From assembly GCA_031432545.1 (NCBI GenBank), contig JAVKGX010000009.1, positions 1 through 64,000 of the forward strand: 64,000 nucleotides of DNA. The letters are read 5' to 3'. Both the position numbers and the translations under genes were made by a program. The DNA is from Armatimonadota bacterium (lineage in GTDB: Bacteria > Sysuimicrobiota > Sysuimicrobiia > Sysuimicrobiales > Sysuimicrobiaceae). Under the pieces are notes generated by a model. It was not told the origin of the DNA, ran no database searches, and saw only the letters and a list, made by a program, of their open reading frames with translations. How positions within the stretch are numbered: the stretch's first letter is position 1; each line of letters opens with the position of its first letter. Positions 1 through 64,000 of the stretch are shown here, piece by piece.

Positions 1-1034
1 GCGACGACGACCAGGATCACGGGGATCAACCAAGCAACGGCGACCAGGTCGCGTGCAGGCCTGTGGGCACGGGCCAGATGGCGTGCACCGATGCCCGCGA
101 GGAGTGCGAACGGAAACAAAAGCGGCACGTATGCCGCGGCCGGGCCGGTGTTGCGCGAGACGTACGTCATCAAGCCGAACAGATACCCTCCGAACGTATG
201 CGAGCCGGCGACCTCCAGAAGGTAGGTCGGCCATAGGCCCACCCGCCACGGAAACGGGGGCACCCGTGGAGACCCAAGCACGAAGAAGACCCACGGCAGG
301 TAGGTCACCACGGCCACCGCAGCCGACAGCACGGCGCCCCGCAAATGCGCCCTCGCACGGAATACGACCCACAGCGCGTGGGCGGGCAGCAGGAGGAATG
401 AGTAGTAGCTCGTGTATGCCATCGCCGCCACGCACCCACCGTAGGCGATCCACACAGCCCAGCCGGCTCCCTGTGAGGCACGCCACAGCAGCCACGTGGA
501 CAACAACGCCAGCGCGGAGAGCGGAGCGTACATCCGCAATTCGTTCGACGCCACGATCTGGAACGGGTTGACCGCGACCAGCAGGGCACCGAGCACGCCG
601 GTTAGGGGCGAGAACAGGGCGCGGCCGGCCAACCACGTCAGCAGGACCGCGCCCAGCCCGAAGACCGCCGACAGCGCGCGCACAGCCGCCAGATCGTCCC
701 CGACCACGCGCAGCCACGCGGAGAGGAGGGCATAGTACCCCACCGGGTGGGGTTCGCCCGAGCGTAGCGCCGCCAGGATCTCGGGCAATGCGCGACGCGC
801 CAAATGGAGGCTGAACCCCTCGTCGTACCAGAGCGATCGGGTTCCCAGCAGCTCCAGCCGCAGCGTGGCAGCCAGTCCGAGTACAACGGCGACCCCCGCG
901 GCTTCCGCCAGGACACCCAGACGTCCCGTGTCGGGCACCGTCTGGGCCGGCTCCGGAAGGTGTGCAGCGACCCTGCGGGAGATTCGCACCCCCGATTGGG
1001 AGCCTGCGCCCACCGGCCGTCGGGCCGACGTCAT
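1..1034 (-). CDS. GT39-like membrane glycosyltransferase (C-terminus beyond window)
   Basis: The reverse strand is open from an ATG that overlaps the TGA of the upstream gene (ATGA, 1031-1034) to the left edge, so about 344 N-terminal residues are visible. After a charged tail of about 45 residues come many hydrophobic segments. The WYDE motif (residues 69-72) sits in the first extracytoplasmic loop, where GT39/PMT-type polyprenyl-phosphate-sugar transferases carry their catalytic acidic pair. A second conserved-looking stretch, NELRMYA, lies near residue 165. It is a relative of the next gene (same DE motif and topology) and is translationally coupled to it. Family function: transfer of a sugar from a lipid carrier at the outer face of the membrane. 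Acceptor unknown; the nearby pilin is a possible target by context only. Confidence 0.8.
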   Translation of the reverse strand, partial: MTSARRPVGAGSQSGVRISRRVAAHLPEPAQTVPDTGRLGVLAEAAGVAVVLGLAATLRLELLGTRSLWYDEGFSLHLARRALPEILAALRSGEPHPVGYYALLSAWLRVVGDDLAAVRALSAVFGLGAVLLTWLAGRALFSPLTGVLGALLVAVNPFQIVASNELRMYAPLSALALLSTWLLWRASQGAGWAVWIAYGGCVAAMAYTSYYSFLLLPAHALWVVFRARAHLRGAVLSAAVAVVTYLPWVFFVLGSPRVPPFPWRVGLWPTYLLEVAGSHTFGGYLFGLMTYVSRNTGPAAAYVPLLFPFALLAGIGARHLARAHRPARDLVAVAWLIPVILVVV

Positions 1035-2488
1035 CGTCGGGTAAACAGCGTGATGCGGACGTCTTCGAAGTCGCCGAACTCGGCCACCCTGTGCGTGCGG
1101 CTCGCGCGTCGCAGCGTGGCTTCAAAGCCTCCCGGCGGTATGGGCCAACGCGTCACCAACCACACCCGGTCGAAGGCAACCGCCAGGCGATCCGTGGCCT
1201 CCGCCGCCTCCGTCGCCCGGGGGTCTTGCCGGTCGGTCGGGAGCACCACCCAGGCCGCCCGATCGCCCGGCAGGTAGTAGCCCAGCGGCACTTCGGTGTG
1301 TCTGGGATATACGGCTACGACGTCACCGGGGCGGATCCTGGACTCCAGGAACGCCGCCGCTGCCTTCCAGTCACCGGCTCCCCGGGTCGGACGGGCCGAA
1401 AAGTCAGCCAACGACCCCAGCGACAGCGCCAGGACGACGCCGAACAGTCCAGCGAGCACCGCACCCGGCAGGCGGCGGGCAGTCACGCCGCTCGCGACGA
1501 CCGACGCCAGGGCCACCGCCACGAACGGCATGGCGAACGAGAAGTAGCGCGGGTAGGCGACAAACGATCCAGTCCACAGCGACGCGGCGAACAGAGCAGC
1601 CGCTGGGATGCCCACGGCGGCGGTCGCCAGCCGAAAAAAGACCTCGTTCGCCCTCGCAGACGTCGCCGCCCCCAAGGCGAGCAGCGCGACGACCGGCGCG
1701 GCGAGCAGCACCTGCATCGGCAAAGAGGCGGACGCCAGGAAGTAGTAGCCACCCGCCCCCAACGTACGGCCCCCGAACCCGATCAGGTGCACCACCCCCA
1801 AGATGGCATCGGGGGGAAGGGAACCGCGCCACGGTGGGGTCATGCGCCCGTCCGCGACGTGACCCAGCAGGATCGGGACCCACGGCAGGAACGCCGCCCC
1901 GGCCACCGCAAGCGCGGCAGCGTAACGTGCCAGAGCCGCCCTGCCGCCGGACCACAGGGCGCCCGCCGCCAGAGCGGCAACGAGGCCGACGCCCAGGTAG
2001 TGGGTGTAGAGGAGTCCCGTCAGCGCCAACGCCAGCAGCCAGGGAAAGCCGGCGTTACGATTCCACAGGGTCAACACCTCGGCTGCGGCCAGGGCGAACA
2101 GGGCCACAAGCAGCGGGTACATGCGGGCCTCGGCCGCCGTGTACAGGTACAGGGGGCTGACCGCGAGGATGGCGCCCGCCACCATGCCGGCCTGGCCTCC
2201 GAGTGCAGCCCGCCCCAGCCGTATGGTCGCCGCAACCGCTCCACCCCCGCAGACAGCCGACAACCCCCGCAATGCGACTGCCGAGTCTCCCAACACGGCC
2301 GTCCACGCCTTCAGCAGGGCATAGAACAGCGGCGGGTGGGCGTCGTGGCGGACCAAAAACGCCAACCAGCCGGTCCAGGGCAGACCTGCCACATGGGCCG
2401 CGAAGGCCTCGTCGAAGTGGAGGCTGCGCGAAGGGTGCAAGACCAGCGGCAAGACCGCGGCCGTGATCACCACCGCGACATCCCGCAC
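1031..2488 (-). CDS. GT39-like membrane glycosyltransferase
   Basis: About 485 residues, with 10 or more hydrophobic segments and an HFDEAF motif in the first loop that matches the catalytic Asp-Glu of GT39/ArnT-like lipid-linked sugar transferases. An EARMYP stretch later in the chain parallels NELRMYA in the following paralogue. The frame is open up to 2611, but a perfect 13-bp GC hairpin (2571-2603) lies inside that extension. I therefore prefer the GTG at 2488, which begins directly before the first membrane segment and follows a G-rich sequence. The hydrophilic C-terminal part ends in a basic ITLFTRR tail. The following gene overlaps by 4 nt. Substrate unknown. Confidence 0.8.
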   Translation of the reverse strand: MRDVAVVITAAVLPLVLHPSRSLHFDEAFAAHVAGLPWTGWLAFLVRHDAHPPLFYALLKAWTAVLGDSAVALRGLSAVCGGGAVAATIRLGRAALGGQAGMVAGAILAVSPLYLYTAAEARMYPLLVALFALAAAEVLTLWNRNAGFPWLLALALTGLLYTHYLGVGLVAALAAGALWSGGRAALARYAAALAVAGAAFLPWVPILLGHVADGRMTPPWRGSLPPDAILGVVHLIGFGGRTLGAGGYYFLASASLPMQVLLAAPVVALLALGAATSARANEVFFRLATAAVGIPAAALFAASLWTGSFVAYPRYFSFAMPFVAVALASVVASGVTARRLPGAVLAGLFGVVLALSLGSLADFSARPTRGAGDWKAAAAFLESRIRPGDVVAVYPRHTEVPLGYYLPGDRAAWVVLPTDRQDPRATEAAEATDRLAVAFDRVWLVTRWPIPPGGFEATLRRASRTHRVAEFGDFEDVRITLFTRR

Positions 2489-2570
2489 ACCCCCACCCTC
2501 GGCTGTGGCGACGCCCTGCTTTGGGTCGGCTGTCTCCGAGAAGACATTCACGGCGACCTGGCCGAAATGC

Positions 2571-2603
2571 CCGCGGCCGGAGCAGTAGGAGCTCCGGCCG
2601 CGG
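2571..2603 (-). terminator. Strong GC hairpin behind the pilin gene
   Basis: CCGCGGCCGGAGC (2571-2583) and GCTCCGGCCGCGG (2591-2603) are perfect inverted repeats around a 7-nt loop, 27 bp past the pilin stop. In the minus direction the hairpin is followed by CATTTCGG, only mildly T-rich, so termination may be partial. It separates highly expressed pilin mRNA from the glycosyltransferase genes and argues that the glycosyltransferase starts downstream of it. Confidence 0.55.
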
Positions 2604-2629
2604 GGCCGCACCCACGCACCTCGAAGCCG

Positions 2630-3025
2630 CTAGAAGCCGCTCGATGTAAGCGTGGCCGCGCCCGTATTGTACAGCGTCAGCGTGACGGTCGCATCCGCAA
2701 CCGGGCTTCCGTCCTTACCGGTAGCCGTCATGGTGATCGACTCAGCGTCGCCCGTGCCGTACTCAAAGCTCCAGTTGGCCGTGGTCGCCGCCGGCTGTCC
2801 ATTGAAGCCCTGGAATGTGTTTCTCTCCACGTAGTACAGCCACGCGCTGGTGCGCATCTCCTGCAGGTTCTCCTGCGCCTCTGCCAGGTACGCCTTCTTG
2901 CGCGTGCCGAGGTAGGCGGGCAGGGCCAGCGCCAGCAGGATCGCCAGAATGACGATCACCATGATCAGTTCGATCAGGGTGAAGCCTCGCTCGTCTTTGC
3001 GCATCCTGATCAGTCTGTCCAGCAT
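2630..3025 (-). CDS. Type IV (pseudo)pilin
   Basis: A 131-residue prepilin. A short basic leader ends in ERG, followed by the class III cleavage site G^FTLIE (cut after residue 14) and a roughly 25-residue hydrophobic N-terminal helix. The mature chain is processed and N-methylated by PilD and assembled by the PilB/PilC machinery encoded at 18.9-25.8 kb. The C-terminal domain is small, lacks a disulfide pair and ends in TSSGF. The pilin at 18.2 kb has a near-identical N-terminal half and the same SSGF end, so the two are paralogues. It stands alone, with about 200 bp of upstream non-coding DNA and a hairpin behind it. Major versus minor pilin cannot be decided. Confidence 0.9.
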   Translation of the reverse strand: MLDRLIRMRKDERGFTLIELIMVIVILAILLALALPAYLGTRKKAYLAEAQENLQEMRTSAWLYYVERNTFQGFNGQPAATTANWSFEYGTGDAESITMTATGKDGSPVADATVTLTLYNTGAATLTSSGF

Positions 3026-3226
3026 GTCACCCTCCTTCCGTGTCCTTGGCTGGTCCTTCGATACCCTTGCGACTCACTTGCGGGTAAGCAACTCCCGTGC
3101 CATCACCTCCCCACCCCGACACTTTCTCCGTCACGTGGGATATACCCAATGGGGGCGGGTCGTAGTCCTGGCCGGGGCCGGCCGGCGCGGGAGACGGGCG
3201 GGTGTTCGCGGACGCGGTCTGGTGGG

Positions 3227-4696
3227 CTAGGAGTCTGTCGACGCGATCCAGCGGGCCAGGTCCTGCGCGGAGCGGACGCGCCCGTCCAGCACAGCGAGCA
3301 CGACCCCGTGCAGTACCGTGGCGTCCGCCGGTGCGGAGTGCTGCCAGCCCGCTTCATCCGGAAACCGGACGAGCAGCGGCACGCGCAGATCCGCCGCTTC
3401 GCGCTCGCGGTACCAGTGGTCGGAGGTCACCACCACGGCGCTGTCCTCCCACAGTCCCGCACGCTCCATGGCCTGCCGTACGGCACCCAGCGTGCGGTCG
3501 GCGAGCACGAGGTTGTCGTCGTAGCCGCCCGCGCTGTAGGTTATCCGCTGCTGCGCGCGGTCGAAGATCCACGGCGGATGTGGCAGGGGCAGGTGGATCC
3601 ACACCAACTCCGAGGCTGGGTCAGTGACGGCCTGCCGGGCTGCGTCCAGCAATCGCAGGTACCACGCTTGTGGGTCCTCCCGCACCACCTGGCCGAAGAC
3701 CGGCAGGGCGCGCAGGGCGTAGAGGAACTGGCGGCCGACGGCTTCGGACAGGCGCGTGCGGTCTTCGGGGCGCGGACCGTCCCAGCCGGCACCACCGTCG
3801 TTGAGCGCCGGCACCTGCCAGCATCGGGACCCCGGCGGGACGAGGTCGCAGTACGGCAGCCAGGTGCCCACCACCGCTACCCTCGCGCCGGCGCGCGACC
3901 CATTCAGGAAGACGGTTCGCGCGGCGGCGAGATCGTGGAACTCCTCCTCGCCGCGCCACCGGACCCACAGGCGGTTCCTGGAATCGAGGAAGGCGGCCTC
4001 AACCGCCCTGCCGGTTAGCATGGCCGGTACGGCTTCCAGAGTCCGGCCCGCCGCGGCCCGCATCTGCGTGGCGCGGAACGAGCGGGCGGCCAGGCGATCG
4101 AACTCCTCCAAGTTCACGTCGGGACTGCGACGGTCGAACGCCAGGTCGTGGTCGAGTTCGTCGAACAACAGCACGACCGTGCGGCGCAGGTCCGCAGGCG
4201 ATGGCACGACGACACCGTTTGGGTGCTGCGCGGGCGCCGGCAGTGCGAGCACGAGGGCCTGACCCACCGTCACCGCGGCGAAGGGCAAGCACGCCACCAG
4301 CACACCGCCCAGCACCCGGTGTACCCGTTCCGTGTGTCGGACCACAGCCCAGACCGCCAGCGCGCCGGCACCGGCCAGCACGAGTGCCTTCGCTTCCCAG
4401 GGCCAGGGCCCGCCTCCCATGTCCAGCGGCAGCGCCGCCCGGCGGACGACGTTCAACGGCGCCAGCAGGGCCAAGGCCACCAGCAGCGTCCACACCACCT
4501 CGCCACGGCGACCCAAGCGGCCGAGGACTGCCTCCAGGGTCCACAGCAGCAAGGCTAGGGCGATGACCCCCACCAAGGAGGCCACCGGCGCCTCAGAAGA
4601 CCGCACGCCCCACGCCCGGCTGTACAGCACCCGCTCCCACACGGGAAGCCACAGCACGTTGGCGAGAGACGCCGTCCGCGCCAGTCTCCACGCCAC
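3227..4696 (-). CDS. Membrane-anchored sulfatase/alkaline-phosphatase-fold hydrolase
   Basis: 489 residues. The N-terminal third (to about 155) has four or five membrane segments; the rest is an extracytoplasmic alkaline-phosphatase-superfamily domain. Visible metal and active-site elements are the FDELD motif (178-182), a Thr in GRT (219) in the nucleophile region, IHLPLPHPP (367-375) and TSDHW (424-428). The layout resembles sulfatase-like transferases such as LtaS and phosphoethanolamine transferases, but a CxPxR sulfatase signature is absent, so a true sulfatase is unlikely. It is probably a phospho- or sulfo-transferase acting on a surface glycan or lipid. The gene follows the methyltransferase by 1 nt and belongs to that operon. 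Confidence 0.75.
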   Translation of the reverse strand: MAWRLARTASLANVLWLPVWERVLYSRAWGVRSSEAPVASLVGVIALALLLWTLEAVLGRLGRRGEVVWTLLVALALLAPLNVVRRAALPLDMGGGPWPWEAKALVLAGAGALAVWAVVRHTERVHRVLGGVLVACLPFAAVTVGQALVLALPAPAQHPNGVVVPSPADLRRTVVLLFDELDHDLAFDRRSPDVNLEEFDRLAARSFRATQMRAAAGRTLEAVPAMLTGRAVEAAFLDSRNRLWVRWRGEEEFHDLAAARTVFLNGSRAGARVAVVGTWLPYCDLVPPGSRCWQVPALNDGGAGWDGPRPEDRTRLSEAVGRQFLYALRALPVFGQVVREDPQAWYLRLLDAARQAVTDPASELVWIHLPLPHPPWIFDRAQQRITYSAGGYDDNLVLADRTLGAVRQAMERAGLWEDSAVVVTSDHWYREREAADLRVPLLVRFPDEAGWQHSAPADATVLHGVVLAVLDGRVRSAQDLARWIASTDS

Positions 4697-4697
4697 G

Positions 4698-6134
4698 TCA
4701 GTCCCTCCGCACCATGCAGTACAGCCGCCTTGCGCTGCCGGGGATCTCCGCGACGTCCACGATGTCGAACCACTGCCGGAAGGCAGCCTCGAAGGTCTCC
4801 TGAGTCCAACTTGCGAACAGCGTGTCCCGTCCCCGCACGAGCCTGCAAAACATGGGATCGTCTTGGGGCACGAACTCTACCAGCGCAAAGCGCCTGGTCA
4901 GGTCGCGCGTGAGGGCCGCCACCTCCCCAACGGGGATGTGCTCGGTGACCGCCAGGTGGTGGATCAGGGCGAGCATGAGGACGCAGTCGAAGCGGCCCTG
5001 TGCGCGGTCCAAGAAACTCCGGCATTCCAGGTTCCGCCAGCCCAATGCGGGGGTGGAGCGCGCCACGTCCACCACAAGGGGCAGGACGTCGCAGCCAACG
5101 CTCGCCGCGCGCCGCCAGGCCAGGCCCACAACCACCGGGTCGCGGTCCACGGCGACCACCCGCGCTCCGGTCCCGGCGGCTGCCTGCGCCAGCGAACCTG
5201 TGTTGCACCCGAGGTCCAGCACCGTCTTGGGCGCCAGACGGCGCAGGGTGCCGACCACCCAGTCGTGCTTCGCTCGCCGCGCCTGGGGCGGAATCGCCTC
5301 CTCGTAGCGGGCCCACTCGGAGTCCCGGCTCGCGGGCGGCTGGAGGCGCTCCAGTTGGTCCCGCAGGCCGCGGAACAGCCTGCGCAGCACGTGGCCGGCT
5401 ACCTCCGCGTCCCCGATGCGCCGGCGGTGCAGCCGTTCCCCCATCCGGTCGGCCCAACCGGCCAACCAGTGCGGCAAGGTGGCAAGCGTCAGCACCGGCG
5501 GCCGGAGCCGCGCCCACGTCCCCAGCCAGCGGACCGCCTGCTCCGGCGCAAGCCCCTCCCGGTAGGCGGAGAACACCACGGCGGGCGGAACGCGGGCCCA
5601 GCGCCACAACGCCAACGGCAGCAAAAACGTCCGCACGAACTGCCCGTAGGCGGTCCACACGAAGTCCCCGGGTTCGCGAGGTTCGAAGGAAAGGACATCC
5701 ACGAACACCGGCCTCGGACCGCGGAACAGCACGTTATATGGCGTGGCGTCCTTCAGACCGAAACCGAACTCCAGGCTGCGCTCGCAGAGCTCCAGGGTCA
5801 GCCGGCCCGCCTCCCACAGCATCTCCGCCGGCCACTCGTGCGGATACGAAGGGAACTCGACCGTCTCGTGCCGCAAGACGAGGGGACGCTCGCCAGCAGC
5901 GTTCGCTCCGCAGGCTGGCTCCTGCCCCGGTGGCTCCGTCTGTGCCGGCCAGGTGGGAACCAGCAGACCCTCGTCCACCAGCCCGCGAAACAGGGGACTC
6001 TCCAGGAACGTGCGGACACGTTCTGCCGCCCCTTCGCGGACGATCCGGAGGACTTCGCCGTCGAGTTCGACCAGTGATCCGTCAGGGTCGCGGAAGGACA
6101 GCCGCTTGCCCGTCGCCTCCCGGGATCCGCTCAT
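4698..6134 (-). CDS. SAM-dependent methyltransferase with kinase-like N-terminal region
   Basis: 478 residues from an ATG overlapping the TGA of the 76-residue gene upstream (ATGA at 6131-6134). The C-terminal half is a class I methyltransferase: VLDLGCNTGSLA is motif I, followed by an acidic residue in AVDRD and a later LMLALIHHLA segment. The N-terminal half carries LKDATPYNVLF and PVFVDV, which resemble the catalytic and metal-binding loops of aminoglycoside-kinase-like folds. The overall type resembles NoeA-like methyltransferases of polysaccharide loci. Its operon with a sulfatase-like hydrolase and a small membrane protein points to surface glycan modification. The exact substrate is unknown. 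Confidence 0.75.
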   Translation of the reverse strand: MSGSREATGKRLSFRDPDGSLVELDGEVLRIVREGAAERVRTFLESPLFRGLVDEGLLVPTWPAQTEPPGQEPACGANAAGERPLVLRHETVEFPSYPHEWPAEMLWEAGRLTLELCERSLEFGFGLKDATPYNVLFRGPRPVFVDVLSFEPREPGDFVWTAYGQFVRTFLLPLALWRWARVPPAVVFSAYREGLAPEQAVRWLGTWARLRPPVLTLATLPHWLAGWADRMGERLHRRRIGDAEVAGHVLRRLFRGLRDQLERLQPPASRDSEWARYEEAIPPQARRAKHDWVVGTLRRLAPKTVLDLGCNTGSLAQAAAGTGARVVAVDRDPVVVGLAWRRAASVGCDVLPLVVDVARSTPALGWRNLECRSFLDRAQGRFDCVLMLALIHHLAVTEHIPVGEVAALTRDLTRRFALVEFVPQDDPMFCRLVRGRDTLFASWTQETFEAAFRQWFDIVDVAEIPGSARRLYCMVRRD

Positions 6135-6361
6135 CGCTCCCGGCGCAGGCCCGCCCGCAGCAGACCGAACAGCCTGGCCAGCGCCCGCCGTCCGGCCAGC
6201 AGCGCCCCGGCACCCGTCGCCAGGATCAGCTGCCACAGCATCGTGCCGCTTCCGGGGTCCACGTAGGCGTGGGCGGGTGCCGCGGCCAACAGGACGAACG
6301 CCGCGACCGTCCAGGCCAGGTGCGTGATCCGTCGACGCGCTGCTCGTCGCACCATCGCCAT
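6131..6361 (-). CDS. Small membrane protein with YVDPGSG motif
   Basis: 76 residues: basic start, hydrophobic segment, an Ala-His-Ala signal-like end, the motif YVDPGSG at about 33-39, a second hydrophobic helix (about 40-60) and a basic tail. Short proteins with Y-[IV]-DPG-[ST]-G between two helices occur widely in bacteria near exopolysaccharide, methyltransferase and sulfatase genes, with no established function. It is first in the operon with the methyltransferase and sulfatase-like genes and overlaps the former by 4 nt. The start is the ATG at 6361; a second ATG lies two codons later. Confidence 0.65.
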   Translation of the reverse strand: MAMVRRAARRRITHLAWTVAAFVLLAAAPAHAYVDPGSGTMLWQLILATGAGALLAGRRALARLFGLLRAGLRRER

Positions 6362-6436
6362 TGATGACCGTCCGTAGGTTCCTGTGGTTTAGTCGCCGAG
6401 TCGATCGGGGGCCGGGAGCGCGCGACACTCGGCTCT

Positions 6437-6555
6437 TTTCAAACCATGCTCGCGTAACGGGGCCGTGAACGCTCCTGGCGCCGGAATCGGACCAGGCAAG
6501 AACCGTAGGCGCAACTTTCAAACCATGCCCCGCTAAACGCGTCGTGAGCGCCCCT
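6437..6555. repeat. Two 40-bp direct repeats, 79-bp period, in divergent intergenic region
   Basis: Copies at 6437-6476 and 6516-6555 share 30 of 40 positions. They begin with an identical 13-mer TTTCAAACCATGC and end in similar CGTGA[AG]CGC[TC]CCT. They occupy most of the 298-bp gap between the small membrane protein (minus) and the disulfide oxidoreductase (plus). No open frame covers them. They could be regulator sites for the minus-strand operon or degenerate duplicated leader sequence. The remaining gap holds only the plus-strand promoter described next. Confidence 0.5.
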
Positions 6556-6598
6556 CCCGGCCGCCCGGGTGTGCGCCCGCGCCTCCTGCCCAAAGGGG

Positions 6599-6646
6599 TT
6601 GACAGGAGGCGAGGGATCGGCTAAAATACCCTACAGAGTAATGTAT
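6599..6646 (+). promoter_or_regulatory. Sigma70 promoter overlapped by CstR/CsoR-type operator
   Basis: TTGACA (6599-6604), a 17-bp spacer and TAAAAT (6622-6627) form a near-consensus housekeeping promoter. A 21-bp imperfect inverted repeat starting ATACCCTAC and ending GTAATGTAT (6626-6646) overlaps the -10 box and start site. Its arms match at 7 of 9 positions. A second copy, 16 of 21 identical, lies at 8561-8581. ATAC...GTAT ends are typical of CsoR/CstR-family operators, and a CstR-like gene is the second gene of this transcript, so autorepression is the simplest reading. Confidence 0.75.
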
Positions 6647-6659
6647 CGGAGGGTGCACC

Positions 6660-7346
6660 GTGACCTTCTTGAAGCCGCAAGACGTGCAGGCGTTGCGCGA
6701 GCGTTTCCAGCAGCAACTCGTGGGCGACGTTGCCCTCACCCTGTTCACCACGTCCCACGCGGGGCTGGCCTTGCCCGGGACCGACTGCCAGACCTGCGAG
6801 GCGACCCAGCGCCTGCTGGAGGAGGTGGCAGCGGCGGATCCCCGAATCCGACTGCAGGTCCGCAGCATCGTGACCGACGCCGAACAGGCGCGCGCCGCGG
6901 GCGTGGAAGGGATCCCGGCCATCCTCATCGGCGAGCACGGGCGGGCACGTTACTATGGGATCCCCGCGGGGCTGGAGTTCGCGGTGCTGGTGGAGGGACT
7001 CGTGGCCGCCTCCCGCGGCGACAGCGGGCTGAGGCCACAGACCCGCCAAGCTCTCGCGCACCTGGAGCGCGACGTGCACATCCGGGTGTTCGTCACCCCC
7101 ACCTGCCCCTACTGCCCCCGACTGGCCCGCCTGGCCCACGCCATGGCCCAGGAGTCCGAGCGTGTGCGGGCCGACGTGGTGGAGGCCATGGAGTTCCCCG
7201 CCCTGGCGGACCGCTACGCGGTAGTCGGCGTCCCCAAGGTGGTGATCAACGAGACTTACGGGTTCGAGGGTGCGAGGCCGGAGGAGGTCCTGTTGCAGCA
7301 CGCGCTCGAGGCGGCGGGCGCCGTGCAGGCCCCTGTCCAGGCTTGA
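6660..7346 (+). CDS. Two-domain protein disulfide oxidoreductase (PDO, glutaredoxin-like)
   Basis: 228 residues from a GTG six bases after GGAGGG. It holds two thioredoxin folds, each with a redox motif: CQTC (43-46) in the first and CPYC (149-152) in the second, with cis-proline loops GIPA (near 86) and GVPK. This is the architecture of archaeal and thermophile-type PDO, which catalyses cytosolic thiol-disulfide exchange and usually takes electrons from a thioredoxin reductase. It is first in a transcript with the CstR-like repressor (10-nt gap), under a promoter carrying that repressor's likely operator. This fits a role in persulfide or disulfide stress. CPYC is the usual active pair; CQTC is less common. 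Confidence 0.85.
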   Translation: MTFLKPQDVQALRERFQQQLVGDVALTLFTTSHAGLALPGTDCQTCEATQRLLEEVAAADPRIRLQVRSIVTDAEQARAAGVEGIPAILIGEHGRARYYGIPAGLEFAVLVEGLVAASRGDSGLRPQTRQALAHLERDVHIRVFVTPTCPYCPRLARLAHAMAQESERVRADVVEAMEFPALADRYAVVGVPKVVINETYGFEGARPEEVLLQHALEAAGAVQAPVQA

Positions 7347-7356
7347 GGAGGGCCAC

Positions 7357-7638
7357 GTGGCGACACTTAGGGTCGACGAGGAGGTGACGGCATCCCTGCT
7401 GGCGCGCCTGCGCCGCGTCGAAGGGCAGGTGCGCGGCCTACAGCGCATGCTGGAAGAGGGCAGGGACTGCGCCGAAGTGGTCCAGCAGCTGGCCGCGACC
7501 CGCTCCGCTTTGGACCGCGTGGCCATGGACCTGGTCGTCGCGGGTCTGGAGCAGTGCGTGCGGCTGGAACTGGATGGCAAGCCCCACGCCCAGGCCGCCC
7601 TCCGGAAACTCCGCAATACCATGCTGATGCTGCGCTAG
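7357..7638 (+). CDS. CsoR-family repressor, CstR-like (persulfide-sensor type)
   Basis: 93 residues from a GTG four bases after GAGGAGGG. All-helical CsoR/RcnR/FrmR fold with RLRRVEGQVRGL near the N-terminus. Cu(I)-sensing CsoR uses Cys-His-Cys. Here the equivalents are C38, G63 and C67, so both cysteines are kept but the copper-ligand histidine is glycine. A Cys pair without that His is the CstR pattern, in which the thiols form di- or polysulfide bridges with reactive sulfur species. The gene lies between a disulfide oxidoreductase and an OsmC/DUF2892 pair, and matching operator-like sites sit before both units. Sensing of persulfide rather than copper is inferred. Confidence 0.85.
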   Translation: MATLRVDEEVTASLLARLRRVEGQVRGLQRMLEEGRDCAEVVQQLAATRSALDRVAMDLVVAGLEQCVRLELDGKPHAQAALRKLRNTMLMLR

Positions 7639-7834
7639 ACCGGCCTTCGGTCGTTCCCGGGCCCTGATGCGTGTCGGGGCTCTGGGCGGCTGCCCGGCTA
7701 CCACCCTGCGGCTGGCTGGTCGGCGCGCCGGCGATGAACCGCCGGGGTGTTACATCGCTGCCCCGGTGGCTTCCGGAACCCTGGCGGGCTGTGGGCGTCT
7801 CCCGAAGTCGGGCGCTGCAGGTCCGCCGCCGGCC

Positions 7835-8302
7835 CTACACCCCTGTCTTCCCCCCTCGCGTGAGGGGTTCTTCGTCCACCCGTACCCGGACGTCGACCGG
7901 AATGCCCCTCCTCACGCTGGCCGTGACGATGCAGAAGTCTTCGAACAGCTCCAGGCAGCGATCCACCGCCGCCCGCTGGTCGGAGTCGGTGCCCGACAGA
8001 TCCAGGTGGACCTCCACCTTCTCCACGCGCCACCGCCCGCGCTCGTTGCGCCGGAGTTCCACCTCCACGGCCGCGGACACCTCCCCGACGGCACGCGAGC
8101 GGTCCAGGCAGTACCGCAGGCTGCTCGCCAGGCAGTGCCCCACCGCTGCCGCCAGCAGCCGCGTGGGGTTGGGACCCGCGCCCTCGCCCAAGGGCGGCGG
8201 CTCGTCCACCACCACGGTCCACTCCGGCCGGTCCATCTCTACCCGGAACCGGTAACGGCCCTCGGGTCTGAGAACCACACGGGTGCCCATGACCTCTGAC
8301 AT
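7835..8302 (-). CDS. OsmC/Ohr-family protein
   Basis: 155 residues. GEGAGPNPTRLLAAAVGHC is the hallmark of the family, with redox cysteines C57 (in the first long helix) and C124 (EDFC). An additional C65 follows one helical turn or two after C57. OsmC/Ohr proteins reduce organic hydroperoxides with a pair of cysteines, and several members also act on hydropersulfides. It follows the DUF2892 gene on the minus strand (21-nt gap) and probably shares its promoter, which overlaps the 21-bp operator-like site. It converges with the CstR-like gene across 196 bp in which I see only a weak hairpin after the repressor stop. Confidence 0.85.
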   Translation of the reverse strand: MSEVMGTRVVLRPEGRYRFRVEMDRPEWTVVVDEPPPLGEGAGPNPTRLLAAAVGHCLASSLRYCLDRSRAVGEVSAAVEVELRRNERGRWRVEKVEVHLDLSGTDSDQRAAVDRCLELFEDFCIVTASVRRGIPVDVRVRVDEEPLTRGGKTGV

Positions 8303-8323
8303 CGCGTCCCCCGATCGCCCCCT

Positions 8324-8530
8324 TCAGTGCCGGGCCTGACCGCAGGTGTGGATCCCGAGCAGCGCGTACAGGGGGCAGCGACCCACGATCCCGGTGAGCA
8401 GGCCCAACCCGGCCACCAGGTACAGCACGTAGGCCAGCGCCGAACCGCCCTGCTGCAACCCCGCGAACAGCGCCACCAGGCCGATCATCACGCGCACCAC
8501 CCGATCCGCCGTCCCCGTACACCCACGCAT
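8324..8530 (-). CDS. DUF2892 (YgaP-like) small membrane protein
   Basis: 68 residues from the ATG at 8530. Two membrane helices are flanked by the DUF2892 hallmarks: [11 protein letters not shown] at the start and [12 protein letters not shown] at the end. The same module forms the membrane part of the rhodanese YgaP and is common in sulfur-transfer and cst-type persulfide operons. An upstream in-frame extension to 8626 runs through the promoter and operator, so it is rejected. The companion OsmC gene follows. Confidence 0.85.
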
Positions 8531-8557
8531 CGCCCACCTCCGCGCACGTCTTGTCCC

Positions 8558-8581
8558 ATTATACCATACCGAGTGTAGTAT
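8558..8581 (-). promoter_or_regulatory. Minus-strand promoter (-10 TATAAT) with second CstR-type operator
   Basis: On the minus strand TATAAT (8558-8563) is a perfect -10 box for the DUF2892-OsmC unit; the -35 is weak (CTCAAA, 17-bp spacer). The 21-bp element 8561-8581 starts ATACCATAC and ends GTGTAGTAT. It is itself an imperfect inverted repeat (7 of 9) and matches the 6626-6646 element at 16 of 21 positions. It also lies upstream of the nitric oxide reductase reading frame, so one site could control both directions. Confidence 0.7.
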
Positions 8582-8597
8582 TTGAGGCATCTCCCCC

Positions 8598-8610
8598 TGT
8601 ACCTGGTACC
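8598..8610. repeat. Single copy of the 13-bp GTACC repeat
   Basis: TGTACCTGGTACC matches the repeat unit found in tandem at 10845-10914 and 18201-18242. It lies in the leader between the operator at 8561-8581 and the start of the nitric oxide reductase frame. Confidence 0.6.
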
Positions 8611-8649
8611 GCAGGACCTCCCACATGGGCCGGAGAAGCCAAACATCGC

Positions 8650-10845
8650 ATGCGTCTGACCCTTCGCCAGGTCAACTTACTTCTGCTCGGCGTCGTGGTC
8701 CTAAGTGCTCTGGTCCTGACCTGGGGCACCGTGGAGACGTATCGCCACCTCCCGCCGCTGCCCGAACTCTTCACCACCGGTGACGAAACGGTGCTGTTCA
8801 GGCGCGAAGACATCCGCGCCGGCCAGCGGGTCTTCCAGCGCCGCAACCTAATGGGTTTCGGGACGCTGTTCGGCAACGGCAGCTACTTCAGGCCGGATTT
8901 CGGGGCAGAGTACTTAGCATTCTTGCGGGATCACGTCGCGGATCAGTTCGCCCGAGAACAAGTGGGATGACCGTTCCGCGACCTTTCGCCGGGCGATCCT
9001 CCACATAGCACGAGTGGGCACCAACCAGGTCTCCCTGCCCGACGAGTGGAGCGAGGCGCACCAGGCCTTCGCGGAGTTCTATCATCGGCGCTTCGTGGCG
9101 GGCGATCGGGCGCTGGGGATTGCCCCGGGGACCCTCCAACCCGACGAGGTCCGGCCTCTCGCTGCGTTTGTGGCATGGACGGCGTGGGTATCCTTCACCG
9201 CCCGCCCGGGATCTGACGGCTCGTACACCAACAACTTCCCGCCCATGCCGGATCTCGGTCTGGTCCCCACCGGGCAGACCATCCTGTGGACTGCGTGGTC
9301 CGTGGGATGGTTCCTGCTCCTGGCATTCTTGGTGGTCCTGGCCTTCGGAGCGGTGGATCTGGAACCCATCCCCGTACTTCCGTCCGTCGAGGAGCGGGCG
9401 GAGGGTTCGCCCGGTTTTCTGGCCCGGGTGACGCTGCTGCTGATGGGCGGCTGTTTTTTCATCTTTGCTCCTCCAGACGTTGGCAGGCGGTTATCTTGCG
9501 AACGCCTACGCCTCGCGTGAGGACTTCTACGGGGTGTTCTCGGGGTTGGGCCTCGAGCGCATGGCAGTCCTTCCCTTCCAAGCCGTCCGGTCAGCGCACA
9601 CCGCGATGGCCGTGGTCTGGGTGGTGGGTCTGTGGATGTCCGCAGCCCTGTACGCGGCTCTCCTGTTGGGCGGACGGGAGCGCCCGTGGCACAAGCCGGC
9701 CGCCTACGTGTCCATCGCGATCCTCGCTGTGAGCGTGGTCGGCACGCTGCTGGGTGTGTACGCCAGCGTCCGCGGGTGGGTGGACTCGCCGCTGGTGGGC
9801 AGCGAGGGGACGGAGTACCTGAAGATGGGGCGGCTGTGGCGGGCGGGCATCGCGGCGGGCTTCACCTTGTGGGTGGTGGTCCTCGCCTCTACCCTGAGGG
9901 GCGCTGAGGTGCGCTGGCGGCCACTGTTGCAGGTCCTGCTGTGGAACGGAGCCGGCATCACCGCGGCGCTCTATGCCAGCTTCGCCTACGGCCCGATAGC
10001 CACTGGGTGGTGGTGGACTTCTGGCGGTGGTGGGTGGTCCACCACTGGGTCGAAGGGATTTTCGCCTTTTCCAGATCCTCGTGTTCGGGTGGTTCTTCGC
10101 GGGACTGGGACTGGTAAGCCGCGAGGACGTGACAAAGAGCCTGTACCTGGAAGGCGGCCTGGTCCTCCTCGCGGGCTTTTTGGCCATCGGCCACCACTTC
10201 TGGTGGGTCAGCCAGCCGCCGCTGCGGCTGGGGGTGGGTAGCGTCTTCAGCACCCTGGAGGTGCTCCCGCTGTTCCTCCTGCTGAGCACTGCCCTGCGGG
10301 CGGGTCGCCGTGGCGTACACGTACGTCCCTCGCTTCGTTGGCCGTTGTGGTTCTTCGTGGCCAGTGCCATCTGGCAGTTTTTGGGTTCGGGGATCCTCGG
10401 GCTGCTGATCAACCTCCCCGTGGTGAACTGCTATGAGCACGGCACCTTCCTGACCGTCGCGCACGGCCACGCCTCATTCCTCGGCGCGTTCGGCTTCGTG
10501 GCCGTGGGCATGGGACTCTATGCGGTGCGGCACGCATGTCCCGACGGCTGGAGTGACCGCAGGGTGGCCGCGGCGTTCTGGGCTCTCAATGTGGGGCTGT
10601 TCCTCATGGTCTTTCTTAGCGTGACGCCGCTAGGGGTCATGCAACTCTCCGAGGCGGTACGTGTCGACTATGCGGCGGCCCGCAGCCTGCAGTTCTACCA
10701 GCGGCCCGAGGCACTGCTCCTCAACAAGTTACGGCTTCCAGGCGATGCCCTGATCATCGTCGGGGCGGCAGCCTTGGTCGCTGAGATACTCCCCAAGCTG
10801 CTCCGAATCCTCGACTTGCTCAAGCCGGCTCGAAGGAGCTCCTAG
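8650..10845 (+). pseudogene. Quinol-dependent nitric oxide reductase (qNOR), four frameshifts
   Basis: Read across frames, this is a full-length qNOR (about 730 residues, NorB/NorZ type) that would reduce NO to N2O in the membrane using quinol. It has the extra N-terminal quinol-enzyme segment with YTNNFPP, then the heme-copper-family core: HHWVEG, GHHFWW and HGHASFLG supply the FeB and heme ligands and the FeB glutamate. The frame is broken near 8959 (+1), 9465 (+1), 9992 (-1) and 10063 (-1, in a T run). No stop lies between shifts in the correct frames. Each break is a single base and the rest of the window is intact, so recent decay is likelier than assembly error, though the latter is possible. 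The final frame ends at TAG 10845. Confidence 0.85.
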
Positions 10846-10923
10846 AACCCGTACCTGGAACCGGTACCAGGAACCCGTACCTGGAACCCGTACGTGGTAC
10901 CGGTACCTGGTACCGATACTGGT
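10845..10923. repeat. Tandem array of 13-bp GTACC repeats
   Basis: Five head-to-tail 13-bp units run from 10850 to 10914 (for example CGTACCTGGAACC, GGTACCAGGAACC, GGTACCTGGTACC), with a partial unit on each side. Consensus SGTACCWGGWACC. Units are nearly self-complementary, so the transcript can fold into alternative hairpins. The array begins at the stop codon of the nitric oxide reductase frame and ends just before the promoter of the fluoride locus. Confidence 0.8.
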
Positions 10924-10940
10924 GGCGCACGTCGAACGGA

Positions 10941-10969
10941 TTGACGTCCGCCCTGCGCGGGAGTATGTT
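10941..10969 (+). promoter_or_regulatory. Sigma70 promoter of first fluoride-riboswitch transcript
   Basis: TTGACG (10941-10946), a 17-bp spacer and TATGTT (10964-10969) place the start near 10976, a few bases before the aptamer. Confidence 0.7.
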
Positions 10970-10980
10970 GAACCCGGCAC

Positions 10981-11040
10981 CAAAGGGGCGATGGAGCTCG
11001 CCCTCATATACCCGAGATGCCGGGTTGATAGCTCCTACTG
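10981..11040 (+). promoter_or_regulatory. Fluoride riboswitch (crcB motif), copy 1
   Basis: The aptamer has the conserved GGCGATGG core closed by a GGGCG/CGCCC stem, a second stem ACCCG/CGGGT, then TTGATAGCTCCTAC. The loop GGAGCT (10993-10998) can pair exactly with AGCTCC (11030-11035), the pseudoknot that encloses the Mg2+-fluoride site. In copy 2 the corresponding pair is GGAGCC/GGCTCC, so the helix covaries. The 3' CTCCTAC also forms the left arm of the following terminator, which gives an ON switch when fluoride binds. Confidence 0.93.
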
Positions 11041-11063
11041 GTCGACCAGTAGGGGCTTTTTTA
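11030..11063 (+). terminator. Expression-platform terminator of fluoride riboswitch 1
   Basis: CCTACTGGTCGACCAGTAGG (11034-11053) is a perfect palindrome. The stem extends outward with AGCT/GGCT (one wobble) and is followed by seven T (11057-11063 region). Its left arm overlaps the aptamer CTCCTAC, so ligand binding competes with termination. Confidence 0.9.
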
Positions 11064-11068
11064 TTGGG

Positions 11069-11440
11069 ATGCCGATAGTGACGGTTACCCTCACCGGCGA
11101 GGATCTGGCACAGCTGGCGGAGGCCCTGACGACTCTGGGCTTCTGGCCCGTCGAGTCCGGCCTGGCGTGGTTGATCCGCGAGGGCGCCCGTTATTACGCC
11201 GCCGACCAAGGGGCGTGGCGGGAACTGGTCGCCCGAGAAGTGCCGGATCAGGATCCCCTCCGTCTGGAACTCCAGCGCCGCGAGGTGCTGGCCCACCTGT
11301 TGTCCATGCGGGCTCGCACACTCGGACGGGAGCAGGAGCGCGACGCATTGGCCGACCGGGTGGACGCGCTGGGCGCCGAGTACAGGCGGCTGCGGCAGGC
11401 GCTGTTTGCGCTGCGGGTGCAACGGGTGCATGGAGGCTAG
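11069..11440 (+). CDS. Unrecognised RHH-like/coiled-coil protein, fluoride-regulated
   Basis: 123 residues from the first ATG after the riboswitch terminator; the frame is open upstream but only through the riboswitch and promoter. The N-terminus reads as a beta strand (VTVTLT), a helix (about 10-22) and a second helix (about 29-42), the order of a ribbon-helix-helix fold. From about residue 60 onward there is a long charged helix, probably a coiled coil. The next gene encodes a protein with the same plan, so the two may be diverged duplicates. I do not recognise the family. A DNA-binding or adaptor role is possible but unproven. Position directly behind a fluoride riboswitch ties it to the fluoride response. 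Confidence 0.75.
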   Translation: MPIVTVTLTGEDLAQLAEALTTLGFWPVESGLAWLIREGARYYAADQGAWRELVAREVPDQDPLRLELQRREVLAHLLSMRARTLGREQERDALADRVDALGAEYRRLRQALFALRVQRVHGG

Positions 11441-11446
11441 GCGACC

Positions 11447-11899
11447 ATGGACGAGCGCGACGTGCTGACCACCGTACACATTCCCCTGACCGAAGCGGCG
11501 GTGCAGGAGGTCCGCTCGGTCCTGGAAGCCGAGGGCTGGAACGAGGAAGAGGGCCTGCGCATCCTCCTGGGCTACGGGGCAGCGGTGCGCCTCACGCCAC
11601 CTCCTGACGATCCCCTCCGGGCGCTTGGAGCCGCTCGGGCGGAGCTGGCGACTCTGCGCCACCGCGCGTACCTGGCGGACGAGGCCGTCCGCGGTCTGCG
11701 CATGAACCTGGTGGGGCTGGAGGCTTCCGTCGCGCAGGCACGCCGATCGCTTGCCTATTGGGAACACCGACGGGTAGAGCCGAACCCCCAGGCCGCCGAC
11801 GGCCACCTTTTCCCGGCGCCAACACCCGGCGGCGCCGGCTCGTCCCGGATCCAAGGCTGGATCGGGCGACTTCTGGAAGGTCTGCGGCGTGCGCGCTGA
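11447..11899 (+). CDS. Unrecognised RHH-like/coiled-coil protein, paralogue of preceding gene
   Basis: 150 residues, 6 nt after the previous gene, with GGAG 11 nt before the ATG. The N-terminus repeats the strand-helix-helix pattern (TTVHIPLT, then a helix to EGW, then EEGLRILLGYGAA). A helical segment (about 63-100) follows, then a Pro/Gly-rich linker and a short amphipathic C-terminal helix ending in RRAR. No enzyme motif, signal peptide or membrane segment is visible. It shares the first fluoride riboswitch transcript. The two proteins may form a hetero-oligomer through their helices; this is inference. Confidence 0.75.
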   Translation: MDERDVLTTVHIPLTEAAVQEVRSVLEAEGWNEEEGLRILLGYGAAVRLTPPPDDPLRALGAARAELATLRHRAYLADEAVRGLRMNLVGLEASVAQARRSLAYWEHRRVEPNPQAADGHLFPAPTPGGAGSSRIQGWIGRLLEGLRRAR

Positions 11900-11989
11900 C
11901 GCCATAAGCAAGGTCCGACAGGTGCTGTGGCATCCGTCCGGCGGCTTCACCCCGACCCTGGTACAGTCGGTGAATCGATCCGTCCGGCC

Positions 11990-13171
11990 ATGACGAGATC
12001 GAATCTGCTCCCACCCCACAACGGCACCCGCGCCGCGACGCGGTTCGTGATCCTGATGGGCGTGGTGAGCCTGTTTGCGGATGCCACATACGAGGGCGCA
12101 CGCAGCATCCTCGGGCCCTACCTGCTCGCCCTGGGCGCTTCCGCCACCGGCGTGGGATTCGTATCGGGGTTCGGGGAACTCGTGGGCTACGGTCTGCGCC
12201 TCGTGTCGGGTCGGCTCGCGGATCGAACCCGCCGTTTCTGGGACTTCACCGTCGGGGGCTACGCGCTGAACTTGTTGTCCGTGCCGCTGCTGGCGTTGGT
12301 CGGCCGGTGGGAGGTCGCGGCGCTGCTCGTGGTGGTGGAGCGCGCGGGCAAGGCGATACGGACGCCGCCCCGCGATGCCATGCTGTCGTATGCCGCAAGC
12401 CGGGTGGGCCCGGGATGGGCGTTCGGGCTGCACGAGGCCCTGGATCAGATCGGAGCGGTGGCCGGTCCCCTCATTGCGGCCGCAGTCCTGGCAGCAGGCG
12501 GCGGCCTGCGAGGCGGCTTTGCGGCCCTGGCGGTACCGGCCGTACTCTCCTTGTTGTCGTTGGCCAGGGCCCGTGTCCAGTTCCCGCAGCCCTCTCGAAT
12601 GGAGGATGCTTCCTTCCCGTTGGACCTGCGCCCGCGTCGTGCCCTGGGCCTGTACCTCCTCGCGGCAGGGCTGGTGGCGGCAGGGTTTGCGGACTTCCCG
12701 CTGCTCGCGTACCACTTCACCCGGACGGCCGTCGTCCCGCAGGCTGCCGTCCCCGTTCTATACGCGTTCGCCATGGCCACCGACGCGGTTGCGGCCCTGG
12801 TCGTAGGCCGCTGGTTCGACCGATACGGAACACCGGTGCTGGCCCTGGGGACCGCAGCGACCGCTGCCTTTGCGCCCCTGGCCATCTTCGGCGGACCCAC
12901 AGGGGCGGTCGTGGGTGCAGCCCTGTGGGGTATGGGAGTGGGCCTGCAGGAGTCGGTGCTGCGTGCCGCAGTGGTCGGCATGGTGCCCCCGGACCGGCGC
13001 GGGTCCGCGTTCGGGTTGTTCCAGACGGTGTACGGCGTGGCATGGTTCGCAGGTAGCGCCCTGATGGGCGTCCTCTACGACGCACGCCCGGCCTACCTGG
13101 CGTGGTTTGCGGCGATCACGCAGACTCCCGCAGCCGCCCTGTTCGCCGCAGTGGCGGCTCATCGGAGGTGA
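11990..13171 (+). CDS. MFS transporter in the fluoride-riboswitch-1 unit
   Basis: 393 residues with about 12 hydrophobic segments. The family A motif appears as GRLADRTRR between helices 2 and 3, and as GRWFDRYG in the matching position of the second half. ERAGKAIRTPPRDAML after helix 4 is characteristic of a bacterial MFS subgroup of unknown substrate. The ATG at 11990 sits right before the first helix; upstream codons to 11927 look non-coding. The gene begins 90 nt after the second coiled-coil gene, with no terminator between them, so read-through from the riboswitch transcript is likely. No CrcB/Fluc or CLC-F channel is present in the window, so fluoride or a co-ion is one candidate substrate. 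Confidence 0.8.
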   Translation: MTRSNLLPPHNGTRAATRFVILMGVVSLFADATYEGARSILGPYLLALGASATGVGFVSGFGELVGYGLRLVSGRLADRTRRFWDFTVGGYALNLLSVPLLALVGRWEVAALLVVVERAGKAIRTPPRDAMLSYAASRVGPGWAFGLHEALDQIGAVAGPLIAAAVLAAGGGLRGGFAALAVPAVLSLLSLARARVQFPQPSRMEDASFPLDLRPRRALGLYLLAAGLVAAGFADFPLLAYHFTRTAVVPQAAVPVLYAFAMATDAVAALVVGRWFDRYGTPVLALGTAATAAFAPLAIFGGPTGAVVGAALWGMGVGLQESVLRAAVVGMVPPDRRGSAFGLFQTVYGVAWFAGSALMGVLYDARPAYLAWFAAITQTPAAALFAAVAAHRR

Positions 13172-13264
13172 GCGCCACCGGCAACCGAGCCACACCGCAC
13201 CCGCATCGTCGGACGATCGACCTGATGGCACCCCGCGGGAGTCCGGTCAAACCCGACAAGCACG

Positions 13265-13294
13265 TTGACTTGAGTGTCGGCCGCGCCGGATAAT
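13265..13294 (+). promoter_or_regulatory. Sigma70 promoter of second fluoride-riboswitch transcript
   Basis: TTGACT (13265-13270), an 18-bp spacer and GATAAT (13289-13294), directly before the aptamer. Confidence 0.75.
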
Positions 13295-13297
13295 GGG

Positions 13298-13351
13298 CAC
13301 TGGCGATGGAGCCCGCCTAAACCGCCTCCGAGAGGGGCTGATGGCTCCTAC
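13298..13351 (+). promoter_or_regulatory. Fluoride riboswitch (crcB motif), copy 2
   Basis: CTGGCGATGGAGCC, a CGCC strand closing the first stem, TAAA, a GCCTC/GAGGGGC second stem, then CTGATGGCTCCTAC. This is a close match to the published crcB-motif consensus. GGAGCC pairs with GGCTCC to form the pseudoknot. The loop and stem sequences differ from copy 1 while pairing is kept. The 3' strand is shared with the following terminator. Confidence 0.95.
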
Positions 13352-13380
13352 CCAGGTCGGGTGGGGGCCATTTCGTTTTG
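13343..13380 (+). terminator. Expression-platform terminator of fluoride riboswitch 2
   Basis: GGCTCCTACCC (13343-13353) pairs with GGGTGGGGGCC (13359-13369) through 11 pairs including two G-U, then ATTTCGTTTT. The left arm overlaps the aptamer, as in copy 1. Confidence 0.88.
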
Positions 13381-13410
13381 GCCTCTGCCCCGGTGGTGGA
13401 GGTCAACAGC

Positions 13411-14598
13411 ATGGAGGCGGTCTGGTCGACGGCGGCGCTGTGGATTGTCCTCGCCCTGCTCGCAGCCCTCCTCGGAATCTGGCTGCGGGTATCCGTGGCC
13501 CTCACCGAGATCCTGGTGGCGATCGCAGCCAAGTGGGTGCTGGGTGCTTTCGGCCACGCTTCGTTTCCCGGCGCCCGAGACGGCTGGGTGATCTTCCTGG
13601 CGAGCGCGGGTTCGGTGCTCCTCACCTTCCTCGCAGGCACCGAACTGGACCCCGATGCCTTCCGACGGCGCTGGAAAGAGGCGACCGTGATGGGGCTGGC
13701 CGGATTCCTCGCTCCCTTCCTAGGCGCCGCGTGGGCCGCCCGCCAGCTGCTCGGATGGTCTCCGCAGGCCAGCTGGCTTGCCGGGATGGCCCTCTCGACG
13801 ACCTCTGTGGCGGTTGTGTACGCGGTGCTGCTGGAACTGGGGATCAACCGCACCGAATACGGCAAGGTCGTCCTGACCGCCTGCTTCATCAACGATCTGG
13901 GGACGGTGGTCGCCCTCGGGCTGTTGTTCTCGCCCTTTGGCTTGCGCACCGCGGTGTTCGTGGCTGCTCTCCTGCTCGGACTGTGGGCAGCCGTTCGGAT
14001 CGCCCGTCCCCTGTTGGGCCGCTACGGAGGACGGACCTCGGAAGTGGAGGCGAAGTTCATCTTGGCGGTGCTGTTCGCCCTGGGTGCGGTGGCCGCCTGG
14101 TCGGGGTCCGAGGCCGTCCTCCCGGCCTACGTGTTGGGCATGGCCTTGGCCGGGACAGTGGGGCGCCACGACGAGTTGGTCCGGCGTCTTCGCACACTGA
14201 CCTTCGGGCTTCTGACCCCCTTCTACTTCATCCGCGCCGGACTGCTGGTGCAGCCATCCTCCGTGGCAGGCGGCCTGAGCACGTTCATCGTCCTGTTCGG
14301 CGCCAAGACCTTCAGCAAGTTCGCGGGTGTGTTCCCCCTGACCTTGGCATATCGGTACGCCACGGGCGAGGCGATGTACACCACCCTGCTGATGTCCACG
14401 GGGCTTACTTTCGGCACCATCTCGGCGCTGTACGGCCTCAGCCACGGGATCATTGACCAGAGTCAGTACTCGTTCCTCGTGACGACCGTGGTGGCAAGTG
14501 CGGTGGTGCCGACCTGGGTGGCCGACCGTTTCTTTTTGCCGGCCCACCACACCCGCCCGGCACCTGCGGACCTGGTCCCGGCTGCGGGAGGCGAGTGA
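13411..14598 (+). CDS. CPA-type Na+/H+ (cation/proton) antiporter, fluoride-regulated
   Basis: 395 residues and about 12 membrane segments. The start ATG follows GGAGG by 8 nt; an upstream TTG lies inside the terminator and is rejected. The ion-site helix reads CFINDLGTV, with Asn-Asp where CPA2 exchangers carry the paired carboxylate motif. An earlier GTELDPDAF segment and SSVAG/FGAKTFSKFAG loops fit the KefB/NapA-like family. Na+/H+ antiporters are among the genes reported downstream of fluoride riboswitches. The protein may restore cytoplasmic pH or ion balance after HF entry, or move fluoride itself. Its stop codon overlaps the uspA-like start (TGATG), so the two are coupled. Confidence 0.88.
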   Translation: MEAVWSTAALWIVLALLAALLGIWLRVSVALTEILVAIAAKWVLGAFGHASFPGARDGWVIFLASAGSVLLTFLAGTELDPDAFRRRWKEATVMGLAGFLAPFLGAAWAARQLLGWSPQASWLAGMALSTTSVAVVYAVLLELGINRTEYGKVVLTACFINDLGTVVALGLLFSPFGLRTAVFVAALLLGLWAAVRIARPLLGRYGGRTSEVEAKFILAVLFALGAVAAWSGSEAVLPAYVLGMALAGTVGRHDELVRRLRTLTFGLLTPFYFIRAGLLVQPSSVAGGLSTFIVLFGAKTFSKFAGVFPLTLAYRYATGEAMYTTLLMSTGLTFGTISALYGLSHGIIDQSQYSFLVTTVVASAVVPTWVADRFFLPAHHTRPAPADLVPAAGGE

Positions 14599-15017
14599 TG
14601 TTCCGGCGCGTGCTGGTCGGCTACGACGGCTCTGAGGCTGCCGGCAAGGCGCTGCTGGCGGCCCTCGACCTGGCAGGACGATACCGCGCAGACCTGGTGG
14701 CGGTGGCGGTGGTGCGGCCGCCCGAGTTCGCGGAGCTACAGGGCGAGGTGGATGCGGCGCTCGCTCAGGCTCGCGGCCCACTCGCCGAGTCCTTCCGGTG
14801 GGCCCGGGAACAGGCTCGCAAGGTCGGCGTCCCGTTGACCCTGCGCACCGAGGTGGGACACCCCGCGGAGGTCCTCGTGCGTGTCGCACGAGAGGAGGGG
14901 TTCGACCTCATCGTCCTGGGCCGCCGCGGCCTCACACCGGTGCAGCGGTGGATGCTCGGTTCGGTGTCAGAACGCGTGCTCCGATACGCTCACTGTCCAG
15001 TGATGGTGGTCCACTGA
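14598..15017 (+). CDS. Universal stress protein (UspA family)
   Basis: 139 residues. FRRVLVGYDGSEAAGKAL opens the fold. The ATP-binding signature G-2x-G-9x-G-S is present as GRRG, nine residues, then GS, so an ATP-binding Usp is expected. Start ATG overlaps the antiporter stop, and its own TGA overlaps the next ATG (TGATG at 15015-15019). UspA genes are a recurrent member of fluoride-riboswitch operons. The likely role is a stress modulator of the antiporter or of metabolism; not provable here. Confidence 0.9.
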   Translation: MFRRVLVGYDGSEAAGKALLAALDLAGRYRADLVAVAVVRPPEFAELQGEVDAALAQARGPLAESFRWAREQARKVGVPLTLRTEVGHPAEVLVRVAREEGFDLIVLGRRGLTPVQRWMLGSVSERVLRYAHCPVMVVH

Positions 15018-16549
15018 TGCAAGAGGCATCCATCCTGTTCCCCACACCGCGACCTGCCCCGCTTTGCGAGCGCCCCCCCGCGTGCCTGCGCGATCTGGGG
15101 TTGGACCGCGTCGTGGAATCCGTCGCGGCGGGCCGGGAGGAGTACGGTGTCGAGGCTGTCTTCTACACACCTCTGGCGGAACCCGACGCCGTCGCCTTCC
15201 GCCAGGAGGTCTTCCGCGACTTACAGCACCGCGGAGTGTCGGAGACGGTGCGTGCCTTTGCCTCTGCCATGCGCAGCGTGCGGGCCAACCTCGCTCGTGC
15301 GGATCAGGCGCACTACGCCATCGAGACAGACCGCTGGTTCCTCGACGCAGCACACCGCTACGCCCATGCGGTCGCCGGACTCCTAGACGGCCTGGCTGCC
15401 CTTCGCCTGCAGAGCCGCGGCCTCGCACGCTTCCGCGACCGTCTGGCCGCCTACGCCGCCTCTTTCGGCTTCCGAGACCTCGCGCAGACCTCGGCGCGCC
15501 TGCACGCGGAGCTGTCGGCTTTGCGCTTTGCGGTGCTCGTCCGGGGACTGCGGGTCAGCGTCCGGCCTTACCGGGGAGAGCCGGACTACACGGAGGTGGT
15601 GCGGTCGACGTTCGAGCGGTTCCGCCAAGTCGACAGCGGCTCTTACGCCTTCGAGTTCCGGGAGTCCCCGCAACTCGAAGGCGTCGAGGCGAGAATCCTC
15701 GAAGGCGTTTCGCGTCTGTCCCCGGATCTGTTCGCCCGGGTGGCGGAGTTCCGGCGGGCCTGCGAACCGTTCCCCCCACCTTTGGTGGCGACCTTCGACC
15801 GCGAGGCGCACTTCTACCTCGGCTACCTGGATTACCTGGCTCCGCTCGCGACCGCGGGCCTGCCCTTCTGCTTCCCGGCGCTGCCATCGGACGACGGCGC
15901 GGATGCCTTCGTGGAGGGTTGCTTCGACCTGGAGCTGGCTGCGCAGCTGGCAGCAAACGGTCGCCAGCCGGTTCTCAACGACTTCTCCTTCCGCCCGCCG
16001 GAGCGGGCACTGGTGGTGACCGGTCCGAACCAGGGAGGCAAGACGACGTTCGCGCGCGCAGTGGGTCAGGCTTTCTACCTCGCCTCCCTGGGCTGCCCCA
16101 TACCCGGCCGCCACGCCCAGCTTCCGGTGCCGGACCGGGTCTTCACCCACTTCCCCCGGGGCGAGTCGGTCTACGACCTGCGAGGCGAACTCGAAGACGA
16201 CCTGGTCCGCATCCGCGAGGTCCTGCTGGCGGCGACCTCGAGGAGTGTGGTGATCGTGAACGAGATCCTCTCTTCCACCGCGCTCCAGGACGCGCAGACC
16301 TTGGGCCGACGCCTGCTCGGGCAGCTGTTGGACCTCGACTGCCTGTGCGTGTGGGTGACCTTCCTGGACGAGTTGGCTTCTCTGAACGCGAAGACGGTGA
16401 GCATGGTGGCCACGGTGCCGCCCGATCATCCGGAAAGGCGGACGTTCCGCGTGGTCCGGCGACCAGCGGATGGCCGGGCGTACGCCGAAGCCCTGGCCCG
16501 CAGGTACCGGCTGACATACCGGGACGTGCGCGAGCGGTTCGCCCCATGA
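15017..16549 (+). CDS. MutS-like ATPase, copy 1 (fluoride operon)
   Basis: 510 residues. The C-terminal part is a MutS-family ABC-type ATPase: Walker A GPNQGGKTT (336-344), and a Walker B strand VIVNE (412-416) with Asn in place of the usual Asp, followed by SST. The long helical N-terminal part (about 30-320) corresponds to the MutS core/lever region. The mismatch-recognition domain I with its Phe-x-Glu motif and the connector domain are not seen, so this is not a mismatch-repair MutS. MutS-like genes of unknown role were noted with the crcB motif. The gene overlaps both neighbours and is co-translated with its partner. Confidence 0.85.
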   Translation: MQEASILFPTPRPAPLCERPPACLRDLGLDRVVESVAAGREEYGVEAVFYTPLAEPDAVAFRQEVFRDLQHRGVSETVRAFASAMRSVRANLARADQAHYAIETDRWFLDAAHRYAHAVAGLLDGLAALRLQSRGLARFRDRLAAYAASFGFRDLAQTSARLHAELSALRFAVLVRGLRVSVRPYRGEPDYTEVVRSTFERFRQVDSGSYAFEFRESPQLEGVEARILEGVSRLSPDLFARVAEFRRACEPFPPPLVATFDREAHFYLGYLDYLAPLATAGLPFCFPALPSDDGADAFVEGCFDLELAAQLAANGRQPVLNDFSFRPPERALVVTGPNQGGKTTFARAVGQAFYLASLGCPIPGRHAQLPVPDRVFTHFPRGESVYDLRGELEDDLVRIREVLLAATSRSVVIVNEILSSTALQDAQTLGRRLLGQLLDLDCLCVWVTFLDELASLNAKTVSMVATVPPDHPERRTFRVVRRPADGRAYAEALARRYRLTYRDVRERFAP

Positions 16550-18177
16550 CGCCCCGCCTACTGCACCTCGATCGGGACTTCGACTGGCGTTGGGCCCTGC
16601 GGGCAGCCGCCGCCCGCACCGGTCCGCGCGACGCGCGCCGCTACCCACCTCCAGCGGACTTCGATCCCAACGCCGCACTCCCCCCGACGGCAGCCGACCT
16701 GGTGCGCGACCTTGGGCTCAGGCGGATCCTGGAGGCCATGGCCGCAGACGACCCCTTGGTGTTCGAGGTCGGCCGGAGGGTGCTGTTGGAGGGTACGGGC
16801 GGGGATCTCCGAACCGTGTTGTACCGCCAGGCCGTCCTTGAGGACTGTCTGGGCAACCCGGACGCCGTGCGCGAACTGTACGAGATCAGCGTGCAAGCTG
16901 CCGAGCAGGTGAAAGGCCACTACCTAGGGGTGCTCTCACGCTACCCCGACTGGGTCCTGCGGGAGTCGGTCGCCGCGCTGGAGGCGCTGCTGGGTTCACT
17001 CCGACGCCTGAGGGCGGCCGCGGACAGGCACGCCACCAGGTTCCGGAGCGAGGGCTGGGGGCATTTCTTCGCGGCTGTACGCCGCGACCTCGACGACTCC
17101 TACCTGGACGACGTGCGAGGTCACCTGCAGGCCCTCAAACTGCCCGAGGGCATCCTGTGGAGCGCGCACTCCGGGCCCTCCGGCAAGCCCACCGACTTCC
17201 TGCTGCACCCTCCCCCCAAGGGTCCGAACAACTGGCTCCAAGGCTGGCTGGAGCGGTGGAGGGCGTGGTTCCACCGCCGGGGGGAGGACTATACCTTCGA
17301 GCTTTCTCCCCGGGACGAAGCCGGAGCGAGGGCCCTTGAGGGGTTGCGCGCTCGTGCCCTCGCACCCGCGGCCACCGCCGTTGGGCAGGCCGCCGATCAC
17401 GTCCGGGACTTCTTCTCATCCCTGCGCGTAGAACTCGCCTTCTACGTGGGCTGCCTGAACCTGCACGATCGCCTCCGCGGACGCGGCTACCCCACCTGCC
17501 TGCCGACCGTCCACCCCGCGGGAGAGCCCCGCCTGCGCGCCGTCGCCCTGTACGACCCCGCCCTCGTGCTCTCTGCACAGGGGGCGGTGGTCCCCAGCGA
17601 TTTGGACGCAGACGGCAAACGGTTGGTGTTCGTGACCGGGCCCAACTCGGGGGGCAAGACGACCTTCCTGCGCAGTGTGGGCACCGCCTGGCTGATGGCC
17701 CACGCCGGGATGTTCGTGCCCGCCCACTCCTGCTCCGTCAGCCTGTGCGAGGGGCTGTTCACCCACTTCAAGCGTGAGGAGGACGCGCGCATGGAGACCG
17801 GCAAGTTCGCCGAAGAGCTACAGCGCATGCGCTCCCTCGTGGACCTCGCCACGCCGCGCTCGGTCTTCCTGTGCAACGAGTCCTTCTCCTCGACGAACGA
17901 GCGCGAGGGTTCGGAGATCGCCTCTCAGGTCCTAGCCGCCCTCCTGGAAGCCGGGGTGCGCGTGTTCTTCGTCACCCACTTCTTCGAGCTCGCGCACCGC
18001 TTCCGTGACCGGCAGGACGGCGATGTGCTGTACCTGCGGGCAGAGCGCGACGCCCTGGGCCGACGGACGTACCGGGTGGTGCAGGCCGAGCCGCTGCCCA
18101 CCAGCCACGCCCAGGACGTGTACGAGGGAGTCTTCGAGCCATCCACGGTGACGGCAGCGGGCGGACGGTCCGGCTGA
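16546..18177 (+). CDS. MutS-like ATPase, copy 2 (fluoride operon)
   Basis: 543 residues, starting at an ATG that overlaps the TGA of copy 1 (ATGA). Walker A GPNSGGKTT (365-373), Walker B VFLCNE with Asn for Asp as in copy 1, then SFSSTNEREGSE, which matches the MutS signature region (ST...EG), and FFVTHFFEL as the switch His. Like copy 1 it lacks the mismatch-binding domain and has no C-terminal Smr nuclease as MutS2 would. The two probably form a heterodimer, since MutS ATP sites form across a dimer. Last gene of the operon; the 13-bp repeat array follows. Confidence 0.85.
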   Translation: MTPRLLHLDRDFDWRWALRAAAARTGPRDARRYPPPADFDPNAALPPTAADLVRDLGLRRILEAMAADDPLVFEVGRRVLLEGTGGDLRTVLYRQAVLEDCLGNPDAVRELYEISVQAAEQVKGHYLGVLSRYPDWVLRESVAALEALLGSLRRLRAAADRHATRFRSEGWGHFFAAVRRDLDDSYLDDVRGHLQALKLPEGILWSAHSGPSGKPTDFLLHPPPKGPNNWLQGWLERWRAWFHRRGEDYTFELSPRDEAGARALEGLRARALAPAATAVGQAADHVRDFFSSLRVELAFYVGCLNLHDRLRGRGYPTCLPTVHPAGEPRLRAVALYDPALVLSAQGAVVPSDLDADGKRLVFVTGPNSGGKTTFLRSVGTAWLMAHAGMFVPAHSCSVSLCEGLFTHFKREEDARMETGKFAEELQRMRSLVDLATPRSVFLCNESFSSTNEREGSEIASQVLAALLEAGVRVFFVTHFFELAHRFRDRQDGDVLYLRAERDALGRRTYRVVQAEPLPTSHAQDVYEGVFEPSTVTAAGGRSG

Positions 18178-18200
18178 GGGACTGGCGCCCCCGCTCGAAA

Positions 18201-18242
18201 GGTACCTGGTACGGGTTCCTGGTACAGGTTCCTGGTACGGGT
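18201..18242. repeat. Tandem array of 13-bp GTACC repeats, copy behind the MutS-like genes
   Basis: Three head-to-tail units (GGTACCTGGTACG, GGTTCCTGGTACA, GGTTCCTGGTACG) plus GGT. It is the same unit as at 10850-10914. It lies between the convergent MutS-like and pilin genes and touches the pilin stop codon, so it may also serve as a bidirectional terminator. Confidence 0.8.
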
Positions 18243-18625
18243 CAGAAGCCGGAAGAGACCACGCTGGCCGCGCCTGTATAGTAGAGCGTCACGATGACGG
18301 TGGCGTCCGCCACGGGACTACCAGGTTGCCCGGACGCGATCATCGTGCACTGGTCGTCTCCACACTCGGAGTATCCAAACGACCAGTTGTCGGTTGGCTC
18401 GACGCTGACCGCCACTCCGCTGAAGGTAAGTTTCTCGACGTAGTGCTGCCAGGCAGCCTGCCGCATCTCCTGGAGCGTCTGCTGGGCCTCGGCCAGATAG
18501 GCCTTCTTGCGGGTGCTAAGGTATCCGGGTAGGGCCAGGGCGAGCAGGATCGCCAGGATAACAATCACCATGATCAGTTCGATCAGAGTGAATCCGCGTT
18601 CGCCGGGTCTCCCCCTCACTCCCAC
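18242..18625 (-). CDS. Type IV (pseudo)pilin, paralogue of the 2.6-kb pilin
   Basis: About 127 residues from a GTG at 18625. The frame continues to an ATG at 18730, preceded by a G-rich sequence, but that would give a 46-residue leader, too long for a prepilin. The processing site is GERG^FTLIE and the hydrophobic helix is almost identical to that of the 2.6-kb pilin. The C-terminal domain contains two close cysteines (ECGDDQC), absent from the other pilin, which could form a small disulfide loop. It ends in the same SSGF. It is transcribed towards the repeat array; the pilC gene follows upstream after a gap of more than 100 bp. Confidence 0.88.
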   Translation of the reverse strand: MGVRGRPGERGFTLIELIMVIVILAILLALALPGYLSTRKKAYLAEAQQTLQEMRQAAWQHYVEKLTFSGVAVSVEPTDNWSFGYSECGDDQCTMIASGQPGSPVADATVIVTLYYTGAASVVSSGF

Positions 18626-18856
18626 CTTCTCTTCCGACCGGGGAAAAGCGCAAGGAGACCGCACATCGTGCCGCGCCGCCGGGCCGAACGGCGTGCCACC
18701 AGACGACTCGTACCCACAGTTTGTCTCCATGCGTCCCCCCGCTTGAGTGGCTCTCTGAGGGACAATTTACCCACCGTTGCGGCGGACTAGACCCCGGGGC
18801 GAGGGCGTCAAGACCCCCTGCCCGTCCCGGTGGGGCAGGACGGTAAACGGGTGGCC

Positions 18857-20080
18857 CTACCCGGCCTCCGCGGCCAGTTGGAAGATGGGCAGGTACAGCG
18901 AGATGACCATCGCGCCTACGACTACACCCATGAACACAATCATGGCCGGCTCAAGGGTACTGGCCAGCGCCGCCACAGCGGTCTCGACCTCGGTGTCATA
19001 GAAGTCGGCGACCTTGATCAGCATCTCGTCCAGGTTCCCCGCTTCCTCCCCGACCTTGACCATCTGGACGACCATCGGCGGAAAGACCTCGATCGCGGCC
19101 AGCGGGACGGCGATGCTCTCGCCCTCGCGGATGCTGGATCGCACCCGCACGATGCCCTCCTCGACGACGGCGTTGTCGGTGGCCTTGCCGGTGACCTCGA
19201 ACGCCTGCAGCAGCGGAACCCCCGAGCTGAGCAGCGTGCCGAGCGTGCGGGCAAAGCGCGCGATGATCGTCTTCTGGATGACCGGTCCGAAGATCGGGAT
19301 CTGTAGCTTGACGCGGTCGAACCACTCCTTGCCGCGCTTGGTCTTGAGCCACCTCAGGAAGCCGTACACCGCACCGGCGACGATCGGCATCCACACGTAC
19401 CAGTAGGTCCGCAGCACGTAGCTGATCGCCATCAAAATCCGCGTGGGCAGGGGCAGCTGGCGGATGTTCAGTTCCGCGAAGAACACCACGAACTGCGGGA
19501 TGATGACCATCGTCATGAACAGCAGAGCCGCCGTCGCCACGACTGCGAGGATGACCGGATAGACCATTGCGGACTTGACCTTCTGGCGCAGCGCGTACTC
19601 CTTCTCCAGGAAAGTCGACAGCCGCTGGAGGACTTCGTCCAGAACACCGCCTGTCTCGCCCGCGCGGACCATGTTCACGTACAGGGACGAGAAGGCCTGG
19701 GGGTGCTTGGCGAGGGAGTCGGCCAGCGTGTGTCCCTCCTCGACGTCGGCCCGCACCCTGCCAAGGATCTCACGCAGCTTCTGGTTGGACACCTGCTGCT
19801 CGAGGATCGAGAGGCTGCGGACCAGCGACAGCCCGGAGTTGACCATCGTGGCGAACTGCCGGCTCATCAGCGCCAGGTCGCGCAGACTGATGCCGCGGAA
19901 CGTCTCGAGGAAGCTGCGCGATTCGCCCGGGCCCGCTCGGGCCCGCTCGATCCCGGTGATGTACAGCCCCATCTCCCGGAGCCGGTTGGCGACCTGCGTG
20001 TCGTTTTCGGCTTCGAGGACGCCGCTGATCACCCGGCCCATGTGGTCGCGTGCGGTGTACTGGAATACGGCCACGGTCAA
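18857..20080 (-). CDS. pilC: Type IV pilus inner-membrane platform protein PilC
   Basis: 407 residues, the usual length. Two GspF-type four-helix domains (about 70-195 and 270-400), each followed by hydrophobic segments, and an N-terminal FQYTARDHMGRVISG segment typical of PilC/PilG. PilC is the rotating membrane platform between the PilB/PilT motors and the growing pilus. It is 179 bp from pilT on the same strand; I see no gene in that gap. Confidence 0.95.
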   Translation of the reverse strand: MTVAVFQYTARDHMGRVISGVLEAENDTQVANRLREMGLYITGIERARAGPGESRSFLETFRGISLRDLALMSRQFATMVNSGLSLVRSLSILEQQVSNQKLREILGRVRADVEEGHTLADSLAKHPQAFSSLYVNMVRAGETGGVLDEVLQRLSTFLEKEYALRQKVKSAMVYPVILAVVATAALLFMTMVIIPQFVVFFAELNIRQLPLPTRILMAISYVLRTYWYVWMPIVAGAVYGFLRWLKTKRGKEWFDRVKLQIPIFGPVIQKTIIARFARTLGTLLSSGVPLLQAFEVTGKATDNAVVEEGIVRVRSSIREGESIAVPLAAIEVFPPMVVQMVKVGEEAGNLDEMLIKVADFYDTEVETAVAALASTLEPAMIVFMGVVVGAMVISLYLPIFQLAAEAG

Positions 20081-20259
20081 ATCCTCCTTCTGGCTATCGC
20101 CGGTCCGCTGTCGTCCGGGCCCCGAACTCCGGAGCCCACCCGCCGGTCGTCGTCACCCCAAAGACGGAACGACGGGGCACAGCCGATTCGTCCACCTGTG
20201 CCTGCGCCATCCGTCCCCCCGTCCCCCGACGGCCACGCCCGACCTCCACCGCCACCGCC

Positions 20260-21417
20260 TCAATGGAACCCCGCGATCATCTTGCGCAGCTCGTCGGGGT
20301 GGATGGCCTTGCCGATCGCGTCCTCGAACGAGATGAGGTCCCGCTCGTACAGGTCGCGCAGCGACTGGTCCATCGTCTGCATGCCGTGCTGGACGCCGGT
20401 CTGGATCGCCGACTCGATCTGGTGGGTCTTGGCCTCGCGGATCAGGTTGCGGATCGCCGGCGTGGCCATCATCACCTCCACCGCCGGCACGCGTCCGATT
20501 TCTTCCAGCGATGGCCAGGTGCGCCGCACCGTGCCCACTGCCGCGGCCCGGCGCACCTCGGCCAGCCGCTCCTGCGTGCCGAAGCGCCGCAAGAACAGCT
20601 GGTTGGGCAGCAGCAACTGAGAGATCACCGCCTCGATGACCGAGGCCAGCTGTACTCTGACCTGCTGCTGCTGGTGGGGCGGGAAGACGTCGATGATGCG
20701 GTCGATGGACTGAGCAGCGTTTGCGGTGTGCAGCGTCGCGAAGACCAAATGCCCGGTCTCCGCGATCGTCAGTGCGGCGGCGATCGTCTCCAGGTCGCGC
20801 ATCTCACCGATTAGCACGACGTTGGGATCTTCGCGCAGCACGGCCCTTAGCGCGTTGGGAAACGATTGCGTGTCGAATCCCAGTTCGCGCTGGTTGACGA
20901 TGCTGCGCTTGTGCTCGTGCAGATACTCGATCGGGTCCTCGACGGTCACGATGTGGGCAGAGCGCTCCTCGTTGATCTGGTTGATCATCGCCGCCAGCGT
21001 CGTCGACTTGCCGTGCCCCGTCGGCCCGGTGACCAACACCAATCCCCGCGGCCGGCGCGTCAGGTCGATCAGGCTGCTGGGCAGGTTGAGGTCCTCGATC
21101 GTCGGGATCTCGTGCGGGATCACCCGCAGCGCGGCCCCGACCGCGCCCCTCTGCTTGTAGACGTTGACGCGGAAGCGCCCCAAACCCGCCACGGAGTACG
21201 ACAGGTCCAGCTCCCACGTCTTCTCGAACTTCTGCTTCTGGAACGCGTTCATCATGCTGTAGGCGAGCTGGTAGGTGTCCTCCGGCGTCAGCACCGGGTA
21301 GCGCTCCATCGGCGTGAGCTTACCCCACACGCGCATCGTGGGATGTATGCCTACGGTCAGGTGCAGGTCCGAGGCCTGGTTGTCCACAACGATCTGCAGC
21401 AGTTCGTCGATTTCCAT
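20260..21417 (-). CDS. pilT: Pilus retraction ATPase PilT with a central insertion
   Basis: 385 residues against about 350 for the family. It has the PAS-like N-terminal domain (SDLHLTVG), Walker A GPTGHGKST (131-139, His where Ser is usual), the Asp box TVEDPIEY, Walker B VVLIGEMRD, and the His box ATLHT (228-232). The AIRNLIRE motif (321-328) is the PilT retraction signature. Between SQLLLP and VPAVEVM about 35 charged residues (273-307) are inserted; other PilTs have only a short turn here. Function: ATP-driven pilus depolymerisation. Confidence 0.95.
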   Translation of the reverse strand: MEIDELLQIVVDNQASDLHLTVGIHPTMRVWGKLTPMERYPVLTPEDTYQLAYSMMNAFQKQKFEKTWELDLSYSVAGLGRFRVNVYKQRGAVGAALRVIPHEIPTIEDLNLPSSLIDLTRRPRGLVLVTGPTGHGKSTTLAAMINQINEERSAHIVTVEDPIEYLHEHKRSIVNQRELGFDTQSFPNALRAVLREDPNVVLIGEMRDLETIAAALTIAETGHLVFATLHTANAAQSIDRIIDVFPPHQQQQVRVQLASVIEAVISQLLLPNQLFLRRFGTQERLAEVRRAAAVGTVRRTWPSLEEIGRVPAVEVMMATPAIRNLIREAKTHQIESAIQTGVQHGMQTMDQSLRDLYERDLISFEDAIGKAIHPDELRKMIAGFH

Positions 21418-21573
21418 CGCACCCTCCGGCTTGATCAGGGACCTGGGGTCGAAGGCCGGAGATCAGCCAGGACACCGGCCCGCCCTGTGCGGTTCACCTG
21501 GATTGTTCCGCGATCTTCGACTCCGCTCACCCGTGTCCTCTCTTGCCCAGTGCCGATGCGTCCAGACCCTTCG

Positions 21574-23130
21574 TCAGGCGCGGGCGAAGTCGGGGTGGAG
21601 CATGCCGAGCTCCTTGAGGTGGTTGTAGATGCCCACCACCTTCGAAAAGCCCCGGAACTCGCCCCGGTACTCCTTCTCGTGCTTGAAGTCGAGCTCGACG
21701 TACTTGTTCAGCGTGATGAAGAACGCGTACTGGATGATGTCCGACTCGGCCTCGGGGGCGTCCCGGTTCTTGTCGATGAACAGGTTGATGATGTCGATCC
21801 TCGGCAGCTCGTCGGGATCCACGCCTTCCTGGCGGGCCTTGGACGCCAGGTAGTCTCGCAGGTCGCGCGTCGCCTTCCAGTCTTTCACGAGGACCATGGC
21901 GACGTCGAGGTCGTACTCAAGGTCCCCCGAGCCCACGCTATGGTGCATCGTCGGCCGCTCGTACAGGCCTTCGTCCACTCCTTCCTCGTCCTCGGCTGGG
22001 CGCTCGTCCAGCCGGCAGCCCTCCTTGTCCAGCGGCGAGATGGCCAGAATCGGCGCCCGCAGTTCGAGGCTCAGTTCGGCCAGCTCCGAGGAGATCAGGT
22101 CGGTGCGGGCCTTGTCGTCTTCGATGTGCCTCTCCAGGGGGATCTTCTGAAGGTAGTCCAGGCAGATCAGGATGTTTTCGGTGCCGTGCTCTTGCATCAC
22201 GTTGTAGGCGTGTGCCTTGATCCGCTCGAGGGTGTCCTTCCGCCCGGCTTCGACCAAATAGAAGTACGGCGCGAACCGAAACACCTCTTCTTCGGCCGCG
22301 CGCAGGTTGGCGAGCATCGCTGGTGTCCGCTCCAGCGCGCCGGCGAGGATGTCGGCCGGGCTGACGAGCATCTCCTTCGCGAGCAGGCGCGCCGCCAGTA
22401 CCTTGACCGTCTGCTCCCACGAGTAGAACAGCACCGGGATCCGATGGTTGCGGGCGACGTAGGAGGCCATCTGCAGCGCCATGTTGGTCTTGCCACGCCT
22501 GGGTGCTCCGGCCAGACCGTAGTAGAAGCCCGGCCGTAGGCCTGACAGCACGGCGTTCAGACGGTCGAACGGCGAAATCGAGTACCCCAGCAGGCCGCCA
22601 GCCGTCGGGTTTTGCAGGTGCTCGACCAGGTCTCCCACCGTGTCGCCGACGGGGCTGAGCCGCTTGCGCAGGCGGCGTCGTTGGATCTCGAACAGGCTTC
22701 CGATCACCTCGCCCGTGAACTGGACGAGGTCGTGCGTGCCGGTGCGGGTCTGCTCGGCCAGGAACTGGCCGATCTGCTCATGCACCCGCTCCAGCCGCCT
22801 GCGCGTCTCGCGCGACTTGAGGGCTTCCACGTACGTCACCATCTGGGCTGCGGTGGGCGGGCGGATCATGAGGACCTGCGACACCACCCTGTCCATCTCG
22901 GGCGTCAGCAGGCCGCGTTCGTGCAACTCGTGCTTCAACGCGACGCCGTCGACGACCGCAAACCGCGTCATGGCCAGCTCCAGCAGCGTGCGGGCCAGAC
23001 GTTGCACCAGGGGGTTCTCGAACATCTCGGTGGTAAGCCCCTCGTTGAGCGCCAGCGTGACCAGGTGCCGGTCGGCGACCAGCCCGGAGAGCACCAACAG
23101 TTCGACGTCGTTCGACTCCATCTCCCCCAC
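21574..23130 (-). CDS. DnaB-like RecA-fold ATPase in the pilus cluster
   Basis: 518 residues. An N-terminal helical domain (about 1-110), a linker, then a DnaB C-terminal helicase-type domain: Walker A GAPRRGKT (208-215), SWEQ after strand 2, Walker B ICLDYLQKI (322-330). The terminal region has an unusual 35-residue acidic insertion (around 370-400) with many Glu and Asp. It is far from standard DnaB in the nucleotide site and C-terminus. Whether it is this organism's replicative helicase or an accessory one is unclear. Its place between pilT and pilB is atypical. ATG at 23130; a second Met four codons on is also possible. Confidence 0.75.
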   Translation of the reverse strand: MGEMESNDVELLVLSGLVADRHLVTLALNEGLTTEMFENPLVQRLARTLLELAMTRFAVVDGVALKHELHERGLLTPEMDRVVSQVLMIRPPTAAQMVTYVEALKSRETRRRLERVHEQIGQFLAEQTRTGTHDLVQFTGEVIGSLFEIQRRRLRKRLSPVGDTVGDLVEHLQNPTAGGLLGYSISPFDRLNAVLSGLRPGFYYGLAGAPRRGKTNMALQMASYVARNHRIPVLFYSWEQTVKVLAARLLAKEMLVSPADILAGALERTPAMLANLRAAEEEVFRFAPYFYLVEAGRKDTLERIKAHAYNVMQEHGTENILICLDYLQKIPLERHIEDDKARTDLISSELAELSLELRAPILAISPLDKEGCRLDERPAEDEEGVDEGLYERPTMHHSVGSGDLEYDLDVAMVLVKDWKATRDLRDYLASKARQEGVDPDELPRIDIINLFIDKNRDAPEAESDIIQYAFFITLNKYVELDFKHEKEYRGEFRGFSKVVGIYNHLKELGMLHPDFARA

Positions 23131-23399
23131 CGTCCGATGCGGGTACCTAGGTCAGTCCATGCAAACACAGAGCAAGTTTCGTTCCACAAACCCCACAGGT
23201 GCCGGGGTAGCCAGGAAGTGTTCTGCCTCCCCACGGGAAACCCTCCGTCAGATCGCAGGAAACCTCCTTGAAATCTGAGGGTGCGTGTGATACCGTCCGA
23301 ATGTCGCGCTGGGCTCCTGTGCCGATACTGGCACGGGAGTTGCTCTTTGTCCGGCATACCCAGGGATTCGTCGCTCCAACCGAGCAGATAAGGAGCAAG

Positions 23400-25793
<2,394 letters not shown>

Positions 25794-25873
25794 GTCGGTG
25801 GACGCCGCGGGCGCGCCGGGGCGCGCATCCCGGACCAGCAGCGTCCGGACGCGCGCCGCCGGGGAACGCAGGC

Positions 25874-26227
25874 CTACAGTGAATCGGCGATCGCCTGCTG
25901 GCGCTTCTTGACTTCGAGACGGATGCGGCCGAGGTTGGCGGCGCCGTTGCCCACAATCACCAGCATCGCCTCACGGCCTACCGGCGAGACCACGATCGGC
26001 CCGTTCTCGTATTCCAGCATCAGACCGAACAGGCCGCCGCGGTTCAGGTCGGTCGACAGCGCCTCCGATGCGCCCATGCTGCTGGCCGTGACCGCACCCA
26101 AAGCCTCCAGGTCGATGTCGTCGGAGGCTACGCCCTCGATCACGAATCCGTCCCGGCCCACCACGAGCGCCGCGGTCACACCGTCGATCTGAGTGAACTC
26201 CCCCAGGGTCTGACGAAGGTCCGCCAT
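25874..26227 (-). CDS. Roadblock/LC7-domain protein
   Basis: 117 residues from the ATG at 26227; the frame upstream looks non-coding. Single roadblock/LC7 (MglB-like) fold: an N-terminal helix, DGVTAALVVGRDGFVIEG, a long middle helix, a beta strand region with GPIVVSPVG, and a C-terminal helix. Such proteins are regulators of small Ras-like GTPases, often dimeric. No MglA-type GTPase is in the window. It lies between pilB and a sigma-factor operon. Confidence 0.85.
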   Translation of the reverse strand: MADLRQTLGEFTQIDGVTAALVVGRDGFVIEGVASDDIDLEALGAVTASSMGASEALSTDLNRGGLFGLMLEYENGPIVVSPVGREAMLVIVGNGAANLGRIRLEVKKRQQAIADSL

Positions 26228-26326
26228 GTGTGTCGCTCCTTTGCGCTGGATTCCGTTCCCGACGCCTTCCGTGTAGCAAGTTCGGTGCCCCAGCTGCAAT
26301 CCGGACCGCGCTCCCGGCGGCGACCG

Positions 26327-27088
26327 TCACCGAACCTGGGGCTCTCCGCCGAGCAGCCGACCCAGCTGGGCCAGTGCCTTGTGCATCACGCGCGAGACGT
26401 GCTTCTGGGAGATTCGCAGCCTTCGCGCGGCCTCCGTCTCGGTGAGATCGAGGTAGAAGAGGGCGTAGATCACCTTGCGCTGCAGCTCCGTGAGCTTCTC
26501 GATCGCCTCCGTGAGGACGATCCGGTCCTCGACCGGCAGCTGAAAGGTCTCATAGCGGAGGTGGCGGATCGCGCGGCCCGCTTTCCCTTCCCCACCGTCC
26601 AGGGAGACGTGCGTCGTCGTCTCGCGGGCCCTGAGGATCTCGCGCACGCCGTCGGGCTGGATGTTCATCGCCTGCGCGATCTCTTCGAGGGTCGGCAGCC
26701 TGCCGTTGCGTGCACGCAACGCCTCGACGGTGCGCTCCAGCTCGTGGCTGAGCTTGGCCAGCCACCGGGGGCGACGCACCAACCCGGTATGGTCGCGCAG
26801 GTAGTGCCGGATCTCGCCGGTGATCAGGTGGCTGGCGTACGTCCGGAACTTGACCCCGCGCGCCGGGTCGAAACGGTTGAGGGCGTGCAGCAGGCCGATC
26901 TGGCCGACTTGGATCAGGTCGGCGAGGGGTTCGGATCCACCGCCCTGGCGGCGGGCGATCCGCTCGACCAGAGGCGCGTACGCGGCGCATATGGCTTGGT
27001 ACAGCGCCGGGTCGCCGGAGGCGCGGTACGCCTGCAACTGCGCCACCGTCTGCTCGTCGGACGGCAGATCGTCGTTGGAGCGGGTCAC
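26327..27088 (-). CDS. Group 3 sigma factor (SigB/SigF/SigG-like)
   Basis: 253 residues from a GTG overlapping the stop of the upstream gene (GTGA, 27085-27088). Region 2 is LADLIQVGQIGLLHALNRFDPARGVKFRTYA. Region 3 contains LPTLEEIAQAMN, and region 4 ends with a helix-turn-helix (TETEAARRLRISQKHVSRVMHKAL). There is no region 1.1, so it is an alternative sigma, of the stress/sporulation type. The usual anti-sigma (RsbW/SpoIIAB) is not next to it. It is coupled to a DUF4388-like protein and a membrane protein. Confidence 0.9.
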   Translation of the reverse strand: MTRSNDDLPSDEQTVAQLQAYRASGDPALYQAICAAYAPLVERIARRQGGGSEPLADLIQVGQIGLLHALNRFDPARGVKFRTYASHLITGEIRHYLRDHTGLVRRPRWLAKLSHELERTVEALRARNGRLPTLEEIAQAMNIQPDGVREILRARETTTHVSLDGGEGKAGRAIRHLRYETFQLPVEDRIVLTEAIEKLTELQRKVIYALFYLDLTETEAARRLRISQKHVSRVMHKALAQLGRLLGGEPQVR

Positions 27089-28053
27089 GTCCCGGGCCTC
27101 CGCCGGCTCACGTAGCGATAAATCCACTTCCGCTCGCGCATGTAGAGCAAGATCGGTTCCACGGTCTCCGGCGCGCCGCCGACCGCCTCGACGGCCTGGT
27201 CCAGCGTGTGGGTCCCGTCCAGCACCCGCGCCAGCTCTAGGGCCAGGGGTCCACACGCGCCGACGAGTTCCGCCGCGGCCGGATTCGACGGGTCGTCGGG
27301 GCGGAGTGCGGGCGCGACGATGAACGTGTCGGCGCCCCTGAACGTGTGCCAGGTGCCCGCAGCGGCGGGGGGTGTAGCCGGAGGCCCATCCGCCGCCGTG
27401 CCCTCCTCGGGTGTCGGCGCCTGCGGTGTCGCCTCGTCCGCGGCGGCCTCCGTTGGGGCTTGCGCCGGTGTGGGCTCATGATAGGGGGCCGCCCAAACCT
27501 CGATCTCGGCCGCGGCGTCCGCCACGCTGTCGATCAGCTCGCCCCGCGGCCGGTGGACGGCGGCGTGTCCATCGTAGTAGACGCCGGCCGAACCCCCACC
27601 GTTGCAGGGCAAGAACGCCCACCACCCCGGACCCTCGACAACCACCATCCCGCGAAAACGCTCGCGCTCCAGCCGGCGCACCAGCCGGCGCAGGTCCACG
27701 AACGCGGTGTGTAGCCCGGTGTGCAGCGGCTCCAGACCCGACAGCGCCCCCAGCAGGGGACCCAGGGGCAGCGGCAGCTCGATGATCTGCACGTCCGCAC
27801 GGCGCTGCTCGAGCCGCCCGATGATCTGGCGCATGGCGTCCTGCCCACGCACGTCGGTCCCGCCGCCTTGGAACACCGCCAACACCCGCATGTCGCCCGG
27901 CAGGATCAGCACGCCCTCACAGTCGGGCCACCGCAGCTCGACCCAACCGCAGAAGCCCTGGTCCTGCAGGCGCTCGACGATGCCGTGAAGCTTCGTCGCC
28001 GACGTGCTGCGGTGCTGCTCGCGAAGCGTGCCGCTCGGCAGTCTGCGAATCAT
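27085..28053 (-). CDS. DUF4388-like signalling protein (unrecognised)
   Basis: 322 residues from an ATG overlapping the stop of the membrane protein upstream (ATGA). The N-terminal region (about 15-165) alternates strands and helices around GFCGWVELRWPDCEGVLILPG and resembles DUF4388/PATAN-like regulatory domains. Then a Pro/Ala/Thr-rich linker (about 195-240), and a C-terminal helical domain of about 80 residues with TLDQAVEAVG. A related plan occurs in the 28.9-kb gene. No catalytic motif. The tight coupling to a sigma factor suggests a regulatory role. Confidence 0.6.
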   Translation of the reverse strand: MIRRLPSGTLREQHRSTSATKLHGIVERLQDQGFCGWVELRWPDCEGVLILPGDMRVLAVFQGGGTDVRGQDAMRQIIGRLEQRRADVQIIELPLPLGPLLGALSGLEPLHTGLHTAFVDLRRLVRRLERERFRGMVVVEGPGWWAFLPCNGGGSAGVYYDGHAAVHRPRGELIDSVADAAAEIEVWAAPYHEPTPAQAPTEAAADEATPQAPTPEEGTAADGPPATPPAAAGTWHTFRGADTFIVAPALRPDDPSNPAAAELVGACGPLALELARVLDGTHTLDQAVEAVGGAPETVEPILLYMRERKWIYRYVSRRRPGT

Positions 28054-28832
28054 GCCTCCCTCATGATCGAGCGGTGCCACAGCGCGCCGACCGTCAACAG
28101 GGCGAACCCACCGATCTGGAGGATGTTGCTGCGGTGGCCGACGAACCACTCACCGAAGAAGACCGCGTGGCTGAACCACATGACCGCCAGGGCCAGGCAG
28201 ACGATGGCGGCCGCGATCAGCAGCCAGACGTAGCCCTCCAGCCCGCCCAAGAAGACCGTCGCCGGGATCAGGGCCAGCGGGATGAGCACGATGCCCATCA
28301 ACGAGAACGCCACGCTGACGGCTTCCGCACCACCTGCCAAGCCGCCCCCGAGCACCGGCCGCAGGAACGACCAGTACCCGAGGGCCAGCGCCCCCAACGC
28401 CACGGCTGCGACGACCGAGGTCTGCCGCCAGGTCACCAACTCCCGCACGATGGCATACTCAGCATACACGGCAGCCAGGAACAGCACGAAGAACGCCGCT
28501 GTGAAGGCGTCCGCCGCCGAAGGGAACGGAAGCGGATTGCCCCCCACGATCTGCGTGTACCCGAACAGCCCGCGCCCGGCGGCCCACAGCACGCAGGCCA
28601 GCGCGATCGTCCTCCACACCCCGCGTTCCCGGTCGCCGGTTCGATACGACCGGCTGGCCCCGAGGGCACCCAGCGCGGCCAGCAGCGGAAACGTGCTGAG
28701 CGCGGCATGTACGGTCACGATCTGACGGTAGACTTCCGCGGTGCGGACTGGTCGCTGCAGTACGAACCAGCTGCTCGCGGCCGCCAGCGCGACCACGAGG
28801 ATCGCCAGCAAGCCGAATCTCGCCACCTCCAC
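28050..28832 (-). CDS. Seven- or eight-helix membrane protein of unknown function
   Basis: 260 residues. Hydrophobic segments at about 5-25, 43-60, 75-95, 108-130, 137-155, 170-195, 200-225 and 235-255. The middle contains a polar GGNPLPFPSAADAF loop that is reminiscent of sensory seven-helix input modules. No known domain can be assigned. Overlaps the DUF4388-like gene by 4 nt; the upstream gene starts 25 nt away, so the four genes from 29.8 kb down to the sigma factor look like one operon. Confidence 0.7.
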   Translation of the reverse strand: MEVARFGLLAILVVALAAASSWFVLQRPVRTAEVYRQIVTVHAALSTFPLLAALGALGASRSYRTGDRERGVWRTIALACVLWAAGRGLFGYTQIVGGNPLPFPSAADAFTAAFFVLFLAAVYAEYAIVRELVTWRQTSVVAAVALGALALGYWSFLRPVLGGGLAGGAEAVSVAFSLMGIVLIPLALIPATVFLGGLEGYVWLLIAAAIVCLALAVMWFSHAVFFGEWFVGHRSNILQIGGFALLTVGALWHRSIMREA

Positions 28833-28857
28833 CTCCCTACCACGCGGGTCAGGACAC

Positions 28858-29811
28858 CTACAGACCCAGGGCCTGCCGGTAGGGATCCGCGTCGTCGACG
28901 CCCAGATCGCGCAACGCCCCCGCCAGGCTCTTCTCGAGGAACGTCTGGCCGGCCACCACGCGGATGTACGCCGCGCAGGCGACGGCCGCGGCCTGTAGCG
29001 CCCGCTGCGACCGGTCAGCCCGTCCGGTCAGCTTTCCGTTCGTGAGTCGGATTCCATAGTCGCCCACCGCCGCGTTCACCTCGCCCTCGAGTCGGGCGGC
29101 GAGCGCGGGACCCCTGAACTTCTTGAAGCGCACGTGCATGTGCTCGATGAGGCCTGCCCAGACCCGCGCATCTCCCCGTGGACCGGAGACGGGCGCCTCG
29201 GCGGGGGTCGTCGTGGAGTCGACGGCATGGGGCTCGACAGGGAATGCTGCGGTGCCGGAAGGCCCTGTCGGTGCGGCAGCCCGGAGTTCGGGTTCGCCCG
29301 CAGACTCGAGGGGACCCGCGGGCGCTTCCGTCCGGGCATCGAGGGGTGGCGGTTCGGACGGGGGCTGCGCTGCAACCTCCCCTGCCGGCGCTTCCACGGC
29401 GGCAGCCGCACCGCCCAGACCGAGGGCGATCGGCTCGCCTTCCCACCAGGACTCGGGGAAGAGTTCGTGGGGCAGCTCGTGCACCCAGATCCTCCCCTCG
29501 ACCGCGGTGCTGTCGGCCAGAGCCCGCCGGATCGCCTCGGCGCCGATCAGCTCGGCGCCGGCCACTCGATACTCTGCGGCGTGCGGTCGCCCACGGAACA
29601 GGAGCACACGGGCCTCGCCCCCTTCGAAGGCGATCCGCACAAGCCCGGAGAACGCCCGGCCCTCCAGGAACCCCAGCAGCCTCACCGGATCGGCATACTC
29701 CGTGGACAGCCCGCGGTAGACCGGAGGTGCTTCCAGACCCTCCGACACCAAGCTGACTGCCTCGGGGCCCAGATGGTCGACTCGGTCGGAGATGTTCACG
29801 TCGTCCAACAA
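28858..29811 (-). CDS. DUF4388-like protein with Pro/Ala-rich linker
   Basis: 317 residues with a TTG start at 29811; a GTG at 29799 is an alternative. The N-terminal domain (about 35-125) contains FSGLVRIAFEGGEARVLLFRG, matching the pattern of the 27-kb gene. Then a low-complexity Pro/Ala/Thr linker (about 140-215) and a C-terminal domain (about 220-317) with a helix-rich, roadblock-effector-like look. Function unknown. Probably in the same regulatory pathway as the sigma factor and roadblock proteins. Confidence 0.6.
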   Translation of the reverse strand: MLDDVNISDRVDHLGPEAVSLVSEGLEAPPVYRGLSTEYADPVRLLGFLEGRAFSGLVRIAFEGGEARVLLFRGRPHAAEYRVAGAELIGAEAIRRALADSTAVEGRIWVHELPHELFPESWWEGEPIALGLGGAAAAVEAPAGEVAAQPPSEPPPLDARTEAPAGPLESAGEPELRAAAPTGPSGTAAFPVEPHAVDSTTTPAEAPVSGPRGDARVWAGLIEHMHVRFKKFRGPALAARLEGEVNAAVGDYGIRLTNGKLTGRADRSQRALQAAAVACAAYIRVVAGQTFLEKSLAGALRDLGVDDADPYRQALGL

Positions 29812-29848
29812 ACCCCCCGGCCGCTCCCATGGGCCGCACCGGAGAGGC

Positions 29849-30124
29849 TCACAGCCCCCTTCCGGCCGTGGGGGCGGCTCCGCCCTCCAGCAGCCGCTTG
29901 ACGCCCTGCAAACTCAGCCCCCGCGTTTGGACCATGTGCTTGATCCACAGCAAGCGCTCGACGTCTGCCTGAGAAAACAGACGGTGCCCCCCGTTGGTAC
30001 GGTGCGGCCGGATCAGCCCGTAATCCACCTCCCACGCCCGAATCCGTTGAGGGGACAGCTCGGTCATCTGCGCGACGGTGCGCATCGGGTAGATGGGCGT
30101 CGTACGCTGGGGACTCTTCGCCAT
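29849..30124 (-). CDS. MerR-family regulator, GlnR/HspR-like
   Basis: 91 residues. A single winged helix-turn-helix of MerR type: YPMRTVAQMTELSPQRIRAWE, then YGLIRPHRTNGGHRLFSQADVERLL and a LSLQGVKRLL tail. This pattern (R-x-G-x-R/H-R-L-F, ending G-[VI]-K-x-[IL]-L) is seen in GlnR/TnrA and HspR repressors. It has no long sensory C-terminus. Lies between two unrelated minus-strand genes; its operator cannot be read with confidence. Confidence 0.8.
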   Translation of the reverse strand: MAKSPQRTTPIYPMRTVAQMTELSPQRIRAWEVDYGLIRPHRTNGGHRLFSQADVERLLWIKHMVQTRGLSLQGVKRLLEGGAAPTAGRGL

Positions 30125-30156
30125 CGCAGGACCCGCCGCGTCCCCCGCACCCCCGG

Positions 30157-31149
30157 CTACTGGATGCCCCGTTCGCGATAGTAGCGCAGCGCGCCGGCGT
30201 GCATCGTGATGGGCATTCCGGCCCGCGCGGTCTCGGGCCGGATGTCCCTGCCGCGGGCGTGCGCCGCGTGCAGCACCGCGACGTTCTCCCAAAGCGCCTT
30301 CGTCAGATCGTAGATCAGGTCTTCCGGCAAGTCCTGCCGCGTGACCAGCATCGCCATCACCGCCACCGTCGGCACGGCCTCGGTCTGGCCGCGGTACGTG
30401 TTCGCCGGGATGGTGACAGGCGTGTAGTAGGGGTAGCGCTCGCGCAGGCGCGCGACCACGTCCGCCGGCACCGGTACGATCTTGAGGTCGCGCGTCGCGG
30501 CGATGTCCTGCACCGCCGCGGTCGGGGTCCCCGCGGTGATGAACGCCGCGTCGATCACGCCGTCCTTGAGCTGGTCTGCAGCCTCGGCGAAGTTCAAGAA
30601 ATCCGGCTGGACGCGCTGCGCACGCACGGCGGGGTTGACTCCCCCGTAGTAGCCGATGTCGTAGACCTGCAGGATCTGCCGTGCGTTCACTTCCGTTCCG
30701 CTGCCCGGCGCACCGACGGCCACGCGCTTGCCGCGCAGATCGGCGACCGAGTTGATGTTCTTCTGACGCAGCGTGACGATCTGGATCGTCTCCGGATACA
30801 GCATCGCCATTCCGCGCAGCCGCTCCTGCCGGTCGCCCCGGAACATCTCGATGCCGTTGAACGCATAGTACGCGATGTCGTTCTGCACGAACGCCACGTC
30901 GACGTCGCCGCGCTGGATGAGTCGGATGTTCGCGACCGACGCGCCGGTGGACTGCGCGCTGGCCTGCACGCCCGGCACCCGCTCCGTCCACATGCGGGCC
31001 AGCGCGCTACCCAGCGGGAAGTACACCCCCGCCGTACCGCCCGTTGCCACGTTCACAAAACGCCGTTGCTGCGCCAGGGCTCCGGTCGCCCCCAGCGCGA
31101 GCGCGGCCACCAGCACAACCGCCATCCATCGCGTGATCCTCACCTGCAT
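30157..31149 (-). CDS. TAXI-family TRAP transporter solute-binding protein
   Basis: 330 residues with a Sec signal peptide ending Ala-Gln-Ala-like (GALAQQ, about residue 27). The NVATGGTAGVYFPLGSALA opening, the GSGTEVNARQIL motif and the C-terminal HAGALRYYRERG are diagnostic for the TAXI/imp family, which binds glutamate or other carboxylates for TRAP permeases. No DctQM permease is adjacent, so the partner must be elsewhere. Confidence 0.92.
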   Translation of the reverse strand: MQVRITRWMAVVLVAALALGATGALAQQRRFVNVATGGTAGVYFPLGSALARMWTERVPGVQASAQSTGASVANIRLIQRGDVDVAFVQNDIAYYAFNGIEMFRGDRQERLRGMAMLYPETIQIVTLRQKNINSVADLRGKRVAVGAPGSGTEVNARQILQVYDIGYYGGVNPAVRAQRVQPDFLNFAEAADQLKDGVIDAAFITAGTPTAAVQDIAATRDLKIVPVPADVVARLRERYPYYTPVTIPANTYRGQTEAVPTVAVMAMLVTRQDLPEDLIYDLTKALWENVAVLHAAHARGRDIRPETARAGMPITMHAGALRYYRERGIQ

Positions 31150-31226
31150 CCCTCCCCTGTAATTTGTGTTGCCGACATCCCGCCTGCTCAGTGCTGCTTA
31201 CTCTGGTTCCGTCCCCTGCGCGACGC

Positions 31227-32336
31227 CTACGGCAACACGACCAGGCGCGAGCCGTCGACGCGCAACAGCAGTACCTCCCGCGCCGGATTCCCGAAACGGT
31301 CGAACGTGAGGGTGCCGGTCACACCGGGATAGTCCCGGATCGTCGCTACCGCCTCCCGCAGCCGCGTCCGGTCAGCCGCCCCGACCTTCCTGAGCGCCAA
31401 CGCCACCACGCGGACAGCGTCGTAGGCCTGCGCGGCGAACGGATCCGGGTCGTGGCCGAACTTCCCCCGGTACGCGCGCACGAACGCGCGGACCGCGGGG
31501 ACGGGGTTGTCGCGGAAGAACGCCGCCGCCACGATCATCCCGTGCGCCCGCCCGGCCATCTCGCGCACCGCCTCCTCGTTGGCGAACGAATCGGGCGCCA
31601 GCACGCGCAGGTTCACCAGTTCCGCTTCGGCCGCCTGTTCGAAGAACGCAGCACCCTCGTCCGGGTAACCCGCGAAGACGAGCGCCTGGGGACGCTCCGA
31701 GCGCACCGCCCGGACGAACCGTTCGAAGTCGCGCGTGCCGTCCCGGAACAGGCGCTGCGCGACGACCTCCCCCCCGCCCGCGACGAACTCCTCCACGAAG
31801 GCCAAAGCGACCGCGGTTCCGTACTCGTTGCTGTCGTACATCACGCTGACGCGCCGCAGCCCCGCCCCCAGTGCGTACTCGGCCAGCGCGCGGCCCTGCA
31901 GCGTGGCCGGCAGCGCAGTGCGGAAGAAGAAGTCCCCCGCATACGGCACCTCGCCCGTCGCCCCGGGGCTGATGAGCAGCAACTTCGTGCGCGACGCCAG
32001 CGGCGACAGCGACACGGCGACCGAATCCGTGAAGGCGCCGATCACCGCCACCGCATCCGTCTCGCCCGCGATGCGTGTGAAGATCTGTGCTGCGCGCTCG
32101 AAAGACCCCCCGTCGTCGGCGGTCCGGAGGTTGAGCCGGACCGCCCCCTCGGCCCCGACCTCCTCCGCGGCGAGCTCGGCACCTCGCAGGGCGCTGGCCG
32201 CCGCCGCCCCCACACCGCTTTGCAGCGGCAGGATCACTCCGACCGTGACCTCCATCGGAGTGCGCTGCCCCCCGCCGCACGCGGCCGCGAGCACCGTCGC
32301 GAGCAGCAACACCACCGTGCGCGCCGTCCGCGTCAA
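31227..32336 (-). CDS. Branched-chain-amino-acid-type ABC substrate-binding lipoprotein
   Basis: About 369 residues from a TTG with GGAGGA 10 nt upstream. The lipobox LAAAC at about 15-20 is then in the right place. An ATG at 32396 in the same frame would put an implausible 20 extra residues before the signal. The mature part is a LivK-like type 1 periplasmic binding fold (ALRGAELAAEEVGAEG, AVIGAFTDSVAVSLSPLA, FRTALPAT). Ligand unknown. No permease or ATPase genes adjoin it. Confidence 0.85.
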   Translation of the reverse strand: MTRTARTVVLLLATVLAAACGGGQRTPMEVTVGVILPLQSGVGAAAASALRGAELAAEEVGAEGAVRLNLRTADDGGSFERAAQIFTRIAGETDAVAVIGAFTDSVAVSLSPLASRTKLLLISPGATGEVPYAGDFFFRTALPATLQGRALAEYALGAGLRRVSVMYDSNEYGTAVALAFVEEFVAGGGEVVAQRLFRDGTRDFERFVRAVRSERPQALVFAGYPDEGAAFFEQAAEAELVNLRVLAPDSFANEEAVREMAGRAHGMIVAAAFFRDNPVPAVRAFVRAYRGKFGHDPDPFAAQAYDAVRVVALALRKVGAADRTRLREAVATIRDYPGVTGTLTFDRFGNPAREVLLLRVDGSRLVVLP

Positions 32337-32556
32337 CCCGCCACGTCCTCCTGCAACCGTTCGCCCGGCGGATTCTGAACGTTCGCGGGTACGCATCAAA
32401 CTCCTGCTCTCGTCGGGGGAATCGCGCCCGATCCTCCGGCAAAAGCGCGGACAAACCGCGCCGTTCCACCGGGCGCGCATAGCGAAGAGCAAGTTTCAGG
32501 CCACGGGAGCACCCACCACGGAGAAGCGGTACACCCCCGGGGCTGCGCCGGAAGCT

Positions 32557-33504
32557 TCAGCGCCCGTCCACCAACCGGCGGTACAGGGACATCACATTGT
32601 AGACGTACCAGGAGGTCTCCGGGTAGGGGGGCACGCCGCCGTATGCCCGCACCGCGCCGGACCCGGCGTTGTAAGCGGCCAGTGCGAGGGCGACGTTGTG
32701 GTAGCCGTAGCGGTCCAGGTGACCCCGCAGCACACGCACCGTCCCGTAGACGTTCTGCTCGATGGAGAACGGGTCGTGCACGCCGACCGCCCTGGCGGTC
32801 GCCGGCATCAGCTGTCCCAAACCCTGGGCACCGGCCACCGAGACCGCGCGCGGCTCGAAGCCGGACTCGACCGCGATGACCGCGGCCACCAGGCGCGGAT
32901 CGAGGTTGTGGTGCCGGCCGAAGTGGACGACCGATCGCCCGATACGGTCGGCTTCCGCGATCGTGAGCCTGCGGTTGTAGCGCCGCGCCAGCGCCGCGTA
33001 CGTCCACGGGTCGGTGGCCACCATCCCGATGGCGCCCACGGGCACCGACGCGCGCCGTCGGCGCCGGACGAGTTCCGCCGCGGCGCTGCGTGGGGCCACG
33101 GCGAGGAGGCCGTCGAACACCGAGGTCGCCCCGTGCGACATCCCCACGGCCTCGTAGGCGTATCCGAGCCACAGCAACACGTCCGGCTGCTGGGGCAGGC
33201 GCGCACGCGCACGCTCCAGGGCGCCCACGGCAGCCAGGGCGTTGCCCGCCCGGAACTCGGCGGCACCCAGCCACAGCCACAGCGCGCCATGCGCGAACCC
33301 GCCCGCCAGCGCCCGCCGGAAGGCCGCAGCTGCCTGGCGGTACTCTCCGTTGTGGTAGTGAGCGAAGCCCAGTTGCTCCGGTCGCGGCCTGGCCTCAGAC
33401 GGCGCAGCCGAAGCCAAGGACAGCACAACCCCCAGAACCCACGCCGCCAGGGCCCGGAGGGCGAATGCGCAGCGGGCAGGCCACTGCCCGGCCCCTGCGA
33501 TCAT
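32557..33504 (-). CDS. Lytic transglycosylase (SLT domain) with TPR-like front
   Basis: 315 residues. N-terminal signal/anchor, two TPR-like units (about 45-140), then a C-terminal SLT domain: AVIAVESGFEPRA carries the catalytic glutamate, followed by GAQGLGQLMPATA and ALAAYNAG, the classic lysozyme-like motifs. It cleaves peptidoglycan glycan strands to 1,6-anhydro ends. Its ATG overlaps the stop of the roadblock gene (ATGA). Fits a wall-opening role for pili or secretion, by inference. Confidence 0.9.
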   Translation of the reverse strand: MIAGAGQWPARCAFALRALAAWVLGVVLSLASAAPSEARPRPEQLGFAHYHNGEYRQAAAAFRRALAGGFAHGALWLWLGAAEFRAGNALAAVGALERARARLPQQPDVLLWLGYAYEAVGMSHGATSVFDGLLAVAPRSAAAELVRRRRRASVPVGAIGMVATDPWTYAALARRYNRRLTIAEADRIGRSVVHFGRHHNLDPRLVAAVIAVESGFEPRAVSVAGAQGLGQLMPATARAVGVHDPFSIEQNVYGTVRVLRGHLDRYGYHNVALALAAYNAGSGAVRAYGGVPPYPETSWYVYNVMSLYRRLVDGR

Positions 33505-33872
33505 GGAACGAATTGACGGAGGTGAGAGGCCACCCGGTCGAGGTGTTTTTTCATCTGCAGGCGCGCCCGACCGAGATTCCCACCCTGGCGCAGGCCGATC
33601 ACCAGCGCGTAGTCGACCTCCACGGACGACAGCACCACGACGAACTTCTCAGCAGCGAGTACGCAGTACTCGAGCGGGCCACCGTTCATCTTGCGCGCGG
33701 CGTACGCCGCCACCTTGGTCAGTACACCCAAGTCGGCGGCCACCTTGTCCAGCTTCAGCGCGCCGTCCACGACGTGCGTCTCCAGCGGGGCACCGTCCAG
33801 GCGCACCACGGCTGCGCACAGCGCCCCCTCAACGCCGGTCACGATCTCCTGCAGCACCTCTTTCAAGGCCAT
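33501..33872 (-). CDS. Roadblock/LC7-domain protein, second copy
   Basis: 123 residues from the ATG at 33872; the upstream frame is Arg-rich and looks non-coding. Roadblock fold with VVRLDGAPLETHVV, a middle helix and a C-terminal helix that binds partner GTPases. Unlike the 25.9-kb copy it is coupled to a lytic transglycosylase. No MglA is nearby. Confidence 0.8.
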   Translation of the reverse strand: MALKEVLQEIVTGVEGALCAAVVRLDGAPLETHVVDGALKLDKVAADLGVLTKVAAYAARKMNGGPLEYCVLAAEKFVVVLSSVEVDYALVIGLRQGGNLGRARLQMKKHLDRVASHLRQFVP

Positions 33873-33966
33873 CGCGCTCCCGTGGCGACGTCTCGCGCGC
33901 GGCCCCCCGGCGCGCCGCAACCGTCTCGGACTGGCTTCCACTTACAAGAGCAATACTCCTGCCGTC

Positions 33967-34485
33967 CTAGTCCGGGGCGCGGGTGCACCGCACCAACCGA
34001 TCGCGCCCGACGACGCGCTCGAGCCACCGCATCAGTCGGGTCGTGACGAACTCACGACGATCCATCGGCTCCACGAGGATCGTGTACAGCCCCAACCAGT
34101 TTCCGGGAAGGACGTCGGTGAACAGCTGGTCTCCCACCAAGGCGGTCGTCGCCGGGGTTGTGTGCATCGCCCGCATCGCACGCACCAGACGGCACGGGTT
34201 GGGTTTGGGCAGTCCCCCGATCGCCGGCCATCCGAAGTGCCGCGCCAGCGTCGCGGCGCGCCGAAAGTTCGCGTTCGAGACCACCGCACCGCGCAGGCCG
34301 GACCGGCGAAACGCCGCCACCCACGCTTGGACGTCGGAGGGGACTTCGTCCGTGCGGTACGGCACGAGCGTGTTGTCTAGATCAAAGATGACCCCCGCAA
34401 TCCCACGGGCCCGCAGAGCCTCAAGCGGTATCTCGCTGATGCGGCCGACTGCCGCGTCGGGGACGAGCCCCCTGCCCCGCTTCAT
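33967..34485 (-). CDS. HAD-superfamily phosphatase, YqeG type
   Basis: 172 residues. HAD motif I FDLDNTLVPY, motif II SNA, motif III KPNP (a Lys), motif IV GDQLFTDV. YqeG-family HAD-IIIA phosphatases are small and single-domain. B. subtilis yqeG lies with ribosome-assembly and replication genes; the biological substrate is probably a phosphatidylglycerophosphate-like lipid. Forms a tail with mltG, DUF1292, ruvX and alaS. Confidence 0.9.
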   Translation of the reverse strand: MKRGRGLVPDAAVGRISEIPLEALRARGIAGVIFDLDNTLVPYRTDEVPSDVQAWVAAFRRSGLRGAVVSNANFRRAATLARHFGWPAIGGLPKPNPCRLVRAMRAMHTTPATTALVGDQLFTDVLPGNWLGLYTILVEPMDRREFVTTRLMRWLERVVGRDRLVRCTRAPD

Positions 34486-34512
34486 TGTCCAGTTGCGGGC
34501 GCGCGGTCCGCG

Positions 34513-35475
34513 TCAACGGTCGCCGTGGATGGCGCGGATCGCACGGTTGTGTTCCTCCAAGGTCCGGCTGAAGACGTGGGAGCCGTCGGTTCGTGCTACG
34601 TAGTACAGGAAGTCGTGGGCTTCCGGGCGCACCGCGGCCTCGATCGCGGCGAGCCCGGGATTTGCGATCGGCCCGGGCGGCAACCCCGCAAACCGGTAGG
34701 TGTTGTACGGCGAGTCCACCTCCAGGTCGCGGTACAGCACCACATCCTTGTGCCGACCCAGCGCGTACAGAACCGTGGCGTCCACCTCCAGGCGCATGCC
34801 GCGCTGCAGACGGTTGTAGATGACACCGGCGATCCGCGCGCGCTCGGGGGCCAGGCGTGCTTCGCGCTCCACGAGGGAAGCGACCGTGACCACCTCGTGG
34901 GCGGTAAGACCCAAGGGCAGCGGGCCAGCGAGTAGGGCGCCGGCGGCCTCGCGAAAGCGGTTCACCATCATCTGCACAATCCTCTCCTCGGGCAGGCCCC
35001 GCGGCAACAGGTAGGTATCGGGGAACAGGTAACCCTCCAGCGACCCCGTGGCGTTGCCGCGCATCTGCGGGATCCAGAAGCGGTCGGCCTCGTGGGCAAA
35101 GCGCAAGAAGCGCTCCCGGTCCGCCAGACCCGCGCGCGCGAGCGCCTCACCGATCTGCGCGACCGTGTAGCCTTCCGGAATGGTGACCGGGTAGCGGACC
35201 ACGTCCCCCGCCGCGAGCCGCGACAGGATGCGCCGGGCGCCCTCGTCGGGCGCGAACCGGTACTCCCCGGCCTGGAGCCTGGCTTCCAGCCCTTGCCACC
35301 GCGCGAGCATCCGGAACGCCCACGCGTCCCGAATCAGACCCCGCTCCCGCAGGGTCTGGGCGATCTGGGGAGTCGACGCCCCCTGGGGGATCGTGACCTG
35401 GACAGCCGGTCCGGTCCCCACCGGGCCGAGCGCCCAACCCACATACGTCCAGGCGCCGCCGCCCACGGCCGCCAA
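34513..35475 (-). CDS. mltG: Endolytic transglycosylase MltG
   Basis: At least 320 residues. LysM-like part (TIPQGASTPQIAQTL), YceG domain with GEYRF, EGYLFPDTY, ASLVEREA (the catalytic Glu) and a C-terminal TYRFAGLPPGPI. MltG cuts nascent glycan strands at the membrane. The first standard start codon (TTG 35475) cuts into the membrane helix. The frame reads upstream without an ATG, GTG or TTG until a stop, and a CTG at 35508 sits 7 nt after GGAGGG, so a CTG start is plausible and would restore the anchor. Confidence 0.92.
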   Translation of the reverse strand: MAAVGGGAWTYVGWALGPVGTGPAVQVTIPQGASTPQIAQTLRERGLIRDAWAFRMLARWQGLEARLQAGEYRFAPDEGARRILSRLAAGDVVRYPVTIPEGYTVAQIGEALARAGLADRERFLRFAHEADRFWIPQMRGNATGSLEGYLFPDTYLLPRGLPEERIVQMMVNRFREAAGALLAGPLPLGLTAHEVVTVASLVEREARLAPERARIAGVIYNRLQRGMRLEVDATVLYALGRHKDVVLYRDLEVDSPYNTYRFAGLPPGPIANPGLAAIEAAVRPEAHDFLYYVARTDGSHVFSRTLEEHNRAIRAIHGDR

Positions 35476-35574
35476 CGCCAGCAGCAGCGCCCCCAGGGCC
35501 CGCCTCAGATCCTCGCCCTCCCGACCCGCGGGCGGACCGGTGCCGTCTCATCGGACGGCCGGGCGTACCGGAAC

Positions 35575-35868
35575 CTACGGGGGAGCCCTATCCGGATCGA
35601 CCAGCTCGATCTCGAAGTCATCGCCCTGTCGCACGAACTCGTCGACCACCCGCTGGAACTCGTCGTCGTCGTCCACGCCGACCAGGGTGTCCTCGTCCTC
35701 CAGGCGCAATACGCTGGCCGGCTCGTCCTCGGAAGCGCCGCTGGGCATGACCACCACGTACCGGCGTTCGTTCACCTCCACGTAGCCGAGTACGGTGAAC
35801 TGATGCTCGTTGCCTTCCTCGTCGCTGACCGTGATCACGTCCTGCCCGTCGCCGTTTTCCTTGCCCAC
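35575..35868 (-). CDS. DUF1292 (YrzB-like) protein
   Basis: 97 residues, highly acidic. VITVSDEEGNEHQFTVLGYVEVNERRYVVV and an acidic EDED tail are diagnostic for DUF1292. In Firmicutes it sits between ruvX and mltG, as here. Function unknown. Confidence 0.9.
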   Translation of the reverse strand: MGKENGDGQDVITVSDEEGNEHQFTVLGYVEVNERRYVVVMPSGASEDEPASVLRLEDEDTLVGVDDDDEFQRVVDEFVRQGDDFEIELVDPDRAPP

Positions 35869-35887
35869 GGCAGCCTCCCGCTCTCCT

Positions 35888-36391
35888 TCATGCGTCCTCG
35901 CTCACCGGTCCTGACCCCGGGCTGGGCCGCCCGCCGGGTGTGCGGGCCGCCAGGTATCCCTGCAACATCCACGCGGCCGCAACACCGTCCCGGACACGCC
36001 GGCGTCGCGACCGGGAGACGTCCGCACCGACGAGCGCCCGCTCGGCCGCGGCGGTGGTCAACCGCTCGTCCCAGAACTCGATCGTCAGGTCCGTCGCGGC
36101 GGCCAAGTGACTCCCGAAACGCCGCGCGGCTGCGGCAGCCGGGCCTTCCGAGCCGTCCATGTTCCTCGGCAGTCCGACGACGATGCGCACGACCCCATGC
36201 GCGCGCGCAATCTGTGCCACGGCCTTGGCGGCCTGCGCGTCGCTTCGTCGCTCTACGTTCGGAAGTGGCCGGGCGATCGTACCGGTCGGGTCACTCAACG
36301 CCAGCCCGATGCGCTTGCTGCCCCAGTCGACGCCCAGGATGCATAGGCCACCGGAGGTGGTCGGCGATCTGGGGTCCGCGCGTTCGGCCAT
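35888..36391 (-). CDS. ruvX: Holliday junction resolvase-like RuvX/YqgF
   Basis: 167 residues, RNase H fold. GVDWGSKRIGLALSD supplies the first Asp, VVGLPRNMDGSEG follows, then WDERLTT with the second acidic pair, and a final conserved Asp in VRDGVAA. YqgF is involved in pre-16S rRNA 5' processing. It lies 6 nt after alaS, the usual order. Confidence 0.93.
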   Translation of the reverse strand: MAERADPRSPTTSGGLCILGVDWGSKRIGLALSDPTGTIARPLPNVERRSDAQAAKAVAQIARAHGVVRIVVGLPRNMDGSEGPAAAAARRFGSHLAAATDLTIEFWDERLTTAAAERALVGADVSRSRRRRVRDGVAAAWMLQGYLAARTPGGRPSPGSGPVSEDA

Positions 36392-36397
36392 GCGCCG

Positions 36398-39082
<2,685 letters not shown>

Positions 39083-39159
39083 CGCACCACTCTTCAGGAT
39101 ACCGTGGTGGGCGGTGCGGCGTCAGCCCACTCAGCGCCCGCGGCGTGCGATCCCCGGCC

Positions 39160-40809
39160 CTACGGACGCCGCGCGAGCAGGCGGCGCATGCGGTCCCACC
39201 ATGTCCCCTGGCGGCGCAGCATGGCCAGGGCGCGTTCCTGCTCCTCGTCGCTGTCCAGCGCGACGTCCACCACGTCCTCGTCGGTGTCCAGCCAGTGGAT
39301 GCGCCCGCCGCGCCGCCCCGTTGCGCCGACCTCCAACGCCGCGGCGGTCGCCGCCGGCGTGACGTCCATCTGTTCCAGGTGCATGCCTTCGCGCGCGGCG
39401 ATCCGAACGGTCGCGCCGGTCTGCGTCTCCAGCTGGCGCAGCCACGCTCCACCGTCCTCGGTGAGCTCCGCGTACACGAGCGGGTGCACGTGGACCGCAA
39501 GCGCCGCCGGTTTTTGGGCGACCAGCATCCGGCGAAGCTCCCGCCGGACCCGGTGGGCCATCGTCTCCGCAGACAGCACGCGACCCTTGCCGTCGCAATA
39601 AGGGCAAGGCATCCGCATGACCTCCTCGAGGTCCTGGTAGACACGCTTGCGCGTGATCTCGACCAGACCCAGCTGCGTCAGGTCGATGATGTGCATCTTG
39701 GATCGGTCGCGCTTGACCGCTTCGTGCAGCGCCGCCAGCACCTGCCTGCGGTGTGCCTCCGATTCCATGTCGATGAAATCCACCAGGATGATCCCACCGA
39801 TGTCCCGCAGGCGGATCTGTCGCACCACCTCCCCCACCGCCTCGAGATTTGTGTGCAGAATCGTCGCCGCCAGATCGCTCTTGCCCACGTACCTGCCCGT
39901 GTTGACGTCGATCACGGTCAGCGCCTCGGTGCGGTCCACGACGATGTAGCCGCCCGAGGGCAGCCACACCTTGCGGCGCAGCGCGTTGTGAAGCTCCCGT
40001 TCGACGCCGAACCGCTCGAAGATCGGTTCGGCGTCTTTGTACAGCTCGACCCGGGTACGCAGGTGCGGCGCGTACGACCCGACGAGATCGACGATGCGCT
40101 CGTACTCGCGGGGAGAGTCGACCACGAAGCGCTCTACCTCAGCGGTGAACAGGTCCCGCACCACCCGGCGGATCAGGCGCAGGTCCTGATACAGCAGCGC
40201 CGGGGCGCGGGCCGCCCGTGCCCGGTCCAGCACCCGCGCCCACACGCTGAGCAGGTAGCGCAGATCGTCCTGCAGGTCCTTCTCGGTGACCCCCTCGGCC
40301 GCGGTGCGGACGATCAGACCCATGCCCTGGGGCCGGATCCGCTCGGCGATCTCGCGCAGCCGCCGCCGCTCGCTCTCCCCTTCGATGCGCCGCGACACCC
40401 CCACGTAAGAGACGGTCGGCATCAGCACCATGTAGTAGGCCGGCAGAGCCACGTACGTCGTGACCCGCGCCCCCTTCGTCCGCATCGGCTCCCTGGTCAC
40501 CTGCACCAGGATCTCCTGACCCGGCCGCAGCCGCTGCTGGATCGACCCCTCGCCGATGGCGTCCTCCAGGTCCTCGCCCCCGATGCGGTGGGAGCGGATG
40601 TCGGCCACGTGTAAAAAGGCGTTGCGAGGCAGGCCGATGTCCACGAACGCCGCATCCATGCCGCGCAGGACGTTGGTGACCTTGCCCTTGTAGATGTTTC
40701 CGGCCAGCGGGTCCCCGCGTTCGATGAGGATGTTCTGCACCCGGCCCTCCTCGAACAGCGCAACGCGGGTCTCGAACGGCTCGACGTTGGCGACGATCTG
40801 CTTGTTCAT
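39160..40809 (-). CDS. rng: Ribonuclease E/G family endoribonuclease
   Basis: 549 residues from the ATG at 40809. S1 domain (GNIYKGKVTNVLRGMDAAFVDIG), RNase H-like and DNase I-like parts with the metal site in VIDVNTGRYVG and VDFIDM, and the zinc link CPYC. The C-terminal tail is short, so the RNA degradosome scaffold of RNase E is absent. Position after rodA is typical of Gram-positive-like rng. Confidence 0.95.
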   Translation of the reverse strand: MNKQIVANVEPFETRVALFEEGRVQNILIERGDPLAGNIYKGKVTNVLRGMDAAFVDIGLPRNAFLHVADIRSHRIGGEDLEDAIGEGSIQQRLRPGQEILVQVTREPMRTKGARVTTYVALPAYYMVLMPTVSYVGVSRRIEGESERRRLREIAERIRPQGMGLIVRTAAEGVTEKDLQDDLRYLLSVWARVLDRARAARAPALLYQDLRLIRRVVRDLFTAEVERFVVDSPREYERIVDLVGSYAPHLRTRVELYKDAEPIFERFGVERELHNALRRKVWLPSGGYIVVDRTEALTVIDVNTGRYVGKSDLAATILHTNLEAVGEVVRQIRLRDIGGIILVDFIDMESEAHRRQVLAALHEAVKRDRSKMHIIDLTQLGLVEITRKRVYQDLEEVMRMPCPYCDGKGRVLSAETMAHRVRRELRRMLVAQKPAALAVHVHPLVYAELTEDGGAWLRQLETQTGATVRIAAREGMHLEQMDVTPAATAAALEVGATGRRGGRIHWLDTDEDVVDVALDSDEEQERALAMLRRQGTWWDRMRRLLARRP

Positions 40810-40835
40810 GCCCAGCCCTCTGTGCGCAGCGGCTT

Positions 40836-41966
40836 TCAGAACTCGATCTTCCGGCGGCGGATGGCGACGCTGAGCAGCAGGCCCACCGCCGCCAGGTTCG
40901 TCACGAGGGAGCTCCCTCCGTACGACAGGAACGGCAGGGGGATTCCGGTGGCGGGCATGATCCCCACAGTCATCCCCACGTTCACGAAGACGTGAAAACC
41001 GACCATCGAGGCGATGCCCACAGCGAGGTAGGCGCCGAAGGGATCGCGGGCCACGAGCGCGATGCGCAGCGCTCGCATCAGCCACACCCACAAGAGCAAA
41101 AGGACCGCAACGGCGCCGACGAAGCCGAGTTCCTCTCCGATCACCGAGAACAGGAAGTCGGTGTGCTGCATCGGCAGAAACCGCAGCGCGTTCTGCGTTC
41201 CTTCAAACAGCCCCTTGCCCCACATCTGGCCCGACCCGATTGCGATCTTCGACTGGATCAGGTTGTAGCCGGCGCCCAGCGGGTCGAGTTGGGGATCCAC
41301 GAAGACCATCAGGCGCAGACGCTGGTAGGGCTTGAGCATCTGCCACAGCAGAGGAAGGGCGGCCAGCCCAACCCCCGCGAGCCCCGCGAGGTGGCGCGCC
41401 GGCACGCCTGCGGCGAACAGCATCGCGAACACGATGGCCAAGAACACCATCGACGTGCCCAGGTCGGGTTGGACGAAGACGAGCACGAACGCCGGTGCTA
41501 CGTGCAGCAGGTAGGCCACGACGTCGGTCGGCCGCCGGAACGGTTCCCGGCGCTGGCTGAGCACCCAGGCCAGCGTGACGACGATCCCCAGCTTGGCGAA
41601 CTCCGAGGGCTGCAGGCTCACGGGTCCGGCGACCAGCCAGCGTTGTGCACCCAGGGCCGCGCGACCCGCCACGGCCACCAGCGCCAGCAGAACGAGGTTC
41701 GCCGCGTACACGACCTTCCAGATCTCACCCAACGACCGGTAGGGTACGGCCGCACACACCGCCATGGCGACCAGACCGACGAGGAGGTGGGCGGTGCGCG
41801 CGCGCACCAAACCCCAGGGTGCCTCGGGCGTCCTCGTCGCGCTCCACACCATGACGGTGCCGATGGCCACCAGCAGCAGCGTGACGACGAGCAGCCATCC
41901 GTCGACGTACCGCAGGCGCCGGGGCTTCTCCTCCGCGGTGGGCAGGGGGATGGCGGCGTGGGTCAT
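40836..41966 (-). CDS. rodA: Peptidoglycan glycosyltransferase RodA (SEDS)
   Basis: 376 residues, about 10 membrane helices. SEDS motifs: GAQRWLVAGPVSLQPSEFAKL, FVQPDLGTSMVF, and the C-terminal GIPLPFLSYGGSSL. With PBP2 (overlap ATGA) it polymerises and crosslinks lateral wall glycan. Part of the mre elongation operon. Confidence 0.96.
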   Translation of the reverse strand: MTHAAIPLPTAEEKPRRLRYVDGWLLVVTLLLVAIGTVMVWSATRTPEAPWGLVRARTAHLLVGLVAMAVCAAVPYRSLGEIWKVVYAANLVLLALVAVAGRAALGAQRWLVAGPVSLQPSEFAKLGIVVTLAWVLSQRREPFRRPTDVVAYLLHVAPAFVLVFVQPDLGTSMVFLAIVFAMLFAAGVPARHLAGLAGVGLAALPLLWQMLKPYQRLRLMVFVDPQLDPLGAGYNLIQSKIAIGSGQMWGKGLFEGTQNALRFLPMQHTDFLFSVIGEELGFVGAVAVLLLLWVWLMRALRIALVARDPFGAYLAVGIASMVGFHVFVNVGMTVGIMPATGIPLPFLSYGGSSLVTNLAAVGLLLSVAIRRRKIEF

Positions 41967-43744
41967 GGCCTGCCGGCGGCGGGTCGCCTATGCTGGGCCG
42001 ACGCGCTGTACCACGCCTCGACGATCCGGCGCGCGATGGGTGCCGCGCTGAGCCCTCCGCGGTAGCCGTGCTCGATCAGCACGGCCACGGCGATCTGTGG
42101 CCGGTCGGCGGGCGCGTACCCGACGAACCACGCATGCGGCCGGCCGCGCGGCGTCTCGGCGCTGCCGGTCTTGCCCGCCACGGCCACGCCTGGAACCGCC
42201 GCCGCACGGCCCGTGCCCCGCACGACGACCGCCTCGAGACCGCGGCGCATGGCCTGCAGCGCGGCCGGCGGCAGATCCACCCTCCGCTGCACGCGCGCTT
42301 CAATGCGCCGGACGACCCGCCCTTCGCCGTCGACGACCGCGCGCACCAGGCGCGGCTGGACTAGTTGTCCGCCGTTGGCGATCGCGGCGGCCATGCGTGC
42401 GATCTGCAGCGGCGTCGCCAGGACGAACCCCTGACCAATCGCCATGTTGAGCGTGTCCCCCGGATACCACGGCTCACGCCAGCGCGTCTGTTTGTACTCG
42501 CGCGACGGGATGATGCCCTCCGCCTCCGACGGCAGGTCCACGCCGGTCCGCTCGCCCAGCCCGAGCATCGTCGCGTGGGCGCGGAGGCGGTCCGGGCCCA
42601 GGGCGCGGCCCAGTTGCCAGAACATGACGTTGCACGACTGCGCCACTCCCGTCAGGAAGTCGATGTTCCCGTGCGCGGCCAGGTCGCGGAACACCCACCG
42701 CCCCAGCGTCAGCGACCCGCTGCAGTAGAAGCGGGATCCGGCCGTGGCCTTGCCATCGGCCAGTGCCGCGAGGCCCGTCACGACCTTGAAGACGGATCCC
42801 GGCTCGTACGCGCTGGCGACGGCCCGGTTGAGGAGCGGGTGTCGGGGGTCTTCGCTCAATCGTGCCCACGTCGCCTCGGAGATCCCGGCTGCGAACAGGT
42901 TGGGGTCGTAGGTCGGATTGCTGGCCATCGCGAGGATCTCGCCGTTGCGGGGATCCATCGCGACGATCGCGCCGGCCCGCCCGGCCAGCTCGGCCTCGGC
43001 CAGCGCCTGCAGTTCGCGATCCAGCGTCGTGACGACGCTGCGGCCGGGCCGCGCCGTCTGCTCGCGCAGCACACGCAGCGGCCGTCCGGAAGCGTCGACT
43101 TCCACGACCTGCTCGCCGTCGTCGCCGCGCAGGAAGGCATCGTAGTGGCGCTCGATCCCTGCCTTGCCGATCAGGTCGCCGGCCCGGTATCCGCGCGGCC
43201 GCAGCACGGCGAGTTCCTGCGCGCTGATCTCGCCCAAATAGCCCAACACGTGCGCCGCCAGCTGCCGGTACCGATACACGCGCACCGGCTCGGCCTCGAC
43301 CACCACCCCGCGCATCTCGGTCCGCCGCTCCTCGATCGCAGTGACCACACGTAGGCCGACGTCGCGCCGGATCCGGACGGGCTCGAAGGGCGGCGTGCGC
43401 GACCCGGCCAGCCGCCTGCGGATCTCGCCTTCGGGGACCCCCAGCAGCGCCGCCAGGTGTGGCAGGACCCGGTCGGGCTCGCCCAGTTCCAGCGGAAGGA
43501 TCGACACCGAGAACGACGGGCGGTTTGCGACGAGCGGGACGCCGCGCCGGTCCAGGATGAGGCCCCGGGGTGCGGCGGTGCGGTAAATGCGCAGCCGGTT
43601 GCCCTCTGCGAGCTGTGCGTAGTGTTCGCCCTGGAGAACCTGCAGCTGCCACAGTCGCAGAGCGAGCAGACCCAACATCACCGAGACCACCACGCCGAGG
43701 GACGCCAGACGCATCGGAAGGTGGGACGGCTTGTCGCGATCCAT
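41963..43744 (-). CDS. mrdA: Penicillin-binding protein 2 (transpeptidase, MrdA)
   Basis: 593 residues from the ATG at 43744. Membrane anchor (about 14-32), PBP dimerisation domain, then transpeptidase with SxxK (SVFK within SAYEPGSVFKV), SCN and KTGSAE motifs. Works with RodA in rod elongation. Upstream in-frame residues to 43807 lie in mreD and are rejected. Confidence 0.96.
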   Translation of the reverse strand: MDRDKPSHLPMRLASLGVVVSVMLGLLALRLWQLQVLQGEHYAQLAEGNRLRIYRTAAPRGLILDRRGVPLVANRPSFSVSILPLELGEPDRVLPHLAALLGVPEGEIRRRLAGSRTPPFEPVRIRRDVGLRVVTAIEERRTEMRGVVVEAEPVRVYRYRQLAAHVLGYLGEISAQELAVLRPRGYRAGDLIGKAGIERHYDAFLRGDDGEQVVEVDASGRPLRVLREQTARPGRSVVTTLDRELQALAEAELAGRAGAIVAMDPRNGEILAMASNPTYDPNLFAAGISEATWARLSEDPRHPLLNRAVASAYEPGSVFKVVTGLAALADGKATAGSRFYCSGSLTLGRWVFRDLAAHGNIDFLTGVAQSCNVMFWQLGRALGPDRLRAHATMLGLGERTGVDLPSEAEGIIPSREYKQTRWREPWYPGDTLNMAIGQGFVLATPLQIARMAAAIANGGQLVQPRLVRAVVDGEGRVVRRIEARVQRRVDLPPAALQAMRRGLEAVVVRGTGRAAAVPGVAVAGKTGSAETPRGRPHAWFVGYAPADRPQIAVAVLIEHGYRGGLSAAPIARRIVEAWYSASAQHRRPAAGRP

Positions 43745-43755
43745 GGGGACGGGAG

Positions 43756-44280
43756 TCAGCCGGTGCCGGCCGCCCGCTGAAACCATCGTTCGGCGCGGCG
43801 GACCCAAGCGAACACGAGCGGCGCGACCACGCCATTATAGCACGCAGCGACCGCGACGGTGGGCGCCGCGTCCTCCCACGGCGGCGGTGCATAGCCCGTG
43901 AGGGCGCCCAGGCCGAGTTCCAGAAAGCCGTTGGCGAACGTTGCCGCGGCGAGCAGGGCGACCGGCGTGAGGACGTTCTCCACGTAGAGGGTCCGTGTCA
44001 TCAGGCCTAACAAGAACCCGACGACGAGTTTGGGACCTGCCATCAGACCCAGCGACTGGCCGCCGACCAGATCCTGGAGCAGACCGCCGGCCAACCCCAC
44101 TGCGGCACCCAACTCCGGGCCACGGTGCAGCGCGAGGGCGACGACCAGGACCAGCACCAGATCCGGCCTTCCACCCAGCAGCGCCAGCCGCGCGGTCCAG
44201 GTGCTCTCGATCAGTGTCGCCACCACGAGGGCGGCCGCGTAGAGGGCGACCCGCAGCAGGCCCAGGCGAAACGACCCCAT
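43756..44280 (-). CDS. mreD: Rod shape protein MreD
   Basis: 174 residues with five or six membrane helices and the conserved LQDLVGGQSLGL region. Partner of MreC in the elongasome. Between mreC and mrdA as usual. Confidence 0.9.
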   Translation of the reverse strand: MGSFRLGLLRVALYAAALVVATLIESTWTARLALLGGRPDLVLVLVVALALHRGPELGAAVGLAGGLLQDLVGGQSLGLMAGPKLVVGFLLGLMTRTLYVENVLTPVALLAAATFANGFLELGLGALTGYAPPPWEDAAPTVAVAACYNGVVAPLVFAWVRRAERWFQRAAGTG

Positions 44281-44297
44281 CTGCGGGGAGGGCGCCG

Positions 44298-45119
44298 TCA
44301 GCGGCGCCCCACGATCACGAGCACCTCTTCCAGCCGCCCCACCGTCGCCGCGGGCACGACCTCGGCTTCCTGGAAGAGGGCGCCGGGGGGTCGCAGCACG
44401 GCGCGGACGGTTCCCACGCGAATCCCGCGAGGGAACACCCCGCCCAGCCCGGACGTGATCAGCACATCGCCCGGACGGAGGGAGGACTCGCGCGAGACGT
44501 ACCGAAGCCGCAGCACGTCCCGGCCCTGTCCTTCCACCACCCCGGCGTCCCGGGTGCTCTGGACGAGGACGCCGACCGCGCTGCGCGGGTCGCTGATCAG
44601 CAGCACCCGCGCCGCCGTCGGGTAGACTTCCATGACGCGCCCGACCAGCCCGTCCGCCGTCACGACGGCGTCGCGCGTGCGCACGCCATCGCGTGCCCCG
44701 CGATCGATGGTCATCGTCGTGAACCAGCGGCTGGGATCCCGCATCGCCACGCGGGCAGCGACGGTGCTCACCGCGGTCTGCGCCCGGAACTCCACGAGGC
44801 GGCGAAGCCGGGCGTTCTCCGCCGCGGCCTCCTGCAGCGTCGCCACGTCGCGCGTCAGTCTCTCGACCTCGGCCCTTAGCCGGGCGTTCTCCAGCCGCAG
44901 CTGCCCGATCTCATTGAGCCCCCGCCACCAGCCGATGACGGTGTCGGCCGCGTGATTCATGCCGAGCTGCACCGGCGTCAGCCACGACAGGAGGAGGTGT
45001 CCCAGGGGGCCGACCTGCCGACGGTCGGTGGACCGCACCTGCCCCGTGAGGGTGACGATGACCGCCAGCAGCAGGACGAGCAGTACGCCGACGGTGCGGC
45101 GCGATCCGGTCGCGATCAT
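44298..45119 (-). CDS. mreC: Rod shape protein MreC
   Basis: 273 residues. One membrane helix at the start, a coiled coil (about 60-100, ENARLRAEVERLT), and two beta-barrel domains (RDGVRTRDAVVT, SLRPGDVLITSGLGGVFPRGI). MreC links MreB to PBP2. Confidence 0.93.
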   Translation of the reverse strand: MIATGSRRTVGVLLVLLLAVIVTLTGQVRSTDRRQVGPLGHLLLSWLTPVQLGMNHAADTVIGWWRGLNEIGQLRLENARLRAEVERLTRDVATLQEAAAENARLRRLVEFRAQTAVSTVAARVAMRDPSRWFTTMTIDRGARDGVRTRDAVVTADGLVGRVMEVYPTAARVLLISDPRSAVGVLVQSTRDAGVVEGQGRDVLRLRYVSRESSLRPGDVLITSGLGGVFPRGIRVGTVRAVLRPPGALFQEAEVVPAATVGRLEEVLVIVGRR

Positions 45120-45144
45120 GGAAGCGCCCTCGTCTGCGGGCTTC

Positions 45145-46179
45145 CTACAGCTTCTTGGCTGTCACCAGCACCTTCTTTAGGACGTCGATCTCCTCCAGCG
45201 CACGCCCCGTTCCGAGTACGACTGCCGACAGCGGGTCGTCGGTGAGGGTCACAGGCATCCCGGTCTCCTCGGCCAGCAACCGGTCGATCCCGCGCAGCAG
45301 GGCGCCCCCGCCGGCCAGCACGATGCCGCGGTCGACGATGTCGGCAGACAGTTCCGGCGGCGTGCGCTCCAGCGTCTGCTTGACCGCATCCACGATCGTC
45401 GCGATCGGTTCGGCCATCGCCTCGCGGATCTCCGCGCTGGTCATGCGCACCGTCCGCGGCAGTCCGGAGACCAGGTCCCGCCCGCGGACGTCCACCGACT
45501 GCTCTTCGCGCAGCGGGTAGGCTGAACCGATCGCGATCTTGATCTCTTCTGCGGTCCGCTCGCCGATCAGCAGGTTGTACACCTTCCGCGCGTACTGGAT
45601 GATCGCCTCGTCCATCTCGTCGCCGCCGATGCGGACCGACTTGCTGGTCACGATCCCGCCCAGCGCGATCACAGCCACCTCGGTCGTCCCGCCGCCGATG
45701 TCCACGACCATGCTGCCAACCGGCTCCGACACAGGCAGTCCGGCGCCGATCGCCGCGGCCATGGGCTCCTCGATCAGGTAGGCTTCCCGCGCACCCGCCT
45801 GGAGCGTCGCGTCGATCACCGCCCGCTTTTCGACCTCGGTGACACCGGACGGGATGCCAACGATGACCCGAGGCTTGAACAACGACCGGCCGCGCAGGCC
45901 CCGCCGGATGAAGTAGCCGAGCATCGTCGACGTCGTGTCGAAGTCGGCGATGACCCCGTCCCGCAGCGGGCGGGTCGCCTGGATGTCGGCCGGCGTACGG
46001 CCGATCATCCTCTTGGCCTCATCGCCCACCGCCAGGATGTGCCCGTCGTTGCGCTTGGCCACGACCGAAGGCTCGCGGAGCACGATGCCCTCGCGCCGCA
46101 CGTACACCAAGGTGTTCGCGGTTCCCAGATCGATGCCCATGTCCCGGGACAGCCGGCCCAAGAACCCGTTTCGCGTCAT
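45145..46179 (-). CDS. mreB: Rod shape-determining actin MreB
   Basis: 344 residues. [14 protein letters not shown] phosphate 1, [14 protein letters not shown] phosphate 2, and [13 protein letters not shown] adenosine loops. The usual length; predicts a rod-shaped cell. Confidence 0.98.
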
Positions 46180-46217
46180 CTCGTCCTCCCGCGCCGCCCA
46201 CCGTACCCCAAGCGCTC

Positions 46218-46919
46218 CTAAAATCCTACCCCGCGCTCGCGCAAGCTGACAAACCGGCCGTCTCCGACCACGATGTGGTCGAGCACCGCGATCCCCAAGA
46301 TCGAGCCCGCCTCGCGCAGCGCCGCCGTCAGCCGCCCGTCCTCCGGGCTGGGCTCCGGGTTCCCGGAAGGGTGGTTGTGGGCCAGGACGACGGCGTGTGC
46401 GCTGCGCCGCACAGCCTCCCGGAAGACCTCCCGGGCGGCGACCGATGCGGCGTTGAGCCCTCCGCGCGAGGTCTCGACGATGCCGATCACTTCGTGGCGG
46501 GCGTTGAGGAGGATCACGCAGAAGTGCTCTTGGTCGCGGTCGGCAAGACGCGGCCGGACGGCCGCAGCGGCGTCCTGGGCGTTGCGGATCACCGGGCGTT
46601 CGGCCGCATCGAGGCCGTGCGCGCGGCGCCCCAGCTCGAAGGCGGCCTGCACCACGGCGGCCTTGGCGACGCCGACGCCAGGCGCAGAGGCCAGTTCCTC
46701 CGGCCGGGCCCGGCTCAGACCCCTCAGCCCACCGAAGCGGACGAGCAGGCGGTCGGCTAGGTGGAGGGCGGACTGTCCCCGCGCGCCGCTGCGCAGCAGG
46801 AGCGCAAGCAGATCGCGCGCGCTCAGGCTCTCCGGACCGTCGGCGAGGAGCCGCTCCCGTGGCCGGGCCTCCGGCGGCAGCTCACGGATGACCGGTCCAC
46901 CGCGTTCGTCGTACACCAT
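46218..46919 (-). CDS. radC: RadC/YsxA-family protein
   Basis: 233 residues. HhH N-terminal ([19 protein letters not shown]) and a JAMM-like metalloprotease fold with [16 protein letters not shown]. The name implies DNA repair but a repair role was not supported by later genetics. Immediately before mreB, the standard Firmicutes position. Confidence 0.95.
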
Positions 46920-47000
46920 GGGGCTTCTCCTCCCTGGACAACGCGGTCGGAGCGGGAATTCGTGGAGGGAGCACTGCCCGCAGACCGGCCCGAGCGCGGC

Positions 47001-47264
47001 CTACAGTACGGCGCGCCATACCCACAGGGCGATCAGCACGCCGATCAGGACCGCCAGGTTCAGGCGGACGGTGAATCCGAACGTGAGGGTCACCAGGCCG
47101 GCGTCGATGTGAAGGGACGGGTCCAGACCGGGCTCGACCGTACGCGACAGAAACGCCAGCCCCGGCAGCGTGCCCACGGCCTGCGCGAGGACATGGCCGA
47201 CCAGTCCCCCCGTCAGCACGACGAAGACGAGCGCGAGCCACGGCCGGTGGGAACGGCGCGTCAT
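47001..47264 (-). CDS. DUF4321-like membrane protein
   Basis: 87 residues: an N-terminal helix, SLHIDAGLVTLTFGFTVRLNLAVLIGVLIALWVW. The closing pattern (LTFG...NLAxxIG) matches DUF4321, a protein found next to radC/mreB in many Firmicutes. Two membrane helices; function unknown. Confidence 0.75.
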   Translation of the reverse strand: MTRRSHRPWLALVFVVLTGGLVGHVLAQAVGTLPGLAFLSRTVEPGLDPSLHIDAGLVTLTFGFTVRLNLAVLIGVLIALWVWRAVL

Positions 47265-47331
47265 CCGTGCGGGCAGCGGGTGGACAGATGCAGGGACAGC
47301 CCTCGCTCCTTCGACGGGATATCAGGAGCGT

Positions 47332-47499
47332 TCAGGTCTTGCCCGTTTCGTCGTTGTCCTCGTCCTTGACGGACTTGCGGAAGTCGCGGATCGCCCTGCC
47401 CAACGAACTGCCGATGCCAGCCAAACGTGAGGGGCCGAAGATCAGCAGCGCGATGATCAGGATGATGATCAGTTCGGTCGTGCCGATTCCGAACGGCAT
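47332..47499 (-). CDS. tatA: Twin-arginine translocase subunit TatA
   Basis: 55 residues, too short for many gene callers. MPFGIGTTELIIILIIALL then FGPSRLAGIGSSLGRAIRDFRKSV: the conserved FGP hinge, a membrane helix before it and an amphipathic helix after it, and an acidic tail. TatA forms the channel for folded proteins, among them probably the Rieske protein at 57 kb, which has an RR signal. No TatC here. Confidence 0.9.
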   Translation of the reverse strand: MPFGIGTTELIIILIIALLIFGPSRLAGIGSSLGRAIRDFRKSVKDEDNDETGKT

Positions 47500-47537
47500 C
47501 TGCTACCTCCGCGGTGATTGTACCACCGCCGGCCGGT

Positions 47538-47735
47538 TCAGGGGCGCCGCCGCGTGCTCAGCGACACCACACCCCAGGAGACCAGCAACCCCAGGACAGC
47601 CGCCCACCGGCCGCGCAAGATCGGATCGCGCGGGATCGCGGTCCGCACCGCTTCCTGGATGCGCAGCACGCGGCGCTCTATCCGCGCCCGGATCTGCGGA
47701 ATCTCCGCAGCGAGTCGATCAGGTCCCGTATCCAC
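47538..47735 (-). CDS. Small tail-anchored protein (DUF3618-like)
   Basis: 65 residues from a GTG at 47735 inside the end of the holin-type gene (overlap about 58 nt). An amphipathic helix with IPQIRARIERRVLRIQEAV, then one membrane helix and a basic STRRRP tail. DUF3618 proteins are commonly encoded right after phage-holin-3-6-type proteins. The assignment is by length, topology and context. Confidence 0.5.
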   Translation of the reverse strand: MDTGPDRLAAEIPQIRARIERRVLRIQEAVRTAIPRDPILRGRWAAVLGLLVSWGVVSLSTRRRP

Positions 47736-48088
47736 ACCCGGTCCTCGCGCAGCGCCAGTCGCGTTCGCCGCATCTTCGGCCGCCGCAGCCTCCGCACCCC
47801 GACGGCCAGAGACGCGCCCGCCGCCGACACCGCCGCCGCCGTGGCGAGCAGGGCTGCTGCCCAGGTCGGCAACCACACGGACAGCACGATCGTGACCACG
47901 ACCGGCACGAACAAGACCACCGCCAGCGCTGCGACCGCTCCCACGGCGATCCACGCGCCGGCCCGAACGATGTCACCCGCCGCCTCCTGTACCTCCTCCC
48001 GCACCAGCGCCGCGTGCTTGCTCGCGAGCGCCCTCAGGTCCGCCACCAGGGCACGCCATTCCTCGGACACGGAGATCTCTTCGGCCAT
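47678..48088 (-). CDS. Phage-holin-3-6-like membrane protein (Holin-X type)
   Basis: 136 residues: a charged N-terminal helix (EEWRALVADLRALASKHAALVREEV), two membrane helices (about 46-70 and 74-98), and a basic C-terminus. This is the pattern of PF07332, common chromosomal proteins, not phage holins. Function unknown. Confidence 0.75.
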   Translation of the reverse strand: MAEEISVSEEWRALVADLRALASKHAALVREEVQEAAGDIVRAGAWIAVGAVAALAVVLFVPVVVTIVLSVWLPTWAAALLATAAAVSAAGASLAVGVRRLRRPKMRRTRLALREDRVWIRDLIDSLRRFRRSGRG

Positions 48089-48091
48089 CGG

Positions 48092-48673
48092 TCACATCAC
48101 ACCGTGCGCGGTCACGATCGCCCGCGCGATCTCCACGAGTTTGCGGTTCTCCTTCTGGCTCTGCACCTGCATCCGGCGGAAGGCTTCGGCTTCGCTGAGT
48201 CCCAGGCGCTTCATCAGGATGCCCTTCGCCCTCTCGATGACCTTGCGTGCCTCCAGTGCCTCGCGCAGGTCGCGCACTTCCCCTTCCAGCACGCGGAACT
48301 CTTCGAACCGCGCGCGCGCCAACAAGATCGCCGGCAGCAACTCCTCCTCGCTGACCGGCTTCACCAGGTAGGCGAAGACCCCCGCCTCGCTGGCCCGCTC
48401 CACCAGGTCCAGCTCGCTGTAGGCCGTGAGCAGGATGATGGGGATCGGCCGCCTCCGGACGATCTCGTGGGCCGCCGCAATCCCGTCCATCTCGGGCATC
48501 TTGATGTCGAGGATCGCAAGATCCGGCTCGTGTTGTTCGGCCAGGCGAACGGCCTCCGCACCCGTGCTCGCCTCGGCCACGACATCGAATCCCAGCGAGC
48601 GCAGCTGCGTCCGCAGAGTCATCACGCGGATGGCCTCGTCGTCGGCGATGAGGATGCGTAGCCGCTCGCCCAT
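48092..48673 (-). CDS. ANTAR-domain response regulator (NasT/AmiR-like)
   Basis: 193 residues. Receiver domain with acidic pocket DD (11-12), phospho-acceptor D56 in LAILDIKMPEMDG and Lys in LVKPV. Coiled linker, then the RNA-binding ANTAR domain (about 135-190: ARKVIERAKGILMKRLGLSEAEAFRRMQ). ANTAR proteins bind paired hexaloop hairpins and prevent transcription termination. Paired with the histidine kinase upstream on the strand, 11 nt away, as in EutW/EutV-type systems. The RNA target is not visible in the window. Confidence 0.95.
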   Translation of the reverse strand: MGERLRILIADDEAIRVMTLRTQLRSLGFDVVAEASTGAEAVRLAEQHEPDLAILDIKMPEMDGIAAAHEIVRRRPIPIILLTAYSELDLVERASEAGVFAYLVKPVSEEELLPAILLARARFEEFRVLEGEVRDLREALEARKVIERAKGILMKRLGLSEAEAFRRMQVQSQKENRKLVEIARAIVTAHGVM

Positions 48674-48684
48674 GGGCAGTTCGC

Positions 48685-49863
48685 CTACCCTCCGCTTCTC
48701 GGAAACCGCATCTCGGCCACGGTTCCGTTCTCGCTGCGCAGCGCAAACGTCCCCCGCAGGTCGCGGGACACCAGGTCGCCGACGATCCGCAGGCCCAGGT
48801 GCGCGTCCCGCTCCAGGGCGAACCCCGTCGGCAACCCGCGCCCGTCGTCGCGCACGGAGACGACGACGTCCCGATCCGACGCCCCCAGCGAGATGACGAC
48901 GTTCCCTCGGCCGTCGACGAAGGCGTGCTCCAGCGCGTTGGTGACCAGCTCGCTCAGCACCAACGCCAGCGAGGTCGCCTGCTTGCTGGGCAACCGCAGC
49001 GGCTCGCCCACGACTCCGACGCGCACACTGCGGCCCGCGCCGGCCAGGTCCTTGGCGATCGTCTCGCCGATCCGTTCTGCGAGCCGCCGGACGTCGACCT
49101 CCTCGATCTGATCGGCCGACAGCATCTGGTGCACCGCCGCGATGCTCTTGACGCGTCCGATGCTGTCGCGCAGGCTCTTCTGCGCCGGCCCGGGGGCGTC
49201 GATGGTCTCCAGGTACAGCAGGTCGGCCAGGGTCTGCAGGTTGTTCTTGATGCGGTGGTGCATCTCCTGGAGCAGCGTCCTCAGCTGTCGGTTGCTCTGC
49301 TCGAGGTCCTGCTGGCTCTTTCGGATCACGCGGTCGCGGGCTTCCAGGTACGCCTGGCCGATCGCCAGCATCTGTAGATCGATGGCCTCATGTACGCGCT
49401 CGGTGGCGAGCATGACGTCGGGGGGGAAGGCCACCCACAGGCGCCGGTTGAGCATCGCCTGCACCTGGGCGCCCACGCTCCCGCGCAACAGACTGAGTGC
49501 CTGCAGGATCTCCTCGAGCGTGAACCCCAGATCCAACTGGCGGGACGCGACCCGATGGGCGTGCTCGAACACCCGATCGCGCGACGCCGCCTTCTCCTGG
49601 GGTTGGTCTGCCCGCATCACCTGGACGAGGAGATCTACCGTCTGCCGCCCCCACTCCCGGACCCAGTCGGGCTGCCCGGCGTACCGCGCGACGCGGCGGT
49701 GCAGGCTCTGCTGCCACCGACGCAGGATGTCGTCGCGGTGCGCGGCCAGGTGCCGGGAGGTCGTCGCGACCGCGAAGTCGACCATCGCGGCCCGCAAGCG
49801 CCGGAACACACCCACCCCGTCCGGTACGGATGCCCGCGAACGCCGTTGCCGCACCACGTCCAC
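48685..49863 (-). CDS. HisKA_2-type histidine kinase
   Basis: 392 residues, soluble. An N-terminal all-helical region (about 30-175, RsbR N-terminal-like), a coil, then the HisKA_2 dimerisation helix EMHHRIKNNLQ (phospho-His 202) and an HATPase domain (ELVTNALEHAF N-box, DDGRGLP G-box). Such kinases pair with ANTAR regulators. No membrane segment, so the signal is cytoplasmic. Confidence 0.92.
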   Translation of the reverse strand: MDVVRQRRSRASVPDGVGVFRRLRAAMVDFAVATTSRHLAAHRDDILRRWQQSLHRRVARYAGQPDWVREWGRQTVDLLVQVMRADQPQEKAASRDRVFEHAHRVASRQLDLGFTLEEILQALSLLRGSVGAQVQAMLNRRLWVAFPPDVMLATERVHEAIDLQMLAIGQAYLEARDRVIRKSQQDLEQSNRQLRTLLQEMHHRIKNNLQTLADLLYLETIDAPGPAQKSLRDSIGRVKSIAAVHQMLSADQIEEVDVRRLAERIGETIAKDLAGAGRSVRVGVVGEPLRLPSKQATSLALVLSELVTNALEHAFVDGRGNVVISLGASDRDVVVSVRDDGRGLPTGFALERDAHLGLRIVGDLVSRDLRGTFALRSENGTVAEMRFPRSGG

Positions 49864-49910
49864 AAGTGTACCGGTTTCCCCCGGCGCACGGCCACGGCAG
49901 CCCCCCGCCG

Positions 49911-50876
49911 TCAGTGGCGGCGCGCGACGACGAACTCGGTGAGGGCGGCCAGGCTGTCGCGGGCGGCGCTGGGCGGAAAGCGAGCCAGCACGTCGAGGGC
50001 GCGCTCGGCGTGCTGGCGGGCGACGTCCAGGGCGTAGGCGATCGAGCCGTGGCGGCCCAGGATCTCGCGCACAGCGTCTGCGGCTGCACCGTCCCGGATC
50101 AGGGCCTCCAGGCGCGCCCGATCGTCGGGCGTCCCGCTGCGCAGGGCGTGGATCAGCGGAAGGGTGACCTTTCCGCCCCGGACGTCGCTGCCGATCGGCT
50201 TGCCCAACACCTCGGGGTTACTGGTGAGATCCAGTGTGTCGTCGGTGATCTGGAACGCCACGCCCCAGTGCCTCCCGAATGTCTCCAGGCAGGCGGCCGT
50301 GTGCGCGTCGGCACCGGCGACCGCCGCTCCGCCGGCGCAGGCGGAGGCGATCAGCTGCGCCGTCTTGCCCTCGACGATCGTGAAGTAGACCTGCTCGTCG
50401 GTGTGCGGCGTGTTGCCGTAGCGGATCTGCAACAGTTCCGCCTGGCTCATGCGCACCGTAGCCAGCGCCATGCGCGGGGCGACGTCGGCGCGCCTCACGC
50501 GGGCCAGCATGTGGAAGGCCTTGCTGAACAGGTAGTCGCCCAGCAGCACCGCGACGTGGTTGCCCCACCGCGCGTTGGGCGTCGACTGCCCGCGGCGACG
50601 GTCGGCTTCGTCGATGACGTCGTCGTGGATCAGTGAGGCGACGTGGATCAGCTCAACCGCACCGGCGACCAGGCGGCGGTCGTCGCCGGCCCCACCCACG
50701 ATCTGCGCGCACAAAAACACCAGGGCCGGCCGCACCATCTTGCCGCGCGTCTGCAACACGTGGGCCACAAGCTCCGCCAGGAAGGGCTCGCCCGCCGTCA
50801 ACTCGTCCCGGAGCAGTCCGTGCAGATCGTCTAGGTCACGGCGGATGGGCGCGTAGGCGGCGACCAGGGGATCCAT
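49911..50876 (-). CDS. Long-chain polyprenyl diphosphate synthase
   Basis: 321 residues. First Asp-rich motif DDVID (85-89) and second DDTLD (212-216), GKMVRP early, and Ala five residues before the first Asp motif, which allows long chains (C35 or longer). Supplies the side chain of menaquinone. It directly follows the electron-transfer genes. Confidence 0.9.
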   Translation of the reverse strand: MDPLVAAYAPIRRDLDDLHGLLRDELTAGEPFLAELVAHVLQTRGKMVRPALVFLCAQIVGGAGDDRRLVAGAVELIHVASLIHDDVIDEADRRRGQSTPNARWGNHVAVLLGDYLFSKAFHMLARVRRADVAPRMALATVRMSQAELLQIRYGNTPHTDEQVYFTIVEGKTAQLIASACAGGAAVAGADAHTAACLETFGRHWGVAFQITDDTLDLTSNPEVLGKPIGSDVRGGKVTLPLIHALRSGTPDDRARLEALIRDGAAADAVREILGRHGSIAYALDVARQHAERALDVLARFPPSAARDSLAALTEFVVARRH

Positions 50877-50886
50877 CCCGTCTCAT

Positions 50887-51450
50887 CTAGGGACTCTGTC
50901 TGCCCAGGCGCTTCAGGTACTCGACCAGCGCCCACACCTGCTCGTCGGAAAGTGCCGCGAACGCCGGCATCCCGCTCCGGCGGGGTGTGGTGCCCAGACC
51001 GTGCCGGATGACCCAGTGGCTGACCCCGCGGGGGGTTTCCAGGAACGCGGGGCTGTGGAAGCTCATCGGCGGCGGGTTGAGCGTCGCGCCGGCCGGGCCG
51101 TCGCCGCGTCCGGTCGGACCGTGGCAGACGGCGCACAGCGCCCGGTACTGACTCTCCGCGTCTGCGAGCATCGCCTCGGTGATCTCTGTGGGCGGCTCAT
51201 CGTCGCGCGCGTCCGCCGGCACCACCTCGACGATCGCGCGCATCTGATCCGCGTGCGGATCCTCCGCCACACCCGGCGCCCTCGAGACGCCCGGAATCTG
51301 GCGGGCAACGGGGCTGACCTCCGGCGCCACGAGTCCGCCGGCCACGAACAGGTACGCCGCCGCCCACACCGGCAGCAGGACGTACAGCACCAGCAGACCG
51401 CGCGGTGGGCGGTGGCCGGAAGGTTGCGTAGGAGGCGTGGGTTCTGCCAT
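50887..51450 (-). CDS. Membrane-anchored mono-heme cytochrome c
   Basis: 187 residues. One N-terminal membrane helix (about 18-40), a linker, then a class I cytochrome c with heme site CAVCH and axial Met in SGMPAF. Electron carrier or oxidase-type subunit in the periplasm. Possibly takes the CcoP role. Six nt after the CcoO-like gene. Confidence 0.9.
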   Translation of the reverse strand: MAEPTPPTQPSGHRPPRGLLVLYVLLPVWAAAYLFVAGGLVAPEVSPVARQIPGVSRAPGVAEDPHADQMRAIVEVVPADARDDEPPTEITEAMLADAESQYRALCAVCHGPTGRGDGPAGATLNPPPMSFHSPAFLETPRGVSHWVIRHGLGTTPRRSGMPAFAALSDEQVWALVEYLKRLGRQSP

Positions 51451-51456
51451 GTCAGT

Positions 51457-51924
51457 TCACTTCAGACTCAACAGGTAGGCCGCCAGCACGCGCAGTTCTT
51501 CGTCCGAGAGGTGCGCGTAGGACGGCATTCGCGACCCAGGCGTTCGCTCGGAGGGAGCGCGCAGCAGCGCGATGATCTCCTGGGCCCCCTCGATGCGCGC
51601 GCCCACCCGCAGCAGGTCCGGCCCCACGCGCCGCCCGCCCAGCAGGGCGGGGGTCTGTCCGGCGTAGGCGGCGAAGTCCGCCGCCTGTCCGATGTCGCCG
51701 GGTTCGGCGATCATCCCGAACCTCGACTCGATCGTGCGCACCTGCTGGGTGTGGCAGACCATGCAGTTCTCCCGCACGTAGACGGCCCTGCCGGCTTCCT
51801 GCTCCCGAGTCAGGGCGGGCCCCGGAGCGGCCGGTCCGACGGAGGGCAGGGCGACCGTGGCCACAAACCCGCTGACCGTGGCCACCACGGCGAACAGCAC
51901 GATCGGGCGGACGCTCAGCTGCAC
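51457..51924 (-). CDS. CcoO-like mono-heme cytochrome c
   Basis: 155 residues. One membrane helix, then GRAVYVRENCMVCHTQQVRTIESRFG, the typical FixO/CcoO heme site, PDLLRVGARIEG and RMPSYAHLSDEEL with the axial Met. In cbb3 oxidases CcoO binds CcoN. Here the CcoN-like neighbour lacks metal ligands, so the pair may carry electrons elsewhere. Confidence 0.88.
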   Translation of the reverse strand: MQLSVRPIVLFAVVATVSGFVATVALPSVGPAAPGPALTREQEAGRAVYVRENCMVCHTQQVRTIESRFGMIAEPGDIGQAADFAAYAGQTPALLGGRRVGPDLLRVGARIEGAQEIIALLRAPSERTPGSRMPSYAHLSDEELRVLAAYLLSLK

Positions 51925-51946
51925 AGGCGCTCCCCCGCGCGCACCG

Positions 51947-53362
51947 TCATGTACCCGCCTCCCCCACCAGCCTCGCCTGCGCCGGCGGGGACAGGTCGCG
52001 CTCGGCAGCCGACGCCGGTTCGCCGGAATCCACGGTCAAAAAGACGTTCCAGGCGAACAGTGCCTGCCCGGTGAGGAGCAGACCGGCCGAGACCGCGTAC
52101 ACGACGAGAAACGGCGAGACCGCCGCGGCTCCGTGGGCGAAGGGTACGGTGCCCGTCGCCCACACCGCTCCCTGACTCAGTCCGGCGAAAAGCAGCGTCA
52201 ACCCGCCGACCGCCCACCCCGCCACCGTCGATCCCACCTGCCACCACGCCAGGGTGCGACTCGCCAGCGCCCGGCCGACGAGGGAGGGCAGCATCGCGTA
52301 CGCCGCCCCCACGGCGATCGAGAGAATCCCGCCGAGCCACAACAACCGTTGACCCTCGACCCACAGCGTCAGGTTCACCACCCGACTGGGGCCCAAGAGG
52401 CCGTGGACCGCACCGACCGACGCTGAGCCGGCCAGCGCGAACGCCCCCACGGTGAACAGCATCAGCGTCGGGCTGGCGCAGGCGGCCGTCCACCTGCCCC
52501 CCACCGTCGTCCACACCACCACGAGCAACGTCGCGGCGGGCAGGACCAGCAGCAGCGACGCGACAGCCCCGACGGTCTGCGTCCAGAACGGAACCGGCCC
52601 CCACACGAACGCGGCGGGCCCGGCGAGCGGGGCGAACGCGAGGATGCCCAGCAGCGCCGCGGCCGGCAGCGCGGCCGCGAAGACCGCGCGGCCCGCGGCC
52701 ACGGGGACCAAGGCCACCAGGACACCGCCGGACAATATGCCCAGCCACAGCCAGTTCAGACCCGACTGCAAGAACGCCTGCGCCAGCGCGTCCGGCACAC
52801 CGGCGTACGGATTGGCAAACGGCGAGAACAGACCCTTTCCGAGCAACAGCACCAGCGGGAAGGCCACCAGTGCGCTGGCGAAGTACCAGGCCGGCGGCTC
52901 CACGGCCGCCGCGCTCACCGTCCGCCACACCACCCACAGCAGCAGCAACCCGGCCACCACCCGCAGCAGGTCGGCCGGCCACGGCGCCTCGCCGAACGCG
53001 CGCCCGCGGGTCCAGCCCACGGTCAGGTACCACCACGCGAGCACCTGCGCGACGGTCCACAGCCAGAAAGCGAGGTTGGCGGTCCTCTCCCCCCACAGGT
53101 GTCCGCGCGCGGACTGGGGCGCCAGCCTCAGGACCGCGGCGATCAGCAGGTGCGAGCAGGCACCGAAGATCCACACGTCGCGGCTGACCGCGACCAGCCG
53201 ACCGTGGGACGACCAGGCACTGCCCGCCAAAAAGCCCGGCCAGGCCAGCTGCGCGGCGATCAACAGTTCGTAGATTGCGCCCACCAACGCCCAGGCCGTG
53301 CCGAGGTAGGCGAACCGGCGGGCGGCGCTCCACTGTTCGTCGCTCAACATCCACGCGAGCAA
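51947..53362 (-). CDS. CcoN-like (heme-copper oxidase subunit I-like) protein lacking metal ligands
   Basis: 471 residues, about 12 membrane helices. It aligns by eye with CcoN: GRLVAVSRDVWIFG against the segment with the first low-spin heme His (here S60), PYAGVPDALAQAF, VPVAAGRAVF, and LWVEGQRLLWLGG followed by MLPSLVGR against the segment with the two heme-ligand His (here Q338, L340). The only histidines are 53, 71, 88, 320 and 410. None falls in 89-319, where the CuB ligands should be. It therefore cannot hold the heme b/b3-CuB centre as known. Perhaps a structural or quinone-binding subunit. Confidence 0.75.
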   Translation of the reverse strand: MLAWMLSDEQWSAARRFAYLGTAWALVGAIYELLIAAQLAWPGFLAGSAWSSHGRLVAVSRDVWIFGACSHLLIAAVLRLAPQSARGHLWGERTANLAFWLWTVAQVLAWWYLTVGWTRGRAFGEAPWPADLLRVVAGLLLLWVVWRTVSAAAVEPPAWYFASALVAFPLVLLLGKGLFSPFANPYAGVPDALAQAFLQSGLNWLWLGILSGGVLVALVPVAAGRAVFAAALPAAALLGILAFAPLAGPAAFVWGPVPFWTQTVGAVASLLLVLPAATLLVVVWTTVGGRWTAACASPTLMLFTVGAFALAGSASVGAVHGLLGPSRVVNLTLWVEGQRLLWLGGILSIAVGAAYAMLPSLVGRALASRTLAWWQVGSTVAGWAVGGLTLLFAGLSQGAVWATGTVPFAHGAAAVSPFLVVYAVSAGLLLTGQALFAWNVFLTVDSGEPASAAERDLSPPAQARLVGEAGT

Positions 53363-53421
53363 GCGACCCCTCCGCGGGACGGCCAGCCTGCACCGCCCCT
53401 ACGACCGCGCGCCGCCGTCGC

Positions 53422-53541
53422 TCATGCCTCCGCGACCAGACCGAAGGCGGCCACGAACAGCAGCAGCGCGAAGAACAGCAGGTAGAAGACTGCGTACCAG
53501 ATATAGGACTTCAGCTTCCGGGGCCCGAACCGCCCGATCAC
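53422..53541 (-). CDS. 39-residue single-helix membrane protein
   Basis: GTG start overlapping the TGA of the MvhD-like gene (GTGA, 53538-53541). FGPRKLKSYIWYAVFYLLFFALLLF and an acidic end: basic membrane-proximal part then one helix. Looks like a small accessory subunit of the electron-transfer complex. Family not recognised. Confidence 0.6.
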   Translation of the reverse strand: MIGRFGPRKLKSYIWYAVFYLLFFALLLFVAAFGLVAEA

Positions 53542-53981
53542 TTCTTCTCCTCCGCCCAGATCCGCAGGACCTCCTCCCGGAACGACCGCACCGCGTCGAT
53601 GAACTCCCTGCGGTCGTGCAGTCCGTAGGCCAAGAACCCGATGCGCGCGGGGTTCACCTTCTGCCGCTGCAACCGCTTGCGCAGCGCCTCGATGCGATCC
53701 TCGATGATCCAGTTGCCCTCGCGGTTCAGACAGTCGCCCATCGGGCACCCGCACACGAACGTACCGGCAGCGCCGCTGCGAAGTGCCAGCTCCAGCCACG
53801 CCGGCTTGACGAAGCCCGAGCAAGGCACGCGGATGAGCACGACGTCCGGGAGGGTGACCATGGTGCCGTCCGGGTTCAGCAGGCCTTCGCTGCTGACCGC
53901 CCAGTCGCACAGGAACCCGACCACGCGGCCGGCCGGTTGGCTCTTGGACTTGTCCTGCACCACAGGCTCGACGCTGTCCAT
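53538..53981 (-). CDS. MvhD/FrhD-type [2Fe-2S] subunit
   Basis: 147 residues from the ATG at 53981. Five cysteines (25, 54, 77, 79, 84) in the pattern of the hydrogenase/heterodisulfide-reductase delta subunit: FLCDW, PCSG, CGCPMGDC, then NREGN. MvhD links a hydrogenase or formate dehydrogenase to HdrA. No HdrABC or hydrogenase is in the window; here it sits behind a cytochrome b-ferredoxin fusion. Confidence 0.88.
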   Translation of the reverse strand: MDSVEPVVQDKSKSQPAGRVVGFLCDWAVSSEGLLNPDGTMVTLPDVVLIRVPCSGFVKPAWLELALRSGAAGTFVCGCPMGDCLNREGNWIIEDRIEALRKRLQRQKVNPARIGFLAYGLHDRREFIDAVRSFREEVLRIWAEEKK

Positions 53982-53988
53982 CCTCACC

Positions 53989-55164
53989 TCACGCCGTGAC
54001 CGCCGCCCCGGCGCCGGCACGGATCTGTGCCTGCACGTCCCGTTCGAGCAGGCGCGGCAGCTCCAGCGCCTCGAAGGGACAAGCGCCGATGCAGATCCCG
54101 CACTCCACGCAGCGCGGATCCACGACCACGGCCAGCAGCTTGCGGTTCGCCGCGGCCTTGCTCTTGCCCGGGTACGGGCTGGGCACCATGTAGATCGCGT
54201 TGTACGGACAGTCGAAGTAGCACAGCTCGCAGCCGGTGCAGTTCTCGTCGACGACCACCGCCTGTCCCAACCCGCGCAGCCCGCGCTCTTGGGGCGTCTC
54301 GCGCAGGGAATACGGGATGTACATTCCGTACGCCACGAGCGCGGCGACCAGCGCGAGCGCCCACCCCGGCGCGATCCATCGCGCCAGCACGTAGGGCCAC
54401 AGGTAGAACCAGTCGACCTCGAAGCCTTCGGGCGTCGCCCCCGGCTGCGCCGGCGGCCCGCTCGCCGCGGGAATCGCTGCGGCCAGCACGAAGATCAACC
54501 CGATCCCGAACAAGACCCACAGCGCCGGCGGCCAGACCTTCGGGTGGCGCAGCCGCACGTAGTGCCACCACAGGAGGATGTACAGCGTCATCGCCGGCGC
54601 GATGTGCAGGAAGAGGAACCGCACGATCGTCGCATCGCTCAGCCCCGGTCCACCCAAAAACGCGTGCGCCAGCCAGCCGCCGATCAGCGGTACGCTCTGC
54701 AGTGCCTGCACCGTCATGCTCGTCAGCAACTGGGAGCGCTGATCCCACACCAGCAGATATCCGGTAACGCCCGCGATGCCCGAGAACACCAGCAGCACCA
54801 TCCCCGACAACCACTGGCTGTCGCGCGCTTCGCGGTAGCGGTCCGTAAACCAGTTCCGGAACAGGTGCAACAACACGGCCACGATGTACGCGTCGGCTGC
54901 GTACCGGTGGATGCCGCGGAAAATTACCCCGTAGGGCACCTGGTCCGAGAGGAACTGCACCGAGGCGTACGCGCCTTCCAGGCTGGGCTCGTAGTACAGC
55001 CAAATCAGGATCCCGGAGACGACCAGGACGGTCAGGAACAGGTTGCTCAGCCCGCCCGTATAGTACAGGGGGTTGAAGTCCTGCGGGTATACGCGGTTGA
55101 TCGCCACGTCCACTTTGAGCGTGGCGCTCTGGATCCTCTGCAGCAGCGGCCGGTACACCGTCAC
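53989..55164 (-). CDS. Cytochrome b fused to a 2x[4Fe-4S] ferredoxin
   Basis: 391 residues, GTG start overlapping the previous stop. N-terminal cytochrome b6-type four-helix part with both heme pairs: H86/H100 and H187/H201. Then a subunit-IV-like piece with VDWFYLWPY in place of PEWY and a further helix. The C-terminal 85 residues are a ferredoxin with C309, C312, C315, C319 and C352, C355, C358, C362. A cytochrome b wired to iron-sulfur clusters suggests electron exchange between quinone and a soluble low-potential donor. Confidence 0.92.
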   Translation of the reverse strand: MTVYRPLLQRIQSATLKVDVAINRVYPQDFNPLYYTGGLSNLFLTVLVVSGILIWLYYEPSLEGAYASVQFLSDQVPYGVIFRGIHRYAADAYIVAVLLHLFRNWFTDRYREARDSQWLSGMVLLVFSGIAGVTGYLLVWDQRSQLLTSMTVQALQSVPLIGGWLAHAFLGGPGLSDATIVRFLFLHIAPAMTLYILLWWHYVRLRHPKVWPPALWVLFGIGLIFVLAAAIPAASGPPAQPGATPEGFEVDWFYLWPYVLARWIAPGWALALVAALVAYGMYIPYSLRETPQERGLRGLGQAVVVDENCTGCELCYFDCPYNAIYMVPSPYPGKSKAAANRKLLAVVVDPRCVECGICIGACPFEALELPRLLERDVQAQIRAGAGAAVTA

Positions 55165-55361
55165 TCCTCGGCCGTGATGTGTGCCTTCCGGAACAGCAGC
55201 ACGACGAACGAGTAGATGATGAGCAGCACGCCCAGCGCGCCGGCGCCGACCCGGCGGTGGTCGAACCACTCGCCGTAGACGATCAGTGCCACGCACAGCA
55301 GCGCCGCCATCGCCAGCAGGACGATGAGCGCCATGTACACGACCGCGCGTGAGCGTTCCAC
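55161..55361 (-). CDS. Small two-helix membrane protein
   Basis: 66 residues; ends by overlapping the following GTG start (GTGA). Two hydrophobic helices with a GEWFDHRR loop. Conserved-looking small accessory subunit of the complex; family not recognised. Confidence 0.7.
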   Translation of the reverse strand: MERSRAVVYMALIVLLAMAALLCVALIVYGEWFDHRRVGAGALGVLLIIYSFVVLLFRKAHITAEE

Positions 55362-55364
55362 GGC

Positions 55365-55613
55365 CTATGACCCTCTACCCAGGAATCTCTCGTACAGTCG
55401 CAGGCGGCGGCGCAACTTCCCAGCAGCCCGATCCGTTGCGTAGATCAAGAAGCCCGCGTACAGGAACGCCCCGACGAGCAGCGCGGTCCACCCGACTGCC
55501 GCGGCCCACGCGACCGCGGTCTGCACCGCCACCGCCTCACTGTAGGCGCCGAACACCTGCTTGAACGCCACGACCGCGGCTGCAAACGCCATGACGAACA
55601 TCACGCCGCGCAC
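55365..55613 (-). CDS. Small membrane protein
   Basis: 82 residues, two hydrophobic helices and a basic C-terminal tail (RRRLRLYERFLGR). 3 nt before the 55.2-kb gene and 4 nt after the cytochrome b gene, so it is part of the same transcript. Family not recognised. Confidence 0.7.
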   Translation of the reverse strand: MRGVMFVMAFAAAVVAFKQVFGAYSEAVAVQTAVAWAAAVGWTALLVGAFLYAGFLIYATDRAAGKLRRRLRLYERFLGRGS

Positions 55614-55617
55614 CGCC

Positions 55618-56772
55618 CTACCCTGCCGTCGGCGCCGGCCGCGCCCCCACCACGCGGGGCGGCGGCTTCGGCGCCGCCGCTTCTGCCGCCCGCCGGCGGC
55701 GCCGGTACCGCAACTCGAGCAGCAATCCGATCACGAGCACCACGCTGGTCATCACCAGGACGATGTGCGGATCCCGGTCGATGACTGCGATGTTGAACAT
55801 GATCAGCGTTGTGAACACCACGAAGTACGTGAGGGCCATGACGCCGACCACCGTGAAGAAGGGGCGTTCGGACGGTCGGCGGCCCTTGCTGCGGTCGAGG
55901 AACGGGACGAGCATCCCGTAGGTGATGAGGAATCCCGGCCCCAGTCCGGCCCACAGCGGCGGGGTGTACTTCACGTACTGGTACAGCGCCAAGAAGTACC
56001 AGTCCGACAGGATCGGCAGCGGCGTCCGGTTCGGGTCGGCGCGCCGGCCCATCTCGGCGGGGAAGATGTAGCTGGTGGCGACGATCATCAGCAGCAAGAC
56101 GACGATCGCCGTCGGCGAGAGCCCGAAGCGCTTGCGCCGAGTGAAGATGAAGTACAGTTCTACGGCGATCAGCAACAACGCGGAGATCCCGAAATGGATC
56201 GCGTAAAAACGCGTCAGCGCCCCCTGCCCGACCGCCGGGCCGCCGAGGAAGATGAAGGCGATCGCGCTGCCGAACTTGCTCGCACCGATGATCGGAATTT
56301 GGTCTAGGTAGACCGCGACGCTGAGCACGGTCTTGGCTGCCCAGAACGCGCGCTGGTTCCAGATCAGCAGATAGCCCGTGATCCCGGAGATCATCGCCAG
56401 CACAAGGGACGCGAACAGGATCATCCACGTCAACTCGTTCGGGCGCTTGTACTCGCCGAGGAAGTACATGCGGTAGATCCGCAGCATGATCGCGAGGATC
56501 AGCATATCTGCGGCGTACTTGTGGGCGCCCCGGATCAACCAGCCCAAAGGCACCTCATGCTGGATGCGCAGGATGGAGTTGTACGCGCCGTGGGTCGTCG
56601 GCTCGTACCAGATCATCAGCAAAACACCCGTGACGAAGACCACGATCCAGGAGAAGTAGACGATGTGGCCCAGCGCGTACAGCGGGTTGTCCAGCCGGTC
56701 GACGTTGGTCTCGTCGAAGAGGTCGAGCTTCTCCTTGCGCTCGCGCAGCCACTCCCGTACGCGGTCGAGCAT
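55618..56772 (-). CDS. Cytochrome b (Rieske/cyt b complex) lacking second heme-ligand pair
   Basis: 384 residues from the ATG at 56772. About eight or nine membrane helices; a cytochrome b6-type part fused to a subunit-IV-like part with SDWY at the PEWY position. Heme ligands H84 and H193 (the bL pair, p-side) are present. The bH partners, 14 residues further in each helix, are R98 and Y207. By this reading it carries one heme. The companion cytochrome b at 54 kb keeps all four ligands. Confidence 0.9.
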   Translation of the reverse strand: MLDRVREWLRERKEKLDLFDETNVDRLDNPLYALGHIVYFSWIVVFVTGVLLMIWYEPTTHGAYNSILRIQHEVPLGWLIRGAHKYAADMLILAIMLRIYRMYFLGEYKRPNELTWMILFASLVLAMISGITGYLLIWNQRAFWAAKTVLSVAVYLDQIPIIGASKFGSAIAFIFLGGPAVGQGALTRFYAIHFGISALLLIAVELYFIFTRRKRFGLSPTAIVVLLLMIVATSYIFPAEMGRRADPNRTPLPILSDWYFLALYQYVKYTPPLWAGLGPGFLITYGMLVPFLDRSKGRRPSERPFFTVVGVMALTYFVVFTTLIMFNIAVIDRDPHIVLVMTSVVLVIGLLLELRYRRRRRAAEAAAPKPPPRVVGARPAPTAG

Positions 56773-56869
56773 CAGGACGGCCTCGGCGCTTCGGGGTCGG
56801 GGGTCGTCGTCTGCGGGTCCGCCGCGCCGGCGTGAAGGCAAGCCACGAACCGCAGGCCCCAGCTCGGGG

Positions 56870-57526
56870 TCATGCGATCCCTCCGGGCTCGGCGCTCGTG
56901 ATCACGATAACGCCGTCGCGGATCTCGTAGGTGAAGTAGTACGGCGGCCGTGGCGCCGGGCCGGAGAGGACCCGTCCCGGTCGGTCGCGGTCCGCGGGGT
57001 CGTAGATTGACAGGTGGCAGGGGCACGCCATCAGCCCGTGGCGCCGCTCCTCCGGCGGGACGTACCCTCCGTAGCCCGCGGTGACCTCCCGCCAGTTGGG
57101 CACGTAGTTGAAGATGCAGCCCAGGTGCGGACAGATCCGGGAGAAGATGACGATGTCGGTGGGTTCTTCGCCCTGCTTGAACCCGGGGAAGCTGACCTTC
57201 CACGGCAGCCTGATGGCCACGCCGGGGATCGTCGCCACGCGCGCCTGCTCGGGCGTGTACTGCGCGTAGCGCTGCGTGTACACGAAGATTCGCGACGACC
57301 ACGGTTCGGCGAGCTCCTCCACGCGTCCCAACGCCAGCTGCTCCCCCTGCGGGAGATCCATCTCCGCGAGACTGCGCAGCCGACCTTCCGGCAGCCCCAG
57401 CCCGGGGTCGAGGTTCGGCTTGAGATAGCGCAGTAACGGCGCCGCGAATGCCGCCAGCGCACCGAGCACGGGGATCGCGCTTAGCGCGCGCAGGAACGTG
57501 CGGCGGTTCACTCCCCTCTCGGCCAT
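56870..57526 (-). CDS. Rieske [2Fe-2S] protein
   Basis: 218 residues. Twin-arginine signal NRRTFLRAL followed by a membrane helix. Cluster ligands CPHLGC (132-137) and CPCH (168-171). An extra about 30-residue loop between the two. Quinol-oxidising subunit partnered with the cytochrome b next door. Export probably uses the Tat system. Confidence 0.95.
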   Translation of the reverse strand: MAERGVNRRTFLRALSAIPVLGALAAFAAPLLRYLKPNLDPGLGLPEGRLRSLAEMDLPQGEQLALGRVEELAEPWSSRIFVYTQRYAQYTPEQARVATIPGVAIRLPWKVSFPGFKQGEEPTDIVIFSRICPHLGCIFNYVPNWREVTAGYGGYVPPEERRHGLMACPCHLSIYDPADRDRPGRVLSGPAPRPPYYFTYEIRDGVIVITSAEPGGIA

Positions 57527-57542
57527 CGTGGCTGCTCCTGGC

Positions 57543-58403
57543 TCACCGCAGGTCTTCGGGAAGCGTGTAGACGAACGTCCACAGATAATCTACCACAGCC
57601 CAGATCTGGTCCGACGTCAGGCGATCTCCGTACGCAGGCATCAGCTCGATGCCACGGCGGTGCACGCCTTCGAACACCCGCTGGTAGAGCTCCGTCGGTT
57701 TGCGGTAGGCCATCCAGTCGCGGTCGGTGAAGATCCCGGGGCCCACGCCGCGACCCCACGTCCAGATCTCCTGGCGGATGCGAGCGGCCTCCGGACCGTT
57801 GCCGTCGCCGGATTCACCGTGGCAGGCGGCACACTGTTGCTGGTAGATGCGCCGACCCTCGGCGAGTTTGTCGCGCGTGGTCATGCGGCTCCACTCCCAG
57901 AACAGGACGTTCCAGATCTCTTGCTCGCTCAGCGGAGGGTCGGCGAGGCTGTCGGCGCCGTAGGCGGGGTGGCGGAAGCCCGGCATCGCGGTGTGCGGCC
58001 GACCGCGGTCGATCACCTCGAACATGGAAAAGGGCGTGTTGAGTCGCATCTGGTCGAGGTTGTCGAAGCGCGCAGGCCGGCTGGGAAGCGGTTCGCCCCT
58101 GGGGTGGATCCGGAAGATGCGCAGCACGTCCCGGTACGGGTCCTTCTCCGGGGCCACCAGCTGCGGCGCCATCGGTCCGTCGCCCCGGCCCTCGGGCCCG
58201 TGGCAGACGGCACAGCGCGCCTCGTAGACCCGCTTGCCTCCGTCGGCGTTGGGCTTTTGGGGAATGAAGTTCATCCGGTGGACGTAGCCGGCCAGCGGTT
58301 CGTAGGCGGGACGGTCGGGCGACCCGATCCGCACGTATGGCTGGCAGCCCACGAGCAACACCGACGTCGCCGCGATCAGCGCGGCGCCGGCAACTGGCCG
58401 CAT
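57543..58403 (-). CDS. Diheme cytochrome c lipoprotein
   Basis: 286 residues from the ATG at 58403. A lipobox VLLVGC, then two class I cytochrome c domains with CAVCH and CAACH, axial Met in AMPGF and LMPAYG. Electron acceptor of the Rieske/cytochrome b complex by position (17 nt before the Rieske gene). Confidence 0.9.
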   Translation of the reverse strand: MRPVAGAALIAATSVLLVGCQPYVRIGSPDRPAYEPLAGYVHRMNFIPQKPNADGGKRVYEARCAVCHGPEGRGDGPMAPQLVAPEKDPYRDVLRIFRIHPRGEPLPSRPARFDNLDQMRLNTPFSMFEVIDRGRPHTAMPGFRHPAYGADSLADPPLSEQEIWNVLFWEWSRMTTRDKLAEGRRIYQQQCAACHGESGDGNGPEAARIRQEIWTWGRGVGPGIFTDRDWMAYRKPTELYQRVFEGVHRRGIELMPAYGDRLTSDQIWAVVDYLWTFVYTLPEDLR

Positions 58404-58483
58404 CCGACCTCCCGGCAATGGTCTCACACCGGCTGTGCTGTGTTTTGACCTGCGTTCGAGCGATTCCTCTTCGACAAACGCAA

Positions 58484-58504
58484 GGAGGGCCCCGCGGGCC
58501 CTCC
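58484..58504 (-). terminator. Terminator of the ccm transcript
   Basis: GGAGGGCCC and GGGCCCTCC form a perfect 9-bp stem with a CGC loop. In the minus direction TTGCGTTTG follows. It lies 73 nt past ccmE and before the cytochrome lipoprotein, separating the two transcripts. Confidence 0.65.
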
Positions 58505-58576
58505 CGTCCGTGAAGGTCCGACGCCCATGGTCGGGCGTCGAGGGCTGACCGTCAAGGGCCGGTCCGCTGCGACCCG

Positions 58577-58954
58577 CTACGTGTCCCGCTCGTACCGGGT
58601 CGGGCACTTCGCCAACAGCACCGTCGCGGCGAACACGCCGTCGCGGCGCAGCTGCCCCTCGACCACGACCTCCGCTTCGTCGGTGAACAGATCGGGCACC
58701 GTGCCCTGGTAGACCACCGGCAGCGCGATGCCTTCGTCACGCAGCGTGAACCGGATGCGCGACCCCTCGCGGCGGATCGATCCTGAGGCCACCGTCCCCG
58801 CGACCCGAGAGGGGACGTCCACGGCCGCCTCTCCCCTCTCGAGCAACTCCCCGACGGTGACATAGTACACGGCCGCCGAACGCACCCCGCCGTAGATCAG
58901 GTACGCGAGCGCGGCGACGATCACGGTCACCAGGACGGCGTAGCGGCGGTTCAT
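58577..58954 (-). CDS. ccmE: Heme chaperone CcmE, CxxxY variant
   Basis: 125 residues. N-terminal helix, OB-fold (VPSRVAGTVASGS, PVVYQGTVPDLF), and at the C-terminus CPTRY (C117-Y121) where most CcmE have HxxxY. This Cys variant is known from Desulfovibrio and archaea (system I*). It covalently holds heme before transfer to apocytochrome c. Confidence 0.93.
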   Translation of the reverse strand: MNRRYAVLVTVIVAALAYLIYGGVRSAAVYYVTVGELLERGEAAVDVPSRVAGTVASGSIRREGSRIRFTLRDEGIALPVVYQGTVPDLFTDEAEVVVEGQLRRDGVFAATVLLAKCPTRYERDT

Positions 58955-58964
58955 CGAACACCCC

Positions 58965-59132
58965 TCAGACCCGCACCGGATCCGCGGGATCCGGTCGGGA
59001 CCCCGAAGCGGCCAGCTGTTCGCGAAGGCTGTGCACCTCGCGCTCCAGGGCGCCCGCCCGCCGCTGCAGCGCGGCCAGGTAGATCGCGAGCCCGACCCAC
59101 ACGACGAGGTATCCGAAGAACAGGTACGTCAC
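58965..59132 (-). CDS. ccmD: CcmD-like small membrane protein
   Basis: 55 residues from a GTG at 59132. One membrane helix (YLFFGYLVVWVGLAIYLA) and a coiled-coil tail, placed between ccmC and ccmE as in other ccm operons. Stabilises CcmC-heme-CcmE. Confidence 0.75.
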   Translation of the reverse strand: MTYLFFGYLVVWVGLAIYLAALQRRAGALEREVHSLREQLAASGSRPDPADPVRV

Positions 59133-59139
59133 GACGCCC

Positions 59140-59808
59140 TCACGTCGCCAGCTCCGCCCGCATGCGCGCGACCTCCGCCCGGAGCAAAGCGATGCGCATC
59201 CGAACACCGAGCAGCACGGCGTACAAAAGCGAGAACGCGGCCAAGCAAACCAGCAGCGTGTACAGCATCTCCGGTTCCAGCCCGATGCCCTGACGTGTGA
59301 AGACGACCGGTGAGATCCCGCGCAGCAGCCGCGCGGAGAAGAACACGATCGGCACGTTCAGGAACGCAATGACCCCGAAGGCGGCCGCAAACCGCGCCCT
59401 TCGTTCATCGTCGGCGGCGCTACGCAGCAGCAGGTAGCCCATGTACATCAGCTGCATGATCAGCGTCGCCGTCACCTGCGGATCCCACGTCCACCACACG
59501 CCCCAGGTAGGCCTTGCCCAGATCGATCCGGTGACGATCACCAACCCGTTCATCCACACCCCGACCTCGGCGGACCCCGCGGCCAGTTCGTCCCACCATG
59601 TGCTGCGCGTGCGCAGGTACTGGATCCCGCCGACGAACACTCCGAAGAAAGCGACGAAGGCAACCCACGCCAGCGCGAGGTGGAAGTAGAAAATACGCTG
59701 GACCGGTCCCATGATCCGCTCGGTGGGCGCGTACAGGAAGACCATGTACAGGGAGGCGACCATCGCGACCACCAGCGTCCACCACAGCACGCTGTCGACG
59801 CGCCTCAC
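59140..59808 (-). CDS. ccmC: Heme handling protein CcmC
   Basis: 222 residues, six helices. WWD domain WGVWWTWDPQVT (102-112) and first heme His 43 (YFHLALAW). The second His usually follows in a WWxTLH segment; here the matching piece is RLLRGIS with Ser 166. GTG start overlaps the ccmB stop (GTGA). Confidence 0.93.
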   Translation of the reverse strand: MRRVDSVLWWTLVVAMVASLYMVFLYAPTERIMGPVQRIFYFHLALAWVAFVAFFGVFVGGIQYLRTRSTWWDELAAGSAEVGVWMNGLVIVTGSIWARPTWGVWWTWDPQVTATLIMQLMYMGYLLLRSAADDERRARFAAAFGVIAFLNVPIVFFSARLLRGISPVVFTRQGIGLEPEMLYTLLVCLAAFSLLYAVLLGVRMRIALLRAEVARMRAELAT

Positions 59809-60485
59809 AACCCCTCCTCCACGACACCCTCGAACAGCAGGACGCTTGCAGCCCCGAGGATTATATCAAAGGCGGCGATCAACCTCATTTCGGACACCGA
59901 CGCGGCCAGCGGCAGCCCGGCGAGCACCTTGGATGTCGCGCTGAGACTGGCAACGAGCAACGGCATCGCCAGCGGGAAAAGCAACAACGGCAGCAAGACC
60001 TCCCGCAGCCGCGTGGCGGCGCTCATGGCCGCCAGCAGGGTGCCGACGATCGCCAGCCCCGCGCCGCCCAGCAGCAGCACCGGCGCGAGTCGGCCCAGGT
60101 GGGGCCACAGATCGTAGTCGAACAGGACCGCCAGCAACGGCAGCGCCGCAGCCTGCACCGCGAGGATGGCCAAAAAACCGGTGGCCGCCTTCGAGAGGAG
60201 GATCCAGCCGCGGTCCACCGGAGCGGCGAGCACGCCCGAACCCGCCTCGCGCTCCTGCTCGATGCCGTATGCGCGGCTCAGACCGGCGACGGCGGCGAAG
60301 GCGAGCGTCACCCACAGCACCCCCGGCACCACCGCTGCGACCAGATCGCGGCGGTGGCCGACCGCGAAGCTGAACAGCACCAGGACGATGAGTGTCATCA
60401 GGCCCATCGAGGCCAGCATCTCCCGTGTGCGAAGTTCGATGCGCAGATCCTTGTACAGCAGGACCCAGAACGCCCGCACGCTCAC
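59805..60485 (-). CDS. ccmB: Heme ABC transporter permease CcmB
   Basis: 226 residues, six membrane helices; ERE (EQEREAGSG) and late PLLLFPLAMPLL motifs of CcmB. Partner of CcmA; overlap of 4 nt each side. Confidence 0.93.
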   Translation of the reverse strand: MSVRAFWVLLYKDLRIELRTREMLASMGLMTLIVLVLFSFAVGHRRDLVAAVVPGVLWVTLAFAAVAGLSRAYGIEQEREAGSGVLAAPVDRGWILLSKAATGFLAILAVQAAALPLLAVLFDYDLWPHLGRLAPVLLLGGAGLAIVGTLLAAMSAATRLREVLLPLLLFPLAMPLLVASLSATSKVLAGLPLAASVSEMRLIAAFDIILGAASVLLFEGVVEEGL

Positions 60486-61177
60486 GCCTCCTCTGCTGGC
60501 CCTTCGTCCGTCCGATCCTCCCCGAGCCGGACGAGGCGACCGGCCTCAAGGCGCGCGAACGCCTCGCACACCCCCTCCACCTCATCGGGGCGATGCGTCG
60601 TCAGCACAACCCCGCCGCCGCGCCCCCGGTGCGCGCGCAGCGCAGCCCGCAGCCAGGCGCTGCCCTCCTCGTCCAACCCGGTAAACGGCTCGTCGAGCAG
60701 CAACAGGGTGGGCTGGTGCACCATCGCACGGACCAGCGCCGTGCGCTGCTGCCATCCCCGCGACAGGTCCCGCACCAGGTCGTCCCGCCGCGGGTACAGG
60801 CCGCTTTCGCGCAGCCACCTCCGCACCGCTGCGGCGTCGGCGCCATGGAGGGCCGAGAACACCCGCAGGTTCTCCTCCACGCTGAGCCCGCCGTAGAGGA
60901 ACGGCTCGTGGCCCACCACTCCGATCCGCCGGCGCACCGCCACCCCGTCCTGCCGGGGGTCGATCCCGAACAGGCGCAGCTGGCCGCCGTCCGGTCGCCG
61001 AAGCCCGGCCAGGATGCGCAGCAGCGTGCTCTTGCCCGACCCGTTGCGCCCCGAGATCGCCACGGCCTCGCCCGGACCCACCGCGAGCGTTACGTGCCGC
61101 AACACCCAGCGCCCACCCATTTGCTTGCGCAGACCCACGGTGTCCACCAGCGGCGCACCCGGACGGACCGCACTCAC
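60482..61177 (-). CDS. ccmA: Heme ABC transporter ATPase CcmA
   Basis: 231 residues from a GTG overlapping the BshC-like stop (GTGA). Walker A GRNGSGKS, signature LSRGWQQR, Walker B LLLLDEPFTGLD and an H-loop TTHR. Powers release of holo-CcmE. Confidence 0.93.
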   Translation of the reverse strand: MSAVRPGAPLVDTVGLRKQMGGRWVLRHVTLAVGPGEAVAISGRNGSGKSTLLRILAGLRRPDGGQLRLFGIDPRQDGVAVRRRIGVVGHEPFLYGGLSVEENLRVFSALHGADAAAVRRWLRESGLYPRRDDLVRDLSRGWQQRTALVRAMVHQPTLLLLDEPFTGLDEEGSAWLRAALRAHRGRGGGVVLTTHRPDEVEGVCEAFARLEAGRLVRLGEDRTDEGPAEEA

Positions 61178-62796
61178 GTCTGCGGTACTCCGCAGGCCGC
61201 CCGAACGGCGGCGCGCAACTCCTCGGGATCGAACAAGAAGAACGGGTAGGTCCTCAGCGTCGCGATCTCGTGCTCGGTCTCCTCGACCGCGATGACCTGC
61301 AACTCCTCGTCGATGGCGCGGATCTCGTCTTCGAGGTGCCGGGCGAGCGCCTGGTTGATCGCGCGGATGCGCTGGGTGATCTCGCGCCGCTGGCGGCGCG
61401 TCAGCGAATCCGACTCCAACTGGCGGATGCGCTCCCACTTCTCGGCCACCAGTGCGCTCACCGTCTCGTCCCCGCGGTTGAGGAACCTGTCCGGGTTGTG
61501 CTGCAGGTCCAGCCGCCTGCGCTCCAGCGCCAGCCGATCCGCCCGGGGATTCGCGTGCCGGCCCAGCGGCAGGTGAAAGGTCCCGCTGGCCACGGCGAAC
61601 AGCGGCGGCCGGACGCCGAACAGCTCGGCTATCAACCGGTCCGTCGCACGGTCGTACTGACCGCCGCCGATCCCGTGCACGAACAGATCCGCAAAGCACA
61701 GCCGCACGAACATCGTCAGGGTCAGCGCCCGCGGTCGCAACTCCGTCGCCGCAAGCGCCTCGGGGTCTGTTTCCTTCGCGCTCACCGTCGTAACCACGTG
61801 CCCCTGTGCCCGCACCCTGATCACATCGCCTCTGCGCACCGCGCTGGCCGGCCAGCGCCGTCCGTCGCGAACGACCCAGAACGGAAGCTCGCAGCCTTCG
61901 CCGTCCAGCCGGAGGTTCGGGAACGGCTGGGCGGCGGATCGAATTCCCTCTTGTTCCCTGTGGGCGTCGAGTGCGCGGTTGTGGCATTCTCGGAAGGTCT
62001 CGTGGTGGCGCAGGATCCACATCGCGAAACATCGGAACGCGCGGGTCCGGCTCATCGCCGACACCGGCAGTTCCCCGTAGCGGGGTGAGCGACCGGCCCC
62101 CTCAAACCCGCGGCGCACCAACGCCATGAACTCACCCAGGTGCTCCGCCACCGCCCGGGCGCGCGCCCCCGCAGCGGCTAGCCGATCGACCCGCTCGGTC
62201 AGCGCGTGGTTGCCCAGCGTCTGTACCTCGGCCCGCACGCCGTCGACGAAGCGCGCCCAGTTCGCGGCCGACGGTGGGGGTACGGCTTCGAACGGCACGT
62301 CCGGAGGGCGGCGCACCAGACTGCGGTGCACCACTTCCAGCCGACCGTCCCTGCGGGGCAGGGCGACGCCGATGTCCTCGAAATCGTCGGTGTCCACGAT
62401 CAGGTTCAGGCCCGCCGCCCCTTCTCGGACGCAGGAGTCGACCAGCAGGTTCTTGACCCAGATCCCAGGATGGAAAAACAGCGGCTGGTGTCCGGTGACG
62501 ACCAGGGGGCCCTCGGGGAGCCCGTCCGGGGCCGCTCCCACGCGGGCCAAGAACGCTCCCGCCGCGCCGAGCAGATCCTTACGGGTCTGCCGGCGCAGTT
62601 CGCCGAGCGGAAGGTCCGACAGGTCCATCGATGCGTGGTCCAAGGACGCGGCGTTGCGGGCCGCCAGACCCAGCCATGCGGACCTCGGTGGAACGCAGAG
62701 CACCTCGCCGTGGCGCTCCGGGATGCGGAGGTCGGCCGCGCGAACCTGCGCGCCACCCACCGCGCTCGCAGCCGAAGCTCCCGATCCCTCGTCCAT
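61174..62796 (-). CDS. Distant BshC-like protein
   Basis: 540 residues from an ATG that overlaps the deacetylase stop (TGATG). VVTGHQPLFFHPGIWVKN and a following VDTDDFEDIG segment correspond to the GxQxG...K and acidic segment of BshC (bacillithiol cysteine ligase); GGGQYDRATDRL and a C-terminal coiled-coil with KWERIRQLE also match. Similarity is weak, but the neighbour is a BshB-type deacetylase. It may be a divergent BshC or a related ligase. Confidence 0.65.
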   Translation of the reverse strand: MDEGSGASAASAVGGAQVRAADLRIPERHGEVLCVPPRSAWLGLAARNAASLDHASMDLSDLPLGELRRQTRKDLLGAAGAFLARVGAAPDGLPEGPLVVTGHQPLFFHPGIWVKNLLVDSCVREGAAGLNLIVDTDDFEDIGVALPRRDGRLEVVHRSLVRRPPDVPFEAVPPPSAANWARFVDGVRAEVQTLGNHALTERVDRLAAAGARARAVAEHLGEFMALVRRGFEGAGRSPRYGELPVSAMSRTRAFRCFAMWILRHHETFRECHNRALDAHREQEGIRSAAQPFPNLRLDGEGCELPFWVVRDGRRWPASAVRRGDVIRVRAQGHVVTTVSAKETDPEALAATELRPRALTLTMFVRLCFADLFVHGIGGGQYDRATDRLIAELFGVRPPLFAVASGTFHLPLGRHANPRADRLALERRRLDLQHNPDRFLNRGDETVSALVAEKWERIRQLESDSLTRRQRREITQRIRAINQALARHLEDEIRAIDEELQVIAVEETEHEIATLRTYPFFLFDPEELRAAVRAACGVPQT

Positions 62797-63479
62797 CACA
62801 CGAGCCCGTCCAGGGTGCGCAACCCGACTTCCTCCCGGAGCAGGAACGGCTCTGCGTAGCGCACACCGATCAGCGACCCGAAGTAGGCGGCCTGCGTCCG
62901 GATCTGGTCCAGGATCCACAGATTTCCGCGCGCTGCACTGAACTGGCTTTCGTAGGCCGCCACGCTCTGCATCTTCGTTTCGAACGTCTCCGAGACGTCG
63001 AAGAGGAACGATGGTCGGCGGTGCAACCGGTAGTGGGTCGAGAAGAAGTGGATCACGCGGCGCGGATAGTGCACCTCGCCCGGGATGTCGGTGCGGGTGA
63101 GCTTCGCGTAAAAGCGCGCCGCCTCGCCCAGACGGGCGGCCTGGACGTGGTCGGGGTGGGCGTCTTCCCAGTACGGCACGAACAGCAGATCCGGCCGTAC
63201 TCGCCGGATGACCTCCGCCACCACCCTGCGGTTGTCGACCGTGTCCATCAGGTAGCGGTTGGGGAGATCGAGCGTGATGCGCTCCACGCCGAGGATCTCA
63301 GCCGCCCGTCCGGCCTCTCGGGCGCGCGTCTGCGGCGTACCCATCGGCGTGGGTTCGCCGTCGGTGATGTCGCACAGCGTTACCCGCCACCCGCCGCGCA
63401 CCAGGGCGGCCATCGTGCCCCCCATTCCGATCTCGCCGTCGTCGGGGTGCGGAGCGACGACCAGGACCGACCGGCTCAC
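62796..63479 (-). CDS. PIG-L deacetylase, BshB1-like
   Basis: 227 residues from a GTG overlapping the glycosyltransferase stop. APHPDD zinc motif, DITDGEPTPMGTPQTRAREA, HPDH (metal His), and YESQF near the C-terminus, all diagnostic for BshB1 (GlcNAc-malate deacetylase). Bacillithiol synthesis step 2. BshA is not in the window. Confidence 0.88.
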   Translation of the reverse strand: MSRSVLVVAPHPDDGEIGMGGTMAALVRGGWRVTLCDITDGEPTPMGTPQTRAREAGRAAEILGVERITLDLPNRYLMDTVDNRRVVAEVIRRVRPDLLFVPYWEDAHPDHVQAARLGEAARFYAKLTRTDIPGEVHYPRRVIHFFSTHYRLHRRPSFLFDVSETFETKMQSVAAYESQFSAARGNLWILDQIRTQAAYFGSLIGVRYAEPFLLREEVGLRTLDGLV

Positions 63480-64000
63480 TTCACCCGCTCCCCCAGCCAC
63501 CGGTCGGCCTCGCGCCGCAGGACGTCCAGATAGTACGCACGGCGAACGGCGGCATCGTCCAGACCGCCCCAGAAGCGGCGCTGTGGGTTCTTGTAGATCC
63601 GCCCGATGGGGATCTCCCGCACCCGCAACCCGTGGTGCGCCGCCTGCACCCAGACCTGCAGGGGCATTCCGTAGGACGGCTCGTCGAGCTGCATCTTCCG
63701 CAGCGCCTCGATCCGGTAGGCCTTGAAGCCGCAGAAGGCGTCCGTGATGGCGTACCCGGTGAGGATGTTGATCCGGTCGGTGATCTCTCGGTTGATCTGC
63801 AGCCGATCGGGCGGTGTCTCCTGCCCTCGCGACGAACCTGGCAGGTAGCGACTGCCCGACGCGATGTCCACACCGTCCAGCGCGCTCAACAGGTCCGGAA
63901 TGAGGTACGGCTCGTGCTGCTCGTCGCAGTCGATCGTGACGACGACGTCGTAGCCGCGCTCGATCGCGTACCGAAAGCCATCGATCAGCGACGCACCGTA
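63476..64000 (-). CDS. Glycosyltransferase family 2 (N-terminus beyond window)
   Basis: The frame is open to the right edge, about 174 residues visible. GT-A signature DCDEQHEP (the DxD site), SGSRY and a later GFKAYR. Dolichyl-phosphate-mannose-synthase-like. Overlaps the deacetylase by 4 nt. Confidence 0.85.
   Translation of the reverse strand, partial: YGASLIDGFRYAIERGYDVVVTIDCDEQHEPYLIPDLLSALDGVDIASGSRYLPGSSRGQETPPDRLQINREITDRINILTGYAITDAFCGFKAYRIEALRKMQLDEPSYGMPLQVWVQAAHHGLRVREIPIGRIYKNPQRRFWGGLDDAAVRRAYYLDVLRREADRWLGERVK

Follow-up and report, generated by a model that had tools for sequence, protein, structure and literature searches.

Fluoride riboswitches have been described in terms of two mutually exclusive structures, a pseudoknot and a terminator (PMC11077080), and both Na+/H+ antiporters (PMC11139923) and mutS (PMC2864571) are known partners of the class. 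In the switch of B. cereus the J1/3 nucleotides change their reactivity upon fluoride binding (PMC10687018). Here we explore an element of this class, together with the genes that follow it, in the window, by which we mean the whole stretch of 64,000 nucleotides that was analysed. The switch is a variant member, with an altered J1/3, of an RNA class that is already known; new is the protein pair to which it is tightly linked, as yet unstudied and hereafter called P1 and P2, not to be confused with the P1 stem of the aptamer. We consider it very probable that the element is an ON switch with a variant aptamer and that P1 and P2 form a heterodimer acting in fluoride survival with an MFS transporter and a CPA2-type antiporter. 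The coordinates of all features are collected in Table 1.

Table 1. Features of the fluoride module in the window.
Feature	Position	Strand	Basis or remark
13-bp tandem repeat array, dispersed repeat, probably outside the switch	10841..10914	.	Upstream of promoter
Sigma-70-like promoter: -35 TTGACG (10941-10946), spacer of 17 nt, -10 TATGTT (10964-10969)	10941..10969	+	Consensus scan; orthologous leaders by eye
Fluoride aptamer match, RF01734, 35.6 bits	10978..11044	+	Rfam
P1 stem-loop GGCG-AUGGAGCU-CGCC; loop holds pseudoknot 5' strand (10993-10998)	10987..11002	+	
J1/3 linker CTCATAT, without the usual AACC	11003..11009	+	Rfam alignment and leader comparison
P3 stem ACCC...GGGT	11010..11025	+	Rfam and orthologous leaders
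UGAU with equivalents of U38 and A40 (long-range pairs)	11026..11029	+	Homology to PMC8752731, PMC10687018
Pseudoknot 3' strand (11030-11035), terminator hairpin (11030-11057), T run (11057-11062)	11030..11062	+	
P1 gene, 123 aa, uncharacterised; conserved ATG at 11069 just past the T run	11069..11440	+	
P2 gene, 150 aa, uncharacterised paralogue of P1	11447..11899	+	
MFS transporter gene, probably closing the P1-P2 operon	11990..13171	+	
Second fluoride riboswitch, canonical, 55 bits	13293..13357	+	Rfam
Second operon: CPA2-type antiporter (13378), UspA (14595), two MutS_V-domain ATPases (about 15017 and 16546)	13378..18177	+	

A covariance model scan, one of the checks proposed by the first-pass annotation, matched RF01734 with E 3.7e-6 when all families were run against the 64 kb and E 3.0e-8 when this family alone was run against the whole genome. 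The score of 35.6 bits is only 1.6 bits above the cut-off of 34. The central claim of that annotation, an intact fluoride riboswitch with promoter, aptamer and terminator, was borne out, as the curated Rfam threshold is passed and the pairs of P1 stem, P3, pseudoknot and terminator hold in 12 to 15 of 15 orthologous leaders. The promoter it had read shows 9/12 consensus matches; a scan of 10800-13500 returned two such sites against 0.3 in shuffled sequences, the other one preceding the second riboswitch, and a TTGAC-type -35 box was found, by eye, in most orthologous leaders. The consensus scan recovers the promoters and terminators of both riboswitches. Also present are the conserved core GGCGATGG at 10987-10994 and the pseudoknot GGAGCT/AGCTCC, whose six pairs are all Watson-Crick. 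The ligand-cage and long-range-pair letters (GCGAUGG, UGAU and the equivalent of U48) are found as well, their positions being assigned by homology (PMC8752731, PMC10687018).

The terminator requires a correction. The 20-bp palindrome CCTACTGGTCGACCAGTAGG (11034-11053) and the T run behind it are as had been noted, but the left arm of the palindrome is not the 3' strand of the aptamer, with which it shares two bases (CC) only. In the RNA the palindrome is part of a 12-bp hairpin of -20.5 kcal/mol, and it is the outer AGCTCC of the left hairpin arm that coincides with the aptamer 3' strand, an overlap as in transcriptional ON switches. The warning that a gene call from 10922 would hide the element was justified: a GTG open reading frame (10922-11440) reads through it, and the ATG listed in Table 1 is the start retained in the closest relatives. 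Overlooked in the first reading was the missing AACC of J1/3, and the controlled genes were left unnamed there.

RNA polymerase would start near 10976, with the aptamer expected to fold thereafter. When 10976-11036 was folded, the minimum-energy structure contained the six-pair pseudoknot helix; with 10976-11062 the P1 stem and P3 appeared together with the 12-bp terminator, in which the AGCUCC strand of the pseudoknot is used again. Since these folds show the mutually exclusive arrangement described in PMC11077080, they are best read as those of an ON switch, and judging from its sequence the element at 10978-11062 is most likely a transcription-terminating fluoride ON switch. When fluoride is absent, AGCUCC would be displaced from the pseudoknot by the hairpin, and transcription would end at the T run. 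Orthologues of the P1 gene in 14 further genomes are preceded by the same layout, which additionally rules out chance. A strong alternative 9-bp helix, AACCCGGCA (10971-10979) with TGCCGGGTT (11018-11026), was not counted as switching helix since it is lost in the fold from the expected start at 10976. These two segments are perfect complements and could unfold P3 were the start further upstream than predicted.

Thirteen of the leaders of the P1 gene were identified by the Rfam scan, some of them below the gathering score, and two are weaker yet possess motif and terminator. Those of genomes G011 and G029 lie far under the cut-off (22 and 16 bits), several others score 28-33 bits. Each pseudoknot pair is retained in 14 or 15 of the 15. 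Two-sided changes are few, i.e. A-U/G-C/U-A in P3, U-A/C-G at the outer pseudoknot pair and A-U/G-C at the outer terminator pair, and most helix pairs say little either way since they are nearly invariant. The linker sets these leaders apart: AACC occurs in none of the 15 as compared to 24 of the 25 remaining fluoride leaders in the phylum (Fisher p 4e-10, common descent not corrected for). Both types coexist in many genomes, and by sequence comparison we infer that the AACC-less leaders of the P1 gene form one old paralogous lineage, which accounts for the low Rfam score of the element. AACC is the Rfam consensus, frequent yet not universal, and therefore marks a sub-type rather than strictly defining the class; some other leaders also lack it, hence its absence is no ground for exclusion from RF01734. 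Leaders without AACC also precede DUF6062 genes in G036, G088 and G363 and, again in G088, a HEAT/zinc-ribbon gene with a related MFS gene behind it.

The occurrence of the protein pair was counted by profile searches of 43 genomes of the phylum. The P1 gene was found in 15, each homologue 80-260 nt downstream of a fluoride-type leader, and a convincing P2 in 14; three further matches of the P2 profile are weak and partial. P1 adjoins P2 in 14 of the 15 genomes. The exception, G029, combines the lack of P2 with a degenerate leader and a probably truncated P1, as if leader, P1 and P2 had decayed jointly as a unit. Neither protein has a Pfam family above cut-off or an NCBIfam name, and a PHROGs search yielded one weak match of unknown function. 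P1 and P2 are distant paralogues (hhalign E 1.2e-9), and a natural in-frame P1-P2 fusion exists at L067:2452-3312. In its AlphaFold model (pLDDT 87.6, pTM 0.74) two strand-helix-helix units are accompanied by long helices; P2 alone is poorly predicted. The best structural matches of the fusion model are chains of the F-plasmid relaxosome (Z 10.8; 96 residues, drawn from both units, superpose with an rmsd of 2.8). Sequence identity is about 14-15%, the Z is of a size for which caution is advised with helical models, and Foldseek returned no match at E <= 0.001. Judging from the complex, we take these chains (9f0x and related entries) to be TraY, a tandem ribbon-helix-helix (RHH) protein. Given the fusion model and its TraY-like neighbours, P1 and P2 are likely an RHH heterodimer, the fusion being predicted as an intramolecular RHH dimer with coiled-coil arms. 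The remaining structural matches are long-helix look-alikes, the coiled-coil matches of P1 are uninformative, and DARPin/ankyrin matches of the P2 profile among PDB sequences cover a short helical stretch only and are probably due to chance. A literature search combining fluoride riboswitch and ribbon-helix-helix found nothing; neither was a report on P1-P2 or this MFS found in the literature searched, the class's original target-gene tables excepted.

Relatives carry a wider module in which the genes for MFS, CPA2 antiporter, Usp and MutS-like proteins recur in variable order. The 2.19-Mb assembly has two Rfam fluoride matches above cut-off, the ones in Table 1, and no more. A third Rfam-like match (G000:C2:91154, 23.8 bits) lies within a Glu-dehydrogenase-like open reading frame and was hence dismissed as chance. 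Dedicated exporters are scarce: Fluc (PF02537) occurs in three of the 43 genomes only (G000, G002 and G003) and CLC (PF00654) in six. By Pfam search both are absent from 13 of the 15 P1 genomes, and 11 of these 13 reach 90% completeness or more; individual absences could be due to missing contigs. Because of this shared absence the MFS and CPA2 proteins of the module are candidate fluoride-stress transporters. P1 and P2, most likely an RHH heterodimer with coiled-coil arms, would aid fluoride survival alongside them. At about L106 1376-1465 (G000:C1) the leader of the genome's only Fluc/crcB gene resembles a diverged fluoride riboswitch (GGCGACGGAGTCCGCC ... CGACGACTTCTCCTGAC, then TGGGAGCTTGCTTTTTT), for which Rfam reports no match.

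The low Rfam score and the lost J1/3 AACC could also be signs of a decayed riboswitch, with a dead aptamer and a hairpin that remains as constitutive attenuator, all the more since the copy in G029 is clearly degenerate (16 bits) and adjoins a probably truncated P1 gene without P2. Drift, however, would not leave GCGAUGG, UGAU and the strand overlap intact in 14 copies, and pseudoknot, P1 stem and terminator are kept with two-sided changes across 12 genera, which renders decay very improbable. A change in what is bound deserves more consideration. Missing AACC could weaken or abolish fluoride binding, and an affinity shift is plausible because J1/3 nucleotides respond to fluoride in B. cereus (PMC10687018); together with the AACC contrast and the coexistence of both types, this would speak for either a lower fluoride affinity, giving a second threshold at higher concentration, or a ligand other than fluoride, be it a small anion or a Mg complex. 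We hold this to be possible but on balance doubtful, given that the segments kept (GCGAUGG, UGAU and CUCCUAC-type) carry the ligand-cage and linchpin positions of solved aptamers, that the controlled genes belong to the same fluoride module and that, elsewhere, crcB or DUF6062 genes are still found behind leaders without AACC. Unlikely, in our opinion, is the wider proposal that the AACC-less aptamer provides a second, differently tuned response beside the canonical switches, controlling a new RHH/coiled-coil family and an MFS for a resistance independent of Fluc and CLC-F. The aptamer is rather seen as a lineage-specific variant that probably still senses fluoride, with a threshold or strength perhaps unlike that of the canonical switch 2.3 kb downstream.

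On the protein side, P1-P2 might be a DNA-binding RHH regulator that passes the fluoride signal to other genes, as the predicted tandem fold resembles an RHH protein of the relaxosome and the two genes come first in the regulated operon. Inspection by eye nevertheless showed no conserved basic residues on the putative DNA-facing strands, and the P1 strand often exposes acidic residues, unlike a DNA-binding ribbon. Nor do the leaders show a common operator, and the 13-bp motif repeated upstream in this genome is a dispersed one. Such a regulator is a serious possibility, albeit not the one we favour, which is the heterodimer acting with the transporters.

The 13-bp arrays (consensus CCTGGAACCCGTA), at 10841-10914 and 18201-18242, lie on either side of the complete fluoride module and are oppositely oriented. 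About 60 clustered sites genome-wide, against 0 and 4 for the reversed control, identify the motif as a dispersed repeat family, and an operator role was rejected because the motif is scattered through the genome. In two distant lineages (L122, L147 and L152) DUF6062-type proteins, identified by Pfam in L122 and by eye in L147 and L152, are encoded directly 3' of fluoride riboswitches; in L122 and L147 the gene that follows is crcB. The DUF6062 family may take part in the fluoride response. In an unrelated lineage (L123/L153, G088:C8) a fluoride riboswitch is followed by genes for a HEAT/zinc-ribbon protein and for an MFS that is a distant relative of the window's MFS (27.7% identity, E 5.5e-13). 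Since that riboswitch precedes a related MFS, the MFS-riboswitch link crosses phyla.

Riboswitch-linked orphan genes offer a direct route to new fluoride-resistance functions, and the P1-P2 pair is a new lead in this respect. The module genes make fluoride exclusion testable in the 11 genomes, each at least 90% complete, in which Pfam search finds neither Fluc nor CLC, and the aptamers lacking the J1/3 motif are natural variants for probing what J1/3 adds to fluoride sensing.

Compared with its class, RF01734, the element has the same P1 stem, P3, 6-bp pseudoknot, GCGAUGG/UGAU/CUCCUAC signature and terminator overlapping the pseudoknot 3' strand. It differs in lacking the J1/3 AACC and in controlling an unannotated protein pair and an MFS rather than Fluc or CLC-F. 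The second riboswitch shares class, genome and the overlapping terminator with it, whereas its J1/3 is canonical (AAACC) and it controls partners of kinds already described, an antiporter (PMC11139923) and MutS-like proteins (PMC2864571), plus a Usp. The P1-P2 fusion resembles the TraY-type protein of 9f0x in its predicted tandem RHH fold, but has long coiled-coil arms and lacks a conserved basic DNA-reading strand.

Follow-up and report, generated by a model that had tools for sequence, protein, structure and literature searches.

A tandem pair of MutS-like ATPases with an Asn-Glu Walker B motif encoded downstream of a fluoride riboswitch

Described systems closest to the pair

Weinberg et al. 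(2010) reported the crcB motif, which is the fluoride riboswitch class, upstream of genes annotated as 'mutS' (PMC2864571). These genes, preceded by the same riboswitch class, are very likely identical to those described here; the accessible part of that paper lists 'mutS' just as a DNA-repair gene and says nothing of the tandem pair, its clade or its altered ATP site. The link has been on record since 2010, and a full-text search of the open literature for MutS and fluoride riboswitch found no later paper on, or explaining, the riboswitch-linked 'mutS'. The fluoride resistance island of Enterobacter cloacae FRM contains riboswitch-controlled ppaC, uspA, eno, gpmA and crcB, and its six-gene operon, so far as the accessible text goes, contains no MutS-like pair (PMC5533749), whereas enterobacterial plasmid islands were found to contain the FRM gene set directly beside such a pair.

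The pair, here called A and B, was found in a window of 64,000 nucleotides, the whole stretch of DNA that was analysed. MutS2 (TIGR01069) shares levers, clamp and ATPase domain with A and B (VIA Z ~28), the mismatch and connector domains being absent in both. Unlike MutS2, the pair was found to contain two different subunits without Smr, an Asn instead of the Walker-B Asp and Gly-Lys instead of Ser-Thr, and to lie in a separate clade; membership in MutS2 was rejected because the TIGR01069 scores, 52 and 83 bits, fall below the cut-off of 400 and because Pfam finds no Smr. The MutS1/MSH proteins share the ATPase domain and the lever/clamp core, and MSH proteins also act as heterodimers. The Walker-B Asp was kept in all nine MutS1 compared whereas A and B contain Asn, and membership in MutS1 was rejected on this NE in place of DE, on the absence of the mismatch-recognition (MutS_I) and connector (MutS_II) domains and on the different clade. 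KamC, the lysine 5,6-aminomutase reactivase ATPase (NF052383), is likewise a MutS-like ATPase of ~500 aa and, being named an enzyme reactivase in NCBIfam, is the nearest precedent for the role proposed below. KamC keeps Asp-Glu (DE in T. wiegelii KamC) and a Ser-Ser signature, unlike A and B, which were excluded from this family because they score 33 and 74 bits with NF052383, well below its cut-off of 300, and lie on a separate branch in the tree.

The operon, the two proteins and their ATP site

A and B were found to be the last genes of an apparent four-gene operon, in the order antiporter, universal stress protein, A and B, preceded at the 5′ side by a promoter-like site, a fluoride riboswitch and a terminator-like hairpin. 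The features of the region are as follows.

10978..11044, forward strand: second fluoride riboswitch (Rfam 35.6 bits, gathering score 34)
13265..13294, forward strand: sigma-70-like promoter TTGACT-18-GATAAT just 5′ of the riboswitch (consensus scan, 10/12 matches; 0.2 expected in the region)
13293..13357, forward strand: fluoride riboswitch aptamer RF01734 (curated Rfam match, 55 bits, gathering score 34)
13340..13372, forward strand: terminator-like hairpin of 14 bp, ending in a T-rich tail and sharing sequence with the 3′ portion of the aptamer (by pattern scan and RNA folding)
13411..14598, forward strand: CPA2-type cation:proton antiporter, operon gene 1 (Pfam Na_H_Exchanger 1e-35)
14598..15017, forward strand: universal stress protein, its start overlapping the antiporter stop in the junction sequence (Pfam Usp 5.7e-36)
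15017..16549, forward strand: MutS-like subunit A, 510 aa, lever/clamp and ATPase core (Pfam MutS_V 8.5e-17; AF2 pLDDT 87.5)
16546..18177, forward strand: MutS-like subunit B, 543 aa (Pfam MutS_V 3.5e-24; AF2 pLDDT 87.4)

The hairpin overlapping the aptamer would be expected to form an ON switch; the terminator scan found no more terminators than in shuffled sequences, and the case for this hairpin rests on its position. With an aptamer above the gathering score 5′ of the operon, and kept upstream in relatives, the locus falls within a fluoride-riboswitch regulon, and expression of the operon is probably under fluoride control, judged from sequence; the control by fluoride suggested in the preliminary description is thus retained. 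The CPA2-type antiporter gene was also found ahead of the pair in relatives and in enterobacterial plasmids. The second riboswitch is followed by two small ORFs and then an MFS transporter (11927-13171), and this riboswitch-MFS arrangement was also present in the relatives L048 and L049.

The tandem of MutS-like ATPases was found in 15017-18177 as it had been described before, with reading frames overlapping by ATGA, GPNxGGKTT Walker A motifs and NE in Walker B. The only Pfam domain above the cut-offs in A and B was MutS_V; Smr was not found, as had been stated, and neither MutS_I nor MutS_II was found in either protein even at E 0.1. The alignment of the model of A with E. coli MutS begins at about residue 260. 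The VIA Z values of A and of B were ~28-30 (for the A model, to MutS2 and MutSbeta), and the levers-clamp-ATPase core fold was found to be shared with the T. thermophilus MutS2 core 7vuk with VIA Z of 28.2 (A) and 27.9 (B). The positions of the ATP site were found to be as follows.

16022..16048, forward strand: Walker A of A, GPNQGGKTT, residues 336-344 (from the sequence; conserved in the family)
16184..16189, forward strand: trans-signature position of A, G390-E391 (Gly-Lys in most A homologues; Ser-Thr in MutS)
16259..16264, forward strand: Walker B of A, VVIVNE, Asn415-Glu416 (N and E each in 101/101 A homologues)
16361..16363, forward strand: H-loop of A, Phe449 replacing His (Phe in 101/101 homologues)
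17638..17664, forward strand: Walker A of B, GPNSGGKTT, residues 365-373 (from the sequence; conserved in the family)
17800..17805, forward strand: trans-signature position of B, G419-K420 (homologue alignment)
17875..17880, forward strand: Walker B of B, VFLCNE, Asn444-Glu445 (N in 92/93 and E in 93/93 B homologues)
17977..17979, forward strand: H-loop of B, His478 retained (His in 93/93 homologues)

The Asn-Glu Walker B is not a chance change, because both residues are conserved across the A and B homologues. Aligned by HMM with Taq MutS, the B profile places the Asn opposite D662 and the Glu opposite E663. A substitute Walker-B Asp elsewhere, which would have undone the earlier reading, was sought in the model of A and none was found, N415 closing strand 411-415 with the preceding residues all hydrophobic. 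Two further changes go beyond the earlier description: the H-loop Phe of A, and the loss of the MutS trans signature Ser-Thr, for which almost every member of the two families has Gly-Lys or Gly-Arg. The Gly-Glu of the window's own A is unusual (1/101). The Walker-A Lys and the catalytic Glu were invariant in both families.

The pair and its neighbours across genomes

A total of 100 pair loci was collected. B was found directly 3′ of A in all 97 loci where B was within reach, with a four-base ATGA-type overlap at 84 of these 97 junctions, and A and B formed two sister paralogue clades. These observations support the earlier suggestion of a heteromer, which is considered likely. The pair was spread over many phyla, and the conjugative plasmids found to carry it included those of Klebsiella and Burkholderia.

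In 48 of the 76 independent loci used for this count, a fluoride riboswitch on the coding strand preceded A by ~500 bp at most, against 2.2 expected at local density, and a sample of these was confirmed by Rfam; about a quarter of the loci contained no riboswitch within 5 kb upstream. The stretches around MutS1, MutS2 and KamC gave 0 matches. In the phylum of the window, the riboswitch was present in 11/11 pair-bearing genomes and 10/32 others (Fisher p 6e-5), and in Bacillota in 13/14 with the pair and 99/285 others (p 1.7e-5). Among 80 independent loci, picked because they resemble members whose link to fluoride was known beforehand, enolase was found near 23 (~0.4 loci expected assuming one gene per 3 Mb) and a dynamin-like GTPase near 26. 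CrcB, the antiporter, Usp and Gpm-like proteins were other repeated neighbours. In plasmid islands the pair adjoins crcB, gpm, eno, usp and a Mn-type pyrophosphatase. A and B are very likely a fluoride-response pair.

In the tree, A and B together with distant tandem pairs formed one clade (support 100/100) apart from MutS1, MutS2 and KamC, whereas MutS1 formed its own clade (support 96/95). The first tree contained a long-branched MutS-like protein of 602 aa (L167), and the NE clade stayed when the tree was rebuilt without it. Clustering with repair MutS was therefore not observed, and the genome of the window was found to contain its own MutS1 and MutS2 elsewhere. With the separate clade and the missing domains, this favours the non-repair role proposed earlier, and the pair very probably does not act in mismatch repair.

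The Walker-B Asn and a Gly-Lys or Gly-Arg signature were also found in the distant tandem pairs (L192/L198, L193/L199 and L233). No riboswitch was detected near the diverged pairs (L195-L197) or the distant pairs (L198, L199 and L233), so that fluoride is not the sole context of the wider clade. As the signature is shared by distant pairs without a detectable riboswitch, the altered ATP site is probably older than, or independent of, the fluoride link, and the proposal of the preliminary description that the Asn is an adaptation to phosphate or Mg-fluoride was rejected on the same ground.

Possible roles of the pair

The explanation given somewhat better than even confidence is a fluoride-induced A-B ATPase clamp that remodels a target poisoned under stress. 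A and B would be the two subunits of one complex, a MutS-fold ATPase clamp that is asymmetric and resembles the levers-clamp-ATPase core of MutS2. Fluoride would turn the riboswitch on and the A-B complex would be made, followed by ATP-driven remodelling of a cellular target poisoned in fluoride stress, for example the release or reactivation of an inhibited enzyme, beside the exporters and the spare copies of fluoride-sensitive enzymes encoded nearby. The existence and conservation of the pair, its link to the riboswitch, its fold, its altered ATP site and its separate clade are computational results; we infer the dimerisation, the use of ATP and the induction of A and B by fluoride. The remodelling step is proposed because of the gene location and the analogy with KamC, itself in a different clade; a protein as the remodelled target is put forward with low confidence, and the identity of the target is a guess.

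An action on DNA is unlikely. The pair would then be a clamp akin to MutS2 that keeps recombination in check or deals with DNA damage while fluoride is depleting Mg or stalling replication, in keeping with its MutS2-like core fold, with the widening of the DNA site of MutS2 upon loss of domains I and II (plant MutS paper, PMC12292046) and with the proposal of Weinberg et al. (2010) that the motif answers DNA-damaging stress (PMC2864571). However, nuclease, Smr and mismatch domains were not found in A or B by Pfam, and no DNA-repair genes were present among the recurring neighbours identified. The mean net charge before Walker A was -7.3 in A (acidic) and -1.7 in B (near neutral), which is a weak argument, MutS1 being also mildly acidic there. 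The label 'DNA repair (mutS)' in the riboswitch literature follows this reading. The data speak against stray DNA repair, the pair being a conserved two-gene unit in its own clade and often beside known fluoride-defence genes.

The Walker-B Asn may instead leave ATP bound with slow or no hydrolysis, the pair being a nucleotide- or fluoride-sensing switch and not a motor. In E. coli MutS, Mg-bound waters are held by the Walker-B residues 693-696, and ATPase activity is lost when these are substituted (review PMC3848065), so that ATP might be bound by the pair but not hydrolysed; D693N, the same Asp to Asn change, is present in crystallised E. coli MutS (3k0s), and A has no H-loop His. The invariant catalytic Glu and Walker-A Lys and the H-loop His kept in B suggest selection for catalysis, and a switch is quite improbable. 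About as improbable is a MutS2-like clamp on ribosomes stalled by fluoride complexes that trap translational GTPases: the A and B cores resemble that of MutS2, which was solved on collided disomes (7qv3) and whose bacterial members rescue stalled ribosomes (PMC12292046), but Smr was not found in A or B by Pfam, the genome already has its own MutS2 and translation factors were absent among the common neighbours identified.

Rescue of poisoned enzymes by the clamp, if real, would add a new arm to fluoride resistance and would mean that the MutS fold also has a role away from DNA. Across many bacteria the pair seems to belong to fluoride resistance in a way that lacks an explanation, and 'DNA mismatch repair protein MutS' and similar names given to A and B in databases are probably misleading. 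A wider and rather doubtful proposal is that all members of this separate branch of the superfamily are ATPase clamps that form heterodimers and do not act on DNA, with a composite ATP site rebuilt by the Walker-B Asn and by a trans Lys/Arg for Ser-Thr; the main group would act in fluoride stress and free enzymes locked by fluoride-Mg-phosphate, and rarer groups would serve other enzymes, for example those encoded close to a glycosidase cluster or a HydG-like radical-SAM protein.

An antiphage function was rejected, PADLOC giving a weak mad8 similarity only (17-18 bits) in the ATPase region, as was a phage origin, the matches in the phage collection being partial and distant. The best of them was an unverified faecal scaffold of 7.7 kb, which was found to contain a tandem NE pair of its own.

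Operon, riboswitch and distribution of the pair

The MutS-like proteins A (510 aa) and B (543 aa) were found to be encoded in a compact plus-strand operon in the window, containing the antiporter, Usp, A and B genes, every later start overlapping the preceding stop. The coordinates, the Walker motifs and the missing domains of A and B in the preliminary description were all found to be correct on re-check. The operon contained the following features.

13265-13294, plus strand: sigma-70-like promoter, first element of the operon
plus strand: fluoride riboswitch (RF01734), scoring 55 bits where the gathering score is 34
plus strand: terminator-like hairpin of 14 bp, T-rich in its tail, that overlaps the riboswitch aptamer in its 3′ part
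plus strand: CPA2 antiporter, first gene of the operon, 5′ of the universal stress protein
plus strand: universal stress protein (Usp), between the CPA2 antiporter and A
15017-16549, plus strand: MutS-like A
16546-18177, plus strand: MutS-like B

Competition between such a hairpin and the aptamer is what a fluoride-ON switch would be expected to show; this reading is suggested by the position of the hairpin, since the terminator scan by itself did not exceed chance.

The 29 Rfam hits in the window and in the loci collected first served to build a covariance model, which was run on all loci, and Rfam's own model confirmed the riboswitch in a sample of eight. With the training loci left out, 48 of 76 loci contained a coding-strand riboswitch within about 500 bp upstream of A, against 2.2 expected at the same local density, and 58 contained one within 5 kb upstream. 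No riboswitch was found in 32 fetched stretches (some overlapping) around MutS1, MutS2, KamC (a lysine 5,6-aminomutase reactivase ATPase by its NCBIfam name) and similar genes. The positional enrichment upstream of A holds over many phyla. At the genome level, the riboswitch was present in 11/11 pair-bearing genomes of the window's phylum against 10/32 others, and in 13/14 of Bacillota against 99/285 others, the p-values of this co-occurrence being inflated by relatedness.

A scan of bacterial and archaeal genomes confirmed at least 589 relatives of A, and 80 of these were retained. Full-length A was present in 11/43 genomes of the window's own phylum. Draws from four further phyla gave 14/299 for Bacillota, 12/296 for Actinomycetota, 2/349 for Pseudomonadota and 1/296 for Bacteroidota; every one of these four draws contained one or more genomes in which A was known beforehand, and the phylum given is that of the centre locus. 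Related pairs were found on plasmids of Klebsiella, Enterobacter, Citrobacter, Salmonella, Burkholderia, Rhodococcus and others. Among 100 collected loci, B lay 3′ of A on the same strand in all 97 with B in reach, the contig stretch of the other three ending before B could be seen, and the B start overlapped the A stop by four bases in 84 of the 97. At loci L040, L042 and L215/L217, on plasmids of Burkholderia cenocepacia and of Rubrobacter and in a single genome from the phylum of G697, the gene of one subunit was split or contained a stop.

Fold, ATP site and ancestry

MutS_V alone was found above the Pfam cut-offs in A and in B, which were 27% identical. The AlphaFold models were good (mean pLDDT 87.5 for A and 87.4 for B) and fitted MutS proteins over their lever, clamp and ATPase core. 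Against MutSbeta and MutS2, VIA gave a Z of about 28-30, with roughly 355-400 residues aligned in most of the top rows. The A model aligned with about residues 260-770 of E. coli MutS and lacked domains I and II. A MutS1 and a MutS2 were encoded elsewhere in the source genome, on other contigs.

The Walker-A Lys and the catalytic Glu were invariant across both families, and the Walker-B Asp was replaced by Asn in 101/101 A and 92/93 B homologues. The trans signature, Ser-Thr in MutS, was Gly-Lys or Gly-Arg in nearly all A and B homologues, with an unusual Gly-Glu in the window's A, and the H-loop His position was occupied by Phe in A and His in B. MutS1, MutS2, KamC and another MutS-like protein all kept the Asp, a Ser-Thr or Ser-Ser signature and the His. 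In E. coli MutS, Mg-bound waters are stabilised by motif 693-696, and ATPase activity is abolished when the motif is substituted (PMC3848065). A and B are therefore likely to bind ATP, which they may or may not hydrolyse efficiently.

A maximum-likelihood tree of the ATPase region placed A, B and the distant pairs in one clade of their own (support 100/100), in which A (91/94) and B (87/91) were separate paralogue groups, with one distant B inside or near the B group. The distant tandem pairs L198 and L199, with Asn-Glu in Walker B, lay next to glycosidase genes and closed a glycosidase cluster, and no fluoride riboswitch was listed for their genomes. The distant pair L233 (2602-5545 of MT837116.1, an unverified 'phage' scaffold from human faeces), also with Asn-Glu in Walker B, adjoined a HydG-like radical-SAM gene and a PaaK-like ligase. 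All three contained Asn, Gly-Lys or Gly-Arg, and His in A, and no riboswitch was found near them. The Walker-B Asn thus characterises the clade rather than being an adaptation to fluoride, and the earlier proposal tying it to Mg-fluoride chemistry at the ATP site was set aside. The Phe of A marks the main, mostly fluoride-linked group and its diverged relatives.

Neighbour genes and putative role

By clustering and Pfam, enolase was found near the pair in 23 and a dynamin-like GTPase in 26 of 80 independent loci, along with MFS and CPA2 transporters, CrcB, Usp, a phosphoglycerate-mutase-like histidine phosphatase, DUF190 and a complex-I-like cluster. Enolase and pyrophosphatase are extra copies of fluoride-inhibited enzymes in an Enterobacter island, according to PMC5533749.

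A and B would form a complex with two composite ATP sites, made on fluoride exposure, and these sites would be unequal because the H-loop His is kept only in B. Remodelling of fluoride-poisoned machinery would be its most likely role, since the genes nearby encode fluoride exporters or additional copies of fluoride-inhibited enzymes; KamC, a reactivase by name, is the sole precedent at hand. The complex may alternatively act on DNA or on ribosomes.

The association of the riboswitch with mutS was already known, Weinberg et al. 2010 (PMC2864571) placing the crcB motif, since recognised as the fluoride riboswitch, before mutS, and the plasmid proteins were named 'MutS-related protein' in RefSeq 2026. 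The pair as a unit, its own clade, its rebuilt ATP site and its distribution are apparently new, no description being found in a search of mainly open-access papers.

Other observations around the pair and in the window

Dynamin-like GTPases were among the commonest neighbours (29 loci, e.g. L068, L091, L124 and L201), sometimes as two in tandem, and some of their genes lay behind fluoride riboswitches. A complex-I or formate-hydrogenlyase-like cluster recurred near the pair (L046, L080, L092, L098, L113 and L119), in several of these loci behind a fluoride riboswitch.

A second fluoride riboswitch in the window, with its own hairpin and T-run, was found 5′ of two small ORFs and an MFS transporter (10978-13171), and the related loci L048 and L049 were similarly arranged. 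Arrays of the 13-bp repeat GGTTCCTGGTACN, mostly in opposite orientation, were found at 10841-10914 and 18201-18242, bracketing both riboswitch operons and occurring nowhere else in the window (7 matches against 0.10 expected by chance). Such arrays were not found in the relatives checked, and they may mark the borders of a fluoride island. A nitric-oxide-reductase-like gene (8551-10845) appeared split across several frames, with NorB and COX1 matches in separate ORFs, and appears to be a broken gene or an assembly frameshift.

Follow-up and report, generated by a model that had tools for sequence, protein, structure and literature searches.

A CcoN-like protein with a predicted haem-copper oxidase fold and none of the six histidine ligands, kept under selection in the operon of an unusual bc-type complex

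A six-histidine signature is taken as the distinguishing mark of the haem-copper oxidase superfamily, to which Ca. Methylomirabilis oxyfera contributes members with an altered metal site, its NO dismutases (qNOR-like NODs) (PMC3413370). The CuB ligands are His207, His257 and His258 in P. stutzeri CcoN numbering, and in the cbb3-type oxidase of Nitrospina gracilis, which belongs to the C family, the surroundings of the CuB site contain unusual residues (PMC3578206). In the bc1-cbb3 supercomplex of R. capsulatus, CcoN and CcoP helices line the interface (PMC7876108); the P. aeruginosa cbb3 structure 8smr, which is the best fold match reported below, is cited alongside that work for known bc1-cbb3 supercomplexes.

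The window, which is the whole stretch of DNA that was analysed (64,000 nucleotides of contig JAVKGX010000009.1, assembly GCA_031432545.1), contains an open reading frame at 51947..53362 on the minus strand that starts with TTG and encodes 471 aa with no interruption. The encoded protein matched PF00115 at 85.4 bits vs a gathering score of 34.8, and all nine members of the group described here matched the same profile at E 1e-3 or better. The score against TIGR00780 (ccoN) was 108.7 bits, which is below the equivalog cut-off of 583, and a search of PDB sequences returned cbb3 CcoN chains as the closest (9g6b, E 5e-27; 3mk7, E 4e-25), with 24% identity between the window protein and cbb3 CcoN. 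An AlphaFold model (33-row alignment; pLDDT 91) contained twelve long helices, and Foldseek analysis of the model gave P. aeruginosa cbb3 CcoN as the top match (8smr_E; TM 0.89, rmsd 1.7 Å), with P. stutzeri CcoN (3mk7_A) also at TM 0.89 and a range of 1.7-1.9 Å over both CcoN matches. The predicted structure confirmed the window protein as a full-length CcoN homologue with the 12-TM haem-copper oxidase fold, in keeping with the CcoN-like identity that the earlier note had proposed; the best fold match was CcoN and no unrelated membrane family.

In P. stutzeri CcoN, the haem ligands are H60, H345 and H347, where H60 and H347 form the bis-His pair of haem b and H345 is on b3. Alignment to this protein showed that the haem b ligand H60 is replaced by S60 in the window protein, that the CuB ligands H207, H257 and H258 are replaced by S200, A250 and A251, and that the b3/b HxH pair (345/347) aligns to EGQ-RLL, placing Q338 and, depending on one gap, R339 or L340 at these positions, none of which is His. 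The earlier note had set S60, Q338 and L340 at haem ligand positions and had found no His in 89-319; both statements stand, with the choice between L340 and R339 turning on that gap, and His is present in the window protein only at 53, 71, 88, 320 and 410. At the site of the helix VII active-site Tyr, Y251, the window protein has A244, and every one of the nine members has A or G there. The His sextet is absent (0/6) from the window protein and seven orthologues, and is reduced to 2/6 in the remaining member, from genome G011. R57, E122 and the channel position T215 are also replaced in all eight members of this inner clade and the other canonical channel positions, Y237 and S240, are gone, whereas E125, G54 and R55 are retained. 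Every covered His, together with Y251, is kept in all 34 comparison rows (approximately 30 distinct sequences, one without the N-terminal part).

Misalignment hiding a His was rejected, as MAFFT, phmmer and a gapless alignment of the G011 protein with a liganded homologue agree, and no conserved His reappeared at the ligand sites, the outcome that would have counted against the earlier note. Chance and assembly artefact were excluded because the same losses recur in the seven orthologues, all from independent assemblies. The substitutes at the lost sites vary between species (S, A or G at H60), as expected when a site is free of constraint, and the alignment contained no conserved His, Cys or Met common to all nine proteins that could act as a substitute ligand. 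Judged from these alignments, the CcoN-like protein is very probably haem-free in reality.

The gene is present in 9/43 genomes of the phylum, in three families of one order, and the seven orthologues are 49-57% identical to the window protein. The nine CcoN-like proteins form one clade with support of 100/100 in an unrooted tree, in which G011 (L014) branches first as sister to the other eight. The G011 protein retains the equivalents of H60 and H207, and also of R57 and E122, and its alignment with a liganded CcoN from an unrelated genome, G151 (35% identity, 258 bits), runs without a gap across all the ligand sites. As this basal member has two of the six His, the loss was stepwise. CcoN homologues at E 1e-45 or better were found in 55 other genomes among the 386 searched; those aligned keep the covered ligands, and homologues sampled outside the phylum have all six His where covered. 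A contig scan gave five loci, four of which were orthologues already counted and one a distant liganded homologue (L031), and no further orthologues were found around G074 and G090 (one genome each). The ancestry of the ligandless clade lies within liganded CcoN proteins, and the G151 protein is its neighbour in the unrooted tree.

The gene lies in an operon on the minus strand, in which all genes listed here are encoded. It begins with genes for a CcmC-like cytochrome c assembly protein (59140..59808; PF01578, 83.4 bits) and the cytochrome c maturation protein CcmE (58577..58954; PF03100, 92.9 bits), followed by a dihaem cytochrome c, a lipoprotein-like subunit with two stretches matching PF13442 (57543..58607; mature start probably near 58400), a Rieske iron-sulphur protein with both 2Fe-2S motifs, CPHLGC and CPCHLS (56870..57526), its partner cytochrome b (55618..56841; PF00033, 114 bits) and an 82-aa membrane protein, sTM, conserved in the phylum (55365..55613). 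Next are a second cytochrome b, fused to a ferredoxin domain of the 2x[4Fe-4S] type (53989..55296; PF00033, 106 bits, and Fer4; mature start probably near 55160), a FlpD/MvhD-like iron-sulphur protein (53538..54020; PF02662, 80.8 bits) and a 39-aa single-TM protein, sTM2 (53422..53541), whose start overlaps the FlpD stop and which is conserved in the phylum. sTM2 is also found in several genomes without the CcoN-like gene, and a similar segment is present in G151. The CcoN-like gene is followed by a CcoO-like gene, a cytochrome c gene and a polyprenyl diphosphate synthase gene (49911..50876; PF00348, 228 bits), which is the downstream operon border in all relatives checked. All eight relatives have the genes in this same order, as far as their contigs extend.

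The adjoining CcoO/FixO-like cytochrome c (51457..51924) has one N-terminal TM helix, the haem motif CMVCH and an axial Met in SRMPSY; it matched PF02433 at 71.3 bits (cut-off 29.6) and scored under the TIGR00781 cut-off. Its CxxCH is intact in 9/9 orthologues. In the CcoP position is a membrane-anchored cytochrome c (50887..51450; PF13442/PF00034) with one CxxCH, CAVCH, where CcoP would have two haems. The haem c motifs of both proteins are thus kept, and the earlier statement that the CcoN-like gene is coupled to an intact CcoO-like protein and another cytochrome c holds. In one genome, G008 (L030:9012-9485), the CcoO-like protein carries RVHGYG in place of the axial-Met motif of the others, RMPSY/GMPPY, and the axial ligand of its haem c may, from this motif, have changed. 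All nine loci have the CcoN-like, CcoO-like and cytochrome c genes together at this one place in the operon, and no match to any of the three was found from FlpD to the polyprenyl synthase in the same operon of eight genomes from families without the CcoN-like gene; being present together and absent together, the three genes behave as one module. In G151, liganded CcoN, CcoO/c, c, Rieske, cytochrome b, two sTM proteins, cytochrome b/ferredoxin and FlpD are encoded in one run. The phylum-wide bc-type operon, the two-His intermediate and this distant operon with an intact oxidase place the single gene to which the earlier note had drawn attention in a wider setting.

The bc-type complex, too, is out of the ordinary. 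The Rieske-partner cytochrome b has Arg for the second His of helix B and Phe or Tyr for the second His of helix D (the n-side haem ligands), leaving only the first His of each pair, and SDWYF replaces PEWY; the n-side ligand loss and SDWYF are found in every phylum member checked (orthologues include L096:15024-16250) and in G151. This subunit probably carries only one b haem. The second cytochrome b retains all four b-haem His and ends in two [4Fe-4S] motifs, with FlpD encoded next, and the cytochrome b-ferredoxin protein was matched in 37/43 phylum genomes. This protein may provide an exit for electrons on the n-side. A search of the genome for an HdrA partner for FlpD gave no HdrA2 match over cut-off, the highest scores falling on the FlpD and the ferredoxin domain of the operon itself.

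The whole genome was also searched for other oxidase components. The best match to the maturation protein CcoS/FixS scored 12.5 bits (cut-off 23.1). An active CcoN encoded elsewhere was rejected, as the other COX1 matches were an ordinary aa3-type oxidase with the usual GHPEVY, HH and HFH motifs, broken qNOR fragments and one sub-threshold match. The quinol-type nitric oxide reductase gene at 8551-10845 on the plus strand is split over three frames (a NorB cytochrome c-like domain and COX1 pieces), and reads as a broken gene or one with sequencing errors.

Constraint on the CcoN-like gene was estimated from dN/dS, which is given for close pairs as dS is near saturation in distant pairs. The values in three close pairs were 0.12, 0.18 and 0.22, about two to three times higher than those of the two neighbouring cytochromes b (0.04-0.09) and well below 1, so that the gene is under purifying selection, weaker than that on its neighbours. 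Identity of the CcoN-like proteins is likewise 49-57%, vs 67-84% for the bc core and FlpD. Across all nine CcoN-like proteins 80 columns are invariant. With helices assigned from the AlphaFold model and topology from CcoN precedent, the eight ligandless proteins have 45% of their periplasmic-loop positions invariant vs 17% in canonical CcoN of similar divergence, and the excess of invariant sites in the loops over the rest is significant (permutation p 0.0002); mid-membrane invariant positions amount to 18% in the ligandless proteins and 20% in canonical CcoN. On this model-based assignment, conservation in the CcoN-like proteins is shifted to the periplasmic loops.

We favour, with moderate confidence, the interpretation that the window protein derives from the catalytic subunit of a cbb3-type oxidase, lost its metals stepwise and was kept as a haem-free membrane platform, or scaffold, for cytochromes c beside the bc-type complex. 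A membrane platform is the best reading of a protein with no oxidase capacity and no replacement ligands whose linked cytochromes keep their haem motifs, and a scaffold role is further favoured by the strict linkage to two c-type cytochromes and by the movement of conservation to the periplasmic loops. The position of CcoN at the R. capsulatus bc1-cbb3 interface gives a structural role in a supercomplex a precedent, and a bc-type complex whose Rieske-partner cytochrome b has probably given up one haem already lends credibility to the idea of haem loss. Against this interpretation, the G008 CcoO-like protein is without the usual axial Met, and its role in electron transfer may also be weakening; moreover, genes linked in an operon need not encode a physical complex.

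Another active job for the haem-free protein, such as quinone or lipid binding or proton or ion conduction in the complex, would suit the intact 12-helix bundle and the invariant K176, D62, D131 and E125 in or near the membrane; however, the canonical channel positions T215, Y237, S240 and Y251 are lost and the mid-membrane is among the least conserved parts of the protein, making this explanation unlikely. A role in assembling or stabilising the CcoO-like cytochrome or the bc complex, without permanent membership as a subunit, is improbable: the gene is in a run with ccmC and ccmE and always beside CcoO, but ccm genes flank the operon also in genomes without the CcoN-like gene, and a 12-TM oxidase fold would be unusual for a chaperone. 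That the protein still binds a cofactor by way of other residues, be it haem, a chlorophyll-like molecule or a metal, is very doubtful, as the two most widespread His, H375 (8/9) and H410 (7/9), are replaced by Q in the window protein and by A in two members, respectively, and the residues at the lost sites follow no common pattern; a cofactor could, in principle, be held with no protein ligand at all. Faster evolution than most neighbours and stepwise ligand loss could also suggest a decaying pseudogene of an oxidase subunit, which was rejected as extremely improbable on the nine open frames in independent genomes of three families, the low dN/dS, the conserved loops and the invariant columns, and the gene is, as the earlier note had supposed, not decaying.

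Under the platform interpretation, the ancestor would have been the catalytic subunit of a cbb3-like oxidase in one electron-transfer unit with the unusual Rieske/cytochrome b complex, and an active oxidase coupled to a bc-type complex, with metals lost in one lineage, would be the simplest history. In that one clade both b haems and CuB would have been lost step by step. The 12-helix bundle and conserved periplasmic loops would probably hold the CcoO-like protein and the second cytochrome c beside the bc-type complex, in a putative bc-oxidase supercomplex. Electrons would pass from quinol to Rieske, to the dihaem cytochrome c, to the CcoO-like protein and cytochrome c, and on to an acceptor outside this unit, such as the aa3-type oxidase, whose presence elsewhere in the genome makes it a possible final acceptor. 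A more speculative proposal, put forward tentatively, sees in the operon a quinol-oxidising complex of a new kind. Its two cytochromes b would form a heterodimer, one subunit having a p-side haem only and the other passing electrons, on the n-side, to the ferredoxin domain and FlpD. The electrons of quinol would be divided between low-potential Fe-S carriers and cytochromes in the periplasm, with the metal-free CcoN as the docking subunit of the high-potential branch.

The carriers of ligandless CcoN are a group of hot-spring and lake bacteria, which automatic annotation based on PF00115 would wrongly credit with a cbb3 oxidase. The G151 operon, G011 and the inner clade form a natural series of six, two and no His, which allows the non-catalytic roles of an oxidase subunit, such as holding electron carriers and building supercomplexes, to be investigated.

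Literature searches found nothing comparable for haem-free oxidase subunits. In NO dismutases a single His of the six is missing, and these enzymes are believed to bind haems b and b3 and a metal nonetheless, whereas here all six are lost, and the Nitrospina gracilis oxidase, unlike the window protein, retains all three CuB His, has a fused CcoNOP and is presumed active. As in cytochrome bc/b6f complexes, a Rieske protein, cytochrome b6-type subunits and a dihaem cytochrome c are encoded in one operon; here, however, there are two different cytochromes b, one without n-side haem ligands and PEWY and the other with a ferredoxin domain and FlpD, plus a haem-free CcoN module. The closest likeness is to the CcoN of cbb3-type oxidases (P. 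stutzeri 3mk7, P. aeruginosa 8smr), with which the window protein shares the 12-TM fold, an adjoining CcoO-like gene and possible bc coupling, and from which it differs in lacking all six His ligands, the cross-linked Tyr and E122, in a genome with no dihaem CcoP at this locus and no CcoS above cut-off. The window protein and its orthologues thus represent, from their sequences, a haem-copper fold with none of the six His that is kept under selection.

Follow-up and report, generated by a model that had tools for sequence, protein, structure and literature searches.

Cytochrome b-ferredoxin and MvhD genes in a Rieske/cytochrome b cluster of Sysuimicrobiota: a tentative asymmetric complex

MvhD is an electron-input subunit of Hdr-Mvh complexes, in which it is placed ahead of the FAD chain of HdrA. 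In a 64,000-nucleotide stretch of a Sysuimicrobiota genome (contig JAVKGX010000009.1; hereafter, the window), an MvhD gene follows a gene encoding a membrane cytochrome b fused to a ferredoxin domain. A sequence-only reading suggested that the two genes could be a module linking quinone to a soluble, Hdr-like iron-sulfur partner. The locus raises the question of what an MvhD protein does beside a cytochrome b, with which proteins the pair works, and in which direction electrons pass through it.

The gene pair and its cluster

The cytb-Fd gene (53989..55158, minus strand) has a GTG start and encodes a protein of 389 residues, composed of a cytochrome b (Pfam Cytochrome_B, E=2.8e-30) and a C-terminal 2x[4Fe-4S] domain (Fer4-type domains). 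The histidine ligands form two pairs (His84/His98 and His185/His199), each spaced 14 residues apart, and the cluster cysteines (307/310/313/317 and 350/353/356/360) form two CxxCxxCxxxC motifs. An alignment of 11 sequences from three phyla shows no variation at any of the four histidines or eight cysteines. A PEWY-type motif is represented in the alignment only by a variable equivalent. Hydropathy profiles predict about six helices, which would place the Fd domain on the N-terminal side of the membrane, cytoplasmic by the cytochrome b convention.

MvhD (53538..53981, minus strand; 147 residues) is separated from cytb-Fd by 7 bases. The protein matches the Pfam FlpD family (E=1e-22; 81 bits versus a curated cut-off of 22.3) and aligns to the solved MvhD 5odc_D (E=5.7e-14). 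Four cysteines, at positions 25, 54, 79 and 84, are invariant in the alignment and could bind one [2Fe-2S] cluster. Both genes have a third-codon GC of about 0.91, the value expected for real genes of this genome, and both are conserved well above the chance level. Pfam matches, motifs, the alignment to the solved MvhD and conservation bear out the earlier description of a cytochrome b fused to 2x[4Fe-4S] and followed by MvhD.

The pair forms the latter half of a longer Rieske/cytochrome b cluster, in which the genes are ordered cytc-Rieske-cytb1-tmA-tmB-cytb-Fd-MvhD on the same (minus) strand. The first gene (57543..58403) encodes a diheme cytochrome c (Cytochrome_CBB3, 4.4e-23) featuring CxxCH motifs at residues 64 and 191 and a lipoprotein-like N-terminus. 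This protein is likely the electron acceptor of the Rieske [2Fe-2S] protein encoded next (56870..57526; TIGR01416, 5.7e-9); both genes are syntenic in the phylum. The Rieske protein carries the motifs CPHLGC and CPCH, and its CPCHLSIYD sequence keeps the serine and tyrosine residues whose role is to raise the redox potential (PMC12954380). An unusually long insertion separates the two motifs, as is also observed in the Rieske protein of locus L129, from another phylum. The second cytochrome b, cytb1 (55618..56772; Cytochrome_B, 1.4e-32; Cytochrom_B_C, 2.2e-7), was aligned to b6. It is followed by two small membrane proteins identified by synteny and hydropathy, tmA (55365..55613) and the two-helix tmB (55161..55361).

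Additional genes of the same strand are found downstream of MvhD. The tmC gene (53422..53541), which was recognised by tblastn and hydropathy, encodes a 39-residue, single-helix protein and overlaps the MvhD stop codon; tmC matches 3' of MvhD were obtained by tblastn in most loci. Next are genes for a CcoN-like protein (51947..53362; COX1, 5.1e-24; ccoN, 3.3e-31), a CcoO-like membrane-anchored monoheme cytochrome c (51457..51924; FixO, 1.1e-19; one CxxCH) and another membrane-anchored monoheme cytochrome c (50887..51450; Cytochrome_CBB3, 2e-11; CAVCH). A polyprenyl synthase gene is also located downstream. The CcoN-like protein is kept in the window's own family at about 50% identity. In alignments, neither this protein nor its own-family members have the heme and CuB histidine ligands, which are present in the L129 CcoN. 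We rejected cbb3-oxidase activity for this gene because the ligands are gone; the product is perhaps a structural or accessory subunit of the complex, a metal-free relative of oxidase subunit I. Elsewhere in the window (9450-10692, plus strand), matches to a COX1-family gene, NorB-like by eye, are split over two reading frames, a gene either broken by frameshifts or affected by sequencing errors.

The cytb1 and cytb-Fd genes are the sole cytochrome b genes of the genome (2.19 Mb, rated 100% complete). The pair is not a free-standing module; Rieske, cytb1 and cytochrome c genes share its cluster.

In cytochromes b, the first histidines of helices B and D bind heme bL, on the P side, according to the established numbering. 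When aligned to the solved b6, cytb1 keeps the bL ligands (His84 and His193) but features Arg98 (helix B) and Tyr207 (helix D) instead of histidine at the bH positions. Among cytb1 proteins, the helix D position is occupied by Tyr, Phe, Leu, Met or Trp. Glu205, two residues upstream of this position, is invariant in nearly all of them, and the Qo-side motif LSDWYFLALYQ, with its LSDWY core, is invariant. The cysteine of b6 that serves heme cn (NIFYCLGG position) is replaced by alanine. In a ligand survey of cytochrome b ORFs, the H-R-H-x pattern was found in 37 rows, every one a cytb1 of this cluster type, and four histidines in 90 rows, cytb-Fd among them; some rows derive from overlapping regions of one genome, and the few other patterns reflect misalignment or b6-type spacing. 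Arg-type cytochromes b are monophyletic in the tree (15/15, support 0.973). The window cytb-Fd groups with fused proteins of other phyla, described below, and not with cytb1.

The Hdr question and the distribution of the cluster

The sequence-only reading had noted that no HdrA is present, and this holds across the whole genome, in which, apart from small ferredoxin domains, the HdrA2 model NF040770 matches only the Fd-MvhD stretch of the operon. The matches of the Fd domain and of MvhD cover positions 572-640 and 641-775 of the model, in this order, corresponding to the C-terminal part of HdrA2. No HdrB was found either. The single CCG protein of the genome (476 residues) was rejected as a candidate, as it resembles the glycolate oxidase subunit GlcF and is encoded beside a GlcE-like ORF. 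The FlpD gene of the operon is the sole one in the genome, and a second MvhD is lacking. Because the genome has no HdrA, this MvhD does not belong to an Hdr complex. Of the link proposed earlier, a low-potential iron-sulfur chain connected to quinone is still the best reading, while the Hdr-like partner is not supported, as neither HdrA nor an HdrB-like gene was found. The genome carries complex I genes, including NuoF and its neighbours.

The sample analysed includes 386 bacterial genomes, 43 from the phylum and 343 from outside it. Operon-type MvhD was detected at E<1e-20 in 37 of the 43 phylum genomes and is absent from G004, G008-G011 and G019. Five of these (G004 and G008-G011; loci L056, L057 and L062-L065) carry other MvhDs, and those read adjoin Hdr-type genes, perhaps reflecting a division of the two MvhD uses by lifestyle. 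Where relatives encode a second MvhD, its gene is flanked by HdrA and MvhG-like genes or adjoins other genes of Hdr type. An MvhD that goes with HdrA, envisaged earlier as evidence against the module, hence exists in relatives, as a separate paralogue, and the operon-type MvhD stays with cytb-Fd.

The cytb-Fd gene is followed by MvhD in all the loci read from other genomes (23/23), and the order cytc-Rieske-cytb1-cytb-Fd-MvhD is intact, across families, wherever the contig is long enough. The CcoN/CcoO/cytc1 insertion is restricted to the window's own family, G042 and G012. A scan with very specific peptide patterns, which returned only phylum-like loci, added relatives such as Bacterium HR32, ANGP1 and MAGs labelled 'Armatimonadetes', all of which we take to be members of CSP1-3/Sysuimicrobiota. 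In the description of this phylum (PMC11604079), 109 genomes are reported to encode sqr, and autotrophy is attributed to three of five families; the main text does not contain the words cytochrome, Rieske or complex III. Plasmids searched with MvhD gave no match, and those searched with cytb1 gave only ordinary cytochromes b, at roughly <30% identity.

Outside the phylum, the best 60 MvhD regions were read, and a cytochrome b was found at the MvhD in two of them. In G151 (L129), which belongs to another phylum, genes for CcoN, cytochromes c, Rieske, cytb1, cytb-Fd and MvhD are present, and cytb1 shows the same Arg/Glu/Tyr pattern. Two further genomes of that phylum, G386 (L228) and G387 (L227), carry an Arg-type cytb1, cytb-Fd and MvhD; a Rieske protein was not detected by genome search in either (92% and 82% complete, respectively). 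The MvhD proteins of these two loci feature a long acidic N-terminal extension.

In the second region, G212 (L133), cytochrome b, 2[4Fe-4S] and FlpD are encoded in a single open frame, as identified by Pfam. A search with the cytb-Fd alignment revealed such fusions in eight genomes of the G212 phylum and in eleven of other families, although the MvhD domain is weaker in many of them. The fused proteins (L133, L229-L236 and L261-L272, from several phyla) have no Rieske or cytb1 alongside, and in most of the loci read, neighbouring genes were identified by eye as CoxI/CoxII and SCO-like. The fused proteins are often followed by a conserved extra domain. No description of this fused family was found in the literature searched. 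Fusion in one polypeptide in other phyla indicates that MvhD belongs to this cytochrome b.

A possible route for the low-potential electron

Judging from the genes, cytb1 and cytb-Fd-MvhD very probably sit in the same complex, and a cytb1/cytb-Fd heterodimer probably replaces the usual homodimer. A homodimer of cytb1 would strand the electron at bL, because the protein has no bH and hence no route to Qi. Our preferred interpretation, to which we give slightly less than an even chance, is an asymmetric Rieske/cytochrome b complex, whose low-potential branch would terminate, at the cytoplasmic face, in Fd-MvhD. A net export of electrons to a soluble acceptor would be nearly, but not quite, as probable as its opposite. 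The strictest form, in which quinol oxidation (Qo, no bH) is confined to one half and the other serves only to take up the low-potential electron and pass it through its [4Fe-4S] clusters and MvhD to a soluble cytoplasmic carrier, providing reductant from menaquinol without flavin-based bifurcation, is conceivable but doubtful.

In the asymmetric complex, menaquinol would be oxidised at the Qo site of cytb1. The first electron would pass to the Rieske protein and then to cytochrome c; the second would reach bL of cytb1, where the onward step to bH would be blocked, and would cross to bL of cytb-Fd. An electron step between bL hemes is known in bc1. In cytb-Fd, the electron would move from bL to bH, through the two [4Fe-4S] clusters and to MvhD on the cytoplasmic side; the transfer from bH to [4Fe-4S] and MvhD is plausible because the cytb-Fd C-terminus shares the cytoplasmic side with bH. 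MvhD might then reduce a putative soluble acceptor, such as a ferredoxin or a flavoprotein; none is encoded near the cluster. The low-potential branch would supply reductant instead of, or besides, quinone reduction at Qi.

Energetic arguments come from anammox complexes, the Rieske proteins of which have potentials of +303 and +335 mV; such high potentials have been argued to imply a very low bL potential, sufficient for NAD(P)H formation (PMC12954380). In the same report, feeding NADH into quinone via such a complex was argued to be a waste of energy, given complex I. Complex I with NuoF is present here as well, and NADH thus already has an energy-conserving route into the quinone pool. The presence of sqr and autotrophy in the phylum (PMC11604079) makes a need for quinol-made reductant plausible. 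Rieske-driven bifurcation does not explain G386 and G387, in which cytb1, cytb-Fd and MvhD are found and no Rieske protein was detected. Moreover, the fused homologues, which lack cytb1 and a neighbouring Rieske, indicate that the Fd-MvhD arm can do without bifurcation.

In the opposite direction of flow, electrons would enter through MvhD. A cytoplasmic low-potential donor, either ferredoxin or a flavoenzyme docked on MvhD, would reduce MvhD, the [4Fe-4S] clusters, bH of cytb-Fd and finally quinone at Qi, leaving Rieske/cytb1 to act as a quinol oxidase towards cytochrome c. A comparable entry of electrons from ferredoxin into the b6f complex has been proposed for cyclic flow. Homology to the MvhD that has an input role in Hdr-Mvh is consistent with this direction, and the Rieske-less fused proteins encoded beside heme-copper oxidase genes would fit a stand-alone quinone reductase. 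Electron entry, however, leaves the loss of bH in cytb1 unexplained, and bypassing complex I would waste energy if the donor were NADH, an objection that does not extend to a ferredoxin donor. On balance, we regard entry as a rather unlikely alternative to the asymmetric, exporting complex.

Less probable still is that the operon encodes two separate machines, i.e., a short oxidoreductase without Q cycling, composed of cytb1, Rieske and cytochrome c, and an independent oxidoreductase, cytb-Fd-MvhD, acting between quinone and a soluble partner. The latter does stand alone elsewhere, as a fusion. Nevertheless, wherever sampled loci are long enough, the R-type cytb1 never occurs without cytb-Fd, and the gene order is kept in two phyla; furthermore, in a homodimer of bH-less cytb1, bL would have no outlet and bifurcation at Qo would stall. 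A conventional Q cycle within an asymmetric dimer, with cytb-Fd reducing quinone at Qi and Fd-MvhD serving as a redox sensor or as a docking or stability element, agrees with the conservation of both heme sites in cytb-Fd but is very improbable, given that the eight [4Fe-4S] and four MvhD cysteines are invariant, as for electron carriers, and that fusion keeps the domain order across phyla.

If the asymmetric complex is real, it would amount to a complex III naturally wired in one direction, in which the loss of bH from one half leaves electrons no path but the one across the dimer, into a half that ends in a cytoplasmic iron-sulfur chain. Inter-monomer bL-bL transfer has long been debated for bc1, and the complex would provide a clean test of it. 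It would also let menaquinol serve as a source of low-potential reductant, needed by autotrophs living on sulfide or nitrite, and would allow the anammox idea, in which quinol drives the production of reductant, to be tested in an independent system. No description of the complex was found in the literature searched; an earlier one may exist.

Comparison with known systems

The cluster shares with bc1 and b6f complexes a Rieske protein with the canonical CxHxxC...CxCH motifs, a cytochrome b with a PEWY-type Qo motif (LSDWY in cytb1) and a c-type cytochrome acceptor, and both cytb1 and cytb-Fd align to the solved b6 over four helices. However, bc1 and b6f are built on a homodimer with four histidines per cytochrome b, whereas the cluster encodes two different cytochromes b, with H-R-H-(F/Y/L/M/W) ligands in cytb1 and HHHH in cytb-Fd. 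The attached ferredoxin domain and MvhD, the diheme cytochrome c and the small extra membrane subunits are additional differences.

The Fd domain and MvhD resemble HdrABC-MvhD/HdrA2 systems in the order in which they match the C-terminal part of HdrA2. In contrast to these systems, the HdrA flavin domain and HdrB are missing, and a membrane cytochrome b takes the place of HdrA. The fused cytochrome b-2[4Fe-4S]-MvhD proteins (e.g., L133, L229, L231 and L261) have the same domains, in the same order, and the same four histidines. They differ in being single polypeptides with no Rieske or cytb1 alongside, mostly flanked by CoxI/CoxII/SCO-like genes, whereas the window features separate genes.

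The anammox complexes of Kuenenia (Kuste4569-4574 and Kustd1480-1485; PMC12954380) provide the nearest functional analogy, and the cluster may operate in a similar way. They also combine a Rieske/cytochrome b core with iron-sulfur clusters on the cytoplasmic side, and their low-potential branch has been proposed to make reductant. In those complexes, an FAD/NAD(P) oxidoreductase is attached, the cytochrome b core has been modelled as a homodimer, and an extra heme has been proposed (PMC12954380). In contrast, no FAD/NAD(P) oxidoreductase gene is found in the cluster, either in the window or in L129, or between the syntenic genes of relatives; the chain ends in MvhD, and one cytochrome b lacks bH. 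By the composition of its genes, the cluster is a Rieske/cytochrome b system that departs from the canonical four-histidine pattern, and not an Hdr system.
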